From positions 124,001-188,000 of the forward strand of contig NZ_SNWH01000005.1 of assembly GCF_004361885.1 (NCBI RefSeq): a stretch of 64,000 nucleotides of DNA, written 5' to 3'. This stretch comes from Halomonas ventosae. Its GTDB lineage: Bacteria; Pseudomonadota; Gammaproteobacteria; Pseudomonadales; Halomonadaceae. Below are positions 1 to 64,000 of the stretch, one piece after another (position 1 is the first letter of the stretch; every line of letters starts with the position of its first letter). The position numbers and the translations under genes are program-made. Below the pieces are notes generated by a model, which was given only the letters and a program-made list of their open reading frames with translations, was not told the DNA's origin and did no database searches.

Positions 1-2
1 TG

Positions 3-80
3 GTCTTCCCGATGCCGATGGACCTTCTCAAGGCCTTTCAGGCCATGGGTGAGTCGGCAACGCATAGCGACGATCGCTGA
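3..80 (+). CDS. C-terminal end of a gene entering from the left, possibly a stomatin/SPFH-family protein
   Basis: An open frame runs from the left window edge to a TGA at 78-80, giving about 25 residues that begin VFPMPMDLLKAF. The VFPxPMDLL pattern resembles the C-terminal end of slipin/stomatin (Band 7, SPFH) membrane proteins, but that is a judgement on very few residues. A GC-rich hairpin follows directly, as expected of a gene end. The body of the gene is outside the window, so the product name is tentative. Confidence 0.35.
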   Translation, partial: VFPMPMDLLKAFQAMGESATHSDDR

Positions 81-87
81 GTTCCCG

Positions 88-120
88 CCGGCGACACGAC
101 ATGCGGGTCGCCGGTGTTCC
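88..120 (+). terminator. Candidate hairpin terminator after the leftmost gene
   Basis: An 8-bp perfect inverted repeat, CCGGCGAC (88-95) and GTCGCCGG (107-114), is followed by a moderately T-rich stretch (TGTTCCTGTT). It lies 7 bases after the stop of the preceding gene and before the SulP gene. Confidence 0.45.
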
Positions 121-234
121 TGTTAGAATCCCGCGCCTTTGTCCCCGGCGACTCGGGCGCGCCGTCATCGATCGGCATCATCCTGGTGTCCTGGCGCCTT
201 GCGGCATCACAAACCCTTTCGACAGGACCGCAGC

Positions 235-1725
235 ATGTACGAAAAAATGAAACTGAGCTGGTTCTCCAATCTCAAGGGCGACACCCTGGCTGGCCTCGTC
301 GTCGCCCTGGCGCTGATTCCCGAGGCCATCGCCTTCTCCATCATCGCCGGGGTCGACCCCAAGGTCGGCCTCTACGCCTCCTTCGCCATCTGCGTGATCA
401 TCGCCTTCGCCGGCGGGCGCTCGGGGATGATCTCGGCGGCCACCGGCGCCATGGCGCTGCTGATGGTCACCCTGGTCAAAGAGCACGGCCTGGAGTACCT
501 GCTGGCTGCCACCCTGCTCACCGGGGTCCTGCAACTCATCGCCGGCTATCTCAGGCTCGCCGAGCTGATGCGCTTCGTGTCGCGTTCGGTGGTCACCGGC
601 TTCGTCAATGCCCTGGCGATCCTGATCTTCATGGCCCAGCTGCCCGAGCTCACCGACGTGAGCTGGCACGTCTACGTCATGACGCTGGCCGGCCTGGCGA
701 TCATCTACGGCTTCCCCTACCTGCCGGTAGTGGGCAAGCTGCTGCCCTCGCCGCTGGTCTGCATCCTGGTGCTCACGGCGGTCTACATGCTCACCGGCAT
801 GGAGATCAGAAGCGTCGGCGACATGGGCGAGCTGCCCGATAGCTTGCCGGTCTTGCTGTGGCCCGAGGTGCCGCTCAACCTCGAGACCCTGAGGATCATC
901 TTCCCCACCGCACTGATGCTGACCGTGGTGGGCCTGCTGGAGTCGATGATGACCGCGACCATCCTCGACGACCTGACCGATACCAAGAGCGACAAGAACC
1001 GCGAGTGCAAGGGGCAGGGCATTGCCAACATCGGCGCCGGCCTGCTCGGCGGCATGGCGGGTTGCGCGATGATTGGCCAGTCGGTGATCAACATCAAGTC
1101 CGGCGGTCGTCGTCGCATGTCGACCTTGATCGCCGGCGTGGCGCTGCTGATGATGGTGGTGTTCCTCGCCGACTGGGTCTCCCAGATTCCCATGGCCGCA
1201 TTGGTGGCGGTGATGATCATGGTCGCCATCGGGACCTTTAGCTGGTCGTCGATCCGTGACCTGAAGAAACATCCGGTGAGCACCAACATGGTGATGGTGG
1301 CTACCGTAGTGGTCACCGTGGGCACTCACAACCTGGCCATCGGTGTCTTCGTCGGCGTGCTGCTGGCCGCCATGAACTTCGCCAACAAGGTGGGCAACAT
1401 CCTATATATCGGCAGCGAGGAGACCGAGCAGGGCAGCCATCGCATCTACCAGGTGGTGGGTCAGGTGTTCTTCGCTTCCTCCGAGCGCTTCGGCGACGCC
1501 TTCGACTTCAAGGAGACGGTGGAGAAGGTGACCATCGATCTTTCGCGTGCCCACTTCTGGGATATCACCGCCGTCCAGGCGCTGGACCGGGTGGTGATCA
1601 AGTTTCGCCGGGAGGGGACCGAGGTGGAGATGATCGGCCTCAACGAGGCCAGCGCCACCATCGTCGACCGCTACGCGGTACATGACGACCCCGAGGCCGT
1701 CGAGAAGCTGATGGGCGGGCATTGA
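235..1725 (+). CDS. SulP-family anion transporter with C-terminal STAS domain
   Basis: Inner-membrane carrier of the SulP/SLC26 family, which moves sulfate, bicarbonate or other anions. The 496-residue protein opens with a conserved first membrane segment ([17 protein letters not shown]), has a run of hydrophobic segments to about residue 390, and ends in a soluble STAS domain (about 395-496) containing [13 protein letters not shown]. The ATG at 235 is preferred because SulP homology begins right after it; an in-frame ATG at 139 would add 32 residues of non-membrane, low-quality sequence. A tandem UspA gene follows 64 bases downstream, a pairing common in marine bacteria. The anion cannot be told from sequence. 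The overlapping reverse-strand frames are shadows. Confidence 0.88.
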
Positions 1726-1789
1726 CCCGCGCAACGGACCATGTAGCACATGAAGCAATGACCCTTAACGCCAGCGTCAGGACACGATA

Positions 1790-2644
1790 ATGACAGAACA
1801 GGTGATGGCCGCCATCGACGGCTCGACGTTTTCGGAAGGCGTGTGCGACTATGCCGCCTGGGCCAGTCTGGCGCTTCAGGCGCCGCTGACCTTCCTGCAT
1901 GTGAACGACAACCACCCCCAGACAGCCGAGGCGGACCTCTCCGGCAATATCGGGCTCGGCGCTCGGGAGCATCTGCTCGAGGAGCTTTCTCATCTCGACG
2001 AGCAGCGGGCCAAGGTGGCCCAGGAGCAGGGCCGGCTGATGCTCAAGGCGGCCCGCGAGCGGGCCATCGAGGACGGCGTGACCGAGCCTGGCACTCGCCA
2101 GCGTAACGGCACCCTGGTGGAGACCCTGGAAGAGCTGGTCGATGAGATCCGCTTGCTGGTGATCGGCAAGCGTGGCGAGGGCGCGCATCAAGCCAGTGAC
2201 CACCTGGGCTCCAACCTCGAGCGAGTGGTACGCACCCTGCATCGGCCGATCCTGATGGTGTCGGACACCTACAAGACGCCCGAGAAGGTGATGCTGGCCT
2301 TCGACGGCAGCAAGACCACCCGCAAGGGCGTGGAAATCCTGGCCAAGAGCCCGCTGTTCGACGGCATTCCCGTGCATGTGGTGATCGTCGGCGCCGAGAC
2401 CGGCGACAACCGCTCCCAGCTCGACTGGGCGCTGAAGATGCTGCGTGATGCGGGCCATGTGGCCGAGGGGGCGATCCGCGCCGGCGAGGTGGAGACCACC
2501 CTGTGCGGCTACCAGGCGGAGCAGGGCATCGACCTGCTGGTGATGGGCGCCTATGGCCACTCGCGCATCCGCCATCTGCTGGTGGGCAGCACCACCACCA
2601 CCATGCTGCGCAAGGCTAACGGCCCGGTGCTGCTGCTGCGCTGA
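1790..2644 (+). CDS. Universal stress protein with two UspA domains
   Basis: A 284-residue cytoplasmic protein made of two Usp domains (about 1-155 and 158-284). The second ends in an intact nucleotide-binding signature, GAYG then nine residues then GS (G2xG9xGS), near residues 249-264. The first has a looser version (GKRGEGAHQASDHLGS) with one extra residue, so it may not bind ATP in the usual way. Tandem Usp proteins bind ATP/ADP and act in stress survival or as regulators of membrane partners. Placement directly behind the SulP carrier suggests the two are functionally linked; this is inference from context. Confidence 0.88.
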   Translation: MTEQVMAAIDGSTFSEGVCDYAAWASLALQAPLTFLHVNDNHPQTAEADLSGNIGLGAREHLLEELSHLDEQRAKVAQEQGRLMLKAARERAIEDGVTEPGTRQRNGTLVETLEELVDEIRLLVIGKRGEGAHQASDHLGSNLERVVRTLHRPILMVSDTYKTPEKVMLAFDGSKTTRKGVEILAKSPLFDGIPVHVVIVGAETGDNRSQLDWALKMLRDAGHVAEGAIRAGEVETTLCGYQAEQGIDLLVMGAYGHSRIRHLLVGSTTTTMLRKANGPVLLLR

Positions 2645-2695
2645 TCGCCATCGCCTGCACCGCGCGATGCCGGCCCTCGGGCCGCCGTCGTCGCG

Positions 2696-3889
2696 TCAGG
2701 TCCCACCGGCCTCGGGGCTCGCCAGCACGCCCTGGGCCAGCGCCCAGCCGATGACCAGCAGCGCCAGCATGCCGATCAGGATATGGGAGAAGGCAGCGCC
2801 CAGGTCCAGCGCGATGCCCAGCAGCGCTGGGGCGATACCCGTGGCGAAGACCATGGTGGCGCTCAGGGTGGCGCGTACCGTGCCCAGGTGCTCGGCGCCC
2901 CACAGGCGCACCAGCAGGCTGGTGGCGATGGACTCCTGAGCGCCCATGGCGAGCCCCCCGCCCACCATCAGCGCCCAGACGCCGGTGTGGCCGCCGATCA
3001 GGATGGCCACCACGAGGGCTAGCGCGTAGGGCATCAGATAGAGCCTGGCCAGGCGTACCGGGCCGAGCCGGTCGACCCAGCGCCCGCCCAGCAGGGCGCC
3101 GGGCAGTTTGGCCAGTCCCATGCCGGTCAGGGCCAGGGAGTAGACGGTGAGCGAACTGCCCAGGTCGTCGGTCATGCGCGCCTGGTAGATGAAAAGTCCG
3201 GTCATCGTCACCGGCAGGATCATCAGCAACCCCAGCAGCTGCCAGAAGCGCGCCTCGCGGAAGGGGCGCGGTCCCTCACGGCGCTGGCCTCGTGCCGGGC
3301 GCCTGCCCGGCGCCCTCGGCCAGGGGCCGCGAAGCAGCACAGGCCCCCAGAACAGCGCCAGGAAGGCCACCAGCAGCCACCACAGCTCCCGCCAGCCCAA
3401 CCACATCAGCAGGGCCGCCATCAGCGGCGGTAGCGCCGTCTCGCCAAGCATGATGCCCATGCCAACCAGCCCCAGGGCGCGACCACGCAGGCTGACGAAC
3501 TCCCGGCCGGCGAGGGTGTTGCCCAGGTGGGTCATCATGCCCTGGCCACAGAAGCGCACCAGTCCCAGGCCAAGGAGTCCCAGCCACCACCAAGGGGCGG
3601 CGGTCAACAGCAGGATGCCGGTGAGCAGTGCAACGAGGACCACCAGCGCGAAGCGCCGCGGCGCCACCCAGTCGATGAGCGGGCCAAAGCGCAGCATGGC
3701 GAAACCGGCCGCCAGGGTGACCACGGCATAGGCAGTACCGAACTGCCCGGCGGTCAGCTCCAGGCGCTCGGAGATCGGCGCCTGAAACAGGCCGATGAAG
3801 AAGCTCTGGCCGAGGCTCGAGGTGAACATCGCCAGGAAGGCGATGCCCAGCAGCCCGCGATGATCCCGCAGCAGGGCGCGGTAACTCAT
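2696..3889 (-). CDS. MFS-type permease
   Basis: A 397-residue major facilitator superfamily protein with about twelve hydrophobic segments and MFS-like loops (RFGPLIDWVAPRR after segment 2, GGRWVDRLGPVR in the second half). Start chosen at the ATG whose complement is 3887-3889 because GGAG sits about 7 bases upstream; a longer frame to 3952 would add 21 residues without transmembrane character. It is convergent with uspA and divergent from the DksA-like gene. Substrate unknown: it could be a drug, sugar or organic-acid exporter or importer. Confidence 0.82.
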   Translation of the reverse strand: MSYRALLRDHRGLLGIAFLAMFTSSLGQSFFIGLFQAPISERLELTAGQFGTAYAVVTLAAGFAMLRFGPLIDWVAPRRFALVVLVALLTGILLLTAAPWWWLGLLGLGLVRFCGQGMMTHLGNTLAGREFVSLRGRALGLVGMGIMLGETALPPLMAALLMWLGWRELWWLLVAFLALFWGPVLLRGPWPRAPGRRPARGQRREGPRPFREARFWQLLGLLMILPVTMTGLFIYQARMTDDLGSSLTVYSLALTGMGLAKLPGALLGGRWVDRLGPVRLARLYLMPYALALVVAILIGGHTGVWALMVGGGLAMGAQESIATSLLVRLWGAEHLGTVRATLSATMVFATGIAPALLGIALDLGAAFSHILIGMLALLVIGWALAQGVLASPEAGGT

Positions 3890-4054
3890 GGTGACACTCC
3901 GGTGAGTGTGGGAGGGCATGGCGGCAGTGCGACGGCAGCAGCGCGATGGCAAGATGTCGCCATGGCGGTCCTGTCGGTGGCAAGTAGGATATCAGCTTGC
4001 GTGCATGCGATGGCCTGCCGGGCTGATTCAAAGATTCCGGAAATGGAGGCGAAG

Positions 4055-4396
4055 ATGAACCATCCTGAGCTGGATATGGACGCCGTGGTGAGGCGGTTGC
4101 ACGCGCTGCGCGCCGAACTGCTCGAGCACAGCGACGCCAGCCGCGATTCCCGCGACACCGTGATGCTGGACCAGACCTCGGTGGGGCGCCTGTCGCGCAT
4201 GGATGCCATGCAGGGGCAGGCCATGGCCAAGGCCGAGGAGCAGCGTCGCCAGCTGGCCCTGCGGCGCATCACGGGAGCCCTCGCGCGCATCGAGAAGGGC
4301 GAGTATGGCGAGTGCATCGAGTGCGGTGAATGGATCGGCGCCAGGCGCCTGGAAGGCGATCCGCTGGTGCTGAAGTGCATCGATTGCGCCGAGTGA
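4055..4396 (+). CDS. DksA/TraR-family C4 zinc finger protein
   Basis: A 113-residue protein of the TraR/DksA family, which binds in the secondary channel of RNA polymerase and modulates transcription. The C-terminal zinc finger is intact: Cys-x2-Cys, 17 residues, Cys-x2-Cys, read from CIECGEWIG and LKCIDCAE. It is shorter than canonical DksA (about 150 residues), so the N-terminal coiled coil is reduced; this fits the small TraR/YbiI-like members. GGAGG lies 5 bases before the chosen ATG; an ATG 12 bases upstream is possible but would sit on the ribosome binding site. Confidence 0.88.
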   Translation: MNHPELDMDAVVRRLHALRAELLEHSDASRDSRDTVMLDQTSVGRLSRMDAMQGQAMAKAEEQRRQLALRRITGALARIEKGEYGECIECGEWIGARRLEGDPLVLKCIDCAE

Positions 4397-4412
4397 CGCC
4401 CGGCGCCGGGAG

Positions 4413-5936
4413 CTAACGCTGGCAGGGGTCGTCGATGATGGCGGTCTCCCGCGGCCGAAGGCGTCGCGACAGGGCGTCCACGGCGATATTGAGGGCCGCG
4501 GTGACCAGCAGCAGGAAGAAGGCCACATCGAACAGCAGGTACTCGAAGTTCGCGTCGATGTAGTAGCCCAGGGTGGCCACCCCCAGCATGCCCAGGATCG
4601 CCGTCTCGCGCAGGATCACCTCGGCCCGGTAGTAGAGCAGGGCCAGCATGCCAGGATAGAGCCGCGGCAGCAGCTCGTAGGCCAGCCGGCCCGTGGCGTT
4701 CACTCCCGGCATGCCGGGAGTGATGGCGTCCGCGTGGCGTGCCACCAGGAAGGCGATCAGTGCGCCGTTGTGCAGCGCCAGCGCCAGCCAGGCGGGCAGC
4801 AGCGACGGCCCCAGCAGCAGCAGGAAAAAGAAGGCCAGCATCAGTTCCGGCGTCGAGCGTAGGAAGACCAGCAGGCCCCGCCCGGCCAGCCGGGTCAGCG
4901 GGTTGCCGAAGTGGCGGCAGGCCAGGGGCCACAGCGCCAGGGCGACCAGCAGCGCCCCCACACTGCCCAGCAGGCCAAGCAGCAAGGTGTTGCCGATGGC
5001 CGGGCCCAGGTCGGGGATGCGCGCCAGCCACTCGATGAGGCCGCGCCAGTCGCCCTCGAGCAGCGCCGGCGGCCAGATGTCCTGGCTGACGAAGCGCCAC
5101 AGGAGGCCGCCCTCCAGCGCCGGCCAGGGGCCCAGCAGCAAGGCGCCGCCCAGCGCCAGCAGCGGTATCAGCCGCCGGTGACTCCACCAGGGCAGGCTGG
5201 CGATCAGCAGATAGAACATCCACAGCAGCGCCCCCGCCTCGTGGTAGCGCCCCTCGCGGAAGGCGGTCTCGAGCTGAAAGCCCAGGGTCGGCAGGCCGAC
5301 GAAGCCCAGCAGCACGCTGGCGCGCAGCGCGCACTCGAAGCGATAGCGGGTGTAGGCGGCGAGTCGGGTCCAGGCCAGCGGCAGTTCGGCATAGACGAAG
5401 CGCGAGAGTCGCCCGATCCCCGGCGGCAGGGCGTCGCGCGGCGCGCCGGGTATTTGCTCGAGGATCTCGGCATAGACCTTGGCGAAGATGCCGGCATAGG
5501 GAATCACCAGGGCCATCAGGGCCGTAGCGGCGGAGAGGCCGAACACCTGCAGGAAGAGCAGCGCCCAGAACAGCTCGTGGATGGCGCGCACGAAGGCGCA
5601 GCCAGCGCGGATCAGCCGCGAGCGGGCGAACAGCAGGGCCAGCGGGAAGCCCAGCAGCATTCCGCCCAAGGTTCCCCACAGCGCCACGGCCACGGTCAGG
5701 CCCAGCGCCTCCAGCGGTGACTCCAGCGCCCCCCAGGCGGGCCAGGCCAGCCCGCGGGCCATGCGAGCGAGCTCCGCCCAGGGGTCGCGGGTCAGCACCG
5801 CCAGGTCGGCGAAGGGCACCAGCAGCACCGCCAGCGCCACCAGGGCCAGGCTGTGACGCGCCAGGCGCACGCCGGGGCTCCGGCCTTCCAGCCAGCCCGG
5901 CCGGGGCGCCTGGGTGCGAGAGTGGGCCTGGGTCAT
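4413..5936 (-). CDS. Fused double permease of a phosphonate/selenate-type ABC importer
   Basis: A 507-residue inner-membrane protein with two complete binding-protein-dependent permease domains. The first ends near residue 260 and the second spans about 290-505, each with the EAA-like loop of PhnE permeases (EILEQIPGAPRDA; NATGRLAYELLPRLYPG). In many operons these are two PhnE polypeptides; here they are one chain. Its ATG overlaps the stop of the upstream ATPase gene (ATGA), so it is the last gene of a tightly coupled binding protein-ATPase-permease operon. Substrate assignment follows the binding protein: phosphonate-like oxyanions, or possibly selenate. PhnE is the nearest name but I leave the symbol empty because of the fusion. 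Confidence 0.85.
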   Translation of the reverse strand: MTQAHSRTQAPRPGWLEGRSPGVRLARHSLALVALAVLLVPFADLAVLTRDPWAELARMARGLAWPAWGALESPLEALGLTVAVALWGTLGGMLLGFPLALLFARSRLIRAGCAFVRAIHELFWALLFLQVFGLSAATALMALVIPYAGIFAKVYAEILEQIPGAPRDALPPGIGRLSRFVYAELPLAWTRLAAYTRYRFECALRASVLLGFVGLPTLGFQLETAFREGRYHEAGALLWMFYLLIASLPWWSHRRLIPLLALGGALLLGPWPALEGGLLWRFVSQDIWPPALLEGDWRGLIEWLARIPDLGPAIGNTLLLGLLGSVGALLVALALWPLACRHFGNPLTRLAGRGLLVFLRSTPELMLAFFFLLLLGPSLLPAWLALALHNGALIAFLVARHADAITPGMPGVNATGRLAYELLPRLYPGMLALLYYRAEVILRETAILGMLGVATLGYYIDANFEYLLFDVAFFLLLVTAALNIAVDALSRRLRPRETAIIDDPCQR

Positions 5937-6646
5937 GGCCGGCCCCGGCGGGCGGCATTTCCCCTCTGGCCATCGGCGTCGGGATAGAGGCCGTCCAGGT
6001 CTGCCAGGCTCAGGTCGCGAGCCGGCGCATCGATCACCAGCCGGCCGTCACGCAGGCCCCATACCCGGTCGAAGTGGCTGAGGGCCAGCTCCCGCTGGTG
6101 GAGGGCGACCACCGAGGTGGCGTGGCGGTGGTCGATCAGTGCCAGCAGGCGCAATGCCTGGTGGGGGTCGACGCTGGCCACCGGCTCGTCACCCAGGAAC
6201 AGCGCCCGCTGCTGGTAGAGGGCTCGGGCGATGGCGACCCGCTGGCGCTGGCCCCCGGAGAGCTGCGCGACGGGACGGCGCATCAGCCCGTCCAGGCCCA
6301 GCTCGTCGCAGAGTTCGGTGACCTCCTGCCAGGGGCCGGCCAGCGGCCGCACCAGGTTCCACAGGTTGGCCAGCGCCGAGTGCTCGGCCAGCCGCCCCAT
6401 GTAGACGTTGTGATAGACCGCCAGCTGGGGCACCAGGCCATGCTGCTGGGGACACCAGGCGGCGCGGTTACCCAGGCGCCGGCGCAGGGCCCCGAGCAGG
6501 GTGGACTTGCCGGCCCCGCTGGGGCCGAGCAGGGCGACGCGCTCGCCGCGCCGCAGGTGGAGATGCAGTCCCGGCAGCACCACTTGATCGCCATGGCCCA
6601 GGTCGACGCCGGTCAGCGAGACCAGCGTGTCGCGGGACTCGCCCAT
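5933..6646 (-). CDS. ATPase of the phosphonate/selenate-type ABC importer (PhnC-like)
   Basis: A 237-residue ABC ATPase with Walker A GPSGAGKST (about 41-49), Q-loop region CPQQHG, signature LSGGQRQR, Walker B ALFLGDEP and a switch histidine in ALHQRE. It energises uptake by the fused permease. The start ATG shares one base with the stop of the binding-protein gene (TGATG) and the stop overlaps the permease start (ATGA), so the three genes are translationally coupled. Confidence 0.87.
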   Translation of the reverse strand: MGESRDTLVSLTGVDLGHGDQVVLPGLHLHLRRGERVALLGPSGAGKSTLLGALRRRLGNRAAWCPQQHGLVPQLAVYHNVYMGRLAEHSALANLWNLVRPLAGPWQEVTELCDELGLDGLMRRPVAQLSGGQRQRVAIARALYQQRALFLGDEPVASVDPHQALRLLALIDHRHATSVVALHQRELALSHFDRVWGLRDGRLVIDAPARDLSLADLDGLYPDADGQRGNAARRGRP

Positions 6647-7500
6647 CAGCGCAGCAGGCCGAGCTCTTCCGCAACGTCTTCGATGGGGGCGTAGAGGTCG
6701 TTGTGGGCGGGAATAAAGTTCTTGCGTGGGAAGCTCGCCAGCAGCTCGGGGTCGTCCATCTCGAGCAGGGCCGTGCGAACCTTCTCGCTGAAGCCCTCAC
6801 CGAAGCGGGCATCGACGTCGCCGCGCAGGGTCCAGTTGTAGTCCGGATAGGGCGGGCTGGCCCAGATCACCTCGACCTTGTCGGTATCCACCCGGCCGTC
6901 CGCCACCGCGGCCTCCCAGACGCTGAAGTTCACCGCACCCAGGTCCCAGGTGCCGGCTTCCACCAGGGCGATGGTGCGCGAGTGATCGCCGGAGAAGCCG
7001 ACCCGCGAAAAAAGCTCATTAGGCGCCTCGCCGAAGCGCTGGCGCAGGAAGTGCTCGGGCATCAGGCGTCCCGAGGTGGAGGTGCGCGAGCCGAAGGTCA
7101 GGCTCATGCCCTCGATGGCCTCTGGCAGTTCCTCGGCCCGCTCCAGGCCGGTGGAGCGGTGGGCGATGAAGTAGCTCTGGAACTCGGCGTCTTCGCTGCC
7201 CTGGGCCACGGCCTCCGAGCCCGGCACCAGGCGACGCGCCTGAACCCCCGAGAGACCGCCGAACCAGGCCAGCTGCACCTGGTCGTTGCGAAAGGCCGTC
7301 ACCGTGGCGCCATAGGACTTCACCGGCACGTACTCCACGTCCACCTCGAGGCGCTCTTCGAGGTAGTTGGCGACCTTGGAGAAGCGCTCGACCAGTCGCG
7401 ACTGGTTCTCGTCGGGGATGGCGGTGAAGCGGAAGGTATCGGCGGCGACACCCTGGGTGAACAGGGTGACGACAACGGTGGAAGCGGCAAGCCAGCGCAT
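6646..7500 (-). CDS. Periplasmic binding protein of the ABC importer (PhnD family; phosphonate or selenate)
   Basis: A 284-residue periplasmic solute-binding protein with an N-terminal signal peptide ending near VAAD (about residue 21). The mature start FRFTAIPDEN and the block LAWFGGLSG followed by SRTSTSGRLMPEHFL are typical of the PhnD/phosphate-phosphonate binding family. The TAIPDE opening is one I associate with the branch annotated as putative selenate-binding proteins, so substrate specificity is open. First gene of the operon; its stop overlaps the ATPase start. No phosphonate-degrading genes are nearby to support a phosphonate role. Confidence 0.8.
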   Translation of the reverse strand: MRWLAASTVVVTLFTQGVAADTFRFTAIPDENQSRLVERFSKVANYLEERLEVDVEYVPVKSYGATVTAFRNDQVQLAWFGGLSGVQARRLVPGSEAVAQGSEDAEFQSYFIAHRSTGLERAEELPEAIEGMSLTFGSRTSTSGRLMPEHFLRQRFGEAPNELFSRVGFSGDHSRTIALVEAGTWDLGAVNFSVWEAAVADGRVDTDKVEVIWASPPYPDYNWTLRGDVDARFGEGFSEKVRTALLEMDDPELLASFPRKNFIPAHNDLYAPIEDVAEELGLLR

Positions 7501-7574
7501 CTCGGTCTCCGGAAGTGGGCGATAGGCTTGTCATTGTTGTGGCTCGTCGTCGGCCTGGCAAGTCCAGCGAGGCT

Positions 7575-8447
7575 TCAGCGCGGGTCTTCGCGACCGCTTA
7601 CCGGGTAGCGTGTCGCTTGCAAGCTGTCCTTGATCTTCTTGAGATGGGGCAGGAAATCCTCGCCGCGGCGCAGGGTCACACCAGTGGCCAGCACATCGAT
7701 CAGCGCCAGCTGGATCATCCGCGAGGTCATCGGCATGTAATAGTCGGTGTCCTCGGCGGTGGCGACTTCCAGGGTCTCGGTACATTCATCGGCCAGCGGT
7801 GAATCCGGGGCGGTAATGCCGAGCACCACGGCGCCGTTGTCCCGTGCCAGTCGGGCGATGTCCACCAGCTCCCGGGTGCGCCCGGTCCAGGAGAGCACCA
7901 CCACCACATCGCCGGTATGGCAGGCCGCCGCCACCATGCGCTGCATCAGCACGTCCACATAGGCGGTGACTGGCAGATTGAAGCGGAAGAACTTGTGCTG
8001 GGCATCCTGGGCCACCGCCCCGGAGGCCCCTAGGCCGAAGAAGTGCAGCTGCCGGGCCTGGATCAGGTAGTCGACCATGCGCTCGATGCGCTCCGGGGGC
8101 ACCTCGCGGCGCGCCAGGTCCAGGGCGGCGATGGTAGCCCCGAAGATCTTGTTGGTGTACTCGGCGGCGTCGTCGTCGGGCTCCACCGCCTGGCTGACGT
8201 AAGGGGTGCCGCCGGCCAGGCTCTGGGCCAGCTTGATCTTGAAGTCGGGGTAGCCCTTGGCCTCGAAGCTGCGGCAGAAGCGGTTGACGGTGGGCTCGCT
8301 GACTGAGGCCCGTTGTGCCAGGGTGGCGATGCTCATGCTGGTCGCCGAGGCCGGGTCGGCCAGGATCACCTCGGCTACCTTGCGTTCGGAGCGATTGAGC
8401 TCATCGAGTTGTCGACGGATGCGGTCGAGCAGATCGTGTCGGACCAT
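7575..8447 (-). CDS. hexR: HexR, RpiR-type repressor of glucose catabolism
   Basis: Transcriptional regulator that in Pseudomonas and Shewanella represses Entner-Doudoroff genes and is released by the intermediate KDPG. The 290-residue product has an N-terminal RpiR helix-turn-helix domain (about 1-77; [12 protein letters not shown] is the recognition helix region) and a SIS sugar-phosphate domain (about 110-260; [24 protein letters not shown]). The ATG at 8447 is preferred because homologues start just before a [14 protein letters not shown]-like helix and GGAG lies about 10 bases upstream; a longer frame to 8504 exists. It is divergent from zwf, and a palindrome in the gap is a likely operator. 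Confidence 0.9.
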
Positions 8448-8508
8448 GGGCGGTGAAGTCTCCGTGACGACGGGGCGCCATTGGCGGCGCGGGGCGTGAA
8501 ACATACAT

Positions 8509-8530
8509 AATGTAGTGATTTAACTACATT
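8509..8530. promoter_or_regulatory. Perfect inverted repeat between hexR and zwf, candidate HexR operator
   Basis: AATGTAGT (8509-8516) and ACTACATT (8523-8530) form a perfect 8-bp inverted repeat with a 6-bp centre. The TGTAGT...ACTACA core resembles the published HexR consensus (TGTARTN...AYTACA), although the centre is wider than the usual 3 bases. It lies in the divergent hexR-zwf gap. Confidence 0.6.
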
Positions 8531-8585
8531 GTACTGGGGTTTGCCCAACCCAGCGGTCAGTTGCGGCAGTGTCTGGCAAGGAAAG

Positions 8586-8636
8586 TGGTAATATTACAGG
8601 TTTAGTTTGCAAGACTTGGCCTGCATAGGCTATTTT
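8586..8636 (+). promoter_or_regulatory. Candidate zwf promoter with an upstream AT-rich palindrome
   Basis: TTGCAA (8607-8612) and TATTTT (8631-8636), 18 bases apart, make a plausible sigma-70 promoter ending 28 bases before the zwf ATG. A 10-bp palindrome GTAATATTAC (8588-8597), ending in TTACA like a HexR half-site, lies just upstream of the -35 box and could be a second operator. Confidence 0.45.
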
Positions 8637-8663
8637 TAGGTAAGTTAACCAGATGGGGCGGAC

Positions 8664-10175
<1,512 letters not shown>

Positions 10176-10205
10176 AAAACATCAACATATCAAAGCCGCT
10201 TGAGC

Positions 10206-10274
10206 GTAGGCCCGGTAAGCGCCAGCGCACCGGGCACAATACGCCCGATGCGCCTTAGGCTTATCGGGCCTGCC
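10206..10274. repeat. REP-like pair in opposite orientation (BIME-like) between zwf and pgl
   Basis: Two related imperfect palindromes: a forward copy at 10206-10235 (GTAGGCCCGGTAAGCG then CGCACCGGGC) and an inverted copy at 10243-10274 (GCCCGATGCGCC then GGCTTATCGGGCCTGCC). The layout mimics enterobacterial REP/BIME elements. Related copies occur at 18932-18963, 40921-40951 and 40980-41008. Confidence 0.7.
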
Positions 10275-10290
10275 TAGAGGAAGAGACGAG

Positions 10291-10959
<669 letters not shown>

Positions 10960-10979
10960 ATTCTGGAGACCATCTCCCC

Positions 10980-11654
10980 ATGACCGTTCAAATGAGCATC
11001 GACAAGCAGCTGCCCTCGACCCGTACCACCGAACTGGACAGCATCTGCCTCAAGGCCGAGGTGATCCCGGTCATCGCCATCCAGCGCATCGAGGACGCCG
11101 TGCCTTTAGCGCGCGCCCTGTTCGAGGGCGGTTTGAGCGTGCTGGAGATCACCCTGCGCACCGACTGCGCGCTGGAGGCGATCAAGCGCATCAACGAGGC
11201 GCTGCCCCAGGCCAGCATCGGCGTGGGCACCGTGCTCACGCCGGCCCAGTATCGCCAGGCCGAGGAGGTGGGAGCCGACTTCGTGGTGACCCCCGGCACC
11301 ACCGAAGCGCTCTATCGCTACGGCGTCACCAGCCCCTTGCCGATGCTGCCCGGCGTGGCGACCGTCTCCGAGCTGATGACCGGCTGGCAGTACGGCTATC
11401 GCCGTTTCAAGTTCTTCCCGGCCGAAGCCAGCGGTGGCGTCAAGGCCCTTAAGTCCTTCGCCGGCCCGATTCCCGAGGCGCGCTTCTGTCCCACCGGCGG
11501 CATCGGCATCAATAATGCCGAGGACTACCTGGCGCTTAACAACGTGATGTGCGTGGGCGGCTCCTGGCTGACCCCCAAGTCGCTTGTCGAGGCCGAGGAC
11601 TGGGAGGCCATCCGCCGGCTCGCTCGTGAGGTGGCTGACCGCTTCCATCACTGA
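10980..11654 (+). CDS. eda: KDPG/KHG aldolase
   Basis: Cleaves 2-keto-3-deoxy-6-phosphogluconate to pyruvate and glyceraldehyde 3-phosphate, the last Entner-Doudoroff step; some members also act on 4-hydroxy-2-oxoglutarate. The 224-residue protein shows the class I aldolase features: EITLRT with its conserved glutamate and the Schiff-base lysine in RRFKFFPAE (about residue 146), plus CPTGGI. The end overlaps the vapC end by 7 bases on the opposite strand (convergent). Confidence 0.95.
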   Translation: MTVQMSIDKQLPSTRTTELDSICLKAEVIPVIAIQRIEDAVPLARALFEGGLSVLEITLRTDCALEAIKRINEALPQASIGVGTVLTPAQYRQAEEVGADFVVTPGTTEALYRYGVTSPLPMLPGVATVSELMTGWQYGYRRFKFFPAEASGGVKALKSFAGPIPEARFCPTGGIGINNAEDYLALNNVMCVGGSWLTPKSLVEAEDWEAIRRLAREVADRFHH

Positions 11655-12067
11655 CCTCGGGCCTCTTCCGAGAGCCAGTCCTCGATGCGAAGGCCTGGCA
11701 CGCGCTCGAACTCTCGGATGTTGTTGGTGACTACCACCAACCCCATCGAACGGGCGTGGCCAGCAATCATCTGGTCATAGGGGCCTATCGGCGTCCCCGT
11801 CCTGGCAAGCTCGGCTCTGAGCTGACCCGTATGGGCTGCCGCATCGATGTCGTACTGCAGCACCTGGAGACGTGCGGCGAATCCCTCGATGCTGTGCAGG
11901 TTGCGCTCGGGATTAGCCGACTTCTCCGCGCCGTAAATGAGCTCCATCAGGGTAACCGTGCTGATGCATAGTTGCTCCTGGAGGCGCTTGAAGGTTTCAC
12001 GCACCTGGGTCGGCTTCATCCTGATGGTGTAGATGCATATGTTGGTATCGAGCATGTACTTGAGCAT
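11648..12067 (-). CDS. vapC: VapC-type PIN-domain ribonuclease toxin
   Basis: A 139-residue PIN-domain toxin predicted to cleave RNA (tRNA in characterised VapCs). Acidic active-site residues are visible: D7 in MLKYMLDTN, E42 in LMELIYG, D98 in GPYDQMIAGHA, and the TNN...EF motif (about 114-120). All are present, so it is probably active. Its ATG shares one base with the stop of the antitoxin gene (TGATG type), a classic coupled toxin-antitoxin layout. Convergent with eda. Confidence 0.92.
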   Translation of the reverse strand: MLKYMLDTNICIYTIRMKPTQVRETFKRLQEQLCISTVTLMELIYGAEKSANPERNLHSIEGFAARLQVLQYDIDAAAHTGQLRAELARTGTPIGPYDQMIAGHARSMGLVVVTNNIREFERVPGLRIEDWLSEEARGQ

Positions 12068-12297
12068 CAGAAGGATTCGCGCTCTTGCTCCGAGGGCTGG
12101 TCGCGCACGTTCATGAAATCCTCCGTGACGCCCTCTTCATCGAACCAGCTGTCCCACGATTCGCCCGCAGGGGTAATCACCCGCGCCCGGCCAATCGCCA
12201 CCACATCCACACGCTTCACGTCATCAGGCAAGGCAACCGCCTTGGGCAGGCGTACCGCCTGGCTGCGGTTTGACTGGAATACGGATCCTTGTGGCAT
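12067..12297 (-). CDS. vapB: VapB-type antitoxin (AbrB/SpoVT fold)
   Basis: A 76-residue antitoxin that should bind VapC and repress its own promoter. The N-terminal swapped-hairpin DNA-binding signature is clear: VFQSNRSQAVRLPKAVALP. The C-terminal tail is acidic (WFDEEGVTEDF, EQERESF), as expected for the toxin-binding part. The ATG at 12297 is preferred over a GTG at 12306 because the GTG lies inside the likely ribosome binding site (GAGGTG). Confidence 0.92.
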   Translation of the reverse strand: MPQGSVFQSNRSQAVRLPKAVALPDDVKRVDVVAIGRARVITPAGESWDSWFDEEGVTEDFMNVRDQPSEQERESF

Positions 12298-12320
12298 GGT
12301 TCTCACCTCGGCATATATTC

Positions 12321-12361
12321 TAGGGATATCCCAATACTAGCAGTGGTTAGGGATATGTCAA
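12321..12361 (-). promoter_or_regulatory. vapBC promoter with repeated operator-like sites
   Basis: On the reverse strand a perfect -35 TTGACA (plus 12356-12361) and a -10 TAGTAT 16 bases away precede vapB. TAGGGATAT occurs twice (12321-12329 and 12348-12356), 27 bases apart, and the first is part of the palindrome GGGATATCCC. The repeats flank the promoter, as expected of VapBC autoregulation. Confidence 0.6.
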
Positions 12362-12496
12362 AGGCATATACAGTGCCTGAGTTTCCCTGCAGTACCGCCT
12401 GGCCAGATGAGAGACGATCCACTGGCGGCCTGCTAGGCTTTTTCGAGGGGCAGCCGCGACTCGGCGGCCGGCGGTGATCACCGGTAAGGAGACGTC

Positions 12497-13714
12497 ATGC
12501 ACAGCGAGCGTATCGAATTCAGCGGGCACGAGGGATCGGCCCTGGCGGCCAGGCTGGACTTGCCCGAGGGCCCGGTGCGCGCCACGGCGCTCTTCGCCCA
12601 CTGCTTCACCTGCTCCAAGGACATTCCTGCCGCCCGGCGCATTGCCGGACGCCTGGCCGCCCGGGGCATCGCCGTACTGCGCTTCGATTTCACCGGCCTC
12701 GGTCACTCGGGGGGCGAGTTCGCCAATACCGGCTTCTCGTCCAACGTGGCGGATCTCGTCAAGGCCGCGGAGTACCTGGAGGGTCGAGACATGGCCCCTC
12801 AGCTGTTGATCGGCCATTCGCTGGGAGGGGCGGCCGCCATCAAGGTGGCGGCCGAGATCCCCGGCCTGAAGGCGCTGGTCACCATCGCCGCACCGGCCGA
12901 CCCGGAGCACGTGCTGAAGAACTTCGGCGACACGCTGGAGGAGATCCGCGACAAGGGGACGGCGGAAGTCTCCCTGGCCGGTCGGCGCTTCGAGATTCGC
13001 CGGGAGTTCATCGAGGATATCGAGGCCAGCTCCCTCGACGCAGCCCTGCCCCGCCTGGGAGCGGCGCTGCTGGTATTGCATTCCCCCATCGATAGCCTGG
13101 TCGACATCGACAATGCCGCGACAATCTTCCAGGCGGCGAAGCACCCCAAGTCCTTCGTTACCCTGGACGATGCCGACCACCTGATCAGCCGCGAGGCGGA
13201 TGCCGAATACGCTGCCGATGTCATCGTCTCCTGGTCGTCACGCTACCTGGAGCTGGCTGCCGAACCCACGCCCGAGGCGGTTCCGGAAGGGTTGGTGCGC
13301 GTCGCCGAGGCCGACCCTGAGGGCCTACGTCAGGATGTGGTAGTGGGCGGCAAGCACTCGCTGGTGGTAGACGAGCCCGAGAATATGGGCGGCAGCGACC
13401 TGGGGCCGACCCCTTACCAGTTGCTCTCTGCGGGACTGGGGGCCTGTACCGCCATGACGATCCGGCTGTATGCGCGGCACAAGAAGATCCCCCTGGAGCA
13501 TGTCGACGTGGAGGTGAGCCACAACAAGGCCCATGGCGAGGAGTGCGAACACTGCGAGGAGACCCCTGACGAGGTGGATGTCTTCCGTCGCCAGATTCGC
13601 CTGGAAGGCGAGCTGACCGAAGAGCAGCGCGAGCGCCTGTTGGCGATCGCCGACAAGTGTCCCGTGCATCGGACCCTGCACGAGAAGGCGGTCATCGAGA
13701 CCGCGCTCGCCTGA
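12497..13714 (+). CDS. Alpha/beta hydrolase fused to an OsmC domain
   Basis: A 405-residue two-domain protein. The N-terminal half (about 1-255) is an alpha/beta hydrolase with nucleophile elbow GHSLGG near residue 110 and an oxyanion-type segment AHCFTCSKD. The C-terminal part (about 270-405) is an OsmC/Ohr-type domain with its two cysteines in LGACTAMTIRLYA and DKCPVHRTL, which in Ohr/OsmC proteins reduce organic hydroperoxides. This fusion is a recognised family; the substrate of the hydrolase half is unknown. AAGGAG lies 6 bases before the ATG. The domain also holds an unusual Cys/His-rich segment (HGEECEHCEE). Confidence 0.9.
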   Translation: MHSERIEFSGHEGSALAARLDLPEGPVRATALFAHCFTCSKDIPAARRIAGRLAARGIAVLRFDFTGLGHSGGEFANTGFSSNVADLVKAAEYLEGRDMAPQLLIGHSLGGAAAIKVAAEIPGLKALVTIAAPADPEHVLKNFGDTLEEIRDKGTAEVSLAGRRFEIRREFIEDIEASSLDAALPRLGAALLVLHSPIDSLVDIDNAATIFQAAKHPKSFVTLDDADHLISREADAEYAADVIVSWSSRYLELAAEPTPEAVPEGLVRVAEADPEGLRQDVVVGGKHSLVVDEPENMGGSDLGPTPYQLLSAGLGACTAMTIRLYARHKKIPLEHVDVEVSHNKAHGEECEHCEETPDEVDVFRRQIRLEGELTEEQRERLLAIADKCPVHRTLHEKAVIETALA

Positions 13715-13743
13715 GCCTGGCCGATCGACGGACGGGTGGCGAC

Positions 13744-14718
13744 TCAGCCCTGCAGTCGCTTTAGGTCCTCGCGGGTAGGCAGTGAGGCGTAGGCCCCGGG
13801 GCGGGTCACCGCGTGGGCGCCGCAGCGGCAGGCGATCTCCACCGCGCGGTGCAGGAAGGCCGTGTCCCGGTACCAGTCACCGTCGAGCCCCTTGCCTGCG
13901 GTGAATTCGGCGAGCTCGGCAAGCAGGCCGCCGACGAAGGCGTCCCCGCCTGCCGTGGTATCCACCGCCTCGACCCGGGGTGGGGTGATACGCTCGTCCA
14001 GGCCGACCCCCTTGAGCCTCACTTCGCCCGGGCCGTCGGTGATCACCGCGACCTTGACGCCGGCGGCGAAGCGTTCGGCCAGCCAGCCCTCCCGGGGGTG
14101 ATCGGCGCGCAGGTCGTCGAGCTCCTGCGTGGAGAGCTTGAGCAGGTCGGCGGCGTCGAGCAGCCGGGTGACCAGGCTGACATCGGCGACCCCGCCGTCC
14201 CAGAGAGCATGGCGCAGGTTGGCATCCACGCTCACCAGGCAGCCGGCGCGGCGGGCCATCTCGGCCATGGCCAGGGTGGTCTCGGCGATCTCCGGCTCGG
14301 TCAGGCTGTTGGAGCAGAAATGCACGATCGCCGGCTCGGCGAACACCCCGGCGGGCAGATGCTCCAGGCGGTAGAGCAGATCCGCCGCGGGCGGGCGATA
14401 GAAGTCGAAGGTGCGCTCGCCCAGCGCATCGCGGGAGACGAAGGCCAGCGCCGTGCGGGCCTCGCGAGTGCGTACCACGCCGGAGATATCCACACCGTGG
14501 AAGGCGAGCTCCCTGGCGAGGAAGTCGCCGAAGTGGTCCTTGCCGAGCATGCCGAGAAAGCGGCTGGGTACGCCCAGCCGAGCGCAGGCCACGGAAACAT
14601 TGGCTGGCGCGCCGCCGGCATAGGGAGTGAAGGTCTCGGTAACGGCGGGGTCGAACTCGCCGAGACGGCTGGAAAGCAGGTCGACGAGGGCTTCGCCGAA
14701 GGCGATCACGGGGGTCAT
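13744..14718 (-). CDS. PfkB-family fructokinase-like sugar kinase
   Basis: A 324-residue ribokinase/PfkB-family kinase, most like fructokinases that convert fructose to fructose 6-phosphate. Family marks: N-terminal GEALVDL, the glycine pair YAGGAPANVSVA, and the C-terminal signature DTTAGGDAFVGGLL with the catalytic aspartate in GGDAF. Its ATG overlaps the mutarotase stop (ATGA), so it is the last gene of edd-glk-mutarotase-kinase. Adenosine or 2-keto-3-deoxygluconate kinase are possible alternatives in this superfamily; the operon context favours a hexose. Confidence 0.85.
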   Translation of the reverse strand: MTPVIAFGEALVDLLSSRLGEFDPAVTETFTPYAGGAPANVSVACARLGVPSRFLGMLGKDHFGDFLARELAFHGVDISGVVRTREARTALAFVSRDALGERTFDFYRPPAADLLYRLEHLPAGVFAEPAIVHFCSNSLTEPEIAETTLAMAEMARRAGCLVSVDANLRHALWDGGVADVSLVTRLLDAADLLKLSTQELDDLRADHPREGWLAERFAAGVKVAVITDGPGEVRLKGVGLDERITPPRVEAVDTTAGGDAFVGGLLAELAEFTAGKGLDGDWYRDTAFLHRAVEIACRCGAHAVTRPGAYASLPTREDLKRLQG

Positions 14719-15698
14719 TGGGGCTTCTCCAGGCTGAGAGTGGTGCCCAGCAGGTGCTGGGCGCCGGGTACCAGCCACACCGGGTCGAGTCGCGTATTGG
14801 CCGACTCCACGCACAGGAAGTGGCGGGCAGCTTGGCTCGGGGTGTCCCCGGGCGGCGCGTCGCCGGGATGCCAGACCACGGCGGAATCGCTGCCCTGACG
14901 GGCGATCCTCAGGCGGCGGCTGCCGTCGTCGAGGCGCAGCTCGGCATTGCTGCGGTAGATGCGGTCGAGCGCTCCGCGCACGCCCAGCTCGCCTTGCTGG
15001 TCGCGCTCGGCGACGTCGGCCAGCTTGTCCAGGTAGCTGGCCCCGGCCAGGCCCTCGACGCGGCAGGCGAAGGCATCGGCGACCGCCAGGTAGCTGTGCA
15101 GGGCCCCGGTGAGCTTCACCGGTGTCTCGCCGACATGCTCGCTGATCAGCTCCACGTGCAGGCGTCGGGCGTTGGCCTGGATCACCGCGCGGGGCGTGAG
15201 CTGGCCGTGCAGACGCTCCTCGGGCGAAAGGTGCAGCTCGACGCCCTGCTCGTGCTCGTCCACGGCGTCCAGCCGCCATGGCGCCTTGCGTGCCGGGCCA
15301 TGCATCGGGCCGGTACGATCCGGTGACTCGTCGGCGGTGTGCTCGTCGGCGAACCACGGCCAACACAGCGGGATGCCGCCGCGGATCGCGCCGGGCAGGG
15401 GCTGGGGCGTGGGGGTGACCCACAGCCAGCCACCGGGCACCAGGGCCTCCTTAGCGACGTTGTCCGTCGTCGCCGGCGCGCCCGCGGCTCGCGCGGCCTC
15501 GGGCGCGGGTACAAGAGAGCCTTCAGCGCGCGCGGCCTCGGGCGCGGGTAGAAAGTGAAGCACCTGCGCGCCCTGAAGGGATACCGCCAGTTCTCCCCAG
15601 GCCTCGTTGGCCAGCCATACCTCGCGGCCGGCCCACTCGGCACGGCGCTGGCCGCGGGTCTCGTCGATGAGCGTTCGCAGACTCTGTGGAATCATCAT
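14715..15698 (-). CDS. D-hexose-6-phosphate mutarotase (YeaD-like aldose 1-epimerase)
   Basis: A 327-residue YeaD-like protein that should interconvert anomers of glucose 6-phosphate and relatives, feeding the Entner-Doudoroff enzymes next door. Family blocks: GAQVLHF, IRGGIPLCWPWF, HSYLAVADA, VWHPG. It is longer than the usual roughly 290-300 residues because of an Ala/Pro/Glu-rich insertion (about residues 50-90) containing a 13-residue direct repeat beginning PAPEAARA. The start lies in the last copy of a 22-bp tandem repeat carrying GAGG. Translationally coupled to the downstream kinase. Confidence 0.87.
   Translation of the reverse strand: MMIPQSLRTLIDETRGQRRAEWAGREVWLANEAWGELAVSLQGAQVLHFLPAPEAARAEGSLVPAPEAARAAGAPATTDNVAKEALVPGGWLWVTPTPQPLPGAIRGGIPLCWPWFADEHTADESPDRTGPMHGPARKAPWRLDAVDEHEQGVELHLSPEERLHGQLTPRAVIQANARRLHVELISEHVGETPVKLTGALHSYLAVADAFACRVEGLAGASYLDKLADVAERDQQGELGVRGALDRIYRSNAELRLDDGSRRLRIARQGSDSAVVWHPGDAPPGDTPSQAARHFLCVESANTRLDPVWLVPGAQHLLGTTLSLEKPQ
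15491..15550. repeat. 39-bp in-frame direct repeat inside the mutarotase gene
   Basis: GCGCGGCCTCGGGCGCGGGT occurs at 15491-15510 and again at 15530-15549, exactly 39 bases apart (13 codons), encoding two PAPEAARA units on the reverse strand. The segment falls in a loop insertion not expected in this family. Confidence 0.75.
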
Positions 15699-15756
15699 TC
15701 GGCCTCTTGCGTCGAGTCATTCGACCTCTTCCGTCGATTCATTCGACCTCTGGATT
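15695..15756. repeat. 22-bp tandem repeat at the glk-mutarotase junction
   Basis: TCATTCG(G/A)CCTCT begins at 15695, 15717 and 15739, giving nearly three copies of a 22-bp unit. On the reverse strand each copy reads GAGG(T/C)CGAATGA, a ribosome-binding-site-like element followed by ATGA. The copy at 15695 provides the mutarotase start and the copy at 15739 the glk stop. Confidence 0.8.
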
Positions 15757-16707
15757 GTGCAGGGCCTCGGCGGCGCCCAGCAGTCCGGTCCAGGGCGTGG
15801 TAACCACCTGTACCGGGATGGCCCGGGTGTAGGCGCTCATGCGCCCCTTGGCGGTGAACGCCTCGAGGAAGCGGCTCTCAGGCAGCCACTCGAGCAGCCG
15901 CGGTAGGATGCCGCCGCACAGGGTGACCCCGCCGCGGGCCCCCAGGGTCAGGGCGGCGTCGCCGCTGACATCGCCGAGGATCTTCAAAAACCGCAGCAGG
16001 GTATCACGGGCCACGCCGTCGCCGCCCGCCGCCGCCTGGGTGACCTCGGCCGCGCTGGCATAGCGCGGCGGGGCGCCTTTCAGCGAGCAGTGGGCCAGGT
16101 AGAGGTCGAGCAGCCCTTGGCCGCAGAGGATGCGCTCCACTGAGACGCGGCCGTAGCGGTTGCGGAAGTGGCGCAGCAGGTTCTGCTCGCGCTCATCGGT
16201 GGGCGCGAAGGTCACGTGGCCGCCCTCGGTAGGTAGCGGGATCCAGGCGTGTCGCCCGGGAAACAGCCCGGCCACGCCCAGGCCAGTGCCGGGGCCGATC
16301 ACCAGACGGGCGGCGTGGGGAACCGCCTCGCCGCGCTGCACCTCCACTCGGTCGGTACTGGCCACATGGGGCACGCCCAGCGCCTGGGCAGTGAAGTCGT
16401 TGATGGCCTTGAAGAGGCTGAGCCCCAGCGTTTGCTGGACCGCCTTCCGGGAGAAGGTCCAGGGGTTGTTGGTCATCTTTACCCGGTCGTCGCGTATCGG
16501 GCAGGCGAAGGCCAGGCAGGCCTCGCGGAGGGCGCCCTCGCCGCTCAGCCCGACCCGGCTGAGGTAGTCGCGCACCGCCTCGACCAGGCCCGGGTAGTCG
16601 GCACACGGCAGGCTCAGGATGTCACGAGGCGCGAAGGTGTCCGGCGTTACCAGGGCGAAGCGCGCATTGGTCCCGCCGATATCACCGATGAGTGCGGGTC
16701 TGGTCAT
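15739..16707 (-). CDS. glk: Glucokinase
   Basis: Phosphorylates glucose to glucose 6-phosphate for Zwf. A 322-residue Glk/ROK-like protein with the ATP phosphate loop GDIGGTNARFAL at the N-terminus, NDFTAQALG, and GPGTGLGVAGL. The ATG at 16707 starts directly before this loop; an in-frame extension to 16752 would add 15 residues that do not fit the family. It lies about 200 bases after edd, and the gap contains an 85-bp palindromic element. Cotranscription with edd upstream and mutarotase and fructokinase downstream is likely. Confidence 0.92.
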   Translation of the reverse strand: MTRPALIGDIGGTNARFALVTPDTFAPRDILSLPCADYPGLVEAVRDYLSRVGLSGEGALREACLAFACPIRDDRVKMTNNPWTFSRKAVQQTLGLSLFKAINDFTAQALGVPHVASTDRVEVQRGEAVPHAARLVIGPGTGLGVAGLFPGRHAWIPLPTEGGHVTFAPTDEREQNLLRHFRNRYGRVSVERILCGQGLLDLYLAHCSLKGAPPRYASAAEVTQAAAGGDGVARDTLLRFLKILGDVSGDAALTLGARGGVTLCGGILPRLLEWLPESRFLEAFTAKGRMSAYTRAIPVQVVTTPWTGLLGAAEALHNPEVE

Positions 16708-16772
16708 CGTCAATTCATTCCTTCTGGCCGACAGGGGAGGTGTAGATGGCAATCACTCGAAGCTTTTCCGGT

Positions 16773-16857
16773 GACAGGTCTACGAGGGGGCGCTGTGAAC
16801 CCCTCCCTGGGCGCTACCGACGCCATCCCTGGCGTAGAACCCCCTCTTCGACCTGTC
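16773..16857. repeat. 85-bp palindromic element between edd and glk
   Basis: The outer arms GACAGGTC (16773-16780) and GACCTGTC (16850-16857) and inner arms GAGGGGG (16784-16790) and CCCCCTC (16840-16846) pair perfectly at the same 3-base offset. Inside is a small hairpin ACGCC-ATCCCT-GGCGT. It could fold as a long RNA stem-loop in the edd-glk transcript and may be a dispersed intergenic repeat. Confidence 0.65.
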
Positions 16858-16906
16858 CCCGGCACTTCGCGCTGTGCAACTGCGGTGCTCCTGTTCTCGA
16901 AGTGGC

Positions 16907-18793
16907 TCAGGCGTCGTCTTCGTGAATCTGGCCCTCCTGGCGCGCCAGGTCGTCGGCCTCGAAGCCGCCGAACACCCCAGCGCCCTGCTCGCCGCGCATG
17001 GCCAGGTGGCGAAAGCCACCGAACAGCTCGCGTCCCAGGCCCACGTGGTAGTGGTCCAGATCGCCAATCCGCAGCTCGCGCTCGGCCCACTCATGGGCGT
17101 CGATCTTGACCTCCAGGCTGCCGTGGTCGGCGTCCAGGCGCACGATGTCGCCGTCGCGCAGCTTGGCGAGCGCTCCGCCGTCCAGCGCCTCGGGGCTGAT
17201 GTGGATGGCTGCCGGCACCTTGCCGGAGGCGCCGGACATGCGCCCGTCGGTGACCAGTGCCACCTGGTAGCCGCGGTCCTGCAGCACGCCGAGGTAGGGG
17301 GTCAGCTTGTGCAGTTCCGGCATGCCGTTGGCCTTGGGGCCCTGGAAGCGCACCACGGCGATCACGTCTCGGTCCAGCTCGCCGGCCTCGAAGGCGCCCT
17401 TGAGCTCGTTCTGGTCCTCGAAGATGCGCACCGGCGCCTCCACCAGGCGGTGCTCGGGCTTGACCGCCGAGACCTTGATCACCCCGCGGCCCAGGTTGCC
17501 GTCAAGCACGGTGAGCCCGCCGGTGGGCGCGAAGGGCTCGGCCACGCCGCGCAGCACCTCGGTGTCAAGGCTCTGTTCCGGTCCCTCGCGCCATACCAGC
17601 TTGCTCTCCTCCAAGAAGGGCTCTCGGGTGTAGGCGGTGAGATCGGTGCCGAACACCGTGGGGATATCGCCGTGGATCAGGCCGGCCCCCAGCAGTTCAC
17701 GAAACAGGTAGCTCATGCCGCCGGCAGCCTGGAAGTGGTTGATGTCGGCCTGGCCGTTGGGATAGACCTGCATCAGGCTCGGCGTCACCGCGGAGAGGTC
17801 GGTGAAATCTTCCCAGGTGAGGGTCAGCCCGGCAGCGGCGGCCATGGCCACCAGGTGCAGGGTGTGGTTGGTCGAGCCGCCGGAGGCGAGCAGACCGACG
17901 ACGGCATTGACGATGGCACGCTCGTCGATCTGCTGGTAGAAGGGGCGGTAGTCGCCGCCGGGCTCGGTATTGCGGATCGTCTGCTCGGTGGCGTAGCGGG
18001 TCAGCGCCTCGCGCATCTCGGTGCCGGGGTTGACGAAGGAGGTGCCCGGCAGGTGCAGGCCCATCATCTCCATCATCAGCTGGTTGGAGTTGGCGGTGCC
18101 GTAGAAAGTGCAGGTGCCGGGGCTATGGTAGGACTGCGATTCCGCTTCCAGCAGGTCTGCGCGGCTCGCCTTGCCCTCGGCGAACAGCTGGCGGATGCGC
18201 GCCTTCTCCTTATTGGGCAGGCCACTGGGCATGGGGCCTGCCGGCACGAACATCGCCGGCAGGTGGCCGAAGCGCGCCGCGGCGATGAACAGCCCCGGGA
18301 CGATCTTGTCGCACACGCCGAGGTAGAGGGCGGCGTCGAACATGTTGTGGGAGAGCCCCACGGCGGTGGCCATGGCGATCACATCGCGGGAGAACAGCGA
18401 CAGCTCCATGCCCGGCTGGCCCTGGGTCACGCCGTCGCACATCGCCGGCACGCCACCGGCGAACTGGGCGGTGGAGCCCATGGCGCGGGCGGCGGCCTTG
18501 ATGGTCTCGGGAAAGCTCTCCAACGGCTGGTGGGCCGAGAGCATGTCGTTATAGGCGGAGATGATGCCGAGGTTGGCCGAATTCATCAGCTTCAGCGAAT
18601 TCTTGTCCGTCTCGCCACAGGCCGCGAAGCCGTGGGCCAGATTGCCGCAGCTGAGCTCGCCGCGATGCACGCCCCGGCGGTGCTGGTCGGCCATGCGGCG
18701 CTCGTAGAGGGCGCGACGCTCGGCGGAGCGTTGCCGAATGCGGCGGCTGACGTTGGCAACGGTGGGGTTGAGGGCGGGGGTCGTGCTGGCCAT
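16907..18793 (-). CDS. edd: Phosphogluconate dehydratase
   Basis: Dehydrates 6-phosphogluconate to KDPG, the defining Entner-Doudoroff step; an iron-sulfur IlvD/Edd-family enzyme. The 628-residue length is normal. Visible marks include [11 protein letters not shown]-type N-terminal sequence ([13 protein letters not shown]), the CDG and GVCDKIVPG cysteine motifs, [12 protein letters not shown] and the C-terminal [21 protein letters not shown] precedes the ATG. First gene of the edd-glk-mutarotase-kinase run; two TGTAA-type palindromes in its upstream region are candidate HexR sites. Confidence 0.96.
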
Positions 18794-18823
18794 GGGTCAC
18801 CTCGGAATCGAGTGTCGGTTGTA

Positions 18824-18900
18824 TTGTAAACTTACCAATAAAGCGTCCAGGCATTACGCCATGTTACCCGCGATACGGCAATATTTGTAGTTTTATTACC
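18824..18900. promoter_or_regulatory. Candidate HexR operator sites upstream of edd
   Basis: Two near-palindromes lie in the edd upstream region: TTGTAAACTTACCAA (18824-18838, one mismatch) and TGTAGTTTTATTACC (18886-18900). The second differs from a TGTARTN3AYTACA-type HexR site only at its last base. On the reverse strand the first overlaps a -10-like TACAAT. Confidence 0.5.
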
Positions 18901-18931
18901 GATAAGCCGGCTTTCAAGCCTTGCCCCGGCC

Positions 18932-18963
18932 GTAAGCCTGGTAAGCGCTAGCGCACCAGGCGG
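18932..18963. repeat. REP-like element upstream of edd
   Basis: GTAAGCCTGGTAAGCG followed by CTAGCGCACCAGGC is a single copy of the same imperfect palindrome found between zwf and pgl and before glyA, with compensating changes in both arms (CCTGG with CCAGG). Confidence 0.6.
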
Positions 18964-18969
18964 ATCATG

Positions 18970-20364
18970 TTAGAGCCCCAGCAGGCGCAGCCACCAGCGA
19001 CGCCACGGTGGATCAATCAGCCCCACGGCGTTGTGGCGGGCCTGCAGGAAGACGCTACGCGGGTGGCTGAAACGCAGGAAACCGGTCTCGCCATGGTAGG
19101 CCCCCATGCCGCTCTCGCCGATGCCGCCAAAAGGCAGGGCGGGCACGACGCCATGCCACAGGGTGTCGTTGAAGACCACGCCGCCCGAGCGGGTCTGCTC
19201 CAGCAGTTGCCGGCGACGGGCCGGGTCGTCGGTGAAGGCGTAGAGCGCCAGAGGGCTAGGCCCCGCGGCGACCCGGGCCAGGGCAGCGTCGAAGTCGCGC
19301 ACGCCGATCACCGGCAGCCAGGGGCCGAAGACCTCCTCCTGCATGATCGCCAGGTTGGCGGTGGGGTCGATCACCAGCGTGGGCGGCAGCTTGGCGCCAT
19401 GGCTGAACGCCTGTCGTTCGCCGAGCTCGATCACCCGGCAGCCGTGGTCGCGCGCCTCTGCCAACATGCCCTCGAGCCGCTGGCGCGCGCCTTCACCGGG
19501 CACCGCCGAGTAGTCATCGCTGGCGGTACCCGCCGGATAGAAGCCCTTGACCACCGCGCGGATCGCCTCGATGAAGGCCGGCAGGCGTGCTGCATCGACC
19601 AGCACAGGGTCCGGCGCGATGCAGGTCCGGCCGGCATTGAGCCACTTGCCAAAGGCGATGCGCCGGGCGGCATGCGCCAGGTCGGCGTCCTCGGCGACGA
19701 TGGCCGGGGCCTTGCCGCCGAGTTCCAGGGTAACCGGGGTCAGGTGCTCCGCCGCGGCGCGGGCCACCTCACGGCCGACCCGCGGGCTGCCGGTGAATAG
19801 CAGGTGATCGAAGGGCAGGGCGGCGAAGGCCTGGGCGGTGGCGGTGTCGCCGGTAACCACGCTCAACTCGTCGGTCGCGAAATAGCGCTCCGCCAGCTGT
19901 GCCAGCAAGGCACTGGTAGTGGGGGTCTGCTCGCTGGGCTTGAGCATTACCCGGTTGCCCGCGGCCAGCGCATCCACCGCCGGCAGCAGTGCCAGGCCCC
20001 AGGGGTAGTTGGCCGGGGCGATGATGCCCACCACCCCCAGCGGCTGGCGGTGGATGCGCGCCCGACCGGGCAGTAGCCGCCAGGGCACCGCGGCACGACG
20101 CGACGCCATCCAGCGCTTGAGGTGGCGGCGAGCGTGGCGGATGGCCATCAGCAAGGGGGCGATCTCCGCCAGGCGCGTCTCGGCCTCGGCACGGTGGCCG
20201 ATATCTTGGTGGATCGCCTGGATGATCTTGTCGCGATGTTGGCGGGTCATGCGCGCCAGGCGGGCGAGGCGGTCGCGGCGGGTCGCCGCCGAGGGGAAGG
20301 GCTCGGCGGCGAAGGCGTGGCGCTGCTGGTCCAGATGCGCCTGCAGGGCGCGGGCATCGGTCAT
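18970..20364 (-). CDS. Aldehyde dehydrogenase, coniferyl-aldehyde-dehydrogenase-like
   Basis: A 464-residue NAD(P)-dependent aldehyde dehydrogenase. Active-site features are visible: cofactor-binding APANYPWGL, TGSPRVG, glutamate in TLELGGKAP and the catalytic cysteine in GRTCIAPD. Length and the C-terminal membrane-like tail (WRRWWLRLLGL) match the coniferyl/fatty aldehyde dehydrogenase branch. The ATG at 20364 has GGAG 6 bases upstream; an ATG six bases earlier abuts that GGAG and is unlikely. True substrate unknown. Confidence 0.88.
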   Translation of the reverse strand: MTDARALQAHLDQQRHAFAAEPFPSAATRRDRLARLARMTRQHRDKIIQAIHQDIGHRAEAETRLAEIAPLLMAIRHARRHLKRWMASRRAAVPWRLLPGRARIHRQPLGVVGIIAPANYPWGLALLPAVDALAAGNRVMLKPSEQTPTTSALLAQLAERYFATDELSVVTGDTATAQAFAALPFDHLLFTGSPRVGREVARAAAEHLTPVTLELGGKAPAIVAEDADLAHAARRIAFGKWLNAGRTCIAPDPVLVDAARLPAFIEAIRAVVKGFYPAGTASDDYSAVPGEGARQRLEGMLAEARDHGCRVIELGERQAFSHGAKLPPTLVIDPTANLAIMQEEVFGPWLPVIGVRDFDAALARVAAGPSPLALYAFTDDPARRRQLLEQTRSGGVVFNDTLWHGVVPALPFGGIGESGMGAYHGETGFLRFSHPRSVFLQARHNAVGLIDPPWRRWWLRLLGL

Positions 20365-20492
20365 GCACATCTCCGTGTGTCGATGAGGATGGAAGCGGGC
20401 TCGGGCACTGGGCACAATGTAGGCCTTCTGCCAATGGCTTGTCAGCTGTCGGCGCCCCTTGCCTTGGATAACGCATTTTTTCGGGAGCAGCC

Positions 20493-21632
20493 ATGACCCC
20501 GCTCGTTCTGCATGAACTGCCCGCTATTGGGGCGGTGCCGGCCGTGCGCTGGAACGCATTGGTCGGCGACGACCATCCCTTCCTGCGCCACGAGTTCCTG
20601 CATGCTCTGGAGGCCAGTGGCGCGGTGAGCCCCGCCACCGGCTGGGTGCCGCGCCATTTGACCCTGTGGCAGGGCGAGGCGCTGGTCGGCATCATGCCGT
20701 ACTACCACAAGCACCACTCCTACGGGGAGTATGTGTTCGACTGGGGATGGGCCGAGGCCTGGGAACGCGCCGGCGGCGACTACTACCCCAAGGGGCTCTC
20801 GGCGATTCCCTTTACCCCCGCTCCGGGGCCGCGCCTGGCCCTGGCGGCGCACCTCGATCCCCTGATGGCCCGTCGGGTGATGGCGCGGGCCTGGGAGGAT
20901 AGCGCGCTGTCGAGCTGGCACCTGCTGTTTGCCGAACCGGCCGAGGTCGAGGCCTGGCAGACGGCCTGTCCGTCCCTGCTGGCACGCCAGGGAGTGCAGT
21001 TCCAGTGGCAGGATCGCGGCTATGGCGACTTCGAGGGCTTCCTGGCTGCCTTGACGGCCAAGCGGCGCAAGGCGATCCGCCGCGAGCGGCGCCTGGTGGC
21101 CGAACAGGGGCTGACCCTGCATCGCCTCGAGGGAGAGGCCATCGACGCGGCGGCGATGGCCCACTTCTTTCGCTGCTACGAGATCACCTACCTGGAGCGC
21201 GGCCGTCACGGCTACCTCAATCTCGACTTCTTCGAGCGGCTGCGTCGCACCCTGCCCGAATCGCTGTTGCTGATCCAGGCTCGCTTGAACGGGGCCCCGG
21301 TGGCCGCCGCGCTCTGCCTGCAGGGCGCGCGCACCCTCTACGGGCGTTACTGGGGCAGCGAGGTACTGGCCGACTGCCTGCACTTCGAGGCCTGCTACTA
21401 CCAGGGCATCGAGCATTGTCTCGAACGCGGCCTGACCACCTTCGACCCCGGGACCCAGGGCGAGCACAAGCTCTCCCGGGGCTTCGCCCCGCGGCGGCTC
21501 ACCTCGCTGCACCATATCGCCGACCCGCGCCTGCGCGACGCCGTGGCACGCTTCTGCGCCGAGGAGCGTACTCACGTCGAGGCCTACTGCCGGGCAGCCG
21601 AGGCGGCACTGCCCTTCCGGGAGGGCTCCTAA
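20493..21632 (+). CDS. FemAB/GNAT-like acyltransferase (peptidogalycan biosynthesis family)
   Basis: A 379-residue protein of the DUF482 family, which belongs to the GNAT superfamily and resembles FemAB aminoacyl transferases. Recognisable blocks: PFLRHEFLHALE, PYYHKHHSYGEYVFDWGWA, KRRKAIRRERR, YYQGIEHCLERGL and FDPGTQGEHKLSRGFAP. Some members are annotated as peptidogalycan biosynthesis proteins; no substrate is established to my knowledge. GGGAG precedes the ATG. It stands alone, upstream of ftsB. Confidence 0.8.
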   Translation: MTPLVLHELPAIGAVPAVRWNALVGDDHPFLRHEFLHALEASGAVSPATGWVPRHLTLWQGEALVGIMPYYHKHHSYGEYVFDWGWAEAWERAGGDYYPKGLSAIPFTPAPGPRLALAAHLDPLMARRVMARAWEDSALSSWHLLFAEPAEVEAWQTACPSLLARQGVQFQWQDRGYGDFEGFLAALTAKRRKAIRRERRLVAEQGLTLHRLEGEAIDAAAMAHFFRCYEITYLERGRHGYLNLDFFERLRRTLPESLLLIQARLNGAPVAAALCLQGARTLYGRYWGSEVLADCLHFEACYYQGIEHCLERGLTTFDPGTQGEHKLSRGFAPRRLTSLHHIADPRLRDAVARFCAEERTHVEAYCRAAEAALPFREGS

Positions 21633-21699
21633 ACCCTGCCGATAGGCGGCGAAACTGGCATAATGCCCGCCATCGGTAACCTTGTGACGGACTCCCTGC

Positions 21700-22050
21700 A
21701 TGCTCAAGTGGCTGGCCATCGTGCTCATCATCCTGCTCGCGCTGCTGCAGTACCGGCTGTGGCTGGGCGAGGGCGGCATGCGTGAGCTCACCGAGGTGCG
21801 CCAACGCGTGGATGCCCTTGAGGAAGAGAACCAGCCGCTGCGCGACCGCAATGCCCGCCTGGCTGCCGAGGTGGTGGACCTCAAGACCGGCCTCGATGCC
21901 ATCGAGGAGCGGGCTCGCAGCGACATCGGCATGGTGCGCACGGACGAGCAGTTCTTCTGGGTGCCCGGTGTGGCGGTGGACAACACCGACCTCGAAATCA
22001 ATGCCGGCCTGGTGGGCATGCCGGCTCCCAGGCCGGAGGCCGGCCAGTGA
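21700..22050 (+). CDS. ftsB: Cell division protein FtsB
   Basis: A 116-residue bitopic inner-membrane protein of the FtsQLB divisome subcomplex. One N-terminal transmembrane helix (about 4-20, WLAIVLIILLALLQYRLW) is followed by a periplasmic coiled coil (about 28-70) and the conserved GxxxIEERARSDIGMV segment. Its stop overlaps the GTG start of ispD (GTGA). ftsB-ispD linkage is widely conserved in gammaproteobacteria. Confidence 0.94.
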   Translation: MLKWLAIVLIILLALLQYRLWLGEGGMRELTEVRQRVDALEEENQPLRDRNARLAAEVVDLKTGLDAIEERARSDIGMVRTDEQFFWVPGVAVDNTDLEINAGLVGMPAPRPEAGQ

Positions 22051-22790
22051 GCGCTAGCCTGTGGCTGGTGGTGCCCGCCGCGGGGCAGGGGCGGCGCGTG
22101 GGCGCCGAGCGCCCCAAGCAGTACCTGCCGCTGGCCGGCCGGCCGGTGCTGGCGCGCACTCTGGAACGGCTCCACGAGGCCTTCCCCGAGGCGCGGCTCT
22201 GTCTCTGCCTGGACGCCGACGACGCCTGGTTCGACCCCGCCTGGGTGCCCTTCGCCGATTGGCGGCGTTCGCCCGGTGGGGCCGAGCGAGCCGAGTCGGT
22301 GGTCAACGCCCTGGACGCCATCGCCGCGGATGCCACGGACGACGACCTGGTGCTGGTTCACGATGTGGCCCGGCCCTGTGTCACCGTGGCTGACCTGACG
22401 CGGCTGCTGGCCGCCATCGTCGACGATCCGGTGGGTGGGCTGCTGGCCGCGCCGGTCGCCGACACCATGAAGCGCGACGACGGCGCCGGGCGGGTGCGCG
22501 CCACCGAGTCCCGCGAGGGCCTGTGGCATGCCTTCACCCCCCAGGGCTTCCGCCTTGGCCTGTTGCGCCGTGCCCTGGGCGAGGCGCAGGCGCGCGGTGT
22601 CGCGGTGACCGACGAGGCCTCGGCGATGGAGGCGGCGGGGTTGTCGCCACGCCTGGTCAGCGGGCGTCGCGACAACCTCAAGATCACCCATCCCGAGGAT
22701 CTGGCCCTGGCCGAGCGGGTGCTGTCAGCTCAGCAGCGAACCGTCCACACTGACCACGCCGAGGCGTCCCCGGGGGCGCCGCGAGTTTGA
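22047..22790 (+). CDS. ispD: 2-C-methyl-D-erythritol 4-phosphate cytidylyltransferase
   Basis: Third step of the MEP isoprenoid pathway: CTP plus MEP to CDP-ME. A 247-residue nucleotidyltransferase with PAAGQGRRVGAERPKQYLPL at the N-terminus and the signature VLVHDVARPCV. The start is a GTG overlapping the ftsB stop by four bases. The C-terminal tail extends a little beyond the usual end. Eighteen bases separate it from ispF, the pathway's later enzyme. Confidence 0.94.
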   Translation: MSASLWLVVPAAGQGRRVGAERPKQYLPLAGRPVLARTLERLHEAFPEARLCLCLDADDAWFDPAWVPFADWRRSPGGAERAESVVNALDAIAADATDDDLVLVHDVARPCVTVADLTRLLAAIVDDPVGGLLAAPVADTMKRDDGAGRVRATESREGLWHAFTPQGFRLGLLRRALGEAQARGVAVTDEASAMEAAGLSPRLVSGRRDNLKITHPEDLALAERVLSAQQRTVHTDHAEASPGAPRV

Positions 22791-22808
22791 AGGGAGCATG
22801 AAACGCGC

Positions 22809-23303
22809 ATGATGCGAATCGGCCACGGCTTCGATGTCCACCGCTTCGGCGAGGGCGACCACCTGGTGGTCGGCGGCGTCGCCATTCCCTTCGCGCAGGG
22901 CTTCGTCGCCCACTCCGACGGCGACGTGCTGCTGCACGCGGTCTGCGACGCCCTGCTGGGGGCCTGTGCGCTGGGCGATATCGGCCACCACTTCCCCGAC
23001 ACCGACCCGGCCTGGGCCGGCGCCGACAGCCGTTTGCTGCTGCGCCAGGTCGCCCGGCTGGTGGACGGGGCCGGCTACCGGGTCGGCAATCTGGACGCCA
23101 CGCTGATCGCCCAGGCGCCGAAGATGGCGCCGCATATCGACGCCATGGCCGGGCATATCGCCGCGGACCTGGGCATCACCCAGGGCGCGGTCAACGTCAA
23201 GGCCACCACCAGCGAACGGCTCGGCTTCACCGGCCGCGGCGAGGGCATCGCCGCCGAGGCGGTGGCATTGCTGGTACGATGCAACGAAGGGGATGGCCGG
23301 TGA
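22809..23303 (+). CDS. ispF: 2-C-methyl-D-erythritol 2,4-cyclodiphosphate synthase
   Basis: Cyclises CDP-ME 2-phosphate to MEcPP in the MEP pathway. A 164-residue trimeric enzyme with the zinc ligands in GHGFDVHRF and the histidine of [12 protein letters not shown], plus the [19 protein letters not shown] signature. Two adjacent ATGs (22809 and 22812) are possible starts. Its stop overlaps the GTG of truD. Confidence 0.95.
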
Positions 23304-24415
23304 CTGAGCCTGCACACTCGGCCGTCGAGGATTCCATTGACTGGCCGCCGGCCTGGCCGCGGGTGCTCCAGGGCGAGCTCGGCGCGCCACCGAGTGGCGA
23401 CTACCGCACCGTCCCCGAGGACTTCCGGGTCGAGGAGCTTCTCGACTTCGCCCCGCAAGGCGAGGGCGAGCACCTGTGGCTGTTCATCGAGAAGCGCGAC
23501 CAGACCACCGCCATGGTGGCCCGCGAGCTCGCCCGGCTCTGCGCGGTTGCGCCGCGGCAGGTCGGTTATGCGGGCATGAAGGACCGCGTCGCCGTGACCC
23601 GCCAATGGCTCTCCGTGCAGCTGCCTGGCCGCGAGGCCCCCGAGGCCCTGGTGACGCGACTCGCCGAGCGCGGCATCCGGGTGCTCGACCAGGCTCGCCA
23701 TCCGCGCAAGCTCAAGCGCGGCGTGCATCGGGCCAACCGTTTTCGCCTGCGGATCAGCGGGGCGGCGGTGGCCGACCCGGCGCTCGAGGCGCGCTGGCAG
23801 CGCCTGTGCCAGGCGGGGGTCGCCAACTACGTCGGCCCTCAGCGCTTCGGCGCGGACGGGCGCAACCTGCAGCGTGCCCGGGCCGTGCTGGCCCGCGGCT
23901 GGCGCAAGCGTGACGACCGCGCGGGCATGCTGCTCTCGGCGGCCCGCAGCTGGCTGTTCAACGAGCTGCTGGCCGCGCGCATCCGTGACGGCAGCTGGGC
24001 CACGCCGCTGCCCGGCGAGGTGGTGATGCTCGACGGCAGCGCCAGCCAGTTCGGCGTCGCGCCGGACGCCGCCGTCGAGCTCGCCGAGCTGCGCGAGAGG
24101 GCGACACGCCTCGATCTGCATCCCGCCGGCATACTCTGGGGCGTTGGCGAGTCGCGCGCCGCCGGCGCGGCCAGGGCCCACGAGACCGCCCTGGCCGTGC
24201 GCTACCCGGGGCTTTGCGGCGGGCTCGAGCGCGCCGGTGTGCGCCTGGCCCGCCGGGCGCTGCGGCTACGCCTGGGCGAGCCACGGCTGACGCACGGCGA
24301 TGGCGAACTCTGGCTGGCCTTCAGCCTGCCGCGGGGGGTCTTCGCCACCGCCGTGCTGCGCGAACTGATCTCTCATCCCTCGCTGGGGACCCCGCCCCCT
24401 GACAGGAGTTCATGA
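23300..24415 (+). CDS. truD: tRNA pseudouridine(13) synthase
   Basis: Makes pseudouridine at position 13 of tRNA-Glu. A 371-residue TruD-family protein with the catalytic aspartate in [15 protein letters not shown] and the NANRF-like segment [14 protein letters not shown] at 23300 is taken as the start because AAGGGG lies 8 bases upstream and it overlaps the ispF stop as GTGA, mirroring the ftsB-ispD junction; a frame from 23279 would add 7 residues. The stop overlaps the surE ATGATG. Confidence 0.93.
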
Positions 24416-25161
24416 TGCGTCGATTGCTGCTTTCCAATGACGACGGCGTGCATGCCCCCGGGCTGCGCGCCCTCCACGATGCCCTGCTGCCCCATGCGCG
24501 ACTGCGTGTGGTCGCGCCGGACCGCGACAAGAGCGGGGCCAGCAACTCCCTTACGTTGAGCCGGCCGCTGGCGCTCACCGCGCTCGACAACGGCTTCTAT
24601 AGCGTCGACGGTACGCCTGCCGACTGTGTCTACCTGGGGGTCAACGGCGTCTGGGACGAGAAGCCCGACCTGGTGATCTCGGGCATCAACCATGGTGGCA
24701 ACCTCGGCGACGACGTGCTCTACTCCGGCACGGTGGCCGCGGCCATGGAGGGGCGCAACCTGGGCATGGCAGCCATCGCCATGTCATTGGTGGGCGCGCG
24801 TTATTTCGAGACCGCCGGCCGCGTGGCGGCGAGCCTGGTGGGGGCGGCCGAGCAGCTCTCGCTGCCGCCGCGCAGCCTGCTCAACGTCAACGTGCCGGAC
24901 CTGCCGTGGAGCGAGATACAGGGCTTTCGGGTCACCCGGATGGGCTATCGCGGCCCGGCGGCCCGCCCCCTGGAGGTTCGTGATCCCCGGGGCCGGTTGC
25001 GTTACTGGATCGCCGCCGTGGGCGAGAACGCCGACGATGGCCCGGACACCGACTTTGCCGCCATCGAGGCGGGCTACGTTTCCATCACGCCGCTGCAGAC
25101 CGACCTGACCCGGCATGCCGCGTGCGACGACGTGCAGGACTGGCTGGATGCACTCACCTGA
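24412..25161 (+). CDS. surE: 5'/3'-nucleotidase SurE
   Basis: Metal-dependent nucleotidase/exopolyphosphatase linked to stationary-phase survival. A 249-residue protein with the N-terminal metal site [13 protein letters not shown], the [10 protein letters not shown] loop and the [24 protein letters not shown] block. AGGAG lies close before the ATGATG. The surE-pcm-nlpD-rpoS order is a conserved gammaproteobacterial cluster; pcm starts inside its end. Confidence 0.95.
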
Positions 25162-25816
25162 ACTGCTGCGCGGTGTCGGCATGACATCGCAGCGTACCCG
25201 CGACCGCATGGTCGGCCGCCTGGCTGACCAGGGCATACGCGACCCCCGAGTGCTCGAGGTGATGGCTCGCGAGCCGCGCCACCTCTTCCTCGACGAGGCC
25301 CTGGCGCATCGTGCCTATGAGGATACCTCGCTGCCCATCGGCCATGGCCAGACACTCTCCCAGCCGTGGATGGTGGCGCGCATGACCGAGCTGGTGATCC
25401 AGGAGGCGCCGTCCCGGGTGCTGGAGGTAGGCACCGGCTCCGGCTACCAGACCCTGGTGCTGTCGCGCCTGGTGGCGGAACTCTGGTCGGTGGAGCGGAT
25501 CAATGCCCTGCATCGCCGGGCCGGCGACCGCCTGCGCCTGCTCGAGGTTCACAATACCCGCCTGCGCCTCGCCGACGGCGGGCATGGCTGGCCGGAGCAG
25601 GCGCCTTTTGATGTCATCCTGCTCACCGCCTGCGCCAGCGAGCTGCCTGCGCCGCTGCTCGCCCAGCTTGGCGAGAGGGGCGTGTTGATCGCGCCGCTGG
25701 CCGAGGCGGATGGCGAGCAGTGGCTGACCCGCGTGCGCCGCAGCGGCGAGGGCTTGGAGCCACAGCGGCTGGAGAGGGTGCGCTTCGTGCCGTTGCTGGA
25801 AGGTGTCATTCGTTGA
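25148..25816 (+). CDS. pcm: Protein-L-isoaspartate O-methyltransferase
   Basis: Uses S-adenosylmethionine to methylate isoaspartyl residues in aged proteins. Family marks: [18 protein letters not shown] and the SAM motif [12 protein letters not shown], then RFVPLLEG at the C-terminus. A start at 25148 gives 222 residues and overlaps surE by 14 bases; a second ATG at 25181 (MTSQRTR) matches the start I recall for Pseudomonas Pcm and is equally plausible, giving 211 residues. Confidence 0.93.
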
Positions 25817-25868
25817 GCGGTATCCCTGCCTGGCTACCAGGCGCTATTTCGTTGCAAGGAGTCCGCTG

Positions 25869-26840
25869 TTGAAACGTCATCTGGGTATCTTCCTCAGGGG
25901 CGCCGGTATGGGCGCCGCCGATGCCGTGCCCGGCGTGTCCGGCGGCACCATCGCCTTCGTCACCGGCATCTACGAGGAGTTGATCCACAGCATCAAGCAG
26001 TTCGGACCCAGCGCCTACCTGGCCTGGCGCCGTGGCGGCCTGCCGCTGCTGATGGCCCATCTCAACCTGGCCTTCGTGCTGCCGCTGCTGGCCGGCATCG
26101 CCGTTAGCCTGTTCAGCGTGGCTCACCTCGTAGTCTGGCTGATGGCGGATTTCCCGTTGCTGCTCGACGGCTTCTTCTTCGGTCTGGTAGCCGCCTCGGC
26201 GGTGGTGGTCAGCCGCCACCCGGCCACTTGGCGATGGTGGCACCTGCTGCCGCTGGTTGCCGGGCTGCTGCTCGCCCATGGCCTGCCGTCGCTAATGCCG
26301 CTGGTCGCCCAGCTCGGCAACCCTGCGCTAGTACTGGTGGTGGGCGGGGCCATCGCCATCAGTGCGCTGCTGCTGCCCGGCGTGTCGGGCAGCTTCCTGC
26401 TGCTTAGCATGGGGCTGTATGGCACGGTGATGCAGGGCGTGCGCAGCCTCGACCTGGGCCTGATCGGGCTGTTCGGGGTGGGCTGCCTGATTGGCCTGTT
26501 CGGCTTCTCGCGGCTGCTCTCCTGGCTGCTGCGCCACCACCATACCGCCACCCTGCAACTGCTGGTCGGCTTTATCATCGGCTCGCTGCCGGTACTCTGG
26601 CCGTGGCGCGAGCTGGTACGCTATCAGCTGGGACCCGATGGCCAGAAGATTCCCCTCGACTATCGATACCTGACCCCGGGCGATTTTGCCGACCTCACCG
26701 GCGACCCTGCCCGGCTGCCGGCGGTGGTGGCCCTGATGCTGGCCGGTGCCGCCCTGGTGCTGCTGATCAGCCGGGCCAATCGGCCCGCGACATCCGCTTG
26801 CCGACAAGGTGCTGACAAGGAGAAAGGCTCCGATGTATAA
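25869..26840 (+). CDS. DUF368 polyprenyl-phosphate flippase (PopT-like)
   Basis: A 323-residue polytopic membrane protein of the DUF368 family, whose members were shown to recycle undecaprenyl phosphate to the cytoplasmic face. The diagnostic GAADAVPGVSGGTIAFVTGIYEELI segment near the N-terminus is paired with a second internal copy, LLLPGVSGSFLLLSMGLY, suggesting an inverted repeat fold. Start is set at TTG 25869, 9 bases after AAGGAG; CTG 25866 is also possible, while the longer frame from GTG 25803 overlaps pcm. The stop overlaps the leader of nlpD. Gene symbol withheld because naming is recent. Confidence 0.85.
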   Translation: MKRHLGIFLRGAGMGAADAVPGVSGGTIAFVTGIYEELIHSIKQFGPSAYLAWRRGGLPLLMAHLNLAFVLPLLAGIAVSLFSVAHLVVWLMADFPLLLDGFFFGLVAASAVVVSRHPATWRWWHLLPLVAGLLLAHGLPSLMPLVAQLGNPALVLVVGGAIAISALLLPGVSGSFLLLSMGLYGTVMQGVRSLDLGLIGLFGVGCLIGLFGFSRLLSWLLRHHHTATLQLLVGFIIGSLPVLWPWRELVRYQLGPDGQKIPLDYRYLTPGDFADLTGDPARLPAVVALMLAGAALVLLISRANRPATSACRQGADKEKGSDV

Positions 26841-27975
26841 GCTATTTTTGATCTCCGGCCTGGCCCTGGCGCTGGCCGGCTGTGCCGCCCAGCAAGGGCA
26901 GCGCGAGCCGGTCCAGGTTCGCGACCTGTCGGCCAGCCGGGCGGACGCAACACCCGCCGAATACACCGTGAAAGCCGGGGATACGCTGTACGGCATCGCC
27001 TGGCGCCATGGTATGGACTACCGCGATCTGGCGCGCCTCAACCGCATCGGCCCGCCCTACCTCATCGAGCCCGGTCAACGGCTGATACTGGGTGGTGAGG
27101 GACGCGCCGCCGGCGAGCAGGGCGCCGATGACGCCTCCACCGGCCGCAAGGTGGCGACGATGGGGCGCGATGACGCCCCCGCCAGCGACGAGAAACTCGA
27201 CTGGCTGCTTCCCGACGAGAGCGCCATCGAGCGCAACCGTCGCCTTTCCGCCGAGCGTCAGGCGGCGCAAGACGCCGTCCAGTCGTCCAGCCCGGGCGCG
27301 CAGGAGGGGGCCGAAGGCGCCTCGCCGAAGGGGCCGGGGCCGGTCTACAACTACAACAGCCCCGGAGCGGACGGCACCCTGAGCGAGCGCGACCTGGCCG
27401 AGCGGCGGGAGCGGGCGTCGCGCGAAGCGCAGCGGCAGGCCGCCGCCGAGTCGCCCGATACCCCCAAAGCGGCAAGCAAGAACGCGACGCACCAGGTCGC
27501 TAGCACCCCGTCGCCGAGCACCGTTGCGGCCGATGCCGGAACCTCGGTTGCCGGCGAGGCGAGCGCCGAGCAGCGCGCCGGGCGGCGTTACACACCGGTG
27601 GAGGAGGTGGCCTGGCAGTGGCCTGCGTCCGGTGAGGTAGTGGGGCGTTTTGGCGAAGGGGGAAGCATCACCGCCGGCATTGATATCGCCGGGAAAAAGG
27701 GGCAACCTGTCAAGGCAGCCGGGCCGGGAATCGTGGTCTATGCAGGCAGCGGCGTCAGGGGCTACGGCAAGCTGATCCTGCTCAAGCACAACGACCAGTT
27801 CCTGAGTGCTTATGCCCACAACGACAGCCTGAAGGTCAAGGAGAACGACGTCGTCGAAGCCGGTGAGGTCATCGCCACCATGGGTGACAGCGATGCCGAG
27901 GACGTCAGGCTGCATTTCGAGGTGCGCAAGGATGGACAGCCTCAGGATCCTCTCAAGTTCCTGCCTTCCCGCTGA
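26833..27975 (+). CDS. nlpD: NlpD, LysM/LytM lipoprotein activating cell-wall amidase
   Basis: Outer-membrane lipoprotein that activates the amidase AmiC during daughter-cell separation. A signal peptide ends in lipobox LALAGC (Cys about residue 17). A LysM domain follows (about 43-87, [18 protein letters not shown]), then a long Ala/Ser/Glu-rich linker, and a C-terminal LytM/M23-like domain (about 255-380). The catalytic zinc ligands are lost: the place of the HxGxD motif reads TAGIDIAG, as in NlpD/EnvC activators. In E. coli a main rpoS promoter lies inside nlpD; the same is plausible here. Confidence 0.93.
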
Positions 27976-28114
27976 CCCCCCCCAGGGGTGGACAGTATCA
28001 CCGGCAGGAAACACGGGCTGTAACCTAATAATAATGTTGTGCGTCGAACGTCCGACCCATGGACTCACGACGCTGGGTCGCCACCATGGGGTAGCAATCG
28101 AGGGGAGGCAATCG

Positions 28115-29122
28115 ATGAGCATGCTTGAACAGGACCTTCAGGATGTGAATCTGGCGTCCGTCGACGAGGCGGACGAGGACGCGGTCGAGACGCCGGATGA
28201 GCGAGAGGACATTGATGACGAAGAGGCCGTGATCAACGATGAGGAAGCCTTCGAGAAGGCTCTGAATCGCGAGGATCGCCATCGTCGCCAGAGCCTCGAT
28301 GCCACGCAGATCTACCTCAACGAGATCGGCTTCTCGCCATTGCTGACGCCGCAAGAAGAGGTCTACTACGGTCGCCTGGCGCGCCAGGGCGACCCGGTTG
28401 GCCGCTCGCGGATGATCGAATCCAACCTGCGTCTGGTAGTAAAGATCGCCCGGCGCTATCTCAACCGTGGCCTGACCCTGCTCGACCTGATCGAGGAGGG
28501 CAACCTGGGTCTGATCCGCGCGGTCGAGAAGTTCGACCCCGAGCGCGGCTTTCGCTTCTCCACCTACGCCACCTGGTGGATTCGCCAGACCATCGAGCGG
28601 GCGTTGATGAACCAGACCCGCACCATCCGTCTGCCGATCCATGTGGTCAAGGAACTCAACATCTACTTGCGGGCGGCCCGTGAGTTGACCCAGAAGCTCG
28701 ACCACGAGGCCACGGCCGAGGAGGTCGCCGACTACCTCGACAAGCCAGTGGAGACCGTCAAGAAGATGATGGGCCTCAACGAGCGGGTCTCATCGGTCGA
28801 CTACCCGATGGGCAGCGAGAACGACAAGCCGCTGATTGAGACCCTGGCCGACGACAATGACCAGGGCCCGGAGTCGACCCTGGTGGATGGCGATGTGCGC
28901 CAGCATGTCGACGAATGGCTGGCCGAACTCACCGAAAAGCAGATGGAGGTAGTGGTGCGCCGCTTCGGGCTGCGCGGCCATGAGGCCGCGACCCTTGAGC
29001 ACGTTGGCGAGGAGATCGGCCTGACGCGCGAGCGGGTTCGTCAGATCCAGGTAGAAGCCCTGAAGAAGCTGCGCCGCATGCTCGATAAGCAGGGCCTCTC
29101 GCTGGATGCCATCTTCGAATGA
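28115..29122 (+). CDS. rpoS: RNA polymerase sigma factor RpoS
   Basis: Stationary-phase/general stress sigma factor, including osmotic stress. A 335-residue sigma-70 family protein with an acidic N-terminal segment, region 2 ([49 protein letters not shown]) and region 4 helix-turn-helix ([20 protein letters not shown]). The ATG at 28115 is 5 bases after GGGGAGG. The 139 bases after nlpD hold no gene and form part of a long leader; I see no strong promoter there apart from an AT-rich TAATAATAAT near 28025-28034. Confidence 0.96.
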
Positions 29123-29135
29123 GGAACCCGCCGGC

Positions 29136-30239
29136 ATGGCGCGACCGCTGATTGCCGACATCGACCTTGACGCCCTGCGTCACAACTATCGCCTGGCCCG
29201 TGACCAGGCCCCCCATAGCCGCGCCGTCGCCGTGATCAAGGCCGATGCCTATGGGCATGGCGCCGTGGCCTGTGCCCAGGCGCTCGAAGCCCTGGCGCCG
29301 GCCTTTGCCGTGGCCTGCCTCGAGGAAGCCCAGGCCCTGCGCGAGGCCAGCATCACGACGCCCATCGTGCTGCTCGAGGGCATCTTCGCGACCGCCGAGC
29401 TCGAGCATGTCGAGACGCTAGACCTGTGGCTGGTAATCCATAGCGACTGGCAGCTCGAGGCACTGCTGGCCTATTGCCCCGCGCACCCCATTCCGGTATG
29501 GCTCAAGGTCGACTCGGGCATGCACCGCCTGGGCTTCCCGCCGGCGCAGGTCGAGGCGATGTGGGCGCGTCTCGCCGCGGCGCCCGAGCGCGCCTGCGAC
29601 CTGCACCTGATGAGCCACTTCGCCAGCGCCGACGCCCTGCAATCCGCCGACTTCCGGCGCCAGCTCGAGCTGCTCGACGACCTGGCGATACGGCTCGCGG
29701 CGCCCACCTGCTTCGCCAACTCGCCCGCCACCCTGGCCTGGCCCGAGGCGCATGGCGCCTGGAACCGTCCGGGGGTGATGCTTTACGGCAGCGACCCGCT
29801 GGAGGCCTCCAACGAGGCCAGCCGTCGCCTGACGCCGGTGATGACCCTGCGCTCGGCGATCATCGCCGTGCGCGAGCTCGCCGCGGGGGAGGCGGTGGGC
29901 TACGGCGGGCGCTGGAGGGCACCGCGTCCCTCGCGGATCGGCGTGGTCGCCTGCGGCTACGGCGACGGCTACGACCGGCATGCCGTCGACGGCACGCCGG
30001 TACTGGTCGACGGACAACGCACGGCCATCGCCGGCAAGGTCTCCATGGACATGCTGACGGTGGATCTCACCGACCTTCCCGAGGCCGACATCGGCAGCGA
30101 GGTGGTGCTCTGGGGGCGAGCCACCAACGGCCAGATTCTGTCGGTGGACGAGGTGGCCCACCATTGCGATACCCTCAGCTATACCCTGCTCAGCGGCGTA
30201 CTGCCAAGGGTGCCCAGGCGCTATCATGGCGCGCACTGA
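29136..30239 (+). CDS. alr: Alanine racemase
   Basis: PLP enzyme converting L- to D-alanine for peptidoglycan. The 367-residue protein has the PLP lysine K35 in VIKADAYGHG, WLKVDSGMHRLG, and the C-terminal catalytic segment AVGYGGRW with VSMDM. The ATG at 29136 follows GAGGAA closely and begins 13 bases after the rpoS stop, so it may be partly read through from rpoS. Could be the biosynthetic (alr) or catabolic (dadX) paralogue; no dadA is adjacent, so alr is used. Confidence 0.93.
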   Translation: MARPLIADIDLDALRHNYRLARDQAPHSRAVAVIKADAYGHGAVACAQALEALAPAFAVACLEEAQALREASITTPIVLLEGIFATAELEHVETLDLWLVIHSDWQLEALLAYCPAHPIPVWLKVDSGMHRLGFPPAQVEAMWARLAAAPERACDLHLMSHFASADALQSADFRRQLELLDDLAIRLAAPTCFANSPATLAWPEAHGAWNRPGVMLYGSDPLEASNEASRRLTPVMTLRSAIIAVRELAAGEAVGYGGRWRAPRPSRIGVVACGYGDGYDRHAVDGTPVLVDGQRTAIAGKVSMDMLTVDLTDLPEADIGSEVVLWGRATNGQILSVDEVAHHCDTLSYTLLSGVLPRVPRRYHGAH

Positions 30240-30261
30240 TCGCCACGCCACGGGAAGCCGC

Positions 30262-31179
30262 ATGTCCAGGGACCACGCTCCCAAGAGCGCCTTCGCCCAT
30301 CCCCGCTACTGGCCGGTATGGCTGGCCATCGGCCTGATGTACGTGGCGGCCTGGCTGCCATGGCGCCTCAAACTGTGGGTTGGCAGGCGGATCGGCCTGG
30401 CGGCATGGCGCTTCGCCGGGCGCCGGCGGCACATCACCGAGACCAACCTGCGGCTGTGCTTTCCCGAGCTGGACGAGGTCGAGCTTCGACGGCTGGTCAA
30501 GGAGACCTTTATCGCCAACGGCATCGGCCTTATGGAGACCGCCACCGGCTGGTGCCGCGACCCCGAGCACCTGCGCCATCGCGTCACCTTCAAGGGTCAG
30601 GAGCACATGGCGCGGGTGCAGGCCGAGGGCAAGGGGGCACTGATCATCGGCGTACACTTCTCCACCCTCGACCTGGGCGGGGCGCTGCATTCGCTGTTCT
30701 TCCCCGCGGACGTGGTCTATCGCCCCCACGACAATCCGCTCTTCGAGCGTTTCATGACCCGCGCGCGCAACCGCATCTTCGGTACCTCCATCGACCGCCA
30801 CGACCTGCGCAGTGTGGTGCGTCGCATCAAGACCGGCCACCACGTCTGGTACTCGCCGGACCAGGATTTCGGCCGGGAAGCCAGCGTCTTTGCCCCCTTC
30901 TTTGGCATCGAAGCGGCGAGCATCAAGCTGACCGCCAAGATCGCACGCATGACCGGGGCTCCGGTCATGCCGCTGATGTTCCACCGCAACCCCGACAACG
31001 CTACCTACACCCTGGAGTACCTGCCGCCGCTGGAGGACTTCCCCAGCGGCGATGAAGTCGCCGACGCCGCCAAGGTCAACGCCTTCATCGAAGGCGCCAT
31101 CCGCAAGCATCCTGAGCAGTACCTGTGGCTGCACCGCCGCTTTAAGACACGCCCCGCCGGCGAACCCGGTTTCTACTGA
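30262..31179 (+). CDS. LpxL/LpxM-family lipid A acyltransferase
   Basis: A 305-residue inner-membrane acyltransferase adding a secondary acyl chain to lipid A. The N-terminal hydrophobic anchor (WPVWLAIGLMYVAAWLPW) precedes the catalytic HX4D motif in GVHFSTLDLGG, and YSPDQDFG plus QYLWLHRRFKTRP match LpxL/HtrB. ATG 30262 follows GGGAAG; an in-frame ATG at 30226 lies inside the alr end and lacks a clear ribosome site. LpxL versus LpxM cannot be settled from the sequence alone. Confidence 0.87.
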   Translation: MSRDHAPKSAFAHPRYWPVWLAIGLMYVAAWLPWRLKLWVGRRIGLAAWRFAGRRRHITETNLRLCFPELDEVELRRLVKETFIANGIGLMETATGWCRDPEHLRHRVTFKGQEHMARVQAEGKGALIIGVHFSTLDLGGALHSLFFPADVVYRPHDNPLFERFMTRARNRIFGTSIDRHDLRSVVRRIKTGHHVWYSPDQDFGREASVFAPFFGIEAASIKLTAKIARMTGAPVMPLMFHRNPDNATYTLEYLPPLEDFPSGDEVADAAKVNAFIEGAIRKHPEQYLWLHRRFKTRPAGEPGFY

Positions 31180-31191
31180 CGCTTCGCGTCA
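31177..31191. terminator. Short hairpin between convergent lpxL-like gene and ettA
   Basis: TGACGC (31177-31182) and GCGTCA (31186-31191) form a 6-bp stem with a TTC loop that includes the acyltransferase stop codon. It lies in the 43-base gap between convergent genes. No long T-run follows on either strand, so the terminator role is weakly supported. Confidence 0.3.
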
Positions 31192-31222
31192 AGCTTAGGG
31201 CTTACAGCTGGCGCGCAGCGCC

Positions 31223-32884
<1,662 letters not shown>

Positions 32885-33002
32885 GGAAATCCATTTGGTT
32901 GAGGAATTGGCTGGACGACGATGATAGAACCCGAGACGGCTGAAGGCCAGTTCATGGCCTTCCTCCGCCCCGGGTATCGCCTTGCGTCAGCAGGCACTCG
33001 GC

Positions 33003-33200
33003 CTATTCTTCTTCGTCGAGGCTCCAGTCGTCCTCGATGGCGCGCCGCAGGCGGCGCTCCTCGATCAACGCCTCCACGCGTCGGCGGGCCCGCAAGGTGT
33101 CGGCGCGACTGCTGGGGCGGATGCGGCCCTCGTCATCGTTGACCGCCTCGAGGTAGTCCTGATCGTCGTCGCTAGTGTCAAGAAGGGGTTCATGGCTCAT
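33003..33200 (-). CDS. Small acidic protein, possibly PA3496-family envelope integrity protein
   Basis: A 65-residue protein starting MSHEPLLDTSDDDQDY with an acidic N-terminal half, a basic middle (RADTLRARRRVEALIEERRLRR) and a short acidic end (DDWSLDEEE). GGAGG lies 8 bases before the ATG at 33200, supporting translation. The RRxIEx-LEExRLRRxxxD pattern resembles a family I know as PA3496-like putative envelope integrity proteins; no biochemical role is known. Family assignment is tentative. Confidence 0.65.
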   Translation of the reverse strand: MSHEPLLDTSDDDQDYLEAVNDDEGRIRPSSRADTLRARRRVEALIEERRLRRAIEDDWSLDEEE

Positions 33201-33282
33201 GCGATATCCTCCCATGGCCCGGGGCCGAACGGGCAGTGTCCGGCGGATCATTCGATCGCTTCCCGTCCCGGGTGTGGAACCT

Positions 33283-33328
33283 GAAGCGCCCGCAGGCAAT
33301 GGCTCTTGCCTGCGGGCTGTATAGCTTC
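33283..33328 (-). terminator. Strong stem-loop downstream of the LOV gene
   Basis: GCCCGCAGGCAA (33288-33299) and TTGCCTGCGGGC (33306-33317) pair perfectly over 12 bases with a 6-base loop, and outer GAAGC/GCTTC (33283-33287, 33324-33328) extend the fold. It lies between the LOV gene and the small acidic gene, both on the reverse strand. A poor U-tract makes termination likely but unproven. Confidence 0.5.
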
Positions 33329-33383
33329 AAGAAAGGCCGAGGACAAGCCCTGCAGGGACTTTTTTTCGCTGTGTCGGGGCAGG

Positions 33384-33818
33384 TCAGTTCAGGCCGTGTT
33401 CGGCCTTGAGTCGCTCGAGTTCCTGCTGGGTCTCGACGCGCTCGGTGACATCCTTCTGCACCCCGATGTAGTAAGTGAGATGGTCGTCCTCGTCGTACAT
33501 CGGGGTGATGGAGAGCTCGTTGTAGAACAGGGTGCCATCCTTGCGATAGTTGCGCAGCACCTCGCGGCAGGGACGACCCGCCTTCAGCGCCTGGCGGAGG
33601 ACGTCGAGCCCCGGTTGCTCGCGATCCTCGTTCTGCAGGAAGCGGCAATCCTGGTAGAGGATCTCGTCGGCGCTGTAGCCGGTAAGGCGCTCAAACCCCT
33701 CATTGACGTAGATCAGGATGTTCTCGTCGCCCTCCTGCTCGGCGACCACGATGCCATCCTCAGAGGCATTGATGATGCGCTCCAGCAAGTCTGGGCTGAT
33801 CAGCGGAGATCGTTTCAT
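33384..33818 (-). CDS. Short LOV-domain blue-light receptor
   Basis: A 144-residue stand-alone PAS/LOV protein. The photoactive cysteine is present: C58 in YQDCRFLQ (canonical GRNCRFLQ). Flavin-contacting residues of LOV domains are also in place: the Asn of NYRKDG, the Asn of FYNELS and the Gln of YIGVQKDVT. The N-terminal and C-terminal helices (SPDLLERIINASEDG; RVETQQELERLKAEH) match the flanking helices of Pseudomonas putida short LOV proteins, which dimerise and have no effector domain. It should bind FMN and form a cysteinyl adduct in blue light. No partner gene is adjacent. Confidence 0.88.
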   Translation of the reverse strand: MKRSPLISPDLLERIINASEDGIVVAEQEGDENILIYVNEGFERLTGYSADEILYQDCRFLQNEDREQPGLDVLRQALKAGRPCREVLRNYRKDGTLFYNELSITPMYDEDDHLTYYIGVQKDVTERVETQQELERLKAEHGLN

Positions 33819-34049
33819 GCAGGCGTTCCTGTCGCGATGCCCTTGGCGCGTCGCACGGCGGCAAGGAGCGGGATAGGGCTCTTATCATGGCCAGGCGGCG
33901 TCGGGATTTCAACGCGTCGGCACATCCGGTAGTCCTCGTCACCGCTGAGCCTTCGACGCGGCGGGGCCGACAAATCTCTGTGTGGGTCATGATGACTTCC
34001 TGGCTGCTATCATCGGAAGGCTCATTGTTGTCGCGACCCGCGAGGTTCT

Positions 34050-34319
34050 ATGTCACGCATCCGAATCCACTACTGCACCCAGTGCCAGTGGCTGCTGCGC
34101 AGTGCCTGGTACGCCCAGGAGCTGCTCGCCACCTTTGGTGAAGACCTCGAGGAGGTGTCGCTAGCGCCCTCCCATGGCGGCCATTTCGAGATCCTCTGCG
34201 ATGGAGAATCGCTCTGGGAGCGCAAGCGCGATGGCGGCTTCCCCGCCATCAAGGCCCTCAAGCAGGCGGTGCGCGACCGTCTCGACCCCGGCCGCGACCT
34301 GGGGCATGTCGACCGATAA
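34050..34319 (+). CDS. Rdx-family (SelT/SelW/SelH-like) redox protein
   Basis: An 89-residue thioredoxin-like protein with an N-terminal CxxC (C9-C12, IHYCTQCQW) where eukaryotic relatives carry selenocysteine. The LLATFGEDLEEVSLAPS and GGHFEI segments match bacterial SelT/SelW/SelH-domain proteins of unknown function. GAGG lies just before the ATG. The following nucleotidyltransferase gene starts only 10 bases downstream. Confidence 0.88.
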   Translation: MSRIRIHYCTQCQWLLRSAWYAQELLATFGEDLEEVSLAPSHGGHFEILCDGESLWERKRDGGFPAIKALKQAVRDRLDPGRDLGHVDR

Positions 34320-34329
34320 GGAGTCAATC

Positions 34330-34628
34330 ATGCGGCTGACTGGTGAGCAGGTGTCCGTCATCCATGACACCGTGGCCGAATTGCTGGGTGAGAAGGCGCA
34401 TGTCTACCTGTTCGGCTCAAGGGTCGATGACGGGCGTCGCGGAGGCGATATCGACCTCTACATCGAGGCCCCCGAGCTTGATGAACCCCGCACCCGGATT
34501 CAGGCGCGTCTGCAGCGAAGGCTCTGGGCGCGGCTGGGCCCCGGCGAATCGATCTATTGATTCGCTCTGCCGATCAAACGCTGCGGCCGATTCATCGTGA
34601 TGCCCTGGAACAAGGAATCCGGCTATGA
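34330..34628 (+). pseudogene. MNT-type nucleotidyltransferase antitoxin, frameshifted
   Basis: The first frame encodes 76 residues with the nucleotidyltransferase motif GSRVDD...GGDIDLYIE and stops at 34560. The family's C-terminal end is still present in another frame: after LGP the reading RRIDLLIRSADQTLRP-IHRDALEQG continues to a TGA at 34626-34628. The loss of one C in the CCCC run near 34533-34536 explains the shift. With that base restored the gene would be 98-99 codons and would overlap the next start as ATGA, the usual MNT-HEPN arrangement. Either a true mutation or an assembly error. Confidence 0.75.
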
Positions 34629-34910
34629 CCACGACACCCAGGGCGATACTCGAAGAACAGCTCAAGATGGCCGAACGAATTTGATGACTGGTTGGAAGTG
34701 CGGCTGTTACGCAATGCTTTTGCGCATGAATACCTGACCGATAGCCAGGCGATCGCCGAGAACATCAACCAGGCGGCGCGCCTTCACGCTCTGTTGCCCC
34801 AAACCTTGCAGCGCTGTCATGGTCTTGGTGATAAGGTGCAGGGAGATGGCTTCGACCCTGTCCAACGGTATCTCCAACTTGTCGAGCAGGAGGTTTTCAC
34901 AGCTTTCTAG
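34625..34910 (+). pseudogene. HEPN-type toxin remnant with internal deletion
   Basis: A start at 34625 gives MTTTPRAILEEQLKMAERI and then stops. In a second frame the C-terminal part resumes as FDDWLEVRLLRNAFAHEY, containing the HEPN ribonuclease motif RX4HXY (RNAFAHEY), and runs to 34910. The middle of the domain (roughly 90-100 residues by comparison with family members I know) is missing. With the frameshifted MNT gene just upstream this is a decayed MNT-HEPN toxin-antitoxin pair. Confidence 0.75.
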
Positions 34911-34946
34911 CGAGGCGTCTGCTGTGGCTTCGAAGATGATATCCAT
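34707..34946 (-). CDS. Possible truncated toxin partner of the Phd-type antitoxin
   Basis: A 79-residue frame starts 12 bases after the Phd-type antitoxin stop and has a strong GAGGAGG ribosome site. The first residues (MDIIFEATADASLES) resemble the opening of RelE/ParE-type toxins, but the rest runs antisense through the HEPN remnant and resembles no toxin. I read it as the surviving start of a toxin gene joined to foreign sequence. It may be non-functional. Confidence 0.35.
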   Translation of the reverse strand: MDIIFEATADASLESCENLLLDKLEIPLDRVEAISLHLITKTMTALQGLGQQSVKARRLVDVLGDRLAIGQVFMRKSIA

Positions 34947-34958
34947 CCGAAGGCCTCC

Positions 34959-35222
34959 TCACATCGATTCACCTCGCCTCGCGGCGTGACGGGCCCTGAC
35001 TTTCGCCAGGAACTCCTCGGTGCTCATGGTCTTGCCCTCTTCCCGGCTCTTTTCGCCCAGGCTCAGCAGCTTGAGCAGGGCGATGGCCTGCTCGCGACGC
35101 TCATGGGCGGCGTAGGACTCGATCACATAGGTCGGCTTGCCCTTCTGGGTGATCACCAGGGGCTCCTGGACATCCAGGGTGGCGGCATTCTGTTTCAGGT
35201 AGCTGATGGTCTCCGTGCGCAT
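34959..35222 (-). CDS. Phd/YefM-family antitoxin
   Basis: An 87-residue antitoxin beginning MRTETISYLKQNAATLDV, followed by PLVITQKGKPTYVIES, the typical Phd/YefM DNA-binding N-terminal fold, and a charged helical C-terminus (STEEFLAKVRARHAARR) that would bind a toxin. GGAG precedes the ATG. The gene where a toxin should follow is apparently only a fragment, so this is probably an orphan antitoxin. Confidence 0.85.
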   Translation of the reverse strand: MRTETISYLKQNAATLDVQEPLVITQKGKPTYVIESYAAHERREQAIALLKLLSLGEKSREEGKTMSTEEFLAKVRARHAARRGESM

Positions 35223-35381
35223 GGTAGGCTCCAGAACAAGGTGTGAAGGGCACTAGGCTTGATAAGCTGCAGGCGCCTCGGCCAGGGAGGCACACTGGCC
35301 TAGCGCTGCTTCGCTTGCCCGGTGCGCGGGCGCTTGCCGCGCCGACGCACAACGGCAAGGAGTCAGTGGTCCAAATTTAGT

Positions 35382-36117
35382 CTATGTCTGGTCCGGTGGC
35401 GAAACGCTATCTATCTTCACGCCGTTCGCTTCGAGCAGCGCCACGAGCTTGGGCCAGACGTTGTCCAGGATGCGTGGCTGGGCGGCGGCCGTGGGGTGGA
35501 TGCCGTCGCTCTGCATCAGTTCACTCTTCAGGGCCACGCCCTCGAGCAGGAAAGGCACCAGTGGCAGGTCGAACTCATCGGCGAGGCGGTAGTAGACCCC
35601 GGTGAAGGCGTCGCGGTAGGCCTGGCCGTAGTTGGGCGGAATGTCGATGCCCAGCAGCAGCACCTCGGCACCGGCGGCCCGGCTGTCCTCGATCATGCGC
35701 CGCATGTTGGCCTCGAACTGGCCGGGTGGCAGGCCGCGCAGGCCATCATTGCCGCCCAGTTCCAGTACAACGATATCGGGTTCGTGCTGTCGCAGAAGGT
35801 CGGGCAGTCGCGCGGCGGCGCCGCTGGAGGTCTCGCCGCTGATGCTGGCGTTGACCACGCGCGCCTTCCCGTCCAGACGCGCCTGCAGCAAACTAACCCA
35901 GCCGGCCTGCCGCTCGATGCCGTAGGCGGCGCTCAGGCTGTCGCCCATCACCAGCAGCAGCGGTCGGGGGGCCGCCTGCGCCGCTTCGCCGGCCAGCAGC
36001 AGTGTCATGCCAAGTGCTGGCAGCCCCAGCGCCGACAACCAGCGTATCGGCCACCAGCAACCTGCGAGCCAGCGCTTTGCTCGCTGGCCCCACGTACCTA
36101 CAGGGAAGCCCATCGTC

Positions 36118-36119
<2 letters not shown>
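35382..36119 (-). CDS. tesA: Multifunctional acyl-CoA thioesterase/lysophospholipase TesA
   Basis: Periplasmic SGNH/GDSL hydrolase with thioesterase, arylesterase and lysophospholipase activity. The 245-residue product has a long N-terminal region ending in a hydrophobic signal segment (LGMTLLLAGEAAQAA), then block I VMGDSLSAAYGI (nucleophile Ser), block III GGNDGL and the Asp-His pair in DGIHPT. Divergent from ybbA as in E. coli, but here the two ATGs overlap; a shorter tesA start may be the real one because the signal core begins about residue 28. Confidence 0.92.
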
Positions 36120-36830
<711 letters not shown>

Positions 36831-36834
<4 letters not shown>

Positions 36835-39434
36835 GCCGAACCAGCTGGCCGGCCCTGCTGCGCCTTTCCGCCAGAAGCCTGATCCGTGACCTGCGCGCCG
36901 CCGACGTGCGCGCCCTGGCATTGGCGCTGGCGCTGGCGGTGGCCGCCTCCACCATGATCGGCTTCTTCCTCGATCGCCTCGACCGCGGCCTGACCCGCCA
37001 AGCGGGCCAGCTCGCGGGCGGCGACGTGGTGCTGGAGCAGGGTCGACCCTTCGATACAGAGGTCCGCGAGGCCCTCGAAGACGCCGGCCTGACGCTCTCC
37101 GAGCAGATCGACATGGTCTCCATGGTCAGTCGTGGTGAGCGCTTCCAGCCGGCCAGCCTCAAGGTCGTCGACTCGGTCTATCCCCACTACGGCACCGTCC
37201 GGGTGGACCGCGGCAACGGCATCGAGTCACTGGCTCATGGCCCGCCGCCGGGCGAGGTCTGGGTAGCCCCGCGCCTGGCCCTGCTGATGGAGCTCGAGGT
37301 GGGGGATCGGGTGCGCCTGGGCGAGACCCAGCTCGAGGTGGGCGGGGTGGTCGAGCGCGAACCCGATCAATCGGCCGGCTTCGGCAACTTCAACCCGCGG
37401 CTGATGATGCACCGCGACGACCTGGACGCCACCGGCCTGGTTCAGGAGGGCTCGCGGATCGAGTATGAGCTGCTCGCCGCCGGCAGCGCCGAGGCCGTGG
37501 CGCGGGTCGAGCCGCTGCTGCAGCGGCTGCGTCGCGAGGGCGTCGAGGTGCGCGACGTGCGCCAGGACCGCCCCCAGCTGGGCAGTGCCCTGGCGCGGGC
37601 CGAGCAGTACCTCAGCCTGGCAGGGCTCGCCGCCGTGCTGCTGGCCGGCGTGGCCGTGGCCATGGCCACCCGTCGCTATGTCGAGCGCCACCTGGATACC
37701 GCGGCGCTGCTGCGCTGCTTCGGCGCCACCCAGCGTGACCTGCTCAGGCTGTTCGTGCTGCAGCTGCTGTGGCTGGCGCTGGCCGCCTCGGCACTGGGGG
37801 CCCTGCTGGGGCTGGCCGGGCAGGCACTGCTGGTCGCGCTGCTCGCGACCTTCCTGCCGTTCAGCCTGCCGGCGCCCGGCCTGCTGCCGCTGTGGCTCGG
37901 GGTGTTCACCGCCCTGGCGGTGCTGGTGGGGTTTGCCGGGCCGACCCTGCTGCGCCTCAAGCGCGTCAGCGCCCTCAAGGTGCTGCGCCGCGAGCTGGAC
38001 CCGCTGCCGCCCTCGGCCTGGCTGGTGGTGGGCGTGGCGGCGCTGGTCTTCGGCGGCCTGCTGTGGCTCTACTCCGGCGACCTGTGGCTCGCCGCCGGCC
38101 TGCTGCTGGGCGGGCTGGTGATGCTGGTGGTGCTCTGGGGGCTCGGCGGCGTGCTGCTGAGGCTGGTGCTGCGCGGCACCGCCCGGCTGCCGCGCGGCCG
38201 CGGCCCGGCCGATGGCATGCTCACGGCCTTGCGGCTGGGGGGCCAGCAGCTGGCGCGGCGCCGCCAGGCGAGCCTCGGCCAGCTGCTGGCCTTCTCGGTG
38301 ACCTTCTTCACCGTGGCGATGATCGCCCTGGTGCGTGGCGACCTGCTCACTACCTGGCAGGCCCAGCTGCCGGCGGACACCCCCAATCACTTCGCTATCA
38401 ATATTCAGCCCCAGGAGCGGGACGCCTTCGCCTCGGCGCTGGCCGGTGCCGCCGATGCCCGCACGGCCCTCTATCCGATGGTGCGCGGACGCCTCACCGC
38501 CATCAACGGCCAGCCGGCCCGCGAGGCGGTGCCCGCCGAGGCGCGCGGCAACAATGCCCTGCGTCGCGAGCTCAACCTGACCTGGCGCGCGACCCTGCCC
38601 GAAGGCAACCGGGTGGTGGCGGGGGAGTGGTTCGCCGCAGGCCAGGAGGAGGGTAAAGAGGGCAACTGGCTTGACGAAGTCGCCGCCGAGCCGCAAGCCT
38701 CAGCCAGCGGGGCGGCGGTGCCAATCTCCGTGGAGAATGGCCTGGCCGAGCGCCTGGGCCTCACCCTGGGCGATCGTCTGACCTTCACCATCGGCAGCGA
38801 CACGGTCACCGGCGAAGTGACCAGCCTGCGCAGCCTCGACTGGGAGAGCTTTCGTCCCAACTTCTACGTGATCTTCCCCCCGGACACCCTGGAGCGTTTC
38901 GGCCACAGCTACATCACCGCCTTCCATCTCGGCGACGACGACCGTGACCTGCTGCGCCGCCTGGTGCGTGAGTTCCCGGGTGTCACCCTGCTCGACGTGG
39001 AGGCCATTCTCGCCCAGGTACGCGAAGTGCTGGCCCAGGTCACCCGCGCGGTGGAGCTGGTGCTGGGCTTCGTCCTGCTGGCCGGCATCAGCGTGCTCTA
39101 TGCGGCGCTCACCGCCAGCCTGCCGGTGCGCGCTCACGAGACCGGGCTGCTGCGGGTGTTCGGTGCCAGCAACCGGCTGCTGTCGCGGATGCAGGCGGCG
39201 GAGTTCGCCGTGCTGGGGCTGGCCAGCGGGCTGATGGGCGCGCTGCTGGCGGAACTGGCGGCCGCCGGCATCTACCTGACCTGGTTCGATCTGGCGCCGC
39301 GTTTCCACTGGGGGCTGTGGCTGGCCCTGCCGCTGGCTGGCGCCTTGCTGATCGGGCTGATCGGCCACCTGCTCTCGCGAGGTCTGCGTCGCCAGGCGCC
39401 GGCGGCCAGCCTCGGCCTGCTGGGCGAGGCCTGA
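36831..39434 (+). CDS. ybbP: YbbP-like FtsX-family ABC permease
   Basis: An 867-residue inner-membrane permease of the FtsX/MacB superfamily with an N-terminal transmembrane helix, a large periplasmic domain, a central membrane block (about 255-430) and a second periplasmic-plus-membrane block ending at the C-terminus, that is, two FtsX units in one chain. Coupled to ybbA by ATGA. It is the usual partner of YbbA and contains no enzymatic motifs. Confidence 0.92.
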
Positions 39435-39443
39435 GGTTCCATC

Positions 39444-40895
39444 ATGAAAACCCATACCCTGCGTGCCCGCCTGCTGGAAGCCCAACTCGACCTCGCCCAT
39501 CGCCAGGAGCGGTCGGTGATCCTGCTGCTTACGGGCCACGCCGTCACCTACAAGGGACAACTGGTCAACGAGCTCAATCACTGGCTGGAGAACCGTCATA
39601 CTGAGGTGCATGCCCTGGGCCCCAGTAGCGAGGAGCGCGAGCGCCCCTACTGGTGGCGCTTCTGGCGACGCGTCCCCGACCGTGGCCGCATCGGCATCTT
39701 CATCCATGGCTGGTACGGCGACGCGCTGTTCGCTCGCGCCGAACGGCGTCTCTCGCCGGGCGCCTTTCGCGACAGGCTGGCGGAGATCCGCGCCTTCGAG
39801 GCCGAACTGGCCGCCGAGGGCGTGATGCTGCTCAAGCTATGGATGGATATCGGTCGTCGTGAGCAGCGTCGTCACCTGCAGGCGCTTCAGGCGGACCCGA
39901 TCCGTGCCTGGCAGCTGAGCCCTACCGACTGGCAACGCCATCTGCAGCATGCTGCCATCACAGTGCTAGGCCGCGAGATGCGCCATGCCACCGCGGCCGA
40001 CCATGCGCCCTGGCATCGGCTCGCCTTCCGCGACCCCGCCATCCAGCTCCAGCGGGTAGGGGGCCTGCTGCACCAGACCCTGGTCGCGCCATGTGCTCGG
40101 CCCACCGAGGTGCCTGAGAGCGCACCCGACGGGGTTTCGGAGCGCGTACCCGGCGAAGCGCCGGCACCGCCCTCAATACGGCTCAGCGATCCGCGAATCA
40201 AGACATCGCTGAAGAAGTCGCGCTATGCCGCGCGCCTTGCCAAAGAACAGGGCCGCCTGGCCATCAACGCCCGCGAGGCGGCCCGCCGCCGCATTCCGAT
40301 GGTGCTGGCCTTCGAGGGCCTAGACGCAGCAGGCAAGGGGGGCAGCATCCACCGGCTTACCGCGGCGCTGGATGCCCGTCAGTACCGGGTTCATCGCATC
40401 GCCGCGCCCAGCGACGAGGAGCTGGCACTGCCCTGGGCCTGGCGCTTCTGGCGTCGCCTGCCGGCGGATGGGCGCATCGCCATCTTCGATCGCAGCTGGT
40501 ATGGCCGTGTACTGGTGGAGCGGGTCGAAAAGCTAGCCTCGGAGCCTGCCTGGCGGCGCGCCTATGCAGAGATCCGCGAGTTTGAGCGCCAGCTACTGGC
40601 CCATGGCACGGTGCTTGGCAAGCTGTTCCTGGCCATCAGCCAGGAGGAGCAGCTGCGCCGCTTCAAGGCGCGTGCCGCCACGCCCCACAAGCGCCACAAG
40701 CTTACCGAGGAAGACTGGCGCAATCGCGAGCGCTGGGATGACTACCGGCAAGCCATCGACGAGATGTTCGCCCGCACCCAGTCGCCAGGCGCCGAATGGA
40801 CACTGATCGCCTGCGACGACAAGCGCCGCGCGCGCCTCGCCGTTCTCGAGGAGGTCAATCGCCGGCTGGAGATGCGTCTAGACTCGGCGCATTGA
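39444..40895 (+). CDS. pap: Two-domain PPK2 enzyme, polyphosphate:AMP phosphotransferase
   Basis: A 483-residue class II PPK2 that uses polyphosphate to convert AMP to ADP. Two PPK2 domains are in tandem. The C-terminal one (about 255-480) has an intact Walker A FEGLDAAGKGG, Walker B IFDRSWYGRVLVERV and lid basic residues in TPHKRHKLTEEDWRNR. The N-terminal domain (about 1-230) is degenerate at its Walker A (LTGHAVTYKGQ) but keeps FIHGWYGD, as in Acinetobacter PAP. GAGG precedes the ATG. Confidence 0.92.
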   Translation: MKTHTLRARLLEAQLDLAHRQERSVILLLTGHAVTYKGQLVNELNHWLENRHTEVHALGPSSEERERPYWWRFWRRVPDRGRIGIFIHGWYGDALFARAERRLSPGAFRDRLAEIRAFEAELAAEGVMLLKLWMDIGRREQRRHLQALQADPIRAWQLSPTDWQRHLQHAAITVLGREMRHATAADHAPWHRLAFRDPAIQLQRVGGLLHQTLVAPCARPTEVPESAPDGVSERVPGEAPAPPSIRLSDPRIKTSLKKSRYAARLAKEQGRLAINAREAARRRIPMVLAFEGLDAAGKGGSIHRLTAALDARQYRVHRIAAPSDEELALPWAWRFWRRLPADGRIAIFDRSWYGRVLVERVEKLASEPAWRRAYAEIREFERQLLAHGTVLGKLFLAISQEEQLRRFKARAATPHKRHKLTEEDWRNRERWDDYRQAIDEMFARTQSPGAEWTLIACDDKRRARLAVLEEVNRRLEMRLDSAH

Positions 40896-40920
40896 GGTCG
40901 GCACGTTGCGCCGGGTATCG

Positions 40921-41008
40921 GTAGGCCCGATAAGCCGCAGGCGCATCGGGCGCAGAGGTCAGCGCCGCCTCGTGTATCCGCCCGGTGCGCTTCGCTTACC
41001 GGCCCTAC
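40921..41008. repeat. REP-like pair (BIME-like) between pap and glyA
   Basis: A forward copy at 40921-40951 (GTAGGCCCGATAAGCC then GCGCATCGGGC) faces an inverted copy at 40980-41008 (GCCCGGTGCGC then GCTTACCGGCCCTAC). These are the best-preserved members of the family also seen at 10206-10274. Confidence 0.75.
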
Positions 41009-41076
41009 GGTTGGCATGGTTCGTCCGGTAGCGGGTAGGCTTGAAAAGGGCTCTCTTCGAGATGACCGCCTTTCAT

Positions 41077-41105
41077 GTGAAAGCCGCCGGGGGCTGGGGT
41101 ATCAT
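41077..41105 (+). promoter_or_regulatory. Candidate glyA promoter
   Basis: GTGAAA (41077-41082) and TATCAT (41100-41105), 17 bases apart, lie about 39 bases before the glyA ATG. The -35 box overlaps a near-palindrome (GCCTTTCATGTGAAAGCC, 41067-41084) that could be a regulator site. Confidence 0.45.
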
Positions 41106-41143
41106 GTGGCTCTAGATTCTCCCGTCTTGCGAGGTTTCCGCCG

Positions 41144-42409
41144 ATGTTCCGCCGTGACATGACGATTGCCGGTTTCGATGATGCCCTGTTCGATGCGATG
41201 CAGAAGGAAGTCGCACGCCAGGAAGCGCACATCGAGCTGATCGCCTCCGAGAACTACGCCAGCCCCCGGGTGCTCGAGGCCCAGGGCAGCCAGCTGACCA
41301 ACAAGTACGCGGAAGGCTACCCCGGCAAGCGCTACTACGGCGGCTGCGAGTACGTCGACATCGTCGAGCAGCTGGCCATCGACTACGCCAAGCAGCTGTT
41401 TGGCGCCACCTACGCCAATGTCCAGCCCCACTCCGGCTCTCAGGCCAACGGTGCGGTCTTCCAAGCGCTGGTCACACCGGGCGACACCGTGCTGGGCATG
41501 AGCCTCGACGCCGGCGGCCACCTGACCCACGGCGCCAAGCCCAACTTCTCCGGCAAGCACTACCACGCCGTGCAGTACGGCATCGATGACAGTGGTCGTA
41601 TCGATTATGACCAGGTCGCCGAGCTGGCCCGCGAGCATAAGCCGAAGATGATCATTGCCGGCTTCTCCGCCTACTCCCAGGTGATCGACTGGGCCAGGTT
41701 CCGCGAGATCGCCGACGAGGTGGGCGCCTACCTGCTGGTCGACATGGCCCACGTGGCGGGCCTGGTGGCGGCCGGCGTTTATCCGAGCCCGCTGCCCCAC
41801 GCCCATGTGGTCACCAGCACCACCCACAAGACCCTGCGCGGCCCGCGTGGCGGGCTGATCCTCTCGAGCGAAGGCGACGAGGCGATCGAGAAGAAGCTGC
41901 AGTCCGCGGTCTTCCCCGGTAGCCAGGGCGGCCCGTTGGAGCACGTCATCGCCGCCAAGGCGATCTGCTTCAAGGAGGCCATGGCGCCCGAGTTCAAGAG
42001 CTACCAGCAGCAGGTGGTCGCCAACGCCCAGGCCATGGCCGGGGTGTTCATCGAACGCGGCTTCGAGGTGGTCTCCGGCGGCACCCAGGACCACCTCTTC
42101 CTGCTCTCGCTGGTCAAGCAGGGCCTGACCGGCAAGGACGCCGACGCCGCCCTGGGGCGCGCGCATATCACCGTCAACAAGAACGCCGTGCCCGGCGACC
42201 CGCAGAGCCCCTTTGTCACCTCGGGATTGCGTATCGGCACGCCTGCCGTGACCACCCGCGGCTTCGGCCAGGCCGAGTGTACCGAGCTGGCCGGTTGGAT
42301 CTGCGACATCCTTGAGGCGATGGCGAAGGGCGAGGACACCGCCCCCATCGAGGTCGAGGTCAAGGGCAAGGTCGAGACCGTCTGCGACCGCCTGCCGGTG
42401 TATCGCTGA
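41144..42409 (+). CDS. glyA: Serine hydroxymethyltransferase
   Basis: PLP enzyme interconverting serine plus tetrahydrofolate with glycine plus methylene-THF. The 421-residue protein has [12 protein letters not shown], the [17 protein letters not shown] block, and the PLP lysine in [17 protein letters not shown] lies upstream of the ATG. The 448-residue reverse-strand frame over this gene is a shadow of its strong codon bias. Confidence 0.97.
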
Positions 42410-42507
42410 GGGTGATGGCGTGAAGCGGTAGTGACGCTGGCAGGCCATGTCCTAGAAAGAGGCATGGCCTGCTTGCATGTCGTGGCCCTTGCGAAAAGGA
42501 GATGGTG

Positions 42508-42912
42508 ATGGAAGACGATATTCGCTGGCAGCAGCGGTTCGCCAACTACAGCAATGCCTTTTCCCAGCTGGAGCAGGCGGTCGAGGCGTATGGCGACACG
42601 ACGTTGGACATCATCAAGGAAGGGGTCATCCAGCGCTTCGAGTTCACCCACGAGCTTGCCTGGAAGGTGATGAAGGATTACCTCGAACACGAAGGCATCC
42701 AGAACGTCACGGGATCGCGCAGTGCGGCCCGCCATGCCTTCAATCTCGGGCTGCTGGAGGATGGCCAAGTCTGGATGGACATGATCGAAACCCGTAATCA
42801 TACGGTGCATGCCTACCGTCGCAGCATTCTGGAAACCGAGTTCACCAAGATCGTCGGACGTTATTGCCCGGCATTGAAGCAGTTTCGGCAAACGATGGAG
42901 CAGTATTGCTGA
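42508..42912 (+). CDS. hepT: HepT-type HEPN toxin (HI0074 family)
   Basis: A 134-residue HEPN protein of the HI0074 family, older name nucleotidyltransferase substrate-binding protein. The toxin motif RX4HXY is intact (RNHTVHAY, about residues 94-101), giving a metal-independent ribonuclease predicted to cleave RNA. The ATG at 42508 is used since AAGGAG is 7 bases upstream; an ATG at 42502 is too close. Its stop overlaps the MntA start by one base (TGATG), a coupled toxin-antitoxin pair. Confidence 0.9.
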   Translation: MEDDIRWQQRFANYSNAFSQLEQAVEAYGDTTLDIIKEGVIQRFEFTHELAWKVMKDYLEHEGIQNVTGSRSAARHAFNLGLLEDGQVWMDMIETRNHTVHAYRRSILETEFTKIVGRYCPALKQFRQTMEQYC

Positions 42913-43208
42913 TGTTCGGGCTACCCGAAAGCACCAGCGAGGCTATCCGCCAGGCCCTGGCGACGTGCCCGGGTGTTGAGAAGGTCGAGATCTACGGCTC
43001 GAGGGCCAAGGGAACCTTTCGGCCCGGTTCCGATATCGATCTGGTGCTTTACGGCAGCGTCTCCGATGATGATTTGCTCCGACTCCTGAATCGTCTGGAT
43101 GAGCTCAACACGCCCTACCTTTTTGACGTCATTCGATATCAGGATATCGATAATGAGGGGTTGCGTGCGCACATCGATCGGGTCGGTCAGCGCTTCGACG
43201 ACGCATAA
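42912..43208 (+). CDS. mntA: MntA-type nucleotidyltransferase antitoxin
   Basis: A 98-residue minimal nucleotidyltransferase with the catalytic motif GSRAKG...GSDIDLVLYG. In the characterised HepT-MntA systems the antitoxin adds AMP groups to the tyrosine of the RX4HXY motif in HepT, blocking its ribonuclease site; that tyrosine is present in the neighbouring HepT. Start taken at the ATG overlapping the hepT stop. Confidence 0.9.
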   Translation: MFGLPESTSEAIRQALATCPGVEKVEIYGSRAKGTFRPGSDIDLVLYGSVSDDDLLRLLNRLDELNTPYLFDVIRYQDIDNEGLRAHIDRVGQRFDDA

Positions 43209-43303
43209 GCTGACTCGCCAGCGTTCGCAGGTTGCTCGTCGAGACGTTTCGTTGCTGACGGATTCCGGCTAACGCCGCTATGATATCCCGGCTCTATCCC
43301 GGC

Positions 43304-43330
43304 GCCCCGCCCTACCCCCGGTAGGGGCGC
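43304..43330. terminator. Hairpin between mntA and the type I secretion operon
   Basis: CCTACC (43311-43316) and GGTAGG (43320-43325) with flanking GC pairs form a compact hairpin followed by TTCTGTTATT. It lies 100 bases after mntA and 70 before the ABC transporter start. It could terminate mntA transcription; the 190-base gap otherwise shows no gene. Confidence 0.4.
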
Positions 43331-43399
43331 TTCTGTTATTCTGCCGCATCTGCTTTACCCCGGTTTTGCTACCTCACTCTATCAACGGTGATTCACCCC

Positions 43400-45169
43400 A
43401 TGGCAAAGCAACAGGATGCCACGGATCTGCAGCGTGCCCTCAAGGCGTGTCGCAGCTCCTTTGTATCGGTCGGTTTCTTCAGCATGTTCGTCAATCTGCT
43501 GATGCTGGTGCCGCCGATGTACATGCTTCAGGTCTACGATCGGGTGCTCAGCACTCAGAGCACCGAGACGCTGCTGATGCTCACCCTGGTCGTGGTCTTC
43601 CTGTTCATGGTCATGGGCGGGCTGGAGCTGGTGCGCTCGCGCATGCTGGTACGGGTGGGCAACCGCCTGGATACCAACATCAATGCGCGCCTCTACAGTG
43701 CCATGTTCCGGCGCAGCGTGTCCGCCCCGGGGCAGCAGAGCGCCCAGCCGCTCAACGACCTGACCAGCCTGCGCCAGTTCCTGACCGGCAACGGCCTGTT
43801 CGCCTTCTTCGATGCGCCCTGGGTGCCGATCTACCTGGGCGTGCTGTTCCTGTTCCATCCCCTGTTGGGCATCTTCGCCACCTGTGCCGGTGTTCTGCTG
43901 CTGGCGCTGGCCATCGCCAACGAGAAGGCCACCAAGGGGCTGCTCGCCGAAGCCAACAGCGATCATATCAAGTCCCAGGAGCTGGCCAACTCCAACCTGC
44001 GCAATGCCGAGGTGCTGCATGCCATGGGCATGCTGCCCGGCATCATGGGGCGCTGGTCCGAGAAGCATCACGAGTTCCTCTCCAAGCAGTCGCGCGCCAG
44101 CGACCGGGCCGGCACGCTGACCAATGCCTCCAAGGTGCTGCGCCTGCTGTTCCAGTCGATGATCCTGGGCCTGGGCGCCTACCTGGTGCTGCAGGCCGAG
44201 ATGACCGCCGGCATGATGATCGCCGGCTCGATCCTCATGGGCCGCGCACTGGCGCCCATCGACCAGATGATCGGCAGCTGGAAAGGCTTCGTGGCGGCTC
44301 GCGGGGCCTATGGCCGTCTCGACGAGCTGTTGACGCAGATTCCCGAGGACAATCGCCGCATGTCGCTGCCCACGCCCCGCGGCGATGTCGCCATCGAGAC
44401 GGTGGCAGCCGCACCGCCCGGGTCGCGCATGGCCACCATCCGCGGCATCAACTTCGAGACGCCGGCCGGCGAGCATGTCGGCATCATCGGCCCGAGCGCG
44501 GCGGGCAAGTCGACCCTGGCGCGTGTGCTGCTGGGCATCTGGCCGGCCCAGGTCGGCAACGTGCGGCTGGATGGGGCCGAGATCACCCACTACAATCGCG
44601 ATGAGCTCGGCCCGCATATCGGCTACCTGCCCCAGGATATCGAGCTGTTCGACGGCACCATCAGCGAGAATATCGCCCGCTTCGGCGAGGTCGACCCCGA
44701 CAAGGTCGTCAAGGCGGCGCGCAAGGCCGGCGTCCACGAGATGATTCTCGAACTTCCTAACGGCTACGACACCTACATCTCCTCGAACAGCGGCGCGCTC
44801 TCCGGCGGCCAGCGCCAGCGCGTGGGGCTGGCGCGCGCGCTCTACGGCGACCCCGTGCTGGTGGTGCTCGACGAACCCAACTCCAACCTCGACGATGCCG
44901 GCGAGCGACAGCTCAGCCGCGCCATCCAGCAGCTCAAGCAGGAAGGCGTGACACTCTTCGTGATCAGCCACCGCACCAGCGTGCTCAAGAACATGGACAA
45001 GCTACTGGTGCTCAAGGAGGGCCAGGTCAGCATGTATGGCCCGCGCGACGAAGTACTCGCCCAGTTCGCCCGCAAGCCCGCGCAGGTCAGCCAGACCGCC
45101 AATGCTCGCTTGTCCGCCATTCAGGGCGGAAAGTCCGGCCAATCTGACACTTCGGAGGAGCCCAGCTAA
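43400..45169 (+). CDS. Type I secretion ABC transporter (PrtD/AprD/RsaD-like)
   Basis: A 589-residue inner-membrane ABC exporter with an N-terminal six-helix membrane domain (from about residue 20) and a C-terminal ATPase: Walker A GPSAAGKST, signature LSGGQRQRVGLARALYG, Walker B VVLDEPNSNLDD. It lacks the N-terminal C39 peptidase domain, so it belongs to the protease/S-layer/RTX branch rather than the bacteriocin branch. ATG 43400 is chosen; a GTG at 43388 is possible. The stop overlaps the next ATG as TAATG. Likely cargo: the RTX-like genes at 48061 and 62613. Confidence 0.92.
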   Translation: MAKQQDATDLQRALKACRSSFVSVGFFSMFVNLLMLVPPMYMLQVYDRVLSTQSTETLLMLTLVVVFLFMVMGGLELVRSRMLVRVGNRLDTNINARLYSAMFRRSVSAPGQQSAQPLNDLTSLRQFLTGNGLFAFFDAPWVPIYLGVLFLFHPLLGIFATCAGVLLLALAIANEKATKGLLAEANSDHIKSQELANSNLRNAEVLHAMGMLPGIMGRWSEKHHEFLSKQSRASDRAGTLTNASKVLRLLFQSMILGLGAYLVLQAEMTAGMMIAGSILMGRALAPIDQMIGSWKGFVAARGAYGRLDELLTQIPEDNRRMSLPTPRGDVAIETVAAAPPGSRMATIRGINFETPAGEHVGIIGPSAAGKSTLARVLLGIWPAQVGNVRLDGAEITHYNRDELGPHIGYLPQDIELFDGTISENIARFGEVDPDKVVKAARKAGVHEMILELPNGYDTYISSNSGALSGGQRQRVGLARALYGDPVLVVLDEPNSNLDDAGERQLSRAIQQLKQEGVTLFVISHRTSVLKNMDKLLVLKEGQVSMYGPRDEVLAQFARKPAQVSQTANARLSAIQGGKSGQSDTSEEPS

Positions 45170-46545
45170 TGGCAGATGATCGCAACATGCCCACGCAGGG
45201 TGAAATCGACGTCACGCCCAGAAAGCCCGCCACCCTCGAGGGCGAGTACTCGGAGCAACTGCCGACCAGCGACAAGGGCTACAAGCGCCTGGGGCTGATC
45301 ATCCTGCTGATCGCCTTTGGCGGCTTCGGCATCTGGGCGATGACAGCCTCCCTGGCCATCGCCGTGGTGGCGCCCGGCAGCGTCTCCATGGAGTCCTTCA
45401 AGCGTACCGTGCAGCATCTGGAAGGCGGCATCGTGGAAGAGCTGCTCGTCGAGGATGGCGACAAGGTGCAGGCAGGCGACCCCTTGATCGTCCTCAGCGA
45501 CACCCAGGCCCTGGCGCAGCTGGATATCGCCAAGTCGCAGTACCTGATCAACCGTGCCATGGAGATTCGCCTGCTCGCCGAGCAGAAGGGCGCCGATAAA
45601 CTGGTGTTCCCCGAGGACTTGCTCAACAGCGATCTCCAGCGGGTTCAACAGGTGCTGGCCGTGCAGCGCAGCCTGTTCGTGTCGCGTCGTGAATCCCTGC
45701 AGGGGGCGCTGGAATCATTGGATGAGCAGATCAACCAGATGCGCGAGCAGATCGACGGCCTCGAGTCCCAGATCGCCATCAACCGCCGTCGTGTCAGTTC
45801 GCTCAAGGCCGAGGCACAAGACTTCCGCTCGCTGTTCCGCGAAGGGCTGGGCGACAACCAGCGCCTGCGTGAACTCGAGCGCCAGGTGCTGGAATACGAA
45901 GGGCGCATCGCCGAGCATCGCTCCCAGATCGCCCGCCTCAAGTCGCAGATCAGCGAGAACAAGCTCCAGAAGGAAGTGCGCCGCCAGGAGTTCCAATCCG
46001 AGGTGGGCGAACAGCTGCGCGATGCCCAGTCACAGATTGCCGAGGCCGAGGAGCGCATCACCTCGCTCAGCGACCAGGTCAATCGCACCACCATCAAGGC
46101 GCCAGTCGCCGGTACCGTGGTCGGCCTGAAGGTGCATACCAAGGGAGCCGTGATCCGCGGAGGCGACCCCATCATGGATATCGTGCCGTCGGGAGATGGT
46201 TTCGTCGTCGAGGCGCGCATCCCCAATCGCGATATCGACAACATCTATATCGGCCAGCCGGCAACGATTCGCTTCTCGGCCTTCAACCAGCGCCTGACCA
46301 ACGAGATCGCCGGCGAGGTGATCCACGTCAGCGCCGACAGCTTCGAGGACGAAGCCACCGGGCAGATGTACTACAAGGCGCGCGTTCGGGTAACCGAAGA
46401 AGGCGAAAAGGACATGACCGAGCAGATGCAGCTGCTCTCCGGCATGCCCGCGGAAGTGCTCATCAAAACCGGCGAGCGCACCTTCGCCAGCTACATTGCC
46501 AAGCCGATCACCGACATGCTGGCGCGCGCCATGCGGGAGGCGTAA
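45169..46545 (+). CDS. Type I secretion membrane fusion protein (HlyD/PrtE/RsaE-like)
   Basis: A 458-residue periplasmic adaptor with one N-terminal transmembrane helix (about 41-63), a biotinyl-lipoyl-like segment (VQHLEGGIVEELLVEDGDKVQAGD), a long coiled coil (about 150-300) and a C-terminal beta-barrel region with IKAPVAGTVVGLKVHT. It bridges the ABC exporter and the TolC-like channel. TAATG overlaps on both sides tie the three genes into one translational unit. Confidence 0.93.
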   Translation: MADDRNMPTQGEIDVTPRKPATLEGEYSEQLPTSDKGYKRLGLIILLIAFGGFGIWAMTASLAIAVVAPGSVSMESFKRTVQHLEGGIVEELLVEDGDKVQAGDPLIVLSDTQALAQLDIAKSQYLINRAMEIRLLAEQKGADKLVFPEDLLNSDLQRVQQVLAVQRSLFVSRRESLQGALESLDEQINQMREQIDGLESQIAINRRRVSSLKAEAQDFRSLFREGLGDNQRLRELERQVLEYEGRIAEHRSQIARLKSQISENKLQKEVRRQEFQSEVGEQLRDAQSQIAEAEERITSLSDQVNRTTIKAPVAGTVVGLKVHTKGAVIRGGDPIMDIVPSGDGFVVEARIPNRDIDNIYIGQPATIRFSAFNQRLTNEIAGEVIHVSADSFEDEATGQMYYKARVRVTEEGEKDMTEQMQLLSGMPAEVLIKTGERTFASYIAKPITDMLARAMREA

Positions 46546-48011
46546 TGCCACGGCGTGCGATTTTCACCCCCCTGGCGCTGACCCTTGCGGTCACGGTTGC
46601 CATGGCCTCATCAGCCATTGGGCAGGAGTCGCAGGATGTTCCTGCCGATGCCCAATCGCTTCAGGCGCTGGAGGAGCTCAAGGAGCCGGCCGCCCCGGAC
46701 GCAGCGGTGCAGCTGCCCTCGCTGCCCGGCCTGTTCGAAAGGGCGCTCAATAACGATGCCGACCTGGCCCGTCAGCGCCTTGAGCTGCAGGCCGTCGAGC
46801 AGGAAAAACCGCTGGCGCGTTCTCAGCTGCTGCCCCAGGTCACCGCCTCCGGCAACTATCTGTACCAGGACTCCACCAATATCCAGACCAGCCCAGACGA
46901 GTTCGGGCTCGAGCAGCAGGCCACGCGTCCGGGAGAGATCGACGAGACCTACTGGCAAGTTCGGCTTCAGCAGCCGCTGTTCAGCCTCGAACGCTGGCGC
47001 GGGCTGAGGCAGGCCGACGCCCAGGTGAGCGCCGCCGAGCTCGATCTGGCCATTGTTGAGCGCGACCTCGCCCTGAAAATCAGCGAAGCCTACGTCAACG
47101 CCTTCCTGGCGTCCCGCAAGCAGGGCCTGCTGAAGGCCCAGCAAGCCTCGCTGGAGCTCCAGGTGCGCCAGGCCCAGCGGGCCTACGAGCTTGGCATCGG
47201 CAATCGCATTGACCTGCTCGAGGCCCAGTCACGTCTTGACCAGGCGATTGCCGATGCCGTTCAAGCGGCCAATGAGCTTGACGATGCCCTCAGCGAGCTG
47301 GAGCGCCTGGCCGGCATCCGCCCCGAGTTCCAGGGGCATGCCATCGCCAACCTCGGCACCCTCGAGGTCTCCGCGCCCGAGGGCGACCCCCAGGCCTGGA
47401 TCGAACGGACTGCCGCCAACCTCGACGTGCTGCGCGCCGTAGCCGAACGCCGTATCAATCAGAGCGAGACCGGCATTCGCCGTAGTGGCTACTTCCCCGA
47501 ACTCAATCTCAACCTCAGCTACAGCGACCGCAACAGCGACGACAAGCTTCGCTCAAGCGAGGATTACCGCGCTAGCGTCGAGGTCAGCGTGCCGCTGTTC
47601 CGCGGCGGGCGTACCATGGCCAGCGTTCGCCAGGCCGAGCTGCGTACCGCAGCCAGCCAGAAGGCGATCGATAACCAGCGCAACCTGGCGGTACAGGAGG
47701 TCAGGCGCCGCCTGCGTTCGCTGGATGGCAACGTGCGGCGCCTGGAAGCACTGCGCCAAGCCATCAAGTCCAGCGAGCTCTTCCTCGCGGCGGCGGAGCG
47801 TGGCGAACAACTGGGGCTGAGAGACCTCGTGGACGTGCTGGACGCGCGTGCCAGCCTCTACGACCAGCGCATTCAGTTCGTCGACACCCTGGGCAGCTTC
47901 ACCATGGACCGGCTAACGCTTGAATCGGCGATCGGCGATCTGGAAACCACCGATCTGGCGAATAGCATGTCGCTGCTGGCGAGCATTTCGCCTGGCGAGC
48001 AGAGTCGCTGA
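46545..48011 (+). CDS. TolC-family outer-membrane channel of the type I system
   Basis: A 488-residue outer-membrane efflux protein with a signal peptide (about 1-26, ending AIGQ) and the repeated coiled-coil/barrel TolC architecture: two OEP repeats (about 60-270 and 280-470), with QPLFSLERW and VPLFRGGRT marking the strands. Third gene of the secretion operon, so the locus has a dedicated channel, as in the Caulobacter and Pseudomonas protease-secretion systems where the channel gene is also linked. Confidence 0.92.
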   Translation: MPRRAIFTPLALTLAVTVAMASSAIGQESQDVPADAQSLQALEELKEPAAPDAAVQLPSLPGLFERALNNDADLARQRLELQAVEQEKPLARSQLLPQVTASGNYLYQDSTNIQTSPDEFGLEQQATRPGEIDETYWQVRLQQPLFSLERWRGLRQADAQVSAAELDLAIVERDLALKISEAYVNAFLASRKQGLLKAQQASLELQVRQAQRAYELGIGNRIDLLEAQSRLDQAIADAVQAANELDDALSELERLAGIRPEFQGHAIANLGTLEVSAPEGDPQAWIERTAANLDVLRAVAERRINQSETGIRRSGYFPELNLNLSYSDRNSDDKLRSSEDYRASVEVSVPLFRGGRTMASVRQAELRTAASQKAIDNQRNLAVQEVRRRLRSLDGNVRRLEALRQAIKSSELFLAAAERGEQLGLRDLVDVLDARASLYDQRIQFVDTLGSFTMDRLTLESAIGDLETTDLANSMSLLASISPGEQSR

Positions 48012-48060
48012 CCGCCGGTGCCCCTGATTCTCTCTCTCCAGAGGCAGCGGCTTGCGGCTG

Positions 48061-49377
48061 TTAGCCCACCTGCAGCGCGTGCTCAAGGGGACTGATGCCG
48101 GAAAGCGCCAGCTCCGGATTCGCGTCTAGGTAGTCGGATGTGTCGAAGTCGGCACTGGGATCTCGCCCCTCCTGCCAGCCGTAATTGACGAAATGCTCCA
48201 CCGGGTTGATGCCGACAGCGGCAACGTCCGGGTTCTGTTGTAGATAGAAGTTGGTATCGAACAGAGCGTTAGGATTACGCCCCTCCTGCCAGCCGTAATT
48301 GACGAAATGCTCCACCGGGTTGATGCCGACAGTGGCAACGTCCGGGTTCTGTTGTAGATAGAAGCCGCTATCGAACCAGGGATTGGGATCTCGCCCCTCC
48401 TGCCAGCCGTAATTGACGAAATGCTCCACCGGGTTGATGCCGGCAGCGGCAACGTCCAGGTTCTGTTGTAGATAGAAGCCGCTATCGAACCAGGGATTGG
48501 GATCTCGCCCCTCCTGCCAGCCGTAATTGACGAAATGCTCCACCGGGTTGATGCCGGCAGCGGCAACGTCCGGGTTCTGTTGCAGATAGAAGCTGGCATC
48601 GAAGCCGGGAATGGAGGGAAGAGAGGGTGGAGAGGACGGAGCATTTTCGCTGCCTGAAGGCAGGTTGGCCTCTAAACCCTGATACTCGCTATTGAGCAGT
48701 GCCTGGTAAGCCCCGGAATCCTGCCATAGTTGCTGCCCGTTGGAGCTCAGCTGGGGCAGAGCCTGGGTCTGGATGGCATCGGCAATGGCACTTTTGTCTG
48801 TGCTGCCCGCATCGGCAAGCTGCTGAAAGACGGCATTCCAGTCCAGAGTTGCCAGGGCAATATCGATTTCCCTCGCGGCATTAAAATTAGAAGACGATAT
48901 TCCAGTGTAGGCTTCCAGCTCGGCATAACCTATATTGCCTGCGCCTTCGCTGTAGACCAGGCGTTCGACTTCGCCCGCACCGAGCCGCGATCCACTCTCG
49001 TCCACGAAGGTCTCGATGCGGCCCTGGCCAGTGAAATCGATGACGAGAACGGACTGACCCGACCACATGTTGGCCAGTACCAGGTCGCGGCCATCCAGCA
49101 GGGCGCCCATGTATTCATCTTGGCTACCGGCAAGATGCAGGGTATCGTTTCCCGCAGCGTCGATAATTTCGGTTATGTCGGCACGCGCATGGTAGCTGTC
49201 ATTCCCGCTACCGCCGGCCAGGGCGCCTTGTCGCCATTCGTCATCGTCCCACTGGCTGATCAGGGTGTCGTCGCCTTCCAGGCCGTAAAGGGAGTAAACA
49301 CCTGAATCCGCGACAAGGCGATCCTGCTCGCTGGTGCCGAAGGTAATGCGTGTACCAAAGGTTTGAATTTCACTCAT
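48061..49377 (-). CDS. RTX-like secreted protein with five 38-residue YLxxNPDV repeats
   Basis: A 438-residue protein with no signal peptide. The N-terminal third has RTX-type glycine/aspartate repeats (LEGDDTLI, GGSGNDSYHA, AAGNDTLHLAG), typical of calcium-binding type I cargo. The C-terminus (259-438) is five units of a 38-residue module: four near-identical copies reading FD-FYLQQNPDVAA-GINPVEHFVNYGWQEGRDP and a degenerate, truncated fifth. It stands convergent to the TolC gene, and ATG 49377 has GAGGAAAG upstream. It is probably exported by the adjacent system; function unknown. The same module appears in the genes at 58932 and 62613. Confidence 0.82.
   Translation of the reverse strand: MSEIQTFGTRITFGTSEQDRLVADSGVYSLYGLEGDDTLISQWDDDEWRQGALAGGSGNDSYHARADITEIIDAAGNDTLHLAGSQDEYMGALLDGRDLVLANMWSGQSVLVIDFTGQGRIETFVDESGSRLGAGEVERLVYSEGAGNIGYAELEAYTGISSSNFNAAREIDIALATLDWNAVFQQLADAGSTDKSAIADAIQTQALPQLSSNGQQLWQDSGAYQALLNSEYQGLEANLPSGSENAPSSPPSLPSIPGFDASFYLQQNPDVAAAGINPVEHFVNYGWQEGRDPNPWFDSGFYLQQNLDVAAAGINPVEHFVNYGWQEGRDPNPWFDSGFYLQQNPDVATVGINPVEHFVNYGWQEGRNPNALFDTNFYLQQNPDVAAVGINPVEHFVNYGWQEGRDPSADFDTSDYLDANPELALSGISPLEHALQVG
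48171..48603. repeat. 114-bp near-identical tandem repeats in the RTX-like gene
   Basis: The core CCTGCCAGCCGTAATTGACG occurs at 48171, 48285, 48399 and 48513, exactly 114 bases (38 codons) apart, with only a few substitutions per unit. Identity at third codon positions points to recent duplication or gene conversion. Confidence 0.92.
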
Positions 49378-49656
49378 GGGGCTTTCCTCGTCCATGGATT
49401 GATGAGTCGTGATCAAGCCTGAAAGGCAAATTCAGAATAGCGTGCGTTGTCTGTTTGAGGAAAAGTTTTATGATGATCGCCGCAAAACTTCAGCCCGGAA
49501 GCGTGAAATCCTGACGCACTCCGGCAACTCGGCTCCAGCGTCCCGCTTGAGAAATACGCCTGACGCCATGCTATCCTTGCCTCTTTGCGTGGCGGCTGCC
49601 TGGCCGCAGCGCCAGGGTGACGCCTGTTCAAGAGACAACCAGCAACGAGACAAGCC

Positions 49657-50739
49657 ATGAAGTTCTTGATTACCGGCGGGGCGGGATTCATCGGTTCCGC
49701 CGTGGTGCGCTACCTGATTGCCGAGACGCCCCATGAGGTGGTCAACGTCGACGCTCTGACCTATGCGGGTAACCTGGAATCCCTGGCGCCGGTGGCGAAT
49801 GACCCGCGGCATCTGTTCATCCACGGCGATATTCGCGATGCCGCCCACATGGCCGAGGTGTTCAGGGCCCAGCAGCCGGATGCGGTGATGCACCTGGCGG
49901 CGGAGTCGCATGTGGATCGCTCCATCGACGGCCCGGCGGAATTCATCCAGACCAACATCCTGGGAACCTACGTGCTGCTCGAGGCGGCGCGCCATTACTG
50001 GAATCAGCTGCAGCAACAGGCCCCGAAGCGGGCCGCGGCCTTCCGCTTTCACCATGTCTCCACCGATGAGGTCTACGGCGACCTCGAAGACCCGCAAGCG
50101 CTCTTCACCGAGCAGACCCCCTACGCGCCGAGCTCGCCCTATTCGGCAAGCAAGGCAAGCTCGGATCATCTGGTGCGCGCCTGGCACCGCACCTATGGCC
50201 TGCCGGTGCTGGTCACCAACTGCTCGAACAACTACGGCCCCTGCCACTTTCCCGAGAAGCTGATTCCGCTGATGATCCTCAATGCCCTGGCGGGAAAGCC
50301 GCTGCCGGTCTACGGCAATGGCCAGCAGGTGCGCGACTGGCTCTATGTGGAGGATCACGTCCGGGCGCTGCTCAAGGTGCTCACCGAAGGCCGGGTAGGG
50401 GAGACCTACAACATCGGCGGGCACAACGAGAAGACCAACCTCGAGGTGGTCGAGACCCTCTGCACCCTGCTCGACGAGCGGGTGGGCACGGCACACCTTG
50501 CCCCGGGCAGCATCCATCACGACCTGATCACCTTCGTTGCCGACCGCCCAGGGCATGACCAGCGCTATGCCATCGACGCCGGCAAGATGGCGCGCGAGCT
50601 TGGCTGGCGCCCGCAGGAGACCTTCGAGAGCGGCCTGGACAAGACTCTGCAGTGGTACCTGGACAACCGTGAATGGTGGCAGCGGGTGCAGGATGGCCGC
50701 TACCAGGGCCAGCGCCTGGGCACGGGAGCGCCGAAATGA
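49657..50739 (+). CDS. rmlB: dTDP-glucose 4,6-dehydratase
   Basis: Second step of dTDP-L-rhamnose synthesis. A 360-residue extended short-chain dehydrogenase with the NAD loop [16 protein letters not shown], the active-site segment [11 protein letters not shown] and [15 protein letters not shown] with its YxxxK motif. First of rmlB-rmlD-rmlA-rmlC, which read as one coupled block (ATGA overlaps at rmlB-rmlD and rmlA-rmlC). The 279 bases upstream, shared with the divergent RTX-like gene, must hold its promoter; no clear consensus was found. Confidence 0.95.
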
Positions 50740-51620
50740 AGCTTCTGATCACCGGCGGCACCGGCCAGGTAGGCTTCGAGCTGCGCCGCCAGCTGGTTAC
50801 CCTGGGCGAGATACTCGCCCCCACGCGCCCCGAGCTCGACCTGGCCGATGCCCAGGCCGTGGAGCGCTGGCTTGCCCGCCACCAGCCCGATCTGGTAGTG
50901 AACGCAGCCGCCTACACCGCCGTGGATGGCGCCGAGACCGACACCGCCCTTGCCACGCGGCTGAATGCCCAGCTGCCGGCACAGCTGGCGGATTACTGCC
51001 GCGCGCGCGACGCCTGGCTGGTTCACTACTCGTCGGATTACGTCTATTCGGGCAGCGGAAGCGCGCCCTGGAGGGAAACGGCTAAGCCCTCGCCAGTGAA
51101 TGCCTATGGCCGCACCAAGCTGGCAGGTGACCGAGCCATTGAGCAAAGCGGCTGCCGGCATCTGATCTTTCGCACCAGCTGGGTCTACAGCGCCCGGGGC
51201 CGCAACTTCATGAAGACGATGCTGCGCCTCGGCGCCGAGCGCAGTGTGCTCAAGGTGGTGGCAGACCAGCGGGGCGCCCCCACGCCCGCGCGCTTGATTG
51301 CGCTGGTGACCCAACAGATGCTGGCCCGGCGCCACTCGCTGGGCTCGGGCCTCTATCACCTGGCGCCCAGAGGCGAAACCAGCTGGCACGGCTTTGCCCA
51401 GGAGATATTCGCCCTGGCCGAGCAAGCCGGCCTGCCCCTTGCCATCACGCCGGCGGCCGTGGCGCCCATTGCCACGGCCGATTACCCCACCCCGGCACCA
51501 AGACCGTTGAATTCGCGGCTGGAACTGGACAAGCTAGAGCAGGCCCTGGCAACACGCCTGCCAAGCTGGCAGCGCCAGGCAGCACTGACACTCGAGGAGA
51601 TCGCCCCCCGCTCAGCGTAA
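50736..51620 (+). CDS. rmlD: dTDP-4-dehydrorhamnose reductase
   Basis: Last step of dTDP-L-rhamnose synthesis. A 294-residue reductase with the nucleotide loop [29 protein letters not shown], and the catalytic [21 protein letters not shown] (YxxxK). Start by ATGA overlap with rmlB. The gene order rmlB-D-A-C differs from the commonest rmlB-D-A-C/rmlBADC mixtures only in detail. Confidence 0.94.
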
Positions 51621-51645
51621 GGGCGAGGGTACGCAAGGAGCCCCC

Positions 51646-52533
51646 ATGCAACGCAAAGGCATCATTCTGGCCGGCGGCAGCGGCACTCGCCTGCACCCCA
51701 TCACCCGCGGGGTATCCAAGCAGCTGCTGCCGATCTACGACAAGCCGATGATCTACTACCCGATCTCGGTGCTGATGCTGGCGGGTATCCGCGAGATACT
51801 GATCATCTCCACCCCGGAAGACCTGCCCCAGTACGAGCAGCTGCTGGGCAGCGGCGAGGATTTCGGCGTGCGCTTCGAGTATGCCGTTCAGCCCCGGCCG
51901 GAAGGCCTGGCCCAGGCCTTTATCATCGGCGAGTCGTTCATCGGCGCATCGCCGGTATGCCTGGTGCTGGGCGACAACATCTTCCATGGCCAGCACTTCT
52001 CCGAGCAGCTCAGGCGCGCGGCAGACCAGCCAGCAGGCGCCACGGTATTCGGCTACCTGGTGAAAGATCCCGAACGCTTCGGCGTGGTGGCATTCGATGC
52101 CGAGGGCCGGGCGGTCTCCATCGAGGAGAAGCCCGCCCGGCCCAAATCGCCCTATGCCGTAACCGGGCTCTACTTCTACGACAACGACGTGGTGGACATC
52201 GCCCGGCAGGTAACCCCCAGCGAGCGCGGCGAGCTCGAGATCACCAGCATCAACAACGCCTACCTCGAGCGTGGCGACCTGCGCGTCGAGCGCCTGGGGC
52301 GCGGCTTTGCCTGGCTGGATACCGGCACCCACGACAGCCTGCTCGAGGCCAGCCAGTACGTCCAGACCATCGAGCACCGCCAGGGCCTGAAGGTAGCCTG
52401 CCTCGAGGAGATCGCCTGGCAGCAAGGCTGGCTGAGCGATGCCGCCCTGCGTCATTCGGCAATGGCCCTGGCCAAGACCGGTTACGGCCAGTACCTGCTG
52501 GCCCGCCTGGATGCCGAGGAGGGCCGCCCATGA
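51646..52533 (+). CDS. rmlA: Glucose-1-phosphate thymidylyltransferase
   Basis: First step of dTDP-rhamnose synthesis: dTTP plus glucose 1-phosphate to dTDP-glucose. A 295-residue nucleotidyltransferase with [22 protein letters not shown]-type signature ([12 protein letters not shown]), the YDKPMIYYP block and [16 protein letters not shown] lies 5 bases before the ATG. Ends overlapping rmlC as ATGA. Confidence 0.96.
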
Positions 52534-53078
52534 ACGTGGAAGAGACCTCCCTGCCCGGCGTGCTGATCCTGACCCCCAAGGTGTTCGGCGATGCCCGGGG
52601 CTTTTTCATGGAGAGCTTCAACCAGCAGGCCTTCGAGACGGCCACGGGCTGTCGGCGACACTTCGTGCAGGACAACCACTCGCGTTCGCGCCAGGGGGTG
52701 CTGCGCGGGATTCACTACCAGCTGGAAAGGCCCCAGGGCAAGCTGGTGCGGGTGGCAAGCGGCAGCGTCTGGGACCTGGCGGTGGACCTGCGCCGCCATT
52801 CGCCGCACTTCGGCCAGTGGACGGGCGTCGAGCTCACCGCCGACAACCACCGCCAGCTGTGGGTGCCGGAAGGCTTCGGCCACGCCTTCGTGGTGCTCTC
52901 AACCACCGCGGACTTCCTCTACAAGACCACCGACTACTACCATCCCCAGTCCGAGCGCTGCATCCGCTACGACGACCCGGCGCTCGGCATCCACTGGCCC
53001 GAGCCGCCCGTGCCGCTGGCGCTCTCGGACAAGGACAGCGCCGGCGCCTTGCTCGCCGAGGCCGAGCTGTTCGATTGA
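52530..53078 (+). CDS. rmlC: dTDP-4-dehydrorhamnose 3,5-epimerase
   Basis: Third step of dTDP-rhamnose synthesis. A 182-residue cupin-fold epimerase with the catalytic histidine in [17 protein letters not shown] and the conserved tyrosine region [11 protein letters not shown]. Its stop falls in the first copy of a 16-bp tandem repeat. Normal length, so the repeat does not alter the product. Confidence 0.95.
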
Positions 53079-53127
53079 CGAGCTGTTCGATTGACGAGCT
53101 GTTCGATTGACGAGCTGTTCGAGTGAA
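53064..53127. repeat. 16-bp tandem repeat over the rmlC stop codon
   Basis: GAGCTGTTCGATTGAC is repeated at 53064, 53080 and 53096, with a fourth partial, diverged copy at 53112. The first copy encodes the rmlC C-terminus and stop; the others lie just downstream. Confidence 0.92.
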
Positions 53128-53167
53128 CTGATGCGGGAGCTGGTCGGATGCGCGGCGTTCACCCTAC

Positions 53168-54550
53168 ATGAGCACACTGAAGTCAACCCAGGGCAGCGAC
53201 TGGCTGCGCCGCGCCATGCGCTGCTTCGATGCCGTGATCGCCATGGTGATCGCCGTGATCACCCTGTGGCTGCTTCCCCATGTTCAGATGGCCGGGCGTG
53301 CCGATTACGCCCTACTGATCCTGGCCGGCAGCCTCATGCTGCCCGCCCTGGGCGAGCTGATGGGGCTCTACCTGCCCTGGCGCGGGCGCAGCCTCTACTC
53401 CATGCTGGGCACCTACATGCTCAGCTGGGCCGCCACCCTGGTTCTGCTCAGCCTGCTGCTGGTGGCCACCCAGAGCACCGAGAACTTCTCCCGCCTGTGG
53501 ATGGGCCTTTCGTCCCTGGCGGTGCTTGTGTCGGGCTCCGTGCTGCGTGCCGGCCTCTACGGCTACCTGCGCCATCTGCGCGCCCAGGGGCGCAACCTCA
53601 AGCGGGCGCTGCTGGTGGGGCGCCGGGAAAACGTCGAGCGCCTGGAAAGGCACCTTATCGAGATGCCCTACATCGGCTATGCCAGGGCCCATGCCTATCT
53701 GGACGACGACAGCCCAGGCTTCATGGCCGGCATCGAAGCCCTTGCCAACCAGAGCGCCTTTACGCGTGACTTCGACGAAATCTGGCTCGGCTACCCGCTA
53801 TCCGATGGCGAGAAGGTGCGCTGCCTGGCCACGGCCCTGATCGGCATTCCCGTGAACGTGCGCTACTTCCCCGACCTGTCGGATATCCGCCTGCTCAATC
53901 ACCGCCCCGCCCAGGTGGCCGGGCTCTACTCGCTCGAACTCAACTACAGCCCGCTGGACAGCAGCCCCCTGCGGCTGCTCAAGTCGCTGGAAGACCGCCT
54001 GCTCGGCCTGGGGCTCTTTCTCGTCTTTCTGCCGGTGATGCTTGGCGTCGCCGCCGCGATCAAGTGCCGGATGGGCGGGCCGGTGCTGTTCAAGCAACAG
54101 CGCCACGGCCTCGACGGCAAGCGCTTTCGCATCTACAAGTTTCGCACCATGAGCCTTCACCACGCCCAGCACACCCAGCAGGCCAGCTACGGCGACCCGC
54201 GCATCACCCCGCTGGGCGCCTTTTTGCGCCGCACCAGCCTCGACGAGCTGCCCCAGCTCTACAACGTGCTCCAGGGGCGCATGTCGCTGGTTGGCCCGCG
54301 CCCCCACGCCATGGACCACAACGAATACTACAAGGACGTGATCGAAGACTACATGCAGCGCCACCGCGTCAAGCCCGGCATGACCGGCTGGGCCCAGGTC
54401 AATGGCTGGCGCGGGCACACCGAAAGCCTCGACGACATGAAAAAGCGCGTCGAATACGACCTCTACTACATCGACAACTGGTCGCTCGGCTTCGATCTCA
54501 AGATCCTTGTCATGACCCTCACCCGCGGCTTCATCAACCGCAAGCCCTGA
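53168..54550 (+). CDS. Polyprenyl-phosphate glycosylphosphotransferase (WcaJ/WbaP-like)
   Basis: A 460-residue membrane enzyme that transfers a sugar 1-phosphate to undecaprenyl phosphate, starting O-antigen or exopolysaccharide assembly. Four N-terminal transmembrane segments, a CoA-binding-like middle domain, and a C-terminal catalytic domain with KFRTMSLHHAQ, RRTSLDELPQLYNVLQGRMSLVGPRP and KPGMTGWAQVNGWRG. Closest to undecaprenyl-phosphate glucose phosphotransferases, but sugar specificity is not certain. It is the only initiating enzyme in the locus. Confidence 0.93.
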   Translation: MSTLKSTQGSDWLRRAMRCFDAVIAMVIAVITLWLLPHVQMAGRADYALLILAGSLMLPALGELMGLYLPWRGRSLYSMLGTYMLSWAATLVLLSLLLVATQSTENFSRLWMGLSSLAVLVSGSVLRAGLYGYLRHLRAQGRNLKRALLVGRRENVERLERHLIEMPYIGYARAHAYLDDDSPGFMAGIEALANQSAFTRDFDEIWLGYPLSDGEKVRCLATALIGIPVNVRYFPDLSDIRLLNHRPAQVAGLYSLELNYSPLDSSPLRLLKSLEDRLLGLGLFLVFLPVMLGVAAAIKCRMGGPVLFKQQRHGLDGKRFRIYKFRTMSLHHAQHTQQASYGDPRITPLGAFLRRTSLDELPQLYNVLQGRMSLVGPRPHAMDHNEYYKDVIEDYMQRHRVKPGMTGWAQVNGWRGHTESLDDMKKRVEYDLYYIDNWSLGFDLKILVMTLTRGFINRKP

Positions 54551-54571
54551 AGCGGCTGCCGCCGCCAAGCC

Positions 54572-55477
54572 CTATCGCCAATAGTGGCGATGCAGGCAAA
54601 GCCAGCGCTTGAGCGACAGGGGCAGCCGGCCCTCCAGCTTCCCCAGCCGGTAGCCCGCGTATTTCAGCAGGGTGCGCAGCGCCGCCTCCGGCAGCCGCCA
54701 GGGAGCATGGCGCAGCAGGTAGCCCGCTTCCGAGCGCACGAAGCGCCCCCCTTCGCCCTCCGCCCGCCCCAGCCACGCCAGCAGCCAGGCCTCCCGGCTA
54801 TGCAGCACGCCGATATCGAAGTAGCGCCGGAACTCCTCGGTCAGCGAATAGTTGTGCGAGTGGTAAACCCGCGCCTCGGCGCAGTACGCCAGCCGCCAGC
54901 CCGCGGCCAGCAGGCGCGCCCCGGCCAGCATGTCCTCGGCGAGAATCACATCATCGGCAAAGCCGCCGACCGCCAGCAGTGCCTCGCGGCGATAGGCCGC
55001 AAAGGAGTTGGAGAGAAACGCCGTCTTGATGCCCAGGCGCGGGATGTCGTCTTTATCCACCGAGCGAGAGCGGGCAGGGTAGTTGAACAGCCGCGCATGG
55101 GCGGCGAGAGGTGTGGCATCGGCGTGGGGCAGCTGCCGGCCATAGGCCGCGCCGATCGTCGGGTCCGCGAAGGCTGCCGCCAGGCGCTTCAAGGCCCCTT
55201 GATCGGCCACCACGGCGTCCTGGGTCAAAAACACCACCACCTCGCAGTCATCGAGCCGCTCGAGCGCTAGGTTGCGCGTTGCGCCGTGGTTGAACGCCTG
55301 CCGCTCGATGACCACCACCTCACAGCCGGCGTGCCTGGCCCGTTGCGCGGTCGCGTCGTCCGAGGACGAATCGATGACCAGTACCCGCGCCCCGCAAGCG
55401 GCCGGCAGGGTGCTTGCCAGCCAGTCACGCCACGCCGAGCCGGCATTCAGGGTGGGTACGCAGATGGCCATCTTCAT
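54572..55477 (-). CDS. Family 2 glycosyltransferase, rhamnosyltransferase-like
   Basis: A 301-residue GT-A-fold enzyme with CVPTLNAG at the N-terminus, VIDSSSDDATAQRA (nucleotide-sugar binding region), VVFLTQDAV as a divalent-metal-type segment and DVILAEDMLAG. Resembles RfbF-type rhamnosyltransferases, fitting the rml genes upstream. Start at ATG 55477 has AGGAGAA; an extension to 55531 is unlikely. It is the only gene of the polysaccharide block on the reverse strand, convergent with the sugar-phosphate transferase. Confidence 0.87.
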   Translation of the reverse strand: MKMAICVPTLNAGSAWRDWLASTLPAACGARVLVIDSSSDDATAQRARHAGCEVVVIERQAFNHGATRNLALERLDDCEVVVFLTQDAVVADQGALKRLAAAFADPTIGAAYGRQLPHADATPLAAHARLFNYPARSRSVDKDDIPRLGIKTAFLSNSFAAYRREALLAVGGFADDVILAEDMLAGARLLAAGWRLAYCAEARVYHSHNYSLTEEFRRYFDIGVLHSREAWLLAWLGRAEGEGGRFVRSEAGYLLRHAPWRLPEAALRTLLKYAGYRLGKLEGRLPLSLKRWLCLHRHYWR

Positions 55478-55554
55478 GAGATTTCTCCTGGACTTCCTTG
55501 ACCCGCCCGCGGTGTTATCCTCTAGGTTCATGCTACACGAGACCCGCTCTTTCC

Positions 55555-56511
55555 ATGGCGCAACTCAGCCCTTCGTTGGCCTCTGCTCCCCCTGCCCACT
55601 GGCATGTTGCCATTCTGCTCTGTACCTATCAGGGCGAAGCCTACCTGGCTGAGCAGCTCGACTCCATCGCCGCACAGACCCACCCGCACTGGACCCTGTG
55701 GGTATCCGACGATGGCTCCAGCGATGGCACCACGAGGATACTCGAACACTACCAGCGCCGCTGGGGCCGGCAGCGCCTACGCCTGCGGCTCGGGCCGCAG
55801 CGAGGCTTTGCGGCCAATTTCAACAGCCTGCTGGCGGATGCCGACATCCAGGCCGATGCTTTTGCCCTGGCCGACCAGGACGATATCTGGCACGCCGACA
55901 AGCTGGCGCGGGCGGTGGCCTGGCTGGCTACCGCGGCGGCTGAGGCCCCCTCGCTTTATGCAGCGAGGACGCGCCTGGTCGATGCCAAGGGTTTCCCCAT
56001 CGGGCTTTCACCGCCCTGCCGCGCGCCCGGGTTTGCCAATGCGCTGGTGCAGAACATCGCCAGCGGCAACACCATGGTGCTCAATGCAGCTGCGCGCCGG
56101 CGGCTCGTCGAGGCCGGCCTGCCCGAGGTCGGCCTGCACGACTGGTGGTGCTACCTGTGGATCAGCGGCATCGGCGGCCTCGTGTACTTCGACCCCGACC
56201 CCTGCCTCGACTACCGACAGCATGGCGGCAACCAGATTGGCATGCGCGCCGGCTGGAGCAGCATCTGGCCGCGTGTGAAGCGGCTGTGGCAAGGGCAGCA
56301 CCGCCAGCACCTCGATTCCCAGCTGAACGCGCTGCAAGCTCGCCAGGCCTGGCTGACGCCATCCCACCGCCAACAGCTGCAGTGCTTCCAGGCGGCGCGT
56401 CGGCAGCGCGCCCTGGCCAGGCTGTACGGATTCTGGCGGGCGGGCGTCTATCGGCAATCGCGGCTGGGCCAGTGGGCCCTGTACGTGGCCGCAATTCTCA
56501 ATAAGTCGTGA
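55555..56511 (+). CDS. Family 2 glycosyltransferase
   Basis: A 318-residue GT2 enzyme with AILLCTYQGEAYLAEQLDSI at the N-terminus, VSDDGSSDGT, and ALADQDDIWH as the metal/acceptor motif, then HDWWCYLW. Similar to rhamnosyl- and other O-antigen transferases. Start is uncertain: ATG 55555 lacks a clear ribosome site and TTG 55498 is in frame, but homology begins at about residue 18. Donor sugar unknown. Confidence 0.87.
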   Translation: MAQLSPSLASAPPAHWHVAILLCTYQGEAYLAEQLDSIAAQTHPHWTLWVSDDGSSDGTTRILEHYQRRWGRQRLRLRLGPQRGFAANFNSLLADADIQADAFALADQDDIWHADKLARAVAWLATAAAEAPSLYAARTRLVDAKGFPIGLSPPCRAPGFANALVQNIASGNTMVLNAAARRRLVEAGLPEVGLHDWWCYLWISGIGGLVYFDPDPCLDYRQHGGNQIGMRAGWSSIWPRVKRLWQGQHRQHLDSQLNALQARQAWLTPSHRQQLQCFQAARRQRALARLYGFWRAGVYRQSRLGQWALYVAAILNKS

Positions 56512-56648
56512 CTGCTGTAGACTATGGCCCGCTGCGCGAGGAGCTACTGCTGACGCGCCTGCCTGCGCCAGCCCCGGCACACCGGCGAGCCGCCACTTCC
56601 GGGCGCTGTGGCCAGGGCCGCAGTGGGCGCCCCAACCTCAAGGAACCC

Positions 56649-57479
56649 ATGAATCCGCACACTCCACACAGCATTGCGCCGCCCGCCATGCTGGATCACC
56701 TCTGGTGCCATCGCGACCTTGTGGTGCGCATGGTCAAGCGTGACGTGGCCGGCCGCTACAAGGGCTCGATGCTTGGCCTGGCCTGGTCCTTCTTCAACCC
56801 GCTGATCATGCTGGCCGTCTACACCTTCGTATTCACCGTGGTGTTCAACGCCCGCTGGGGGCTGGAAGCCGAAGGCGGGCGGGCCGGTTTTGCCCTGCAG
56901 CTGTTTGCCGGCATGGTCGTGCATGGCATTTTTGCCGAGGTGCTCACCCGCAGCCCCTCGCTGATCCTGGGCAACGTCAACTACGTCAAGAAGGTGGTCT
57001 TTCCCCTGGCCATCCTGCCGCTGGTAACGCTCGGTTCGGCACTGTTCCATGCCGCCGTCAGCCTGGCGGTGCTGCTGCTGGCCCAACTGCTGCTCTCGGC
57101 GACCCTGCCGCTCACGTTCTGGCTGGCGCCGGTGGTGCTGCTGCCGCTGGTCGTGCTGGCGGCAGGTATCAGCTGGCTGCTCGCCTCCCTGGGGGTCTAC
57201 CTGCGCGATATCGGCCAGACAATGGGGCTTCTTGCTACCGTCCTGCTGTTCCTCTCCCCCATCTTCTATCCGCTCGAGGCGCTGCCAGAACGCTTCCACC
57301 CCTTCATTCTGCTCAATCCGCTGACCTTCATCATCGAGCAGCTGCGCCTGGTGGTTATCGCCGGGCAGTTGCCCGACTGGCTGGGTCTACTGCACTACCT
57401 GGCGCTGGCAGTGCTGGTGGCGTGGCTGGGTTATGGCTGGTTCCAAAAGACGCGCAAGGGGTTCGCCGATGTGCTCTGA
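56649..57479 (+). CDS. wzm: O-antigen ABC exporter permease (Wzm-like)
   Basis: A 276-residue ABC-2-type permease with six hydrophobic segments and the family-typical LVVRMVKRDVAGRYKGSMLGLAW N-terminus (short form LVVRMVKRDV). It forms with Wzt the channel that moves undecaprenyl-linked polysaccharide across the inner membrane. AAGGAA precedes ATG 56649; the longer frame from 56508 lacks support. The stop lies 11 bases inside wzt. Confidence 0.92.
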   Translation: MNPHTPHSIAPPAMLDHLWCHRDLVVRMVKRDVAGRYKGSMLGLAWSFFNPLIMLAVYTFVFTVVFNARWGLEAEGGRAGFALQLFAGMVVHGIFAEVLTRSPSLILGNVNYVKKVVFPLAILPLVTLGSALFHAAVSLAVLLLAQLLLSATLPLTFWLAPVVLLPLVVLAAGISWLLASLGVYLRDIGQTMGLLATVLLFLSPIFYPLEALPERFHPFILLNPLTFIIEQLRLVVIAGQLPDWLGLLHYLALAVLVAWLGYGWFQKTRKGFADVL

Positions 57480-58935
57480 TGCCGTATCCATGGCAGCTCG
57501 GGCCGATTCCGCCCAGCCCGAGCCGTCGGCCGCCGTTGCGCCGGAAACCGTGATCCGGCTGGTCGATGTCGCCAAATACTACCAGGTCTACGCCCAGCCC
57601 CGTGACCGTCTCAAGCAGTTCGTCATGCCTCGTGTGCATCGCCTGCTGGGCAAGGCGGCGCGCCACTATGGCCGGGAGTTCCGTGCGCTCGACGGGATCA
57701 GCTTTGAGGTGGCCAGAGGCGAGACGGTTGGCATCATCGGCCGTAACGGCTCGGGCAAATCGACCCTGCTGCAGATGATCTGCGGAACGCTCACGCCCAC
57801 CCATGGCGAGATTTACACCCAGGGGCGTGTTGCCGCGCTGCTGGAGCTCGGCGCCGGGTTCGACCCCGAGTTCACCGGGCGCGAAAACGTCTATATGAAC
57901 GCCTCGGTACTGGGCTTGAGCAAGGCGGAAATCGATGCTCGCCTGGCCGATATTCTGGCCTTCGCCGATATCGGCGAGTTCATCGACCAGCCCGTGAAGA
58001 CCTACTCCAGCGGCATGTATGTTCGGCTCGCTTTCGCCGTGATCGCCCACGTCGATGCCGACATCCTGGTGATCGACGAGGCCCTGGCCGTGGGGGATGC
58101 GTTCTTCGTGCAGAAGTGCATGCGCTTTTTGCGCCGCTTCATGCAGCACGGCACCGTGCTGTTCGTCAGCCACGACACCTCCGCCGTGCTCAACCTCTGC
58201 CAGCGGGCCATCTGGCTGGAAGGCGGGCAGGTCGTCGCAGAGGGCTCGCCCAAGAAAGTCGCCAGCGCCTACCTCAAGGCCTTCTTTGAAGGGCAACAGG
58301 GCGCCAGCGCCGACGTCGCCAGCGGCGACGCCGGCGACGCCGAGCAGAGCAGCCACTGCCCCGCACAAGCTCCGGTGATCCACCGCCTGACGCGTGACAT
58401 GCGCCAGGACCTGCTCAACGCCAGCGCCTACCGCAACGACCTGGAAATCTTCCAGTTCGACCCCGCCGCGGAAGGCTTCGGCAAGGGCGGCGCGCTGATC
58501 GAGGAGGTCAGCCTGCGCGACGCCGACGACCGAACGCTCACCTGGGTGGTCGGTGGCGAGGAGGTGACCCTCAGCATTCGTGCCCGGGTACACAGCGAGC
58601 AGCCGCTGATGCAGCCGATCCTGGGCTTTTACGTCAAGGATCGCCTGGGGCAGACGCTATTTGGCGACAACACCTTCCTGAGCTACCAGGACAGCCCCGT
58701 CACCACGCTACCCGGCGGAGTGCTGGAGGCGCGTTTCAGCTTTCGCATGCCCATCCTGCCCCAGGGTGACTACTCCATCAGCGCCGCCATCGCCGATGGC
58801 ACCCAGCACGACCACATTCAGCACCACTGGCTGCACGATGCGCTGTTCTTCAAATCCCACGCCAGCAGCCAGAGCCACGGCCTCGTCGGTATTCCCATGC
58901 ATCAGATCAGCCTTCAGGTAAAGCCTTCATCATGA
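57469..58935 (+). CDS. wzt: O-antigen ABC exporter ATPase with C-terminal glycan-binding domain (Wzt-like)
   Basis: A 488-residue ATPase: Walker A GRNGSGKST (about residues 92-100), LLELGAGFDPEFTGRENVY, the atypical signature YSSGMYVRLAFA and Walker B ILVIDEALAVGD. Residues from about 310 to 480 form an extra domain like the carbohydrate-binding tail of E. coli O9a Wzt, which recognises the chain's terminal modification before export. Because the next gene starts with a methyltransferase domain, a methylated chain end is a plausible export signal. ATG 57469 has AAGGGG upstream; its stop overlaps the next start (ATGA). Confidence 0.92.
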   Translation: MCSDAVSMAARADSAQPEPSAAVAPETVIRLVDVAKYYQVYAQPRDRLKQFVMPRVHRLLGKAARHYGREFRALDGISFEVARGETVGIIGRNGSGKSTLLQMICGTLTPTHGEIYTQGRVAALLELGAGFDPEFTGRENVYMNASVLGLSKAEIDARLADILAFADIGEFIDQPVKTYSSGMYVRLAFAVIAHVDADILVIDEALAVGDAFFVQKCMRFLRRFMQHGTVLFVSHDTSAVLNLCQRAIWLEGGQVVAEGSPKKVASAYLKAFFEGQQGASADVASGDAGDAEQSSHCPAQAPVIHRLTRDMRQDLLNASAYRNDLEIFQFDPAAEGFGKGGALIEEVSLRDADDRTLTWVVGGEEVTLSIRARVHSEQPLMQPILGFYVKDRLGQTLFGDNTFLSYQDSPVTTLPGGVLEARFSFRMPILPQGDYSISAAIADGTQHDHIQHHWLHDALFFKSHASSQSHGLVGIPMHQISLQVKPSS

Positions 58936-61900
58936 ACGAGCCAACTCGAACCGAGCTCCCGAAAACGGGGGAGCGCTTCCTGCCCCAGTTCGAGGGCGAT
59001 ATCGTTGCCGAGCACTACCATCGCTACCTGTTCGCCCGGCGCTACGTGGCCGACAGGCGAGTCCTCGATATTGCCTGCGGCGAAGGCTACGGCAGCCACC
59101 TGCTGGCCGGCGTGGCGCAACACGTCATTGGCGTGGATATCGCCGCCGATGCCGTCGCCCACGCCACCCAGCACTACGCCCGCGACAACCTCGAGTATCG
59201 CCAGGGCGACTGCGCCGCCATTCCGCTGCCCGACGCCAGCGTCGACGTGGTCGTGAGTTTCGAGACCATCGAGCACCACGACCGGCACGCCGCCATGCTC
59301 AGCGAGATCAAGCGCGTGCTGCGCCCGCATGGCCTTTTGATCATTTCCAGCCCCGACAAGCGCGAATACAGCGACGTGCCCGGCTACGCCAACCCCTACC
59401 ACGTCAAGGAGCTCTATCGTGACGAGTTCGAGGCGCTGTTGGCACGCCACTTTGCGCGCCATGCGGTGGTCGGCCAGCGGGTGGTATACGCCTCGGCCAT
59501 CATCGACAGCGCTGCGCCCGAGCTGACCACCTACGACGCCAACGACCCGGAAGGCCGCTCCGGGCTGCCGCACCCCCTCTACCTGCTGGCCCTGGCCAGC
59601 GACGGCGAGCTGCCGGCAGGCTCCAGCAGCCTCTACCTGCATGGCGTCGAAAAGAGCGATGCGGCGCTTGAGCGCGAGGCCACCATCCAGGCCCGGGAGA
59701 TGGAGCTTGAGCAGCGTGGCGCCGCCGTGGCCGAGCGCGATGCATCGATCGCCATGCTCGAACAGCAGCTCAAGGCGCGCGTGCACGCGCATGCCATCCT
59801 GGCCAGCCATGCCCATGCGCCCACCTGGCTGTTCAAGCAGTTGCTCAGGCGTCTCAAGCGCCGCCTGGCCGAGTGGCGCGCTGGCCCCAGCGCCCGCTAC
59901 CGGATCGCCGCCAGCGGCTTGTTCGACCCGGCCTGGTACCTCAGCCACAATCCCGACGTGCAGAGCCGCCGGCTCGACCCCCTCGATCATTTTCTGCACC
60001 GCGGTGGCTTCGAGGGCCGCGACCCTTCGCCGCATTTCAATACCCTCGACTGGCTGTGCCAGCATCCCTGGCTGATCGAACAGCACCAGCATCCCCTGCT
60101 CCACTATCTCGACCACCAGCCTGCGAAAGCCGCCGAGGGGGCGTCGGACCAGAGCCGGGCGCCGGCGGCAGAAGGGGCGCTGTTCGAGCAGCTCTTCCAG
60201 GATGCGACCCAGGTAGCTCCGACCTATGTACCGCTGGACGACGCAAGCCTGCCCGAGCCACCGCAGATACGTGCCATCGCCTTCTACCTGCCCCAGTTCC
60301 ATCCCATCCCCGAAAACGACCGCTGGTGGGGCAAGGGCTTCACCGAGTGGACCAATGTCAGCAAGGCCGTGCCGCAGTTCATCGGCCACTACCAGCCCCG
60401 CCAGCCGGGCGAGCTGGGCTTCTACGACCTGCGCCTGCCCCAGGTGCAGGAGCGCCAGGTCGAGCTGGCACGCCAGCATGGGCTTGCCGCCTTCTGCTTC
60501 CACTACTACTGGTTCAGTGGCCGCAAGCGCCTGCTGGAGGCGCCCATTGACCAGTATGTGGCCAACCCCAACATCGATTTCCCCTTCTGCCTCTGCTGGG
60601 CCAACGAGAACTGGACGCGGCGCTGGGATGGTCAGGAAAACGACGTGCTCATCGAGCAGAAACATCAGCCCCAGGACGACCTCGAGTTCATCGAGGACGT
60701 TGCACCGCTGCTAGCCGACCCGCGCTACCTGCGCGTGGATGGCAAGCCGCTGCTGATCGTCTACCGGGTGGATATCCTGCCGGATGCACGCAAGACCGCC
60801 GAGACCTGGCGCCGCTACTGCCGCGAGCAGGGCATCGGCGAGCTGCACCTGGTAGCGGCGCAAAGCTTCGGCATCGGCGACCCGCGCCCCTACGGATTCG
60901 ATGCCGCCGTCGAGTTTCCGCCACACGACACCCACGCGCGGCGCATCGAAGAGCGCCTGGAGTTCATCAACCCCGATCATCAGGGGCAGGTGTACGACTA
61001 TTGCAGCCTGGTCGAGACCCAACTGGCCAAGCCCCCGGTCGACTACCTGCGCTACCGCACCGTTTTTCCCTCCTGGGATAACGAGGCGCGCAAGCCCGGA
61101 CGCGGCTTTATCTTCGCCGCTGCCACGCCGGGGCGCTACCAGCAGTGGCTGGCCGGTGCCTGCCGCGAAGCCAACGCCTTGCCGGAAGCGCAGCGGCTGG
61201 TCTTCATCAACGCCTGGAACGAATGGGCGGAAGGCGCCTATCTGGAGCCGGACCGCCGCTACGGCTACGCCTACCTGGCCGCCACGCGTAACGTCATGCA
61301 GCGCTATTGCGCGAGCGCCCTGCCGGCCCTGCCGGCACCGGGCTTTCCTGTTCCCCCCGAGCTGCACAACCTTAAGGCCCGGCACGCCACGGCCGTGGTG
61401 CTGCATCTCTACTACACCGAGCTGTGGGATGAGGTCACCGGCTACCTGGCCAACCTGGAGGATGCGTTCGACCTTTACGTCACCCTGCCGCCGGATGTCG
61501 AGACGCCCATCCGCGATACCATCCTCGCCTGGAAGCCGGATGCGCACCTGATACCCCTGCCCAACCATGGCCGTGACATCCTGCCTTTCCTGCGGGTCAT
61601 GAACGCCATCGCACCGTTGGGCTATCAGCAGGTTTGCAAGGTACACGCCAAGCGCTCCGTCCACCGTGGCGATGGCGACCGCTGGCGGCAGGCATTCTTC
61701 GGCCAGCTGCTCGGGTCGCGCCGGCAGGTGGCGGCCATTCTCGATGCCTTCGCTCGGCACCCCGAGCTGGGCATGGTCGGGCCGCATGGGCACTGGCTGG
61801 AATACCGCCTCTACTGGGGCGACCACCGGGGTGGCCCCGAAGGCATCCGCCGGCTGCTGGATACGTTGGGCGTGTCGCTGGCCCTGGAGGAGGTCCGCTT

Positions 61901-62270
61901 CTTCGCAGGCAGCATGTTCTGGTGCCGCCCCCAGGCCGTTGCCCCCCTGCTGGAGCAGCTCGCCCTCGACGACTTCGAAGAGGAGGCCGGCCAGACCGAC
62001 GGCACCCTGGCCCATGCACTGGAGCGCGTTTTCGCCGCGGTCTGCCAAGGTGCCGGCATGCGCGTTACCGACACCCAGGCGCCCGCTGCGGCCGAGGAGC
62101 CGCTGCCCGTTCACCCCTACCCCTTTGCCCATTCCAGGGTGCCGCTGGGGCATGCGCCAGCAGAAGAGGGCGCCCTCGATGCCCCCCGGCATCGCTTCAA
62201 GGGCTGGCTCATGCAGCGGGCGCAGCAGGCAAGGCGCCGGGCCGGTGCCCTCAAGCGCCGCCTGTCATGA
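58932..62270 (+). CDS. Methyltransferase - YLxxNPDV module - WbsX - RgpF-like multidomain glycan enzyme
   Basis: A 1112-residue cytoplasmic enzyme with four parts. Residues 1-250: SAM methyltransferase (motif I VLDIACGEGYG at 44-54). Residues about 255-300: coiled-coil linker (EREATIQAREMELEQRG). Residues 331-369: one copy of the YLxxNPDV module (FDPAWYLSHNPDV, then DPLDHF, then FEGRDP). Residues about 445-790: WbsX/GH99-like domain (AFYLPQFHPIPEND, NEWAEGAYLEPD). Residues about 818-1000: rhamnan-synthesis RgpF-like domain (VVLHLYYTELWDEV, CKVHAKRS). It likely builds and caps the O-chain exported by Wzm/Wzt. It overlaps wzt by ATGA. Confidence 0.9.
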   Translation: MNEPTRTELPKTGERFLPQFEGDIVAEHYHRYLFARRYVADRRVLDIACGEGYGSHLLAGVAQHVIGVDIAADAVAHATQHYARDNLEYRQGDCAAIPLPDASVDVVVSFETIEHHDRHAAMLSEIKRVLRPHGLLIISSPDKREYSDVPGYANPYHVKELYRDEFEALLARHFARHAVVGQRVVYASAIIDSAAPELTTYDANDPEGRSGLPHPLYLLALASDGELPAGSSSLYLHGVEKSDAALEREATIQAREMELEQRGAAVAERDASIAMLEQQLKARVHAHAILASHAHAPTWLFKQLLRRLKRRLAEWRAGPSARYRIAASGLFDPAWYLSHNPDVQSRRLDPLDHFLHRGGFEGRDPSPHFNTLDWLCQHPWLIEQHQHPLLHYLDHQPAKAAEGASDQSRAPAAEGALFEQLFQDATQVAPTYVPLDDASLPEPPQIRAIAFYLPQFHPIPENDRWWGKGFTEWTNVSKAVPQFIGHYQPRQPGELGFYDLRLPQVQERQVELARQHGLAAFCFHYYWFSGRKRLLEAPIDQYVANPNIDFPFCLCWANENWTRRWDGQENDVLIEQKHQPQDDLEFIEDVAPLLADPRYLRVDGKPLLIVYRVDILPDARKTAETWRRYCREQGIGELHLVAAQSFGIGDPRPYGFDAAVEFPPHDTHARRIEERLEFINPDHQGQVYDYCSLVETQLAKPPVDYLRYRTVFPSWDNEARKPGRGFIFAAATPGRYQQWLAGACREANALPEAQRLVFINAWNEWAEGAYLEPDRRYGYAYLAATRNVMQRYCASALPALPAPGFPVPPELHNLKARHATAVVLHLYYTELWDEVTGYLANLEDAFDLYVTLPPDVETPIRDTILAWKPDAHLIPLPNHGRDILPFLRVMNAIAPLGYQQVCKVHAKRSVHRGDGDRWRQAFFGQLLGSRRQVAAILDAFARHPELGMVGPHGHWLEYRLYWGDHRGGPEGIRRLLDTLGVSLALEEVRFFAGSMFWCRPQAVAPLLEQLALDDFEEEAGQTDGTLAHALERVFAAVCQGAGMRVTDTQAPAAAEEPLPVHPYPFAHSRVPLGHAPAEEGALDAPRHRFKGWLMQRAQQARRRAGALKRRLS

Positions 62271-62612
62271 GGCGACCCGTATGCAGCGAACACTGTTCAC
62301 GACCTGCCGCCAAAATACGTGCGGCATCGCTGAACAACACGAAAACTGATGTAGCGGGGGGTGAAAAGGGCTGCTACCATCGGCTCGAGTGAATCGCGCG
62401 ATTCACGGTAGGCGCCGAAGGCGGCCTTGATTTTTCCTTGCACGTGACGCTATCGTCGGAAGGGAGGCAAGGGTCGGTACAAGTGGGTTGCCTGCTTGCT
62501 TTGGCTTGATCTCTCAGCAAGGGATCCCCCCAGGGGTTGAGGATCGACCTGGCAATTCAAAGGGATGCCTGCCAGGCATCTTCACATATGCATATGTAAG
62601 GAGTGTACCTAC
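62271..62612 (+). promoter_or_regulatory. Gene-free leader of the S-layer-like gene with several palindromes
   Basis: 342 bases without a gene. They hold an 18-bp perfect palindrome GTGAATCGCGCGATTCAC (62389-62406), a hairpin GATGCCT-GCC-AGGCATC (62564-62580) and a 14-bp perfect palindrome ACATATGCATATGT (62584-62597) that abuts the AAGGAG ribosome site (62598-62603). No consensus sigma-70 promoter is obvious. A long structured 5' untranslated region is likely and would be in keeping with a stable, abundant mRNA. Confidence 0.6.
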
Positions 62613-64000
62613 ATGGCTATTAGCTTTAACGAAAATTTCTACCTGCAAGAAAAGCTCGCCCAACTGCAAAGCGCCGGTGAATCACTTTCCACCGTTGAGC
62701 AGGTAGCAGACGCGTTCACGGCCGCTGGCCTGACAGCCCAGGCGCACTATCAGGCGTACGGCGCTGCCGAAGGCCTGAACCCCAATGCCGACTTCGACAC
62801 CACCCTCTACCTGGATCAGAAGCTGGCTCAGCTTCAGGCCGCCGGCGAAACCCAGTTCCAGAGCCCCGGTGATGTCCTGGTGGCCCTGCAGGCTGCTGGC
62901 CTCTCGCCGCTGGAGCACTACAACCAGTACGGCGCCTTCGAAGCCCTGAGCCCCAACGCCAGCTTCAATGTTTCCGCCTACCTGCAAGACAAGCTGGCCC
63001 AGCTGCAGGCCGCCGGCGAGACTCAGTACCAGACCACCGAGGACGTCCTGAATGCCTTCCAGGCCGCCGGCCTCACCCCGCTGGAGCATTTCAACCAGTA
63101 CGGCCAGGCAGAAGGCCTGACCGCCAAGCCGGTCGTCGGCGGCACGCCGGGTGATACCTTCAGTCTCACTGCAGGTGATGACCAGTTCTTCGGTACTGAG
63201 AACAACGATACCTTCACTGCTGACGCTGGCACCCTGGGCGCTAACGACCAGCTGCTGGATCAGAACACTGAAGATAACGACACGCTGAATGCGGTTATCA
63301 CCAATGCCAACAAGACGGCTGGTGCGGCTACTCTGCTGAACATCGAGAACGTTAACCTCGACCTCGACGTGTTCACTGGTGCGGCTTTCAACGCTGACAA
63401 CACCACTGGCGCGACCATCACTGCTTCTAGCTCCAAGCTGGGCTTCAACGGTGAATTCCAAGTAACCAACACTGGCGATAACAACGTTACCGCTGGTGAA
63501 AATGTTACCGACCTGACAGTTTCTGACCTAGAAGCCGGTATGGTTGATGCGGGCGCTGCTGAAACTGTTGATGTAAACGTTTCCGCTGGCAACACTGCGA
63601 ACGTCACTGCTAATGGCGATGTTGCACTGGATGTTTCTGGCGCTACTGACCTAAATCTGACAGCGACTGCTGATACAGCTATCGACCTTACAGAAGCTGG
63701 TGTCGATACCATCGTTGGTACTGGCGAAGGTGCCATCACTCTGAACACCACTGTTACAGCTGCTAGTGGCGATGAAATTACTGGTATCGATACTGTTGTA
63801 ATCGGTTCTGGTTCTGGCGACGTTGACGCTTCAGATTTCGATGTTGCTACCATCGAAGTAGCTACTAACATGTCTGGTGACCTAACAGTTGCTGATGCCG
63901 CCAATGTTGAAGTAACCGAAGAACAGGTAGCAGGTCTGACTGTTTCTGGCTCTGCAGCGACTAACACTGCGACGGTATCTTCTGCCCTGTCGTCTGTTGG
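62613..64000 (+). CDS. S-layer-like RTX protein, N-terminal part (runs off the window)
   Basis: Open from ATG 62613 (AAGGAG 9 bases upstream) to the window end, at least 462 residues, no signal peptide. Residues 5-60, 61-117 and 118-170 are three copies of a module: F-YL-KLAQLQAAGE ... AAGL-PLEHYNQYG-EGL-PN, a longer relative of the 38-residue repeats at 48061. Then comes RTX-like AGDDQFFGTENNDTFTAD (about 187-204) and a Ser/Thr/Ala/Val/Gly/Asp-rich body resembling Caulobacter RsaA (NNDTF, then IENVNL-type segments). Likely type I cargo forming the surface layer. From about 63160 the codons switch to T-ending forms (GCT, GTT, ACT, GGT), a mark of very high expression. An adhesin is the alternative. 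Confidence 0.85.
   Translation, partial: MAISFNENFYLQEKLAQLQSAGESLSTVEQVADAFTAAGLTAQAHYQAYGAAEGLNPNADFDTTLYLDQKLAQLQAAGETQFQSPGDVLVALQAAGLSPLEHYNQYGAFEALSPNASFNVSAYLQDKLAQLQAAGETQYQTTEDVLNAFQAAGLTPLEHFNQYGQAEGLTAKPVVGGTPGDTFSLTAGDDQFFGTENNDTFTADAGTLGANDQLLDQNTEDNDTLNAVITNANKTAGAATLLNIENVNLDLDVFTGAAFNADNTTGATITASSSKLGFNGEFQVTNTGDNNVTAGENVTDLTVSDLEAGMVDAGAAETVDVNVSAGNTANVTANGDVALDVSGATDLNLTATADTAIDLTEAGVDTIVGTGEGAITLNTTVTAASGDEITGIDTVVIGSGSGDVDASDFDVATIEVATNMSGDLTVADAANVEVTEEQVAGLTVSGSAATNTATVSSALSSV

Follow-up and report, generated by a model that had tools for sequence, protein, structure and literature searches.

The leader of the S-layer gene slpA of Lactobacillus acidophilus is able to fold and may protect its mRNA, according to an excerpt of the published description (PMC6482533), and 5'-terminal stem-loops protect the ompA and papA messages of Escherichia coli, as indicated by titles in the reference list of PMC3997798. 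The leader analyzed here precedes a surface-layer-type gene of Halomonas ventosae, at the end of a 64,000-nucleotide stretch (hereafter, the window; G000:C5:124001-188000 in a 3.24-Mb genome). Like the slpA leader, as far as the excerpt describes it, this leader would be long and is predicted to be foldable, the likeness being one of description; like ompA and papA, as represented by those titles, it has a predicted stem within a few nucleotides of the putative 5' end. Unlike ompA and papA, the Halomonadaceae leader contains two further parts, a GC-rich hairpin and a box joined to the Shine-Dalgarno (SD) sequence. The S-layer genes vapA of Aeromonas and rsaA of Caulobacter reportedly also possess folded, protective leaders; to our knowledge, however, none of the slpA, vapA and rsaA leaders shows anything like the conserved, SD-fused box of the leader described here. 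A literature search that covered few subscription journals, and hence is weak evidence of absence, identified no recognizable paper on a Halomonadaceae S-layer leader. The folded, protective leader looks like a known kind of element, and the SD-fused, gene-specific box like a new variation on it.

The preferred interpretation, to which we assign a probability of about 0.48, is that the conserved leader acts as RNA, that is, as a stabilizing, ribosome-loading 5' UTR. Under this model, transcription would start near position 62387 from a promoter with the -10 element at 62375-62380, and the message would open with the stem-loop of an 18-bp palindrome, which, by analogy with the work on ompA in E. 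coli, should hinder RppH and RNase E. A structured middle part and a GC-rich hairpin would follow, and the leader would end in an AU-rich, sequence-conserved box, ACAUAUGCAUAUG, which is joined to the SD sequence and most likely serves for ribosome loading, the remainder of the leader being folded. It appears more likely that the palindromes act in the message (in its protection and in ribosome start) than as a repressor site.

The gene, its product and the leader

The relevant features of the window, all on the plus strand, are as follows.

45283-46539, plus strand: membrane-fusion protein of type I secretion (HlyD family; TIGR01843, 413.6 bits against a cut-off of 208.65; G000:C5:169283-170539)
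58932-62270, plus strand: upstream methyltransferase/WbsX/RgpF glycosyltransferase (Pfam)
62271-62612, plus strand: gene-free leader of the S-layer-like gene, 342 bases from the end of the upstream stop (62270) to the ATG
62375-62380, plus strand: putative -10 element TACCAT of promoter P1, preceded by TGC (which would make it an extended -10), with a predicted start at about 62387
62389-62406, plus strand: 18-bp perfect palindrome GTGAATCGCGCGATTCAC, read as a putative 5'-terminal mRNA stem-loop GUGAAUC-GCGC-GAUUCAC
62427-62456, plus strand: putative alternative promoter P2, TTGATT-N18-TATCGT, kept as TTGATT-N18-TAT[CT]GT in genome G296 and in Halomonas olivaria
62564-62580, plus strand: hairpin GATGCCT-GCC-AGGCATC, with a 7-bp stem and a 3-nt loop, upstream of the box
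62584-62597, plus strand: 14-bp perfect palindromic box ACATATGCATATGT, adjoining AAGGAG
62598-62603, plus strand: SD sequence AAGGAG, 9 nt before the ATG, aligned in 11 leaders
62613, plus strand: start codon ATG of the S-layer-like gene
62613-64000 and past the window end, plus strand: S-layer-like gene, 898 amino acids in the genome (L002:2614-5307)

A Pfam search identifies an RTX repeat (PF00353) at residues 758-791 of the S-layer-like protein with a score of 38.6 bits against a cut-off of 23, that is, near the C-terminus, as in RTX-type S-layer proteins secreted by type I systems; the C-terminus also weakly resembles serralysin-type proteins, with scores far under the NCBI cut-offs. The HlyD-family gene lies about 16 kb upstream of the S-layer-like gene and is not adjacent to it; the HlyD search, by which alone type I secretion was assigned, detects two TIGR01843 matches that exceed the cut-off, one elsewhere in the genome and one inside the window. 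The N-terminal triple repeat is predicted by AlphaFold to form nine helices (mean pLDDT 90); a Pfam search with this repeat returns no match, and a Foldseek search with the N-terminal domain no PDB fold at E<=0.001. It is perhaps an undescribed surface-protein domain. Relatives of the repeat (window positions 62613-63140; L075-L098) are listed in Desulfobacteraceae, Marichromatium, Microvirga and Caulobacteraceae.

The 'hauberk' S-layer protein of methanotrophs is reported to have a homolog in Halomonas salina at 48% (PMC11784148); the likeness of the methanotroph protein to the window protein is one of description. Like Caulobacter RsaA and the methanotroph S-layer proteins, the window protein bears RTX repeats, and a type I secretion gene is present in the window; unlike type I secreted S-layer proteins, it starts with a helical triple repeat that matches nothing in Pfam or PDB, and the secretion gene is remote. 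The best reading of these similarities is that the gene encodes a type-I-secreted, RTX S-layer-like protein, and 'S-layer-like' appears to be a fair label for a putative surface protein. The idea of a structured S-layer leader, proposed when the window was read from its sequence only, fits the conservation of the leader, the covariation among related leaders, the RTX protein and the type I secretion genes in the genome.

The glycosyltransferase neighbor is the same, by sequence, in H. olivaria and Chromohalobacter canadensis and, judging from C-termini compared by eye, in Modicisalibacter coralii, Kushneria aurantia and Halomonadaceae bacterium T82-2; in three loci (L070-L072), another gene is located between the glycosyltransferase and the S-layer-like gene or in place of the former. 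In the H. olivaria record, the upstream glycosyltransferase is split over several frames (L081, positions 1-2609), due to a frameshift or a sequencing fault. Downstream of the S-layer-like gene, at about L002 5356-5386, there is a terminator-like hairpin, CCCCCGACC...GGTCGGGGG, followed by T's, which suggests that the 3' end of the gene may be monocistronic.

The 342-base gene-free leader reported by the sequence-only reading is borne out, as are the positions of its 18-bp palindrome, hairpin with a 7-bp stem and 14-bp palindrome; the description of the last as ending one base before AAGGAG is correct in terms of coordinates (62597 versus 62598) but not as a gap, zero bases lying between the two. 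Among 5000 leaders simulated with a first-order Markov model of the same composition, a perfect palindrome of at least 14 bp is found in 116 and one of at least 18 bp in 10, and none of the 5000 contains an 18-bp together with a second 14-bp palindrome. The 18-mer is rare for a leader and the 14-mer, by count alone, unremarkable; the count is suggestive for the 18-mer only. Longer palindromes do occur in the window, e.g., a 24-bp perfect palindrome, TCACTCCCGGCATGCCGGGAGTGA, at 4700-4723, the longest one, and the 14-bp palindrome CCTGGCGCGCCAGG is present twice (16936-16949 and 28375-28388).

What raises both palindromes above chance is that they are conserved in relatives. Retention of chance features by common descent only is compatible with the frequency of such palindromes (12 of at least 14 bp, the 24-bp one included, in 64 kb) but is very unlikely given the pattern of conservation. 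Between two genera, the leader consists of six identical blocks of 13-20 bases amid diverged sequence: AAAAGGGCTGCTA, the 18-mer, CCTGCTTGCTTTG, CCCCCAGGGGTTGAGG, ACATATGCATATGTAAGGAG and GTACCTACATGGC are identical in the window, G296 and H. olivaria. In the comparison with H. olivaria, 178 of the 248 positions of the window leader from 62365 to 62612 are identical, including 18 of 18 in the 18-mer and 28 of 29 in 62584-62612, above the identity of the coding start (98 of 171 aligned columns for the first 150 coding bases).

Distribution of the box in Halomonadaceae

Searches were performed at three scales: a leader DNA search of 58 genomes, a protein search (E<=1e-10) of 195 genomes, and pattern and profile searches of 275 genomes of the family. 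Beyond the leader itself, the whole-leader DNA search detects only matches of 18-30 bp, which were treated as chance given that 15 such loci, viewed in context, look like coding sequence by eye; a plasmid search with the leader yields no match. The protein search identifies related N-termini in three genomes besides the window's own, and in each of the three, one leader shows the same letters before the SD sequence. None of the protein relatives found aligns past residue 228 of 898, and a class-level protein search recovers only the window's own genome among the 369 drawn.

The pattern GCATATGYANGGAG-N4-14-ATGGC, written from G000, G026 and G111, matches in 8 of the 275 family genomes, with no matches for the reversed control; all eight sites directly precede a gene of the same N-terminal protein family, and five of the eight genomes are new. 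A protein profile (E<=1e-15) detects the gene in 11 of the 275 genomes, representing 6 of 24 genera, most family genomes, also within the same genus, being devoid of it. In all 11 carriers, the box precedes the gene: the motif GCATATGYAAGGAG is exact in seven and altered in four (GCATATGCATGGAG in G026, GCATATGCTAGGAG in G132, GCACAAGCAAGGAG in Kushneria and GCATGTGTTAAGGAG in T82-2). Counting the two Chromohalobacter as one, and likewise G296 and H. olivaria, leaves nine lineages among the 11 carriers. The same leaders are found in named records, assigned to the genome identifiers by sequence, of C. canadensis, Chromohalobacter beijerinckii, Halomonas sp. McH1-25, the uncultured Halomonas 3-558-1-J, H. 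olivaria, M. coralii, K. aurantia and T82-2. Conservation of the palindromes in close relatives, on which the sequence-only reading had staked its proposal, is thus observed, for the box in six genera and for the 18-mer in three genomes.

The box is specific to this locus. A sequence profile of the box, which was built from the 11 carriers and hence recovers them by construction, has a single strong hit per carrier genome; the other 264 genomes yield only two hits, both weak (E 0.004 and 0.005), under filters that are strict and may miss weak sites elsewhere; one of the weak matches precedes an apparent citrate synthase gene (read by eye). In the five genomes searched, exact CATATGCATATG is present at the box alone, in G000, G296 and G299; its one-mismatch copies elsewhere outnumber the reversed control in G000, G296, G299 and G111. 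Among seven further family copies with a readable start in the carrier genomes, six lack the box (L050, L051, L062, L065, L066 and L067), and the second copy in McH1-25 (L053) has a related sequence, TATGCTAGGAG, in its place; for two more copies (L060 and L068), the start falls outside the stretch at hand. The 21 loci that a contig scan with an alignment of the protein gave outside the family include six with a readable start (L075, L076, L079, L083, L084 and L086), none of which has the box, and 15 in which a start could not be placed. Rather than accompanying the protein domain wherever it occurs, the box tracks a single locus within a single family. In G132, the ortholog (L025, reverse strand) contains in-frame stops, one of them early, and looks like a pseudogene, with the promoter and the box still present.

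The protein bodies at this locus vary, whereas the leader is retained. The persistence across six genera of one leader with an SD-fused box, attached to differing protein bodies, points to an expression-plus-anchor module, which would reside in halophiles of biotechnological use. Cells with an S-layer make its proteins in amounts that rank with those of their most abundant ones, and the leaders of S-layer genes are therefore natural high-expression modules.

The 18-bp palindrome and the start of the message

The putative -10 element of P1 adjoins the block AAAAGGGCTGCTA, which G296 and H. olivaria share without a change; of the six positions of the hexamer, four are identical. It aligns with the TAGCAT of a TTGCA[AT]-N17-TAGCAT arrangement that is present in seven other leaders, ends 230-290 nt before the ATG and is followed by G(T/C)G(A/T) 8-10 nt past the -10. 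A promoter scan of the leader reports no sigma-70 match, and P1 in the window is without a good -35. The GTGA of the 18-mer is located 8 nt past TACCAT in the window and 8 nt past TATGAT in G296 and H. olivaria, and the stem in the window would begin 2 nt from the predicted start.

The second candidate promoter, P2, is as well formed as P1 and would place the palindrome upstream of the start, at approximately -75 to -58, which is a class-I activator position. The 18-mer would then be a DNA operator for a dimeric regulator. This possibility, unlikely but deserving serious attention, is consistent with the retention of the P2 hexamers in three genomes and with the identity of all 18 bases in G296 and H. 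olivaria, a comparison that rests on two lineages: the conservation across two genera includes the loop and goes beyond the needs of a hairpin. An operator would be expected to recur in the genome or in related promoters. The 18-mer, however, is exact in only 3 of the 275 family genomes, with one copy in each and always in this leader, and its near-copies in these three genomes (up to 3 mismatches) number 5, against 8 for the reversed control. Moreover, its GTGA half is spaced from the -10 element like the arm of the leaders of a second group (group B). As for the SD-proximal box, for which the sequence-only reading had raised the operator idea, it would lie about 195-255 nt inside the predicted transcript, and for neither palindrome is that idea favored. 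A terminator role of the 18-mer was considered and dropped, the palindrome being absent from the terminator list of the scan.

A 5'-terminal stem-loop of the mRNA is tentatively favored over an operator, given the possible pairing of the corresponding arms in the related sequences. A downstream partner is available to the 5' arm, the clearest cases being GGTGAGAAC/GTTCTCACC in C. canadensis and GGTGAA/TTCACC in M. coralii. In a duplex test on eight leaders, from which the near-duplicates G296 and C. beijerinckii and the leader of 3-558-1-J, with no clear promoter, were left out, the summed duplex energy of the 5' arm is -80.0, compared to -56.5 +- 4.4 for shuffled sequences, none of 500 being as low. 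Singly, four of the eight are significant (G000, H. olivaria, C. canadensis and M. coralii); the values for the others are 0.268 for McH1-25, 0.222 for K. aurantia, 0.978 for T82-2 and 0.120 for G132, and for the first three of these, the strongest duplex forms with a partner other than the conserved TCAC arm. In 7 of 10 leaders, the minimum free energy fold of the first 110 nt has a 5'-terminal stem that includes the arm, the exceptions being C. canadensis, C. beijerinckii and K. aurantia; in G296 and H. olivaria, the arm was taken in this fold as GCGT at 6 nt, and in the duplex test, which of these two included only H. olivaria, as GTGA at 8. The pairing probability of the arm is mostly no better than in shuffles, exceeding most of them in G000, in G132 and, in part, in M. 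coralii, and the 3-558-1-J leader shows no clear P1 or 5' stem.

The middle of the leader and the Shine-Dalgarno-adjoining box

For the middle of the leader, RNAalifold predicts 39 base pairs in an alignment of seven group B leaders, of which 18, in four helices, were chosen for scoring and 21 (long-range, weak or box pairs) were omitted. In these 18 pairs, 89.7% of the cells are paired, and the covariation score is 0.320, compared to 0.188 +- 0.032 for shuffled alignments (0 of 500 as high) and 0.034-0.093 when the structure is slid along, although the score is favored by the derivation of the structure from the same alignment. In the window group of leaders, the hairpin 62564-62580 has the counterpart GGTGCC/GGCACC in G296 and H. 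olivaria: its stem persists, an A-U pair is replaced by G-C through a double change, and a loop-closing pair is lost. Compensatory change, for which the sequence-only reading had proposed that related leaders be compared, is thus evident in group B, whereas a single pair represents it in the window group. Other genera have a different GC-rich hairpin (GCGGY...RCCGC) in the same place; a stem is predicted there in 10 of the 11 leaders, 3-558-1-J being the exception, and the z values for all 11 lie between -0.3 and -3.0, with a mean of -1.8. A search of window positions 61900-63000 with the Rfam 15 covariance models gives no matches at E<=1. A conserved upstream mini-ORF through ATGCATATG was rejected because the frames and stops, inspected by eye, differ between species.

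The symmetry of the box is less stable than its letters. The longest perfect palindrome at the box is 14 bp in three leaders, 12 in five, 8 in one and 6 in two, so that eight of the 11 leaders reach 12 bp, and the center of symmetry shifts from TG/CA to CAT/ATG. In contrast to any one fixed palindrome, the sequence GCATATG, exact in 9 of the 11 leaders and 7 of the 9 lineages, appears to be the best-kept part. The exactness of this heptamer despite the changing symmetry, along with the single box site per genome, could reflect binding by a dedicated trans-acting factor that controls one mRNA, either a small RNA or an RNA-binding protein such as CsrA, which would bind at GGA. Every SD sequence contains GGA, however, known RNA families show no match, and the factor itself is only a candidate, which makes this explanation rather doubtful.

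The hairpin that the 14-bp palindrome had been suggested to form next to the ribosome-binding site is, by folding predictions, weakly supported at best. Folded alone as a fixed 14-nt segment, which cuts the shifted palindromes of the other species, the box yields 0 to -0.7 kcal/mol; with its flanks, the predicted energy of its self-fold lies between -1.1 and -5.0 kcal/mol (z values of -2.7 to +0.7, with a mean of -0.81 over 11 leaders), and within the full leader its probability of pairing with itself is 0.00-0.46. The box could nevertheless be a translation switch, folded by default and opened by a small RNA, a protein or heat, by one of two folds: a self-fold over part of the SD sequence (UCUU-ACAUA-UGCA-UAUGU-AGGA in the window) or a stem with the start region (AUGUA-A-GG with CC-UACAU). 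The predictions for the window group are compatible with this explanation. The self-fold reaches -3.9 kcal/mol in the window and -5.0 in G296 and H. olivaria (z from -1.5 to -2.7 in this group), and -3.8 in T82-2; the start-region stem of the window group reaches -7.9 and -8.4 kcal/mol, leaving the start codon mostly paired (unpaired 0.05-0.29 only); and a GYA...URC arrangement around the SD sequence co-varies between the window group and most of group B. This Y/R change, however, may be a single event, the self-fold z is above 0 in M. coralii and G132, and that of the start-region stem is close to 0 in Chromohalobacter, +1.05 in 3-558-1-J and -1.15 on average. Stems over the SD sequence or the AUG are predicted in the window group and weak or absent in the others, and a switch of this kind is not a probable function for the box as a whole.

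The preferred role in ribosome loading fits the predicted openness and the composition of this region. In each of the 11 leaders, the predicted openness of the box and the SD sequence together exceeds that of the remaining UTR (mean 0.45 versus 0.33, the length of the 3-558-1-J leader being set arbitrarily at 250 for this comparison), and their A+T content is 0.64 versus 0.45 for the rest of the leader; the openness of the SD sequence itself is only moderate. The box would represent a short sequence beside the SD, the letters of which seem to matter for the start of translation in folded leaders. Finally, the self-complementarity of at least 12 nt that is kept in 8 of the 11 leaders despite the moving center gives rise to a highly speculative idea, in our opinion the least probable of those considered here: two copies of the message might pair at the box beside the SD sequence, lowering initiation as the message accumulates. 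If true, such pairing would be a concentration-sensing feedback built into the S-layer mRNA, which is probably an abundant message.
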